A DNA stretch of 22,615 nucleotides from a virus, in the IMG/VR virus record IMGVR_UViG_3300033153_012581, positions 1 to 22,615 of that record; one strand, given 5' to 3'. Under the pieces are notes generated by a model. The model saw only the letters and a program-made list of their open reading frames with translations. It did not search any database and had not been told where the DNA came from. Below, piece after piece: positions 1 through 22,615 of this stretch (positions within the stretch are counted from its first letter, which is position 1; every line of letters starts with the position of its first letter). A program made the position numbers and the translations under genes.

Positions 1-713
1 CCTCCCTCCACTTCCTGGAATTTGTCGCGCAGGAAATGGCGATCTCTCATACCCAAAGACTTTACCATCTTCAGCGTTGGTTTTTCATCTCTAAGTAACT
101 CCAACCTCATCAAAATGGATTGAGACAGCGCATCGGACTTGTGTTTCTGACGACGACGGAGTTTTGACATATTCGCCTCGTCCACGCCAGTCGACACTCG
201 GAAACGCGCCGACGTGCCCGAAGGGAGAGTGACATCGTATACTCGCTTCATGGGATCAGGCATCGGTTTCGCTTGAAGCTCTTCGTCCAAATCCACCATG
301 AACAGCGTGGTAACCCCGCAAGACGGGCACTTCTCTCGTACCGGTAGTTCGTCTCCCAACGTCACCCGGCGAATCGAAAAAACAAGGAAAACTCGATCCC
401 CTACGGTGAGATCCTGTAAAATGCCAGAAATTATCCCCGAGTTGTCCTCTGTCCCAATCCTGGTAACGCACCCGCTCAACAAGGATGATATCTTCTGCGC
501 CGATGGTATGTTCTCAGAAGCGAGCATATCCTCTTCGTAGCCTGTTATTTCTCGAAGCTGCACCTCCGTGACCAGCTCCATGGTGGCGGGATCGATGTAG
601 CCGCAGGGCAACTCGAATGTGCCGACCACTGACTTCGGCGTCTCCATCTGATTGACAACGTGTGTGCGCTCAATCGCGCCTCCAACGGGCTCCGTCGTTT
701 CGTTCTCACTCAT
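1..713 (-). CDS. Tail assembly / baseplate-type protein (partial, runs off left edge)
   Basis: The ATG at 713-711 follows a strong AGGAGGACGAGG ribosome site and overlaps the previous gene's stop by 8 bases. The frame is open for 237 codons to the window edge, so the C-terminus is missing. Visible motifs are LPCGY (35-39), LREITGYEED (53-62), LTVGDR (102-107), RRVTLGD (115-121) and a CPSCG knuckle (129-133). From memory of the families, this order (a 'ReltGyEEd' segment, a 'GDR..L...R..T.G' segment, then CPxCG) is typical of phage tail-assembly/T4 gp26-like proteins that sit just before the tape measure; I could not run a profile search. A lysine/arginine-rich helical region follows residue 180. 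The position after the tail tube genes fits this role. The assignment is inference and the existence of the gene is secure. Confidence 0.7.
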   Translation of the reverse strand, partial: MSENETTEPVGGAIERTHVVNQMETPKSVVGTFELPCGYIDPATMELVTEVQLREITGYEEDMLASENIPSAQKISSLLSGCVTRIGTEDNSGIISGILQDLTVGDRVFLVFSIRRVTLGDELPVREKCPSCGVTTLFMVDLDEELQAKPMPDPMKRVYDVTLPSGTSARFRVSTGVDEANMSKLRRRQKHKSDALSQSILMRLELLRDEKPTLKMVKSLGMRDRHFLRDKFQEVEG

Positions 714-1278
714 GTCCTCGTCCTCCTACTATTCTCTTGGCCTCTGCCTCGTACATCCGAATCAGCCCTTTGAGAGTCCCTGTAACGGTGACGCCATCAC
801 GATCTGTGATAGCCTTGAAGCAATCATACATCTCGCGATCCACCCACACGTTCACCTTCACGTCAGATCCTCCGTCCTGGTACATGCCGAGATCGTCGAA
901 TTGATTCGAGTCCGTAACGAACTTCGTCATGAGAAAACGAATCAGTGCCGACACACTCCGAAAACCATAGTCGGAGGCTAAACCATTTTTGAGCTTTCGG
1001 TGCAGCTCCTGACTCACAAAGAAGTTGATCGGGCGAGTTCGATCCCCGGAAGCTGCTGGCACCTTCCCTCGGATGTCCCGTGCCAGCTCGCACGCTCGAC
1101 ATAGCAGTGTGCCGTTGCTGACTACTTCACGCCCTCCCGAATCTTTGGGTACGATCATCTGCACCTTCAAGCGATCAGTCGATCCGCAATTCGAGCACTT
1201 CCCCCCGCAAGCCTCTCGGACTCTCGAAGTCCACGAGGCTTGCCTGTCCTCTGATGTCACCTTCAGAATTTCGTCCAT
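706..1278 (-). CDS. HNH-like zinc domain fused to two ribbon-helix-helix-like segments
   Basis: The start is an ATG preceded by AGGAG at 6-base spacing. Residues 18-70 form a treble-clef HNH-like fold with C28/C31 and C60/C63 zinc pairs, the 'IVPKDSGG' turn and N55. The usual HH of HNH nucleases is replaced by Q40-M41, so metal-dependent cleavage is doubtful. Two later segments, about 82-120 and 139-182, each have a short beta strand (INFFVS; VNVWVD) followed by two helices, the layout of ribbon-helix-helix DNA-binding modules. The protein could therefore bind DNA as an intramolecular RHH pair, for example as a late regulator, rather than cut it. It lies between tail genes, a common place for HNH-type inserts. 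The zinc domain is clear; the RHH reading and the function are inference. Confidence 0.7.
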   Translation of the reverse strand: MDEILKVTSEDRQASWTSRVREACGGKCSNCGSTDRLKVQMIVPKDSGGREVVSNGTLLCRACELARDIRGKVPAASGDRTRPINFFVSQELHRKLKNGLASDYGFRSVSALIRFLMTKFVTDSNQFDDLGMYQDGGSDVKVNVWVDREMYDCFKAITDRDGVTVTGTLKGLIRMYEAEAKRIVGGRGHE

Positions 1279-1351
1279 AATCCACTCCTTTTACTGCATA
1301 TCTGATGTAAAGCCAACCGCTCCTTTCCCTCGGAACGTCGACTGATCGTCC

Positions 1352-1531
1352 TCATTTCTTTTTCTTCTTGTCGGGTTTCTTTACTGGCTTGTAGGGAGGA
1401 ATTGGCGGGCGCAGAGGCTCCCCCAACGGTGTCTCGTACCCCCCAACACCTGCTGAGGTAGTTTGCTCATGCTGCTCACGATTGCGACGAAGTACCTTCT
1501 CAGTATCCAGTGTCTCCCATTCTTCGCTCAT
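1352..1531 (-). CDS. Small Pro/Lys-rich protein, unknown (59 aa)
   Basis: A 59-residue frame starts at ATG 1531-1529, 3 bases after the stop of the tube-like gene, with GAGG about 8 bases upstream. It begins MSEEWETLDTEKVLRRN, has a proline-rich centre (PLRPPIPPYKPVKKP) and ends in a run of five lysines before TGA. It fills the gap between two well-supported genes and is translationally coupled to the previous one, which supports it as real. No family is recognised. The charged N-terminal helix and basic tail suggest a small virion or assembly peptide, but this is a guess. Confidence 0.6.
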   Translation of the reverse strand: MSEEWETLDTEKVLRRNREQHEQTTSAGVGGYETPLGEPLRPPIPPYKPVKKPDKKKKK

Positions 1532-1534
1532 GAT

Positions 1535-2314
1535 TTACCTCGTCGATGGTGTACGGGCAGCGTCTCTTATGGCAGAACCTAGAGCTACCGGAGCCGCGTC
1601 GCTGCCTAGAGCCAACTCATCCCAGGACTCTACAGCAATCTCTAGCTCCTGGATGGAAATCGCGCCGTCGGTCGCGTCGAAGTCTCCCGCTGGCTTGTAT
1701 CGGGCTGGAATACAGCCATAAAGAACCCACGCTTTGGCCGGCATACGAGGCGTAAATTCAAAAGGCCCGAGCTGTACCCCTAATCCTGACGCCGCAGCGG
1801 CCCCCTGAATGGCTGCAGCGTGCTCCGCGTACCCTCGAGACCCTAGGCTGGCTGCGCCGCCTGTGAGGGCCGTAGAGGTGCCTTGGAGCGCGAGTATGCC
1901 AGAGGCAGCCGCCCCTTGAGAGTATCCAGGAGGTAGCGGGCTGCGAGATAAAAAGTGTATGAGAAGCAAATCGCGCCTAGGAGTCGCCCCTCCAAGGGCC
2001 CCAGAGTTCCGTCCCCCATGTCCGCCGGTAGTACCTGCAAGAGCAGCAAGCGCCCATCGATAGAAGTCGTTATCATACCACTTCGACGCCCGCATCAGCG
2101 TCATGTTACCGGCATCTCCGCCCTTCACGATCTTCCGTTTGAAGAACCAGTTGGCTTCTGTAATCTCTGTGATCTCGATATTTATCTCTGGAGCTGTGAT
2201 CGCGGAAAAACCAAGAAGGGGTGTAAAAAGCGGCTGAGCCAAAGGCTCTATCGGCGCAATGTCCATAAGACAGAACGGATAATTCTGGAGATAATCTGTT
2301 AGTGCGCTTCGCAT
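1535..2314 (-). CDS. Second tail-tube-like protein (gp19-type) with Gly/Ala-rich insert
   Basis: The 259-residue protein has the two conserved ends of gp19-type tail tube proteins. The N-terminal half (about 44-94) has EINIEITEITEANW and a 'MTLMRA..WYDNDFYRW' segment like the tube beta-hairpin and helix. The C-terminal part (186-236) has W196, 'IPARYKPAGDFDAT' and 'ISIQELEIAVES', matching the tube signature 'W....P..y...dlDAt...isi.eLei'. Between them, about residues 95-185 is a Gly/Ala/Ser-rich insert (for example GGRNSGALGGA, AAAIQGAAAASG) with no counterpart in a normal tube. It starts at ATG 2314 after the terminator. Such a paralog could form a tube-initiating or baseplate-proximal ring under the main tube; that role is inference. 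The insert may be surface exposed or flexible. Confidence 0.7.
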   Translation of the reverse strand: MRSALTDYLQNYPFCLMDIAPIEPLAQPLFTPLLGFSAITAPEINIEITEITEANWFFKRKIVKGGDAGNMTLMRASKWYDNDFYRWALAALAGTTGGHGGRNSGALGGATPRRDLLLIHFLSRSPLPPGYSQGAAASGILALQGTSTALTGGAASLGSRGYAEHAAAIQGAAAASGLGVQLGPFEFTPRMPAKAWVLYGCIPARYKPAGDFDATDGAISIQELEIAVESWDELALGSDAAPVALGSAIRDAARTPSTR

Positions 2315-2340
2315 ACGTCAACTCTTAGGTAACGCCTCTC

Positions 2341-2378
2341 ACGGAAAAGGCCACGCACCCGAAGGCGTCGTGGCCTCT
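2341..2378 (-). terminator. Rho-independent terminator after the tail tube gene
   Basis: On the minus strand an 8-bp perfect stem AGGCCACG/CGTGGCCT is extended, past one bulged A, by 4 bp (CGCC/GGTG with one G-U pair) closed by a TTCG tetraloop. It is followed directly by TTTTCC. It starts about 10 bases after the tail tube stop (2387). It would end or attenuate the transcript carrying the abundant sheath and tube genes, lowering expression of the second tube-like gene and those after it. Confidence 0.85.
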
Positions 2379-2386
2379 TTCCCTTA

Positions 2387-2638
2387 CTAGGCGCGGATGA
2401 TCAGGTTGTAGTACTCGTATGACAAATCCAACTCCATGATGGAGATTTCGGATGCTGTCGCGTCAAGATCGCCTGCCACCTTGTGCCGTATCGGGAAAGC
2501 GTTGAATACCTCGTAGGTCCTCGCCGCTTCCTCGGTTGTCGGAATACCCGTCAGATTCTTGTTGACGTCTCCACTACCAGGAAGTGCCTCTTCTCGGTGA
2601 TAGTGCTTGATGCGAAGATCTTCCCGATAATTCCCGGC
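2387..2638 (-). CDS. Tail tube protein, C-terminal part (in the -1 frame)
   Basis: This is the continuation of the tail tube gene, in the -1 frame relative to its start. The frame is open from about 2752, but the homologous part begins near 2638. It encodes 83 residues including YEVFNAFPIRHKVAGDLDAT and ISIMELDLSYEYY, the hallmark C-terminal half of gp19-type tubes. An in-frame ATG (2752) lies in the overlap and would give a protein without the tube N-terminus, so independent expression is unlikely. Joined to the N-terminal part at the G run, the product would be 160 residues, close to the 163 of T4 gp19. The stop TAG is followed by the terminator. Confidence 0.75.
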   Translation of the reverse strand, partial: AGNYREDLRIKHYHREEALPGSGDVNKNLTGIPTTEEAARTYEVFNAFPIRHKVAGDLDATASEISIMELDLSYEYYNLIIRA

Positions 2639-2868
2639 CCCCTCGCCAACGAAATGTCGGCAAATGTAGTGTTCCCCGGTTGCTTTCTGGTGTAGATGTA
2701 CGTCCCCTCCTTGTACTCCACTGGTTCTACCGTTGGCTCCGGTACCGAGCACCGTGCGAATCCGGCCTCCGGAGGTCCAAGCCTGTCCGTTGACGGTGCT
2801 GATCCATCGATGACTTCCACGTGAAAACGCATCGAGTGGAGAAAGTCTTCTGCTACTGGCCGTGCCAT
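2551..2868 (-). CDS. Tail tube protein, N-terminal part (gp19-type, frameshifted)
   Basis: The ATG follows AGGAGG at 6-base spacing. Residues 1-77 (MARPVAEDFLHSMRFHVEVI..., then YIYTRKQPGNTTFADISLARG) match the N-terminal half of contractile-phage tail tube proteins. In that family 'F.v.i' starts the first strand and 'it..RG' ends the hairpin. After residue 77 the frame continues for 28 residues that do not look tube-like, then stops. The expected C-terminal half lies in the -1 frame. The subunits stack as hexameric rings inside the sheath to make the DNA conduit, so the truncated form should not be functional. It lies between a small virion protein and the terminator. Confidence 0.8.
   Translation of the reverse strand: MARPVAEDFLHSMRFHVEVIDGSAPSTDRLGPPEAGFARCSVPEPTVEPVEYKEGTYIYTRKQPGNTTFADISLARGPGIIGKIFASSTITEKRHFLVVETSTRI
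2634..2646 (-). other. Frameshift point in the tail tube gene (run of five G)
   Basis: In the start frame the minus strand reads GCG AGG GGG CCG GGA. Re-reading one base after GGG gives GCG AGG GGG GCC GGG AAT and joins the two tube halves as ...LARG-AGNYRED.... This is consistent with loss of one G from a homopolymer (a real mutation or a sequencing error). It is also consistent with -1 slippage, since GGG can re-pair on GGG. Confidence 0.75.
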
Positions 2869-2934
2869 TTACAGCCTCCTGTTACCTCAATAGTACAACA
2901 ACACCATCAAAAAGATCGAATGAGCTTTCAGTGA

Positions 2935-3282
2935 TCAGGTGATAACGCCCGCGGCATCGCGCCACGCCGCGCCATCCGACCAATTTAAAGCATTGTCATC
3001 GGTGTTCCAGATCGCCGCGAATATCGGCCACGCTGTCGCCGCCGGTCGCGTGAGGTCCGCGAAGGCCGGGTGAGGCTCTGTACCGACCTGAGCATTGTCC
3101 CCGTCTTCTTCCGCGAAGGAAAGAACGATCGTGCCAGCCTGGATGAGCTTCTTCAGCTCTTGCTCTTGGTCCAGCTCGGACCTTGACTTGGAGACGGTGA
3201 CTGCGCCACCAGGAACCAAGTTTTTGTAAAGCAGGCTGACGAATACATCAACTGCGGATGCGTTCGTGAATGTTACCAACAT
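2935..3282 (-). CDS. Small virion protein between sheath and tube, unknown
   Basis: The 115-residue frame starts at an ATG 6 bases after AGGAGG. The N-terminal half (MLVTFTNASAVDVFV..., then LVPGGAVTVSKSRSELD) is predicted mainly beta with a charged turn, and residues 50-60 (GTIVLSFAEED) form another strand. The C-terminal 30 residues contain 'IWNTDDNALNWSDGAAWRD'. The pattern 'W-N-x6-8-W-x-D-G-x-x-W' recurs in many phage tail fibre and virion surface proteins as a short beta element. Its place between sheath and tube suggests a structural or adaptor protein made at high level with them. I do not recognise a specific family. Confidence 0.65.
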   Translation of the reverse strand: MLVTFTNASAVDVFVSLLYKNLVPGGAVTVSKSRSELDQEQELKKLIQAGTIVLSFAEEDGDNAQVGTEPHPAFADLTRPAATAWPIFAAIWNTDDNALNWSDGAAWRDAAGVIT

Positions 3283-3341
3283 TTAGTGCCTCCTACTTGC
3301 TCGTCAATCTCACAGATCGTGTCGACTCCGCCCAGCTAACC

Positions 3342-5054
3342 CTATGAATCTAAAGTCTTTTGCTGGAATCTGAAGCGCACAAATTCTGCAGGCTTGTTCG
3401 GCGCAATACCTACGTCGATGATGACCTGCCCCGCGTCGATGGACGACTGATCGTTATTCGATTCGTCCACTGTCACAAAAAATGCTTGCGACGGGGTTGT
3501 CCCTGCGAAGAGCCCGTCGTTGAAGAGATTGGTCAAGAAGCCCTGAATCTGGGCTTTGATCCTCGCCCACAGCCCCGGACCATTGTTCTCGAACACGATC
3601 CAATGCGTGGCATTGTATACCGACTTCTCGACAAACATGAAGAGACGTCGAGCATTGATGTACCGCCACTCGCTTTGCAGTGACGTGGTTCGTGCACCCC
3701 ACACCGCTAGACCGGTCTGAGGTCCAGACACGAGCGGATTGATGCGCGCTGGATAAACCACATCACGCTCGCCCTGGCTGATGGAGTCGATCTCCAACCC
3801 AACGAGGAATCGAAGGGCTCCATCCACAGTGCCAGCAGGCACCTTGCCCACATTCCGGGTCGAATCCGTGCGTGCATAGATACCTGCAATGTGCCCGAGA
3901 GGTGGGAACACTACGGGACGATTGTCCGCGAGAGGATCGGCGACCTTTACCCAAGGCCAGTACATCGCTGCAAACTTTGAGTTCTGCACGACATCGAGCC
4001 TTAGGAAGTCCACCGCCTCTTGCGCTGAAGACCCCTGGGGAACCACGAGAAGAGCGAAGCGATCTCCGCCGGAAGGCAGTACCTCTCGGCTATCCACGTA
4101 ATCCAGCAGGTCCTTGGTGATTTGGATGTCTCCGGCGAAGTCGGGAATGACCACCTGCATCAGCTCTTCGATCTTGTTCAGCGCATAGAGTCCCTGGAAG
4201 TTCGGCTCCAAGATGATCGATGTGAACTGGTCTCGTCCATAGTTAGCAGCATCGAACGTACCATCCGTTCCGCCTGCGAACCCGTCGAGATGGTTATCCT
4301 CCTCCGACGTGGAGCGGTACACCGCCGCCACGAGCTGGTCTTGCTCGATCACATTCGAGAGCAATACATCCACTGCCCCCGTTGTGTAGTCGATGGTGTT
4401 GTTACCGGCGACATCAACGTCCCCGATAAGATTACCAGCCCCGTCATCGGTGATGCTCCGAGCGGTTCCAGTGTCGTCCGTCCAATCCAATTGGAATGAA
4501 CGTGGAGAAATCGGGAGATCGAGAAGAGTGGTAGCAATGGCTCGGTTACCCACCACCTCGTCTCCACCGGCTACGACGAGACTTCTCGCCTCTCCATTGA
4601 GGCTTTGCGGGCCCTCTGGGGTCAGCGCGGGTTCGGTAACATCCACGAGGTCGGAGAGATCGTTGAGCACGTCGGGGAAGTACTGTGCTGACGTGACATC
4701 AGTGAAGGTGATCTCCTCGTAAGTCTCCAAGATGGCGTATAGCCCGGTCGAAGGATTGAGCAAACGAACGTTGATGTTGAAACGAGTGTAGGTATCGGTG
4801 ATGACATCGTAGTAGTCATCGTTTCCAATAACCTCCACCTTCATGTCGTTGGACCACGTACCGACCGAGACCGGACCAAGATCCCACGCTTCAATGCCGT
4901 AGGCTACCAGTACCGGGCAATCTGTGCCTGGCTCGTACCCCGCGTTCACTGTGAAGGTGTAAGCTCCCGAGGTGTAGGTGATCGTGCCAGCAGCCGCAAG
5001 AACAGCGCCCGTATCCGGAAGGGCTCCGCTGCCGTCGTCAACTACCGAATACAC
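3342..5054 (-). CDS. Tail sheath protein, C-terminal part (after in-frame TAA)
   Basis: This 570-residue stretch is in the same frame as the gene before it and is separated only by a TAA and five sense codons. Its second half is a classic contractile sheath C-terminus. Signatures are FAAMYWPWVKVADP (361-374), PPLGHIAGIYARTDSTRNVG (384-403), 'GLAVWGARTT' (448-457), 'YINARRLFMFVEKSV' (465-479), 'FENNGPGLWARI' (488-499) and the final strand 'PAEFVRFRFQQ' that hooks to neighbouring subunits. Two copies of a 'DDGaGn...GtIdYttGA' beta module lie at about 1-50 and 187-247. The first codon shown is a GTG with only a weak AGG upstream, so separate initiation is uncertain. With readthrough the whole sheath would be 851 residues, larger than T4 gp18 (659). 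Confidence 0.85.
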   Translation of the reverse strand: MYSVVDDGSGALPDTGAVLAAAGTITYTSGAYTFTVNAGYEPGTDCPVLVAYGIEAWDLGPVSVGTWSNDMKVEVIGNDDYYDVITDTYTRFNINVRLLNPSTGLYAILETYEEITFTDVTSAQYFPDVLNDLSDLVDVTEPALTPEGPQSLNGEARSLVVAGGDEVVGNRAIATTLLDLPISPRSFQLDWTDDTGTARSITDDGAGNLIGDVDVAGNNTIDYTTGAVDVLLSNVIEQDQLVAAVYRSTSEEDNHLDGFAGGTDGTFDAANYGRDQFTSIILEPNFQGLYALNKIEELMQVVIPDFAGDIQITKDLLDYVDSREVLPSGGDRFALLVVPQGSSAQEAVDFLRLDVVQNSKFAAMYWPWVKVADPLADNRPVVFPPLGHIAGIYARTDSTRNVGKVPAGTVDGALRFLVGLEIDSISQGERDVVYPARINPLVSGPQTGLAVWGARTTSLQSEWRYINARRLFMFVEKSVYNATHWIVFENNGPGLWARIKAQIQGFLTNLFNDGLFAGTTPSQAFFVTVDESNNDQSSIDAGQVIIDVGIAPNKPAEFVRFRFQQKTLDS

Positions 5055-5069
5055 ATCTGTACCTGGCGT

Positions 5070-5072
5070 TTA
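5070..5072 (-). other. In-frame TAA interrupting the tail sheath gene
   Basis: On the minus strand the codons read CTC GAT TAA ACG CCA GGT ACA GAT GTG TAT. Both flanks are open and in the same frame, so a single substitution (for example CAA to TAA) explains it. The stop falls in a linker just before a 'VVDDGSG' beta module, not at a domain end. TAA also ends the capsid, acidic head and second tube genes here, so it is not globally reassigned in this genome. Confidence 0.85.
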
Positions 5073-5897
5073 ATCGAGGGTGATCGGCGTGCCATCATCA
5101 CCAAGGATAGGCCGATCTGCTCCGATGAACGTTATGGTGATGAAGCCCGTCACGAGATCGATCTCGGCAGTCGAGACCGCTGCTCCGCCTGTACCGGCCG
5201 CTCGGAGCGTCGTGCCCACCTGAGTCAGATTGATGGTCTGGGCACCGCTGGCCTGGTCGAGCCAGTTCAGTGTGATCGTTCCACCGGGTATGATGCTCGG
5301 AAGCCCAGAATCGACCCCATCGCTGGGCATGGACGTGACCGCACGTCCCTCGTAGTGGGAGGACGGTACCGCGTCGTCGGGGTGTCCGACCGTATCCTGC
5401 ACGAGCGGAGATGTCCCGTCGCGCTGGAATAAAGGCTCGGTCACGACGGGCGCGTCATCCGCACGCCACCGGAAGGTGACACCGGCTGTTGCTGGAATAC
5501 CAACGACAGGGAAATCAGCTAACACCGCACCGACGGGATCGGTATCGGTAACGATAACCTTGATACCGTCGCCTACGAAACACGAGAAATCTCTTCGAGC
5601 GCTCGTGATGTCCCCATCAGCCTCAACAGCGTCTCCTGGCATGACTCGCACAACGTAGGCCCTTCGACCACCGTTAGAGAAATACGCGGCCATAGAAAGA
5701 CCGGTACGCGAGTCTGCAATCAGATCACCAAAGATACGGGTGAACTGTGAAAAGGACGTAACCAGAGTAGCCTCGTCTGTGGGCCCTCTCTGTGTCGCGC
5801 CGATAATTCCCATGTTTGAGGTAGAGACCGGCTGCACGACCTGAACGGCGCTCGGCACCTCTTCGATAAAAACGCCGGGTGATAGAATTTCAGCCAT
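5070..5897 (-). CDS. Tail sheath protein, N-terminal part (ends at in-frame TAA)
   Basis: The ATG lies 9 bases after AGGAGGG. The opening MAEILSPGVFIEEVPS and then 'TSNMGIIGATQRGPTDE' (27-42), 'SFSQFTRIFGD' (48-58) and 'YFSNGGRRAYVVRV' (72-85) are the standard N-terminal sheath signatures: the chain-linking N-arm and first core domain. After about residue 110 comes a longer beta-rich domain ending with a probable copy (206-266) of the module repeated in the second half. The chain stops at residue 275, before the C-terminal core needed for the contractile lattice. By itself it lacks the strand that completes the neighbouring subunit. Either the TAA is read through, the halves assemble together, or the gene is broken or misread. 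Confidence 0.88.
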   Translation of the reverse strand: MAEILSPGVFIEEVPSAVQVVQPVSTSNMGIIGATQRGPTDEATLVTSFSQFTRIFGDLIADSRTGLSMAAYFSNGGRRAYVVRVMPGDAVEADGDITSARRDFSCFVGDGIKVIVTDTDPVGAVLADFPVVGIPATAGVTFRWRADDAPVVTEPLFQRDGTSPLVQDTVGHPDDAVPSSHYEGRAVTSMPSDGVDSGLPSIIPGGTITLNWLDQASGAQTINLTQVGTTLRAAGTGGAAVSTAEIDLVTGFITITFIGADRPILGDDGTPITLD

Positions 5898-5953
5898 GGC
5901 TTAGTCCCTCCTATGTTGGCGCTGTCGCCATGAAGTTTTCAAGATCGCGATCA

Positions 5954-6295
5954 TCAGCTTGTCTCCTCGATCGCCTGCAGGATCTCCACCTTAGTCCAAC
6001 TGGACGAAACGTCCAAGTCCAATGACTCGGCATGCTCGATCAGATGACTTTTTGTCCATTGCATGGAAGGAAGTTCCAAGGCGTCTTCCACGGGAGATAC
6101 CTCTTGGATTTGAGGGAGTGTGGGTTCTTTCAACTTTATCAGCAGTCCTCGACGCACCATCGCATGCAGGCTAGCCGAGCCATCTTGTTCAGGAGACACG
6201 ACCATTACCTTCTTCGGTCCAACGATCGAGGACTCTCCATTTTTCAAAGAAACCGTCACAGGGCCACGAGTTTTATTGAAATAGCTAGCCATCAT
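5954..6295 (-). CDS. Small protein with C-terminal SAP/HeH-like domain (copy 2)
   Basis: The 113-residue protein starts with two adjacent ATG codons; GGAAGG is best spaced for the second (6292). Residues 10-60 form a beta-rich head (VTVSLKNGESSIVGPKKVMV). The last 36 residues, starting MQWTKSHLIEHAESL, fit the helix-extension-helix pattern of SAP/HeH/Rho-N-like domains, which often bind DNA or act as small docking modules. The same 36-residue pattern ends the 127-residue protein at 10210-10593 (shared: W at position 3, L-E in helix 1, 'K.EIL.AIEE' in helix 2). It is placed directly before the sheath gene, so a head-tail joining or tail-completion role is possible. Function is not known. Confidence 0.7.
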   Translation of the reverse strand: MMASYFNKTRGPVTVSLKNGESSIVGPKKVMVVSPEQDGSASLHAMVRRGLLIKLKEPTLPQIQEVSPVEDALELPSMQWTKSHLIEHAESLDLDVSSSWTKVEILQAIEETS

Positions 6296-6308
6296 CCACC
6301 TTCCGTTA

Positions 6309-7130
6309 CTACAGCACTTCCGATCGAAGCGTCAATGCTGTTGCTGCACGCTGGACTACAGGGTCCGACAGATCGAGTTCCGCTTCCACTCTCAGTGTTA
6401 TGGCGAATCCTAACACACGCTCGGTGACTTCGGGAACCTCGTCAAGATGAGAAACTGCTTCCATGAAGGCAGAGTACTTTCTTCCATCTCCAAGACTATC
6501 CTGTACCACGATCTGGCAATAGGGCGCAAACTTCCTAAGAGCGTAGTCCAAAATTCGATTTACCTGGTTCCGTGGTGAGCCCGCCGCATCTGTAAACCCC
6601 GTAGGAACGCCCTTACGAGGAAGTGGTCCCTTTCCTCGGTCACGGGCATAGATCATAACGGAGTAGGTGATATCAAAAGGAACTCCTGTATCCTTCGACT
6701 CATAACGATCATATCCCGTCACTGTCCGTGCAGCGCGAGTACCTGAATCAAAGGTAACGGAGACAGGCGACGCTGTTTGAGCTGGTGCCCTCCACGATTT
6801 TTGACCAGGATGCCATCGATTCATAGCAGGCGAAATATCATCGCGACGTACCACGATCACGGGCTGGCGATAGCGAGCATAGACATCTTCAGGGTGTGAA
6901 AATGTGATCGGCACTCCAGGAAGTCCCGGAGCGGGTTCTACGGGAAGAAGAGCACTCCCGATGTAGTAGTTACTGTGCAAGCCCCTCCCCGTATCTACGT
7001 CGTGTACTTCGGCTCCCAGAGTTTCCACTACCCCCGCATCGAAATTTCTCAGGCCTACGATACCAGAAGGCGAGGTGCCTGCTTCTCGAGAGGCTTCATC
7101 GCCTATAGCTATTTGAGGATCATGAGTCAC
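6309..7130 (-). CDS. Putative neck / tail-terminator protein
   Basis: The 273-residue protein starts at an ATG that overlaps the previous stop (ATGA). The N-terminal 100 residues include SHPEDVYARYRQPVIVVRRD. The C-terminal half has 'GVPFDITYSVMIYARD', 'NRILDYALRKFAPYCQI' and a final strand set 'LGFAITLRVEAELDL'. This alpha/beta arrangement, with long strands around one helix and a helix carrying the partner surface, resembles tail-terminator or sheath-end proteins that cap the tail and bind the neck. Its position, between the neck genes and the sheath, is where T4-type phages carry gp15-like proteins. I see no diagnostic motif, so the name is an inference from position and fold impression. 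Confidence 0.5.
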   Translation of the reverse strand: MTHDPQIAIGDEASREAGTSPSGIVGLRNFDAGVVETLGAEVHDVDTGRGLHSNYYIGSALLPVEPAPGLPGVPITFSHPEDVYARYRQPVIVVRRDDISPAMNRWHPGQKSWRAPAQTASPVSVTFDSGTRAARTVTGYDRYESKDTGVPFDITYSVMIYARDRGKGPLPRKGVPTGFTDAAGSPRNQVNRILDYALRKFAPYCQIVVQDSLGDGRKYSAFMEAVSHLDEVPEVTERVLGFAITLRVEAELDLSDPVVQRAATALTLRSEVL

Positions 7131-7417
7131 TCTGATACCGCCTCAACAACAAAGTCTGCAAACCCAAAATCATCCGCCGCTACAAGCCACCTGCCCATGG
7201 CTTGGTACTCTACATTTCCTTCTGGAAACAGAGGCAGCGTCCCCTCCGCTCCAAGGTGCTCTACAGTGTGGAATATTGCGTCTATAGCAACTTCACTGGG
7301 GACGCCGAGCCGCTCAAGCCGAGCCGCTACAAGATCTAGATAACCGTCAAACGCCTCCTGGACCAGGGCTGCTTTCCTACGTTCCTCCTTGGCGCATCGC
7401 CTCGCTACCTTATTCAC
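7127..7417 (-). CDS. Small protein of the neck region, unknown (96 aa)
   Basis: The frame is open from an ATG at 7507, but that would overlap the previous gene by 94 bases. I prefer the GTG at 7417, which overlaps the preceding TGA as GTGA, the same coupling seen elsewhere here. The preferred product begins MNKVARRCAKEERRKAALVQEAF, a basic amphipathic helix. It continues with 'YLDLVAARLERLGVPSEVAIDAIFHTVEHL' and a C-terminal 'FADFVVEAVSE'. It is mostly helical, with no known family. A small head-tail joining protein would fit the location, but this is positional inference only. Confidence 0.6.
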   Translation of the reverse strand: MNKVARRCAKEERRKAALVQEAFDGYLDLVAARLERLGVPSEVAIDAIFHTVEHLGAEGTLPLFPEGNVEYQAMGRWLVAADDFGFADFVVEAVSE

Positions 7418-8238
7418 CTCGACACTCGTATCCCTAGACGTTTTTGGAATGGAACGTACCGCTTTGCTACAGCTGTGGAAACATACCCGCTGGTGTGTTT
7501 GGGCCACATCTCCCAGGCGTGAAATTTTGGATCCATCATAGCCCTGACAAACTCTGGTTTCTTGGAGATCATACCAGGTGCGCCTCGTAGGACCAACTTC
7601 AAGATCGCCTTTCTCCAGTGAGGTTTAGAGGGAGAGCCTCCAATACCGAACTCCAGTCGCAATGACTCGAAAGCGGTGTCCGGTACTGTTATCATTCCCC
7701 GTGGACGAGGTTCAAAGTTGGTACCCATCTCTCGAATACCCTCTTTTTTCATCCGTCGCCGCCACACCGGACGATCTCTTTTTCGGAGCTTTCTAATGCG
7801 CGTGATCTCCCTAGGACTCACTCTGCGAGAGATCGATTCCGCTGTTTTAGAGTCGGGAGTGTAGGGGATCGTATCGAGAGTCCATGGACTGAATTCCTGC
7901 AAAATCAGCGTAGCTTCGGGAACTCTCTCCATCAGATTCGTTTTCGCTGAGATGTATATAGCTGAGGTGTCCGCATTATCTTCTGTCACCTTCCTGCCTC
8001 GTGATACAGAACGAATGACATAAGCATCTTCCGAGTCTGGTAGACCTCTCACGCTCTCCAACACCATAGACTGTCTGAGTGTTTTTCTGTCTGCTGGCAT
8101 GAAGCTTAAAACGTCGTTATACAGATCACGGGCGGCGTAGTAGAGAAATTGTCTGCGAACGGCTCTGGCTCGTCTCTCCCATTCCTGCACCAAGGCACAC
8201 GCCTTATCGAACTCTTTCGTATCAACTACGATCTTCAC
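7414..8238 (-). CDS. Putative tail-completion protein (HK97 gp10-like N-terminus), unknown
   Basis: The 274-residue protein is coupled by a 4-base ATGA overlap to the gene before it. The N-terminal part (VDTKEFDKACALVQEW, then 'YYAARDLYNDVLSFMPADRK' around 33-52) recalls HK97 gp10-like tail-completion proteins. In those a helix is followed by 'A.....P..tg.Lr.s', here 'MPADRKTLRQSM'. The middle (about 138-172) is very basic (ITRIRKLRKRDRPVWRRRMK). A 'KPHWRKAILKLV' helix lies near residue 208. A basic surface would suit contact with DNA or the acidic head proteins. The family match is weak and from memory. Neck or tail completion is the best positional guess. Confidence 0.5.
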   Translation of the reverse strand: MKIVVDTKEFDKACALVQEWERRARAVRRQFLYYAARDLYNDVLSFMPADRKTLRQSMVLESVRGLPDSEDAYVIRSVSRGRKVTEDNADTSAIYISAKTNLMERVPEATLILQEFSPWTLDTIPYTPDSKTAESISRRVSPREITRIRKLRKRDRPVWRRRMKKEGIREMGTNFEPRPRGMITVPDTAFESLRLEFGIGGSPSKPHWRKAILKLVLRGAPGMISKKPEFVRAMMDPKFHAWEMWPKHTSGYVSTAVAKRYVPFQKRLGIRVSR

Positions 8239-8699
8239 CGACGCGCCTTATCCTCCTCGGCGAATTCAGCCTCGGTCTCCGCGATGAGCCTGCCCAGAGT
8301 TTTCACCGGAGGTCCAAAAAATCGCTGCTGGGACATGCGACCAGTCTTCTGATCGATAATGTCCGCTACACTCTCCCCGTTCAACTTCAACCCCACGGGT
8401 TCGATGTTCCCGAGCATATCAATGTGAGTAGCGCACATGCCTATTATTCGAGGTTCCTCACGAACCTTCACGCCCTTAGTAGCTGTGGCTCCGCACACAA
8501 AACACCATTGGGTGAAATCCGTTATGGACCCACGGTACTCCGGAAATGTCAGGCCCGCGAAAGGCGAACCGCACGGGCGCACTATCGCGCACTGGGGTTC
8601 TGGTAGCCCTCTTTCTCGACCCTCCCAGTACAACTCACACGTTGCGCACACGGGAGATACCCCACTTTGAACTGCGCGTCCTATACCTTCCAAATTCAT
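8235..8699 (-). CDS. Cys-rich protein with two probable zinc sites
   Basis: The frame extends upstream to 8804, but the ATG at 8699 is preferred. It is preceded by GAGGACAAG, and the previous gene's TGA sits just upstream, giving 154 residues that begin MNLEGIGRAV. Cysteines are arranged as C18-x2-C21...C37-x5-C43 and C66-x2-C69...C89-x2-H92, which would make two separate four-ligand zinc sites. The C-terminal third is helical and charged (LIAETEAEFAEEDKARR). It has no recognised family. Zinc-stabilised proteins of this size are found in phage neck and baseplate regions, so a structural role is plausible. A DNA-binding role is not excluded. Confidence 0.65.
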   Translation of the reverse strand: MNLEGIGRAVQSGVSPVCATCELYWEGRERGLPEPQCAIVRPCGSPFAGLTFPEYRGSITDFTQWCFVCGATATKGVKVREEPRIIGMCATHIDMLGNIEPVGLKLNGESVADIIDQKTGRMSQQRFFGPPVKTLGRLIAETEAEFAEEDKARR

Positions 8700-8706
8700 C
8701 TTGTCC

Positions 8707-9282
8707 TCATCCGCTGAGTCGGCGCTCTGGAGTAAACTCTGTCCTACGAAGAACATTGATTGTGAGCCCGACAAAGTGCGCGTCATCCTGCACGTGACCG
8801 TCATCGTCCACGTTGATCACGTCAAAGTAATATCCGCCATGTACACCCTCCTCCGCATTCACCCCGTGCTCTGCGAAGAACTTGTCGTCCCAGTACTTGA
8901 TCACATCCCCTTCGAGGGGTGCGGGAGTACCTGTGTCCTCTAACTCCTTTCGAGCAACCCAAATAGTGCCTTCCCAACGAACCACCATGCCCTCTTCGCG
9001 CATCTGCGGGGAGCCAGCTATGTAGGCAGCAAATCCCTTGAATTTGAAAGGACCTTGCCACTCCCGATCTATCGACTCGTCATAAAGCGGGTCGCGGATG
9101 GATTGGGCCAAGTCCTGATGCCATAGCAGCATATCCGTTCCGATGGCTTGCAAGTGCTCCTGGGCGAAGTGATCGTACATCGCAGCATCGCGCCCATCCA
9201 GTGCGAAAGGACCGCACTTCTGAGGTCCGCTAGTTTTCAGCTTAGCGAATTCGCAACTGAAACATTTCTTCGTGATCGCCAT
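8707..9282 (-). CDS. Putative head-tail connector protein, unknown family
   Basis: The 191-residue protein starts at an ATG 8 bases after the previous stop. It opens with a Cys cluster (C7-x2-C10 and C23), then 'QDLAQSIRDPLYDES' and a beta-rich middle with 'GMVVRWEGTIWVARKEL' and 'EGDVIKYWDDKFF'. The end is 'GYYFDVINVDDDG...VGLTINVLRRTEF'. The phrase 'EGDVI.YWD' followed by 'G.YFDVI' suggests a beta-barrel adaptor of the head-closure type, and the site between two other neck candidates agrees. I cannot point to a named family with certainty. The gene itself is solid from its length, spacing and coupling. Confidence 0.6.
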   Translation of the reverse strand: MAITKKCFSCEFAKLKTSGPQKCGPFALDGRDAAMYDHFAQEHLQAIGTDMLLWHQDLAQSIRDPLYDESIDREWQGPFKFKGFAAYIAGSPQMREEGMVVRWEGTIWVARKELEDTGTPAPLEGDVIKYWDDKFFAEHGVNAEEGVHGGYYFDVINVDDDGHVQDDAHFVGLTINVLRRTEFTPERRLSG

Positions 9283-9290
9283 AGTCTACG

Positions 9291-10028
9291 TCATCCAGCC
9301 AGCAGTCCCATCGGATAACCAGCTCCCATGATCTCTTCTTCCAGCTTTTCGATCTCGGTGTTGGCGTCGTCTAGAAGTCGATCCCAGTTCAGCATCGTTG
9401 AACCTTGCGCGCTTGGATAGTCCCCGTACTTCCCTCGCACCCATGCGAGGTCCTGACGTGCCTTTGCGAGGGCATAGCGCTTGATCAACTCATGATCACG
9501 CTCTTCCACGTCCTCTATCTGTGTGAAGTTGATCTTGGCCCATATTATCAAACGCCGCGATTCTGATGGGGTTGGAGAGATGAAGAGTTTGTCATTTAAT
9601 TCCGTCCAGTCGAACTCTGCACTCAAAATACGTTTCGCCATCTCAATGTACTGAAGCGCCTGTACATAGCTGGAATAGAGCCCTCCTGATCCGCCAGAGG
9701 CGAACACATCGTAGGGGATCTTCTCTTCAAGAAGTGTGAACGGGGAGAAAATTAGAGACAGGTCCATCCGATGGGTCTCATAGGCAACGTCAATGACCCT
9801 ATCCACCTCGGAGTCTAGTTGATACTCTACGACTCCAGAGGCGGTCTGGATCGGGAACAACTTCATCACTCCCTTTTTCGCAGCAAACCACCGAACTGAT
9901 TGCTCTACGGCGTCGATCACGTGCTGCTGGCACAATTCTATGTCCCAGAATGGTGCCCCTAGCCGACGGAGTATCCACTCCCCCAGCTCCTCTCGATTCA
10001 TCAACTTATTTCCGGGGGGACGGGCCAT
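9291..10028 (-). CDS. Putative neck protein (head-tail adaptor)
   Basis: I chose the ATG at 10028 (AGGTGG 6 bases upstream) over a GTG four codons earlier, giving 245 residues. The N-terminus has 'MNREELGEWILRRLGAPFWDIELCQQHVIDAVEQSVRWFA' in consecutive helices. This is the pattern of phage neck/adaptor proteins in which a 'L.R.LG.P..dIel....l..ai..al..y' helix pair binds the portal. A central beta part (VVEYQLDSEVDRVIDVAYE) and a 'KLFISPTP' strand follow. A long C-terminal helical tail ends 'EEIMGAGYPMGLLAG'. It probably acts in head completion, as T4 gp13 does; this is inference from layout and the N-terminal pattern. Confidence 0.6.
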   Translation of the reverse strand: MARPPGNKLMNREELGEWILRRLGAPFWDIELCQQHVIDAVEQSVRWFAAKKGVMKLFPIQTASGVVEYQLDSEVDRVIDVAYETHRMDLSLIFSPFTLLEEKIPYDVFASGGSGGLYSSYVQALQYIEMAKRILSAEFDWTELNDKLFISPTPSESRRLIIWAKINFTQIEDVEERDHELIKRYALAKARQDLAWVRGKYGDYPSAQGSTMLNWDRLLDDANTEIEKLEEEIMGAGYPMGLLAG

Positions 10029-10043
10029 GTGCCACCTCACTAA

Positions 10044-10208
10044 CTAGGATAGCAGGACTTGTCCTCCTCCTACAGTATCAAGGAGAAGTTTTCGTCCTTC
10101 TTGATCGACGATCTCGTTGAAATAACACTTTGGACACTTGATCCGCTTGTCTCCGTTGGGCTGACTCTCGACAATTACCTCAGGGTGACCGCAATCCGGA
10201 CAACGCAT
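10044..10208 (-). CDS. Small zinc-ribbon protein (54 aa)
   Basis: A 54-residue frame begins at ATG 10208, one base after the stop of the preceding gene, with AGGAGGG 5 bases upstream. It starts MRCPDCGHPEVIVESQ and has a second knuckle KCPKC at 27-31, so CPDC and CPKC make a four-cysteine zinc ribbon with about 20 residues between pairs. The tail (YFNEIVDQEGRKLLLD) is short and charged. It fills the whole gap between two structural genes, and its ribosome site is among the best in the window. Phage zinc ribbons of this size are often of unknown function. A nucleic-acid or protein-contact role is possible. Confidence 0.75.
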   Translation of the reverse strand: MRCPDCGHPEVIVESQPNGDKRIKCPKCYFNEIVDQEGRKLLLDTVGGGQVLLS

Positions 10209-10209
10209 G

Positions 10210-10593
10210 TCAGCCCTCCTCTTCCTCGATGGCTTCCAGAATTTCAGCCTTGTTCATGCCCTCCACCTCGAGCCCCAGTCCCTTCGCGTATTCAACGAGT
10301 TCGGCCTTCTTCCAACTCATGTTAGGAGGCTCACCTTCGTCCTCTTCCGGGCTATTGAACGAGGCTGCGTCAGGCAACACAACAACCTCTTTGAGATGTC
10401 CTGTTGGCTTGGAAACTGAGGCTGCCTTCTTTCCCACCGGCTTAGCCGGAGCATCAAAGACCTCGTCAAGGATCGCCGGACAGAATCGAGCGTACTCGTC
10501 ACCCTCCACGGCCGTATCGTTGCCCAGTCCGGGGAGGCCGGGCAACAACACCACACCAACACCGGCCTTTTTTCTGAATCTACGTGCCATCAT
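10210..10593 (-). CDS. Small protein with C-terminal SAP/HeH-like domain (copy 1)
   Basis: The 127-residue frame has two adjacent ATG codons (10593 and 10590); AAGGAG is better spaced for the second, and the first overlaps the previous TGA. The N-terminus is basic (ARRFRKKAGVGVVLLPG). Residues 28-45 are 'AVEGDEYARFCPAILDEV', and a Lys/Pro/Ser linker follows. The last 36 residues (from MSWKKAELVEYAKGLG) form a helix-extension-helix like SAP/HeH/Rho-N domains. The same end occurs in the 113-residue protein just before the sheath. It sits between the capsid gene block and the neck genes, so a head-surface, head-completion or DNA-contact role is possible. The family match is a pattern impression, not a search result. 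Confidence 0.75.
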   Translation of the reverse strand: MMARRFRKKAGVGVVLLPGLPGLGNDTAVEGDEYARFCPAILDEVFDAPAKPVGKKAASVSKPTGHLKEVVVLPDAASFNSPEEDEGEPPNMSWKKAELVEYAKGLGLEVEGMNKAEILEAIEEEEG

Positions 10594-11123
10594 GACTCCT
10601 TCTTTGGGAAACTTGGCGTGGGCGGCGCGATCGTCCCGACCGTGCCGACCGTTATTTCTTCTGACCCTGCATCGGGAGGACGCGCCTCCACTTGCCCGAC
10701 GAAGGGAACATTCTCTTCGGAGTCCGTCGTTCCACTCTCCTCTGGAATATCATCGCCCCGTATCTTCCGCAAAACCGCCTCACGGGCATTCTGATACGCC
10801 AGCTCGTCCTTACGCAAATCTACCGTTGGCCCAGAAGCAGATTCTTCGATCTCCGGTTCCTTAACTTCAGCCTCGTTCTCGTCCTCGTCTTCTTCTGATT
10901 GCTCCTCTTGAAGACGATCTAAAACCTCTCGCACTTTCCCTAGCTCTGCAATCGCTGCGTCCAGACATCGAACTGCCTCGTTTAGCGCCCCGACACGCAG
11001 GGGAGTTGGATTCTGTATAACGGGCGCCCTCGGAACTAAGCGTGGAATTTCAAAAGTTTGACCTAGACCTCCCACAGCTCCGACACTTTTCAACTCGGCT
11101 AGCACCTCGTTCGCATCACTCAT
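10590..11123 (-). CDS. Acidic helical protein downstream of the capsid gene, unknown
   Basis: The frame extends upstream to 11186, but the ATG at 11123 (MSDANEVLAELKS...) has GGAGG 6 bases upstream, so I take 177 residues. After a proline-rich stretch (PRLVPRAPVIQNPTPLR) comes a heptad-like helix (NEAVRCLDAAIAELGKVREVL, split over residues about 45-70). A very acidic run (EEQSEEDEDENEAEVKEPE) and a Gly/Pro-rich tail (IAPPTPSFPKKES) follow. The coiled-coil segment suggests oligomer formation. It directly follows the major capsid gene, where decoration, head-vertex or completion proteins are often coded, but I recognise no family. Confidence 0.6.
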   Translation of the reverse strand: MSDANEVLAELKSVGAVGGLGQTFEIPRLVPRAPVIQNPTPLRVGALNEAVRCLDAAIAELGKVREVLDRLQEEQSEEDEDENEAEVKEPEIEESASGPTVDLRKDELAYQNAREAVLRKIRGDDIPEESGTTDSEENVPFVGQVEARPPDAGSEEITVGTVGTIAPPTPSFPKKES

Positions 11124-11149
11124 GCCCGTCCTCCACAATATCACACACA

Positions 11150-11164
11150 GCGACCGACGGTCGC
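11150..11164 (-). repeat. Perfect 6-bp inverted repeat in the capsid 3' gap
   Basis: The 110-base gap after the capsid gene contains GCGACC-GTC-GGTCGC, a 6-bp perfect stem with a 3-base loop, 27 bases before the next ATG. No T-run follows, so it is not a standard terminator. It could act as an RNA 3' end stabiliser or a processing signal for the abundant capsid transcript, or be chance. Confidence 0.45.
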
Positions 11165-11233
11165 CACTGAAGCTCTGCAAGAGCATACACTGTTTAAAGG
11201 ATATGAGGAAGATTTACGAGAGATGGTTGAGGA

Positions 11234-12730
11234 TTACAGGTTATTGACGGTCAATTGCCCGTAAAAATCAGGTCGGAGCAATTTTTTCGCGTATCGGGTT
11301 CGGAGACCCTTGCGGAAGCTGAAGTCGCTCGGATCGAGGAACGTCGGCGTGACCTGGAGAGGCACGTAAGGTGCCCACACGAAGCCAGACTCCAAGAAGG
11401 AGCCGCCCTTCAGACCAACCATCATCTTGTTCGTCGTGAAGAAGGGGTCCTCGTAGACAACCCACTTGTTCATGAGCGTGCCGGTCTTGTAAATCGAGAA
11501 CTGACCGTGGCTCGTCGTCGGACGGGGTGTGTCCATCGGCGAGTTCGGGTTCATGTCGCCCGACCAGATCGGCTTGAAGTCACCATGCGTGGTGAGCTGG
11601 GTCAGGAGCGCCGAAATCTCGGGGCTCGTGATGATCCAGTTCGCGGGCGCACGGAGGGTCTTCTTGTGGATGAGATTCGAGACCGTGCTGATCTGCGTGA
11701 GGAGCGCGCGGATGTGGTCGATCTCGGAGATACCCCCGGGAGGAATACGATCGAAGGTCGCTGTCGTGCCCGTGGAGGCCAAGAATAGGTCCTGAATGAT
11801 CTCCCTGTCGATTTCCAGCGCGATCTCCTGCGCTATGATCGACACGATCTCGGTCTCGGCATCCAGTCCGTGGAAAGCCCGAAGGTCTTCCGCGGCCTCG
11901 GAGGACCACAGAGCCTTGAGTCGGCGGGGCATTGCCTCAACGGGAGCCTTCTTGACGTCGAGTTTCACCTCGGGGACCTTGGTGTTCAGCTCACCATCGA
12001 AGAAGAAGTACGCCTTGACCTGGTTACCCAACGCAGGTGCAGCCGGGAACTCCACGCCAACGATCGCGCCGTTGGAGTAGCTGATCGTTCCAGCTGTTGC
12101 CGGGGCAGCGAAATTCCCTGCACCGTCATCCTGAATGGTCTGGCTGGGGATAGGCTCGCCCGTGGCCGAGTCAATCTCTTGCAGTATGACTGCGAAACCA
12201 CGAGCAGTATCGAGAGGCCGAACCGGAGTCCACGCCAACACAGCGTCAAGACCAGCCTGACCTGCAACGAAGTTGACGCCATCACCGGTAACCAACGGCT
12301 CACCGTTGACGTACTCCGAAGAGTAGTCTCGATCGAAGTCGCGAGGGAACACTGCGCCTTCGGTCGTCCCGCCCTTGGTGCTTCCGTAGACATAGTCCAG
12401 GAAGAACACCGCACCAATCGGAGCCGTCATCGGCTGAACCGAGACGATCTCGTTGGCGATCAGGTTCGGGAAAACTCGCCTCAAAACGGGAAAGATGAAC
12501 TTCGTGAACGAGCCAACGTTCACCGTTCGAGTCTCCTCCGTAAGAGACTGGAGCCACAGGCTCTCGTTTTCCATGAGCATGGCGGTGCATCCCAAGATGT
12601 ACCTGTCCTGCTCGGATCTGTCTGCCAGGCCCTCCAAGAAGTCTCCCCACTTCCGGATCAGGGCTCCGACATAGCTCTGGTCAGCGATCGTGCGCCGGCC
12701 CTCTTCTTGAAGCATTTGTCGAGCTTCCAC
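11234..12730 (-). CDS. Major capsid protein (T4 gp23-like)
   Basis: The start is GTG with GGAGG 5 bases upstream; 498 residues, against 521 for the unprocessed T4 protein. Family signatures are 'VFPNLIANEIVSVQPMTAP' (86-104), 'GAVFFLDYVYG' (106-116), 'PANWIITSPEISALL' (362-376) and the C-terminal 'YVPLQ.TPTFLDPSDFSF.KGL..RYAKKLLRPDFYG'. It forms the hexamers of the head by the HK97 fold. Residues about 165-246 are a beta-rich insert with 'TIQDDGAGNF' and 'AGTISYSNGAI', very like modules in the tail sheath of this phage, and are probably a surface domain on the capsomer. The protease-scaffold gene lies immediately upstream. A prohead-protease cut near the N-terminus, as in T4, is possible but I see no certain site. 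Confidence 0.92.
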   Translation of the reverse strand: MEARQMLQEEGRRTIADQSYVGALIRKWGDFLEGLADRSEQDRYILGCTAMLMENESLWLQSLTEETRTVNVGSFTKFIFPVLRRVFPNLIANEIVSVQPMTAPIGAVFFLDYVYGSTKGGTTEGAVFPRDFDRDYSSEYVNGEPLVTGDGVNFVAGQAGLDAVLAWTPVRPLDTARGFAVILQEIDSATGEPIPSQTIQDDGAGNFAAPATAGTISYSNGAIVGVEFPAAPALGNQVKAYFFFDGELNTKVPEVKLDVKKAPVEAMPRRLKALWSSEAAEDLRAFHGLDAETEIVSIIAQEIALEIDREIIQDLFLASTGTTATFDRIPPGGISEIDHIRALLTQISTVSNLIHKKTLRAPANWIITSPEISALLTQLTTHGDFKPIWSGDMNPNSPMDTPRPTTSHGQFSIYKTGTLMNKWVVYEDPFFTTNKMMVGLKGGSFLESGFVWAPYVPLQVTPTFLDPSDFSFRKGLRTRYAKKLLRPDFYGQLTVNNL

Positions 12731-12781
12731 GGTTGCCTCCTCATTCTCCTATGGCGGATCGTCGTCGCCCGCCAAAATTTG

Positions 12782-14497
12782 CTAGTCTCTGATACCCGCT
12801 AAGTGTTTCAGACTTGAAAGAGATGCTCCAAGGCCGTTGTAGTTCTGCGCCCCGCCGCCACGACGACCTGCGGATTGAGTCTCTTCTTCCAAGTATTCTC
12901 GACCTCCATGAAGTCGAGATCGAACACGAGATCGAACGTCTTCTAAATCGTCCACATCCCGCATGGGTTCTCTAAAGTCTTCGATCAGTTCATCCACCTG
13001 CTCTTCGGATCGAATTCCAACCCGTTCCAACATGCGAAGGATCTTCGCACCTTGTGGATGAGTTTGCAACCTCTTGGCTGCGTGCATCTGTAAAGCAAGA
13101 TCGCGGTTCGCTTCAAGAGCCTGCTCGAGGCCCTCTGCCAACTTGTGATTCTTCTTCTTCAGTCGCTCTGATTTTTCTAGCTGGATACGGTGCGCTTCTT
13201 CCTCCTCAATCCGAAAAGCCCGCATCTCTTGGTCGGCCTCTTCCACCCGCTCACGTAAGGCGTCAGGACTAGCGTACTGAGACACATCCCCTACAATCGC
13301 TCGAACTCGATCTGTATCAGAGTCGCTTTCATGGAGTAAGCACTCCAGGTGGTACTTATACCCTGCCTCTCGCGCCGCCTCAGTGAGCTTCTCGATCAGC
13401 TCCTCTTGCCCCTCTACCCGCATCTCGACGTCTTCAAGCTGTGATCGTAGTACTCGTATCTCAGCATCTCGCTCCGCGATGAGAGCGTTAGCATCCTCAG
13501 TCAGTGTGAAAGGCAAAAGCGCGTTTCTCACGCTCTCCAACGCCTTCACAGACAATCCCAGCTCCGGATCGTTTTCCAGCTCCTCACGGACCTGCTTCTC
13601 TACATCTGCCCGCTGCTCCGTGATTCGAGAGACGATCTCTGTCGCAAACTCTTTGCGAAGATCTTCTGCAGTGATTCCACTACCTTCCGCATCTGCGAGA
13701 ACAAGGGCAGCGAAACGCTTAGCCAGCTCGGATTCGTCCGGAGCCCCTACTTGTGGCGCACGATTCTCTTCTTCCTCTTCTTCCTCTTCCTCTTCCTCTT
13801 CCACAGCGTCCGAGTCGTCGTCCTCTTCCGAGGAATCGTCAGAGCCATCGTCAACGCCAGCGATCCCGGCCGCTGTGTCTTCCTCAGAAGCTACTTCCCC
13901 TTCTTCCATCGTGACACCTTCGAACATCATGGTCACGCCTTCTTCAGCGCTCTCGAACACCACCTCAGGGTAAGCGGTTGGATCCGCCGGTTCAGCCACG
14001 AAGTCGAAAGTGACGAGTTTGTAATCGTCCTGAACTTCCTCGATACCATCTCGCAGGGGTTTGGTGCTGCCGTATCCTCGAGAGCTAATTCCTACCGGAA
14101 CACCGGCCTCCAGAATAGCCTTGAGATCGCGACCCTTCGCTGTGTTCAGTATCTCGGCTTCTCCGATAACCTGGTCGCCTTTCAGCTTCAACGCTGTGAT
14201 GACGTGAGAGGCTCTCTGCAGAGCAGTACGACCGTCAGAAGGATGATCCAGCTCCCCCAACACCTTCCGAGACTCCAAATTGGCGTGAAGCCTGGAAATG
14301 TTGTTCTCCCAAATCGAGTGCTTGTAAAATCTACCATTTGCTGTGGGATTGGCCGCGTGGCCGAATTCTCCACGAGCAAACACACGACCCTTCTTGTCGC
14401 CGCTCCCCTCGAACAGCTCGAGTGTGCAGTACTTGATCTGCTCATCAATAAGCTGATTCTCTGTAGGGGAGGGAGTTGAAGTCAGAGTTTTTGTCAT
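12782..14497 (-). CDS. Prohead protease fused to scaffold-like region (gp21 + gp22 type)
   Basis: The 571-residue protein begins with a T4 gp21-type serine protease. It has 'GRVFARGEFG' (37-46), 'LGELDHPSDGRT' with H85 as the likely catalytic histidine, 'GVPVGISSRGYGS' with a catalytic serine at 138-139, and 'VTFDFVAEPADP' (162-173). From about residue 195 the chain becomes very acidic (EEDTAA..., SSEEDDDSD, then 12 glutamates at 233-244). It ends as long charged helices with heptad character (about 350-540), as in scaffolding cores. It would build the inner core around the portal, then digest it during maturation. The start is ATG with AGAAGGG about 10 bases upstream. T4 codes these two functions in separate genes, so the fusion is a notable variant. 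Confidence 0.85.
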   Translation of the reverse strand: MTKTLTSTPSPTENQLIDEQIKYCTLELFEGSGDKKGRVFARGEFGHAANPTANGRFYKHSIWENNISRLHANLESRKVLGELDHPSDGRTALQRASHVITALKLKGDQVIGEAEILNTAKGRDLKAILEAGVPVGISSRGYGSTKPLRDGIEEVQDDYKLVTFDFVAEPADPTAYPEVVFESAEEGVTMMFEGVTMEEGEVASEEDTAAGIAGVDDGSDDSSEEDDDSDAVEEEEEEEEEEEENRAPQVGAPDESELAKRFAALVLADAEGSGITAEDLRKEFATEIVSRITEQRADVEKQVREELENDPELGLSVKALESVRNALLPFTLTEDANALIAERDAEIRVLRSQLEDVEMRVEGQEELIEKLTEAAREAGYKYHLECLLHESDSDTDRVRAIVGDVSQYASPDALRERVEEADQEMRAFRIEEEEAHRIQLEKSERLKKKNHKLAEGLEQALEANRDLALQMHAAKRLQTHPQGAKILRMLERVGIRSEEQVDELIEDFREPMRDVDDLEDVRSRVRSRLHGGREYLEEETQSAGRRGGGAQNYNGLGASLSSLKHLAGIRD

Positions 14498-14501
14498 CGT
14501 T

Positions 14502-14654
14502 CTAGCCCTTCTTCCATCGGAAGTTGGAGCGGAATGGGGTCCGTCCGACTATTGTATCCAACACGCCACCGTAACCGGGGCGATCGAGAACAGCCTGTGG
14601 AGAACCCACAGATCGCTTCTTCCGCTTCACCGGACTTTTCTCAACTCCTATCAC
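14502..14654 (-). CDS. Small basic protein of the head operon (50 aa)
   Basis: This is a 50-residue frame from GTG (14654-14652) with AGGGAG 7 bases upstream, ending in TAG 4 bases before the protease start. It begins MIGVEKSPVKRKKRSVGSPQ and ends 'FRSNFRWKKG', so it is strongly basic and Arg/Lys-rich. It accounts for an otherwise empty 237-base gap in a genome with no other gaps that size. In T4, two small genes (67 and 68) lie between portal and protease, and this protein with the acidic one upstream occupies the same relative place. The call depends on the non-ATG start and the lack of a homologue I can name. Confidence 0.5.
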   Translation of the reverse strand: MIGVEKSPVKRKKRSVGSPQAVLDRPGYGGVLDTIVGRTPFRSNFRWKKG

Positions 14655-14734
14655 TTCTTTTCTCCCTGAAGAGTATGCCGTGCGACGCCGCCGCCAAGAT
14701 CCACCTTTCTTAGGTGGTAGGGGTCGTCGTCGCC

Positions 14735-15601
<867 letters not shown>

Positions 15602-15611
15602 CTCAATCCTC

Positions 15612-16418
15612 CTAGCTGGCCTCGACCATTCTATTGGCTGCCGTTACGACAAAGCAACTAGCGATCTCACGATCTCGCAACCCTTCGATAAGGCTATCGT
15701 AGAGTTTACTACGGTCATGAGCGTCTTTCGCTGTCGTCATTACGTTAGAACTCACCTCATGAAGAATCTGCAGATCGTCAAATAAATCCGTGGCGAATCG
15801 ACCGAACAGATCAAAAATGGGTTCGGACGACTCTGCTTCTAATATGAGTACCGATTCCACGTCACTTCTGATCTTCCCCAGGCGATCGATCAGGCTCTCC
15901 AGACTTTCTGCCACATTGATCGGTTCATCATACAACTTTCGACGCAACAGATCACTCTCTATGGATGCCATCTCTCCACCGATAAAGTCAATGATGCTAT
16001 CACGCCGCTCTTCAAACAGCCTCAACCAAGGTCTGGAAATGGCCAGTAGCGCGTCTACCTGAGGAGTTTGCGGCACAGCTGGAACAAGAGCCCTGAGTCT
16101 TGAAATGGCGATATCCGTTGCTCCTTCCATGAACAACGAGACTATCGTGCTCGCCTCTCGTTCTATAAATGTGCTGGCATTGGTATGATCAAAAACCTCG
16201 ACCCGCAGATCTGTCACAACCGCCTCAGAGGCTTCCAGTCGAATAAGTTGGAAGGCGCCCTCGCTGAAGACAACTGTGCCGTTATCTCGAGTAGAAATGA
16301 TCTCGAAGGCTCTGTCCCCGAAGTGGCCCCGGAGCGCCGCAGCCGCGCTCTCGATGCGATCCTCGTAACTCCCGGTCCTTAACCTTCGTAGTTCAGAGGC
16401 TGGTAGGAGTTTGATCAT
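15612..16418 (-). CDS. Head-region protein of unknown function (268 aa)
   Basis: The frame runs from ATG 16418, 44 bases after the portal stop, with no strong ribosome site, and ends 10 bases before the next ATG. It has an N-terminal alpha/beta part (LRRLRTGSYEDRIESAAAAL, then 'FEIISTRDNGTVVFSEGAFQL' over about 38-58). It continues as long helices (for example 'FIGGEMASIESDLLRRKLYD' around 148-167) to the end. No motif, Cys cluster, signal or membrane segment is seen. It is likely a capsid-assembly or virion protein because it lies between portal and core genes. I do not recognise the family. Confidence 0.6.
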   Translation of the reverse strand: MIKLLPASELRRLRTGSYEDRIESAAAALRGHFGDRAFEIISTRDNGTVVFSEGAFQLIRLEASEAVVTDLRVEVFDHTNASTFIEREASTIVSLFMEGATDIAISRLRALVPAVPQTPQVDALLAISRPWLRLFEERRDSIIDFIGGEMASIESDLLRRKLYDEPINVAESLESLIDRLGKIRSDVESVLILEAESSEPIFDLFGRFATDLFDDLQILHEVSSNVMTTAKDAHDRSKLYDSLIEGLRDREIASCFVVTAANRMVEAS

Positions 16419-16462
16419 CTTGCTGACATTATCCGTTCCTAGAACTGCCTGTCAAACAGAAA

Positions 16463-19324
16463 TCATTTGGCCGCCGCCACAACTTCTCGAAGAAGTGCAC
16501 CTACTTCCTTGAGACGTCTAGCCTGAAGATCGTTAGCCTTCATGAGGCTCTCGAGCTTCCCATCAGCTCGTTTTTCAGCCTGCTTGTTGCCTCGGAGTAG
16601 CTCTTGCTCGGAGATGCCTCCACGCAATTTCATTGGAAGCGCGTTCAACTTCCTCTCAATCAACTTCAAGCGTGAAGTGGGGGATACTCCCTCGGCACCG
16701 CCTCCGGCCGCCGGTGGCTCCGCCGCTGCTTGAGCCATGGCACTGAGTTTTTCTACCTCAGCCTGTGCTTTGCCTTCGCGAATCACATCCTCGGACCGCT
16801 CCTGCACGATGATCCCTATGTCTTCGTTAGAGAGTTGGTACACATTCTCTAATACCCATCGCAACGAAACATGCTCTCGCATGCGTGAGGCAAGGTCCGC
16901 TCTTGCATTCCGCACCTCGAGCTGCGCCAGCTCGAAAATGGCCGACGGCACGGTCATGTGAATGTTGTATTCGTTCGCATAGGGGTCGATGTTCAAAGCG
17001 GCGAGATGTGTCCGAGCCACTTTGCGTAGTCCGTTACGAACCTCTCGCTGAACACGAAGAATGGATCGGGCGAAGCGAACATCTTCACTAGAAAGCACTG
17101 CTCGCGCTGTATTATCGTCCTGGGCCAGGTACGCTTTGGGTACCTTCAGCGCGGTGAATAATTTAGTCTGAAAATATTCAACATCGTCCATGCTATTGGA
17201 AACAAAAACACCCGCCCCGATGGCGAAGTTATGGTGACCTTCTACTGTAAGATCATACACAGCCTCACGATCTTCAGTTTTCCGCACAAAAACAACAGTA
17301 TGGTTGGTAGCAGACAGCGCTCGGCCTTTGGGCCTCCACCCGGGTATATTACGAGCCGCAAAAACATTCCATGTGAGCCCTTCGGCTTTCAACACGCGGT
17401 CTATAACGCTCTGAGACACTCTCCCACGGTGCATCAGCTCTTTAATATTTCGAGCCCCTGTAGCTAGCACCAAATACGCCAAGTCATCGGCAGAAAGATC
17501 TCGCCACCTGGGATTTCCAGCGCCTCGAATTCGACTTCGATGATCCTCGCTCCTATTCCACTCAGCGAGAACGTGCGCCTTTTCTGCCCGCGCAACCTTA
17601 TCCCCCATGCGCTCAATCATCATCTCTCGGTGCACACCCTTGCGGCTTTCGGTCCATGAAGCACGGAGCTTACGACGTCTTGCTGGACTCCTACTTGCTT
17701 CTCTCGCCTTTGCTTTTGCTTCTGGCGTGTGCATGAACTTTACAGCCTCTGAGTGCTCACGGGCATGTTCCTTCCGATTCACCGCCTTCAGGTTCTCCGG
17801 ATTATTATCTGTTTTCCTGTGGTTGACGTGGTGTATAACACCTCCGCTCGCCCAGACCACCTTCGGGTCTCCATGCAAAGATTCGTAAACACGATGATGC
17901 GTGTAAACGAACTTGTCTTTTTTCGGATCATAGACCTTCTCGTACCCAGTTAGATAGTCACCCCTGCCCCTGCTCGATTCCTTTCGATATAAAGGCATGA
18001 GAGAATCCCCAGGTCGAAGATGCTCCGCCATGGACCACTTCCCATCACGACTCAGGAAGGGATGATTACCAGTGCACCTTATGACTTCTCCGCTATCCAA
18101 CCCTACTTCCCAAATCTCGGCTGACGTGTGTGTCCTACGAGCCGCTCGACCTAGTCCAGGAACCACCTTCCCGCTCTCGTTCACTGAATAAAGCCAGAAC
18201 TCCCCTCCACGCGTAACCAGCTCTCGAATAGTTGGTTGCGTCCCATCCAACAAAGGAACCCGTGTGCTTCCTGCCAGACACTGCCAGCTCGGACCGCCCA
18301 ACACCTCGATGCGGGTACCCTCTACTCCCTTGCGAACCGGCACCCAAAAGTCCTCGTCCTGGGCCAACGGCTCGAATTTCATGTCGAGTTTTCCCGTTGA
18401 GGGGTTCACAAAACGCTTCTTTTTATGCTGCTGCCGAATCTTATTCACGAAGGCTAGGGCTTCCGCCGGGGGGAGATCGCCTACGTCAACATAAAAAGCA
18501 AAACGCTCCGGTGCTCGCTGAAGTCGATAGATCATCGCAGCGTCTTCGAGCAGCATGAGCCGCTTCCATATCCATCGGGCGGGCTCCAAAACCGAGTACC
18601 CATAAATACTCCGGCGGTGCTTCCCGCGGAGCCTGAAATGAGCCACTTCCCAAGGTTCCAACGCGGAGACGCGTTGGAGAAGGTTACCAGGGGGTCGGGC
18701 CGCTCCCGGCTGCGTTGTCTGCCGAATGGCATCAGTTCTTTGGGCGAGGATCTTCTGAAATTCCTGCGGAGAATATCCAAAACGACCTTTAAAGTCTTGG
18801 ACAAAACCGTACAGCTCCCCACGGGGACCTTCAACCCGTCGGACTGTCGGCGCTGGCAGGAAATTCAATCCCACCACCCCGTCCTTGGTTACCAGCATCT
18901 CCTCGTAATCATTTCCGTACTTAACTAAGGAGCGGACGATTTCCCAAATTTCCTCATCAAGACGAAGACGCTTGTAGAATAGGTCATCGAGTACGCCTTG
19001 AAGAGTTTTATCTGGACTTGATATCCAAACCGTGCGTTGAAGCTGGGTGTCAGGCTGCGAGGCATCGTCAGCATAAATATCCAAAGACGACGCCATTGTG
19101 GGTTCGTCGTCCATTTCCTCATAGTCTACATAGCGGCTGATCAGATCATGCTCTAGTCGGAGGTAATCCGACAAAGCATCGTAGCCATAGGCTTGAAGTA
19201 GGTCATACCCGGAGTCAGGATATGTGGGAGAAGTGCTTCCCTTAGCGAGTAGCTGCCCGCCGCGCTCTTTGTCCGAAGCGAACGCCCCGCGAAGGCGATC
19301 GATGACGTTTTGTACAGCTCCCAC
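16463..19324 (-). CDS. Portal protein (T4 gp20-like), intein-containing precursor
   Basis: The start is GTG, overlapping the previous TAG by one base, with GAGGGG just upstream. The precursor is 953 residues. The flanking parts are a gp20-type portal: 'YEEMDDEPTMASSLDIYADD' (68-87), 'KYGNDYEEMLV' (135-145), 'RSIYGYSVLEPARWIWKRL' (238-256), and after the insert 'MDDVEYFQTKLFTALKVPK' (712-730) and 'FARSILRVQREVRNGL' (751-766). The C-terminal part is helical. Residues 349-710 are an intein, so the spliced portal is 591 residues, near the T4 size of 524. It forms the dodecameric ring at the head vertex, the DNA gate and terminase dock. Because the portal needs splicing to work, late head assembly depends on intein activity. 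Confidence 0.93.
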   Translation of the reverse strand: MGAVQNVIDRLRGAFASDKERGGQLLAKGSTSPTYPDSGYDLLQAYGYDALSDYLRLEHDLISRYVDYEEMDDEPTMASSLDIYADDASQPDTQLQRTVWISSPDKTLQGVLDDLFYKRLRLDEEIWEIVRSLVKYGNDYEEMLVTKDGVVGLNFLPAPTVRRVEGPRGELYGFVQDFKGRFGYSPQEFQKILAQRTDAIRQTTQPGAARPPGNLLQRVSALEPWEVAHFRLRGKHRRSIYGYSVLEPARWIWKRLMLLEDAAMIYRLQRAPERFAFYVDVGDLPPAEALAFVNKIRQQHKKKRFVNPSTGKLDMKFEPLAQDEDFWVPVRKGVEGTRIEVLGGPSWQCLAGSTRVPLLDGTQPTIRELVTRGGEFWLYSVNESGKVVPGLGRAARRTHTSAEIWEVGLDSGEVIRCTGNHPFLSRDGKWSMAEHLRPGDSLMPLYRKESSRGRGDYLTGYEKVYDPKKDKFVYTHHRVYESLHGDPKVVWASGGVIHHVNHRKTDNNPENLKAVNRKEHAREHSEAVKFMHTPEAKAKAREASRSPARRRKLRASWTESRKGVHREMMIERMGDKVARAEKAHVLAEWNRSEDHRSRIRGAGNPRWRDLSADDLAYLVLATGARNIKELMHRGRVSQSVIDRVLKAEGLTWNVFAARNIPGWRPKGRALSATNHTVVFVRKTEDREAVYDLTVEGHHNFAIGAGVFVSNSMDDVEYFQTKLFTALKVPKAYLAQDDNTARAVLSSEDVRFARSILRVQREVRNGLRKVARTHLAALNIDPYANEYNIHMTVPSAIFELAQLEVRNARADLASRMREHVSLRWVLENVYQLSNEDIGIIVQERSEDVIREGKAQAEVEKLSAMAQAAAEPPAAGGGAEGVSPTSRLKLIERKLNALPMKLRGGISEQELLRGNKQAEKRADGKLESLMKANDLQARRLKEVGALLREVVAAAK
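17195..18280 (-). mobile_element. Intein with HNH homing-endonuclease domain in the portal gene
   Basis: This is a 362-residue insert in portal residues 349-710. It starts with C349 in block A (CLAGSTRVPLLDG). Block B is TGNHPF (418-423). The C-terminal blocks are 'VYDLTVEGHHNF' (689-700) and 'FVSN' ending at N710, followed by extein S711 as the +1 nucleophile. The penultimate residue is Ser709, not the common His. Residues 471-525 hold an HNH endonuclease, with H498-H499, N507/N508, 'NPENL' and H520. After it come a basic stretch (about 545-605) and a helix-turn-helix-like segment (about 612-650) that may read the target. Removing it joins GPSWQ to SMDDVEYF, the conserved portal segment, which is a typical homing site. 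Confidence 0.92.
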
Positions 19325-19683
19325 TATCCCCTCGCTGCCAACTGCTCAGAAAATGATCGAGCGAACTCCTCTGATCGAAGAAGATAGCCGACAAGTCGCT
19401 TTGCCACAACCTTTGGAAGATCAGGGAGATTGGCATAATCAGCGGCTCGCAGGGATCGTCTCTCCAGCTCATCTGCCAGTGCGTTGGCTGCGAGAACCCC
19501 GATACCCTGGTACAGATTATCGAGAGGCATTGTTTTGACAGACTGCTGAGCCACATCCAGAGACAGCTTCGAGGGCCGAACGAGCACGGCTCCCGTTCCT
19601 CCGGGAGCAACATTCATATTGCCACCGAATATCTCAGTGAGCTGTCTTTTCAGTTCGTCGTTCATACCTATCTCTAATATCAT
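19324..19683 (-). CDS. Small protein between terminase and portal, unknown
   Basis: The 119-residue frame runs from ATG 19683. A second ATG at 19665 (MNDELKRQL...) has AGAGATAGGT upstream and may be the true start, giving 113 residues. The last base overlaps the portal GTG. Residues 22-30 are Gly-rich (APGGTGAVLV). The rest is helical: 'LYQGIGVLAANALADELERR' (about 57-76) and 'VAKRLVGYLLRSEEFARSF' (about 93-111). No motif or family is seen. A packaging accessory or portal-adaptor role is possible from position only. The gene is supported by tight coupling on its downstream side. Confidence 0.7.
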   Translation of the reverse strand: MILEIGMNDELKRQLTEIFGGNMNVAPGGTGAVLVRPSKLSLDVAQQSVKTMPLDNLYQGIGVLAANALADELERRSLRAADYANLPDLPKVVAKRLVGYLLRSEEFARSFSEQLAARG

Positions 19684-19705
19684 GGTGAAGCTGAACTTGA
19701 AACAG

Positions 19706-21724
19706 CTAGTGCTCCCAGCCTCCTCCAGAACCTACCAAAAATGGTGGAAGCGCTGTTAGGTCCGACACTGTCTCCTCAGCGTCCTCGCTGCCATAACTCC
19801 GTGCCAGTGCGGCCTGCTGATGCTCTAGCATCCACGCGTCCCCATGATCAGGCGCACTACGCAAAATCGCCAGTGGGAGGCTGGAAGAGTTTTCTGTCAG
19901 TGTCCACGTTATTCCGGCCACCGCATCTGCGATATCTTTTTTCCCCCGTAAAGGATGGTCCACCTTGCGTTTGACACGATCGTGCTCTAACTCTCGCAAC
20001 TCTTGGAGGAGCGGAGGGTAGTCGTAGTAGTGCAACCGATCCTCGTAAAGAGCAGTCTTGAGAAGATCGTAGGGCCCCATCGTGCGATCAACCGACAACT
20101 GGACGGCATTGAATCCCCTCTGGTTCAGCTTCTGAATAGCATCGGCAGAATTCCACGAGTCGATAGAGACACAGGTTATCACATACCCATGCTTAGAGAG
20201 CTGGTAAACAAGCTTTCGGACATCCCCTAGGATGATCTCTCCTCCGACAGGAGGCACGATCCTCAACGCCACGTCTACTGTTATATCGGGAGCCCTCTCT
20301 GGATACTTGTTTCCTTCATCGTCCCGTCGTACCACCTCCACCCATCCGGAGACATGGCCCATGGCAAAGCCAGTGGAGTCGCTTGTCAAAGAAGGATCAA
20401 TGTGGATGTGCCGGGGAGCGTAGGGATTAATTATAGGCCTCTTACCCCCCTCTGCGTCATTGGCGGGGCGGATCATCTTGTGCCAGTAGAACTTCCCAGG
20501 TTGCGAGGGATCGTAGACCTCAACGCTGAAGGGATGTTTCATATCGGGGCGTATGGCATCGATGATCTTTGTCCTGCGCTGAATGTACGGGCTTACTGAT
20601 ACCGTAGCCACACCGGCGAGATCGCGAATGGCCCCTTCCAAATCCTTCTCGAAGTCGATATAGAAATCTTTAGGAACATCGATCACCACGCAGTCCTCAG
20701 GAAGAATAACCTTCACCTCTTCGATGTCTTCGTTCTCACCTACAATGCGACTGGGAGCCTGCTCGTTACCCACTATCACGTGAAACCAATCACCAGAGTA
20801 GTAGTCTTCGGGCTTCGTGTGCCACAACGCGTAGTCCCGAACAAATACGGTAGGATCTGTGAGCGACTCTTTGATGCGTCGTGCCGTGAAATCATCGTTC
20901 GTCTGCTTCGAGGACACAACGAATAGGATGCCAGGCAGCCGTCCTTTGCGCTCAAATCGAGATTTCATCCGTCGCTGGATCGCGTTGTAAAGAACTTCAG
21001 CCCTATCCTGTAAGTTGAATCGAGGATCTTGCCCTTTACTAGCCTTGGGCATGAAATTTGTCTCATCCAAGAGACAGCTGATAACATTTAAACCAAGGAC
21101 CGAGCCATCGTTACTCGCCCTTGCAGCTACCCAAACCTTGCGGGGGAACCGCAGCTCCTTCTTCGTCTTCTCAAACGGAAAGTTCTCTTGAAAATAAGGG
21201 CTGGCCTCGATCTTCGTTGCGATGTTCTCGTAGGCTACCTTGGTCGCCAAAATTTCGTTGACCGATAAGCAGACAATCGAAATATTCGAGTTCGCCGCAA
21301 TACCGACAGATCGATGAGGATCGCGCATGCAGCTCAAGATGTATAAAAGCCTACAAATTCCTATGCTTGCGGCAAAAGTTTTTCCTGTGCCGATCGCTCC
21401 CGTGAACACAGCCTCTCTGTAGCTGTCTGAAAAAATTTCGGTCAGGTCCTCCAACCATGTGGGATACACGGTGTCGCATGTATTCCCCAGATAATAGGGG
21501 TCCATGCAGAATGTCTTCATGTCTACTGGTGTGCGTATCCACTCAAGGTCGCCGAGAGTGTGAAGCAGATCAGCGCTGCCAACGGGATCAAGCATCTCGG
21601 CCGCAATGGCCTCGATCACCTCACGCTCCCCAGGCGTTAGCGTCTCCAGATCCCTCTCGAGTAACCCTGTGCTCTCCTGTGGGGTCCTGACGGACCTCCA
21701 GTGCCCATTATCGTATTCGATCAT
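19706..21724 (-). CDS. terL: Terminase large subunit
   Basis: The 672-residue packaging motor has an N-terminal ATPase and a C-terminal RNase-H-like nuclease. Walker A is GAIGTGKT (109-116), Walker B ends in 'SCLLDE' (216-221) with E221 as the catalytic glutamate, and the coupling motif is 'VVSSKQ' (269-274). Nuclease acidic residues are D443 (HIDPSLTSD), D522 (VSIDSW) and D597/D600 (KKDIADA). The length is similar to T4 gp17 (610). It docks on the portal, pumps DNA using ATP and cuts the genome at the start and end of packaging. It begins 7 bases after the stop of the putative small subunit with a weak ribosome site, so it may be coupled. Confidence 0.95.
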   Translation of the reverse strand: MIEYDNGHWRSVRTPQESTGLLERDLETLTPGEREVIEAIAAEMLDPVGSADLLHTLGDLEWIRTPVDMKTFCMDPYYLGNTCDTVYPTWLEDLTEIFSDSYREAVFTGAIGTGKTFAASIGICRLLYILSCMRDPHRSVGIAANSNISIVCLSVNEILATKVAYENIATKIEASPYFQENFPFEKTKKELRFPRKVWVAARASNDGSVLGLNVISCLLDETNFMPKASKGQDPRFNLQDRAEVLYNAIQRRMKSRFERKGRLPGILFVVSSKQTNDDFTARRIKESLTDPTVFVRDYALWHTKPEDYYSGDWFHVIVGNEQAPSRIVGENEDIEEVKVILPEDCVVIDVPKDFYIDFEKDLEGAIRDLAGVATVSVSPYIQRRTKIIDAIRPDMKHPFSVEVYDPSQPGKFYWHKMIRPANDAEGGKRPIINPYAPRHIHIDPSLTSDSTGFAMGHVSGWVEVVRRDDEGNKYPERAPDITVDVALRIVPPVGGEIILGDVRKLVYQLSKHGYVITCVSIDSWNSADAIQKLNQRGFNAVQLSVDRTMGPYDLLKTALYEDRLHYYDYPPLLQELRELEHDRVKRKVDHPLRGKKDIADAVAGITWTLTENSSSLPLAILRSAPDHGDAWMLEHQQAALARSYGSEDAEETVSDLTALPPFLVGSGGGWEH

Positions 21725-21730
21725 GGGGAG

Positions 21731-22387
21731 CTAGTTCGTCTCTTCAGAGACCGCTGGGAGCTTCAGGAAGCGCTCTACAACACCCATGACCTTGCGCCGA
21801 GACTCGGGGTCCTTCAGCACCTCACTAACCGCCCCATCGCCGAATTTCGCCATTAGGTTCTCACTCATCGTGGCTTCGACCTCGACGTTGACATCCACGC
21901 CTCTCGGCGATCTCGAGTGGACACCCAGCTCCATCTTCAAGTCGGCCATGTCTTTGAGAATGTTCCTTGCCTCTCGGATTTCCGCCGTCATGGAGGGCAG
22001 AAGTTTTTTGATCCCCTTCTCCGTGGCGAAGTCCACACCAACACGATGCATCTGAATTCGGTACAGCTCTTCCAGTTCGTCCAGCTCATCGATGCTCTCC
22101 TTGACCTTCTGCTTCGCCGCGTCAAAAACATCTGGAAAACGCTTCTGCACAAGATCGCCGGGAGGCATCTTCTTCCGGAACTCCGCGAGCTGTTGCTCCA
22201 AGCCATGTTTGGAAATCGAGAGGTACTCCCGACGTTCGTCCTGGACGAATCGCGCGACTTGGGCCAGCGGCCACCCCGCGCATATTCGATCGTAGACCTC
22301 TTTGTAGCAAGCCATCGCTCGCAATTTCTGAAACTTAACAGCGCGGCCCGGAGGGAGGGCGCGCTTTCTCTTTCGTAGTCGTGGCAT
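21731..22387 (-). CDS. Putative terminase small subunit
   Basis: The ATG at 22387 is preferred; a GTG directly before it would add one residue. About 218 residues. The basic N-terminus (PRLRKRKRALPPGRAVKFQK) is followed by 'YKEVYDRICAGWPLAQVARFVQ' and 'YLSISKHGLEQQLAEFRKK' (about 29-71), a helix-turn-helix-like DNA-binding region. A central helical region (around 95-160, 'SIDELDELEELYRIQMHRVG' and 'AEIREARNILKDMADLKMEL') would make oligomers. The C-terminal tail could touch the large subunit. The domain order and the place immediately before the large subunit are typical for small terminases, but no family signature is diagnostic. It would recognise the packaging start site. Confidence 0.65.
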   Translation of the reverse strand: MPRLRKRKRALPPGRAVKFQKLRAMACYKEVYDRICAGWPLAQVARFVQDERREYLSISKHGLEQQLAEFRKKMPPGDLVQKRFPDVFDAAKQKVKESIDELDELEELYRIQMHRVGVDFATEKGIKKLLPSMTAEIREARNILKDMADLKMELGVHSRSPRGVDVNVEVEATMSENLMAKFGDGAVSEVLKDPESRRKVMGVVERFLKLPAVSEETN

Positions 22388-22615
22388 CACTGACTATCTT
22401 AGAGCAACCTGGCAGGAAGAGCCAGCTAAACGGCTCTCAGAGGCTCTCAGGGCTCAAAGATAGAAGGGAGGGGAGGGGGTATGCGCCCTTAAGTATCAGT
22501 CCCGCTGTCGGCGGCTCTCAGTCTTCTCTCGGCGGCGCTCTCGCTTGGGGACTTTGGAAAACCGGCTAAGCCCGCCCCCTGGCTGCCCCGGCTTCACACC
22601 ACTTGATTGGCGTCT
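22388..22615. other. Upstream region of the packaging operon
   Basis: No gene is supported in these 228 bases. They hold the GGCTCTCAG repeats listed separately and G/C-rich runs. A possible weak hairpin at 22562-22591 (CCGG and AGCC stem parts with a 3x3 internal loop, followed on the minus strand by TTTT) may end an upstream transcript. I could not place a convincing -35/-10 pair. Confidence 0.4.
22432..22461. repeat. Three near-tandem 10-bp repeats (GGCTCTCAGA type)
   Basis: GGCTCTCAGA, GGCTCTCAGG and a degenerate GGCTCAAAGA follow one another, 45-74 bases upstream of the putative small terminase start. A further exact GGCTCTCAG lies at 22513-22521. The spacing of about one helical turn fits cooperative protein binding, as an operator or packaging recognition site. 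Confidence 0.6.

Follow-up and report, generated by a model that had tools for sequence, protein, structure and literature searches.

A predicted class 1 HNH intein in a T4-type phage portal gene and the insertion positions of its family in related portals

The portal gene of the virus contig analysed here in its whole length (22615 bases, hereafter the window) is interrupted by a segment that we consider, with a probability of about 0.93, to be a class 1 intein that carries an HNH homing endonuclease, excises itself from the portal, and spreads to empty alleles of this gene. The comparison with related viral contigs points, in addition, to the T4-type portal gene as a hot spot for the intein family to which the intein of the window belongs.

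The portal gene and its genomic context

The host gene of the intein is a T4-type (gp20) portal gene, and the Portal_T4 match agrees with the original prediction (Table 1). Its reading frame is open along the full length and encodes a precursor of 953 aa that includes the intein and would yield a portal of 591 aa once spliced. Pfam finds the Portal_T4 domain of this ORF in two pieces, and a profile of the portals of relatives matched 3JA7 and 6UZC at about 1e-41. Since a gene of TerL-like terminase (19706-21724, PHROG 2), as well as those of a prohead protease (Peptidase_S77) and the major capsid protein Gp23, both identified by Pfam, are located near the portal gene, the window represents a part of a T4-type head module. 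When the portal gene was compared at the DNA level with the phage collection, no match was obtained, and therefore no cultured near relative is present in that collection.

The prohead protease (12782-14497, minus strand) contains the Peptidase_S77 domain at residues 35-183 and a long, acidic, coiled-coil-like C-terminal part; because the protease and the scaffold of T4 are encoded by separate genes, it may be a protease-scaffold fusion. Near the protease gene, an extremely acidic protein is encoded (14735-15601, minus strand), the Asp/Glu runs of which come from short triplet repeats, and which is possibly a prohead core protein.

Table 1. Features of the interrupted portal gene (coordinates of the window)
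Feature	Coordinates	Strand	Details
T4 gp20-type portal gene	16463..19324	(-)	GTG start; Portal_T4 1.9e-64; PHROG 213 portal
N-extein	18281..19324	(-)	portal residues 1-348, last residues GGPSWQ
Intein	17195..18280	(-)	362 aa, Cys1 to Asn362, precursor residues 349-710
N-terminal half of splicing (HINT) domain	17969..18280	(-)	intein residues 1-104; block B T70-G-N-H73
HNH_3 endonuclease motif	17759..17908	(-)	intein residues 125-174 (IHH...NNPENL...EH)
Helical segment, possible helix-turn-helix target reader	17348..17491	(-)	intein residues 264-311; AlphaFold2
C-terminal half of splicing domain	17195..17305	(-)	intein residues 326-362; block F VYDLTVEGHHNFA, block G GVFVSN
+1 Ser codon of C-extein	17192..17194	(-)	
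C-extein	16463..17194	(-)	from SMDDVEYF on: stem helix a7, tunnel loop, C-terminal domains, stop codon

Anatomy and class of the intein

Pfam, AlphaFold2, and Foldseek agree that the HINT splicing domain of the intein is split by an inserted domain. The Pfam family Intein_splicing matches the precursor at 1.5e-19 (residues 357-710) and the intein alone with an E-value of 1.2e-20 (intein residues 9-362). In the AlphaFold2 model, based on an alignment of 51 inteins, the mean pLDDT is 88.7 and the values for the splicing domain are mostly 93-98; the best PDB matches of this model found by Foldseek are the DnaB, DnaE, and RecA inteins. These results bear out the presence of an intein in the portal gene, and the boundaries that had been proposed for it (17195-18280) correspond exactly to Cys1 and Asn362, that is, to residues 349-710. 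The two flanks of the intein join without a gap to the uninterrupted portals of relatives, which are 591-595 aa long, and the predicted 591 residues of the spliced portal agree both with these lengths and with the ORF arithmetic. Together with the Pfam E-values and the fold indicated by AlphaFold2 and Foldseek, this ungapped joining places the intein far beyond chance. A single-sequence search with the window intein found no relatives, and alignments were required to find them.

The set of class 1 residues is complete and includes C1, T70 and H73, the Asp and His of block F, N362, and Ser+1, which adjoins Asn362 and is followed by MDDVEYF. Cys1 and the His of the block B T-x-x-H motif (H73) are invariant in the 51-member alignment. 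The sequence and the predicted fold thus both assign the intein to class 1. The triplet of class 3 inteins consists of W at B:12, C at F:4, and T at G:5 (PMC7664689, PMC7891396). In the window intein, these positions are occupied by Phe, Asp, and Val, respectively, and the presence of Cys1, the Asp at F:4, and the lack of the WCT triplet rule out its class 3 identity.

We propose that the 953-residue portal precursor is translated and that the intein would then cut itself out to leave the 591-residue portal, with an N-S acyl shift at Cys1, transfer to Ser+1, and cyclisation of Asn362 as the probable chemical steps. Weak PT-HINT and Hint matches were also obtained with Pfam for the intein, and could be expected of a BIL or hedgehog-like HINT domain that cleaves without splicing and leaves the portal in split pieces. 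We find this explanation extremely improbable, as Cys1, Asn362, and Ser+1 are all present, the flanks join into a single conserved portal domain, and the DNA channel needs an intact portal chain.

Position in the portal and the HNH domain

Profile alignment and mapping place the insertion after residue 357 of T4 gp20 (357/358), directly before the MEDIRWF helix. According to the cryo-EM study of T4, the channel loop comprises residues 350-359 and the second stem part residues 359-377; this well-conserved loop constricts the DNA channel (PMC4493910). Therefore, the intein is located in a DNA-contacting loop, at its end, in keeping with the insertion into a conserved portal segment that had been postulated. 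Inteins are typically inserted at essential, conserved positions.

The HNH_3 match in Pfam (2.4e-6) covers residues 473-522 of the precursor. Residues H150, H151, H172, and H176 are invariant across the 51 aligned inteins, and N159 is present in more than 90% of them. All invariant HNH residues are retained in the window, and by this measure the HNH motif inside the splicing domain is intact. The nuclease domain of the original prediction is upheld by these residues and by the HNH_3 score, which exceeds the Pfam cut-off.

A helix-turn-helix-like segment had also been proposed downstream of the HNH motif. This proposal is plausible: the AlphaFold2 model contains four helices in the helical segment, with pLDDT of about 90. 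A Pfam search with this segment of the window gave no match, and helix-turn-helix matches were found only in relatives, namely a weak one at the corresponding place in L020 and helix-turn-helix families in several aligned inteins. The segment may be a target reader. Elsewhere in the window (706-1278, minus strand), a stand-alone HNH protein is encoded, the C-terminal part of which has a weak ribbon-helix-helix (ParG) match; this is a possible free-standing homing endonuclease.

Occupied, empty, and reduced alleles

The insertion site, referred to below as site 348 in the numbering of the window portal, is found in three states. Uninterrupted portals, 74-88% identical to the spliced window portal, are encoded by 12 near relatives from IMG/VR (L006-L016, L027), and DNA alignments over the joined flanks are gap-free at the insertion site, so that the empty sites anticipated in homologues do exist. 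The same intein is present at the identical site in five further contigs (L131, L231, L298, L299, and L300), although the copies of L298 and L299 end at a contig edge. The L131 intein is 70% identical to that of the window over 362 aa, with no gaps. In L300 (3579-4346), about 100 residues including the HNH motif are absent, while the splicing blocks and the helical segment are kept. Empty, full, and nuclease-deleted alleles thus coexist at site 348, as the homing cycle predicts. In such a cycle, the HNH domain would cleave insert-free portal alleles close to the channel-loop codons, and both the intein and the adjoining Ser+1 codon would be copied during repair.

The +1 residue is informative in this respect. 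Among 124 distinct empty segments, Asp is found there in 37, Ala in 30, His in 15, Glu in 13, Gln in 12, Met in 8, Asn in 4, and Ser in three, with single occurrences of others; Cys and Thr never occur. By contrast, Ser+1 occurs in all occupied alleles with a readable +1 position. The empty alleles of the window's own clade have His+1, except for L017, which has Ser and no intein and may be an allele that lost it. Either the Ser codon was brought by the intein through co-conversion, or invasion is restricted to rare Ser alleles. A similar pattern was described for the haloarchaeal MCM-d intein, where Ser is present at invaded sites and mostly Pro at uninvaded ones (PMC10643990).

There is no direct sign of recent horizontal homing, because the divergence of inteins (identity of about 52-70%) and that of exteins (about 41-80%) are roughly parallel among the six site-348 contigs. 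A recent homing trace was also sought in the flank DNA, where identity within 40 bases of the site was 69-78% for every compared relative and no donor-like stretch was found. This parallel divergence, the mostly empty state of close relatives, the HNH_3 score barely above the cut-off (25.6 vs. 24.8), the Asn in the HHVN stretch of the window where many family members have Asp, and the example of L300, in which the HNH part was lost, could all be explained by a splicing-competent intein kept by vertical descent, the HNH endonuclease of which is no longer active. We regard this explanation as unlikely, though deserving of attention. None of the family-invariant HNH residues is changed in the window, and Ser+1 is suggestive of a gain through co-conversion and not of long-standing inheritance. 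Moreover, between the window and L131 inteins pN is 0.21 and pS 0.81 (pN/pS rather than true dN/dS, since synonymous sites are saturated), and the values are about equal in all domains, which indicates that the HNH part, like the splicing part, is under purifying selection.

In the tree, the site-348 inteins form a clade with SH-aLRT support of 100. The nearest clade, with modest support (81), consists of HNH inteins located at the nuclease-domain site of TerL (residue 594), which are the closest non-portal relatives of the window intein. They belong to the same family and are 42-48% identical to the window intein over a part or the whole of it (e.g., L017, L144, and L147), but differ in the host gene and in the penultimate His, which they have kept. 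The same TerL residue holds inteins of this family in many related phages and is empty in the TerL gene of the window. In the L272 group, site 348 is held by inteins of another clade, and for this reason at least two invasions of the site are probable.

Two TerL genes deserve separate mention. The TerL encoded by the L017 ORF at 1226-5200 is 1325 aa long and contains two inteins, the larger of which splits the P-loop (GCGK/C...HN/TFAAS), while the HNH intein occupies the nuclease-domain site. In L005 (Streptococcus phage vB_SagM-GXN1, 1753-4723), the TerL intein is apparently interrupted by stops, and a C-terminal splicing block is encoded by an ORF of its own that precedes the portal gene; the intein may be split or broken, or may contain an intron.

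Penultimate residue

The penultimate residue, correctly predicted as Ser (Ser709 of the precursor, Ser361 of the intein), is not the His that is typical of class 1 without being strictly required. The assumption that this Ser marks slow splicing is not supported. His is penultimate in 61 of the 149 portal inteins, and other residues in the remaining 88 (Lys in 58, Cys in 7, Ser in 6, and Arg in 5, among others), and the choice tracks the insertion site. At site 348, Ser is also present in L131 and L231, and His in L300. Phage class 1 inteins with Gly, Lys, or Ser in place of the penultimate His have been described, and the change of the natural Gly to His slowed the splicing of a mycobacteriophage intein (PMC5050341). 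Because non-His residues are common and the published His mutant was slower, the penultimate Ser is no evidence of slow splicing.

Inteins of T4-type portals

Viral contigs from IMG/VR were scanned with alignments of portals and of inteins, and inserts were mapped by a spliced alignment that allows for a long-insert state. Of 225 non-identical portal ORFs, 102 carried insertions; these were 151 intein-like insertions at 31 exact positions, from 68 to 382 in the numbering of the window portal. A single insert is carried by 65 ORFs, two by 26, three by 10, and four by one. Clustering left 90 carriers and 132 inteins, still at 31 positions. Alignment jitter may have split one site into some of the neighbouring positions, and about 20 remain when those only a few residues apart are grouped. 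The most used position is site 320 in the clip domain (62). In the clustered set, 65 inteins are assigned to the clip, 37 to the wing, 13 to the channel loop, 11 to the tunnel loop, and 6 to the stem domain of T4; the insertions accumulate mainly in the clip, in the channel and tunnel loops, and in conserved segments of the wing. As many loci were fetched by intein queries, the census counts are uninformative on frequency. An N/[STC] junction was found in 149 of the 151 insertions, which is not independent evidence, since the mapping of sites rewards such junctions. Cys1, present in 129 of 149 portal inteins, is also mildly rewarded by the mapping; it and the intein profile matches weigh more than the junction count. 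The ORF of L221 that starts at 836 (1907 aa) has four inteins in one portal (sites 78, 243, 320, and 382), and examples of the ten portals with three inteins are those of L131, L132, L136, L190, and L002.

The view of portal inteins as a rarity has to be abandoned in the light of this hot spot and of the portal (PORT) inteins known in cluster C1 mycobacteriophages (PMC5050341). The latter resemble the intein of the window in being inserted in a phage portal, but occur in other phages and in another lineage of the host gene. Haloarchaeal MCM inteins a-d resemble the gp20 family in the use of several sites in a conserved gene, some of them lining a DNA channel, but occupy four sites in a replicative helicase, compared to 31 positions in a virion protein (PMC10643990). 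In the literature searched, which extended to freely available papers, no title or abstract concerned an intein hot spot in T4-type portals, and any priority is therefore tentative.

Head assembly is initiated by the portal, and between one and four inteins are retained in many portals. Conditional splicing, documented for mycobacterial DnaB inteins (PMC6195587, PMC7360933), might accordingly be imagined as a regulatory switch that times head assembly by redox- or metal-dependent maturation of the portal. Such a role seems quite improbable to us. Most relatives are intein-free (inteins are present in 1 of 76 and 6 of 41 loci in the sets retrieved with portal queries), and the wide variation of sites, sequences, and penultimate residues fits mobile elements better.

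Inteins with Pro at position 1

In 16 of the 149 portal inteins, at sites 133, 320, and 346, Pro is present at position 1 instead of Cys; a seventeenth Pro1 intein, in L236, ends in Gln. Residue F:4, which is the nucleophile position of class 3 inteins (PMC5050341), is Cys in all 16 Pro1 inteins with an alignable block F. The lack of Cys1 and the F:4 Cys are thus shared by these sisters of the window intein and by class 3 inteins (PMC7664689, PMC7891396); however, the Pro1 inteins do not have the full WCT triplet, as its Trp and Thr are mostly missing. Position B:7 is mostly Ala in these inteins, and the loop that connects blocks F and G is extended. Copies of this kind are located in L131 (2735-3916), L181 (2313-3512), L136 (2051-3367), L228 (4001-4993), and L229 (4001-5191 and 5273-6469), and further carriers are L232, L235, L236, and L238. 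The AlphaFold2 model of the L131 Pro1 copy has a pLDDT of 92. A contig scan of the genome collection with a Pro1 intein found no relative.

The Pro1 inteins are nested among Cys1 relatives, 26 of which already have Cys at F:4. In the trees, the Pro1 state appears at two places, and a single Pro1 group is not rejected (AU p = 0.33). We do not claim a convergent origin, given this value and the F-G loop and mostly Ala at B:7 shared by both groups. The series from Cys1, through Cys1 with F:4 Cys, to Pro1 suggests a possible two-step path toward a class 3-like form. Published engineering work reportedly considered such a transition out of class 1 unlikely. We cautiously favour the view that the T4-type portal is among the most intein-invaded genes known and that, within this family, Cys1 gave way to Pro1 with block-F Cys via intermediates with both Cys1 and block-F Cys.

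Conclusions

Phage portal inteins and HNH inteins are known, and the intein of the window extends this kind of element by a further site and host gene; the portal family is of greater importance. An essential virion gene with 31 insertion positions constitutes a natural data set for the choice of sites, the coexistence of neighbouring inteins, and the limits imposed by the +1 residue, and the series leading from Cys1 to Pro1 is relevant to the question of the origin of class 3 inteins. For annotation, metagenomic portals of 700-1900 aa are to be regarded as spliced genes and not as fused or broken ones to be discarded.
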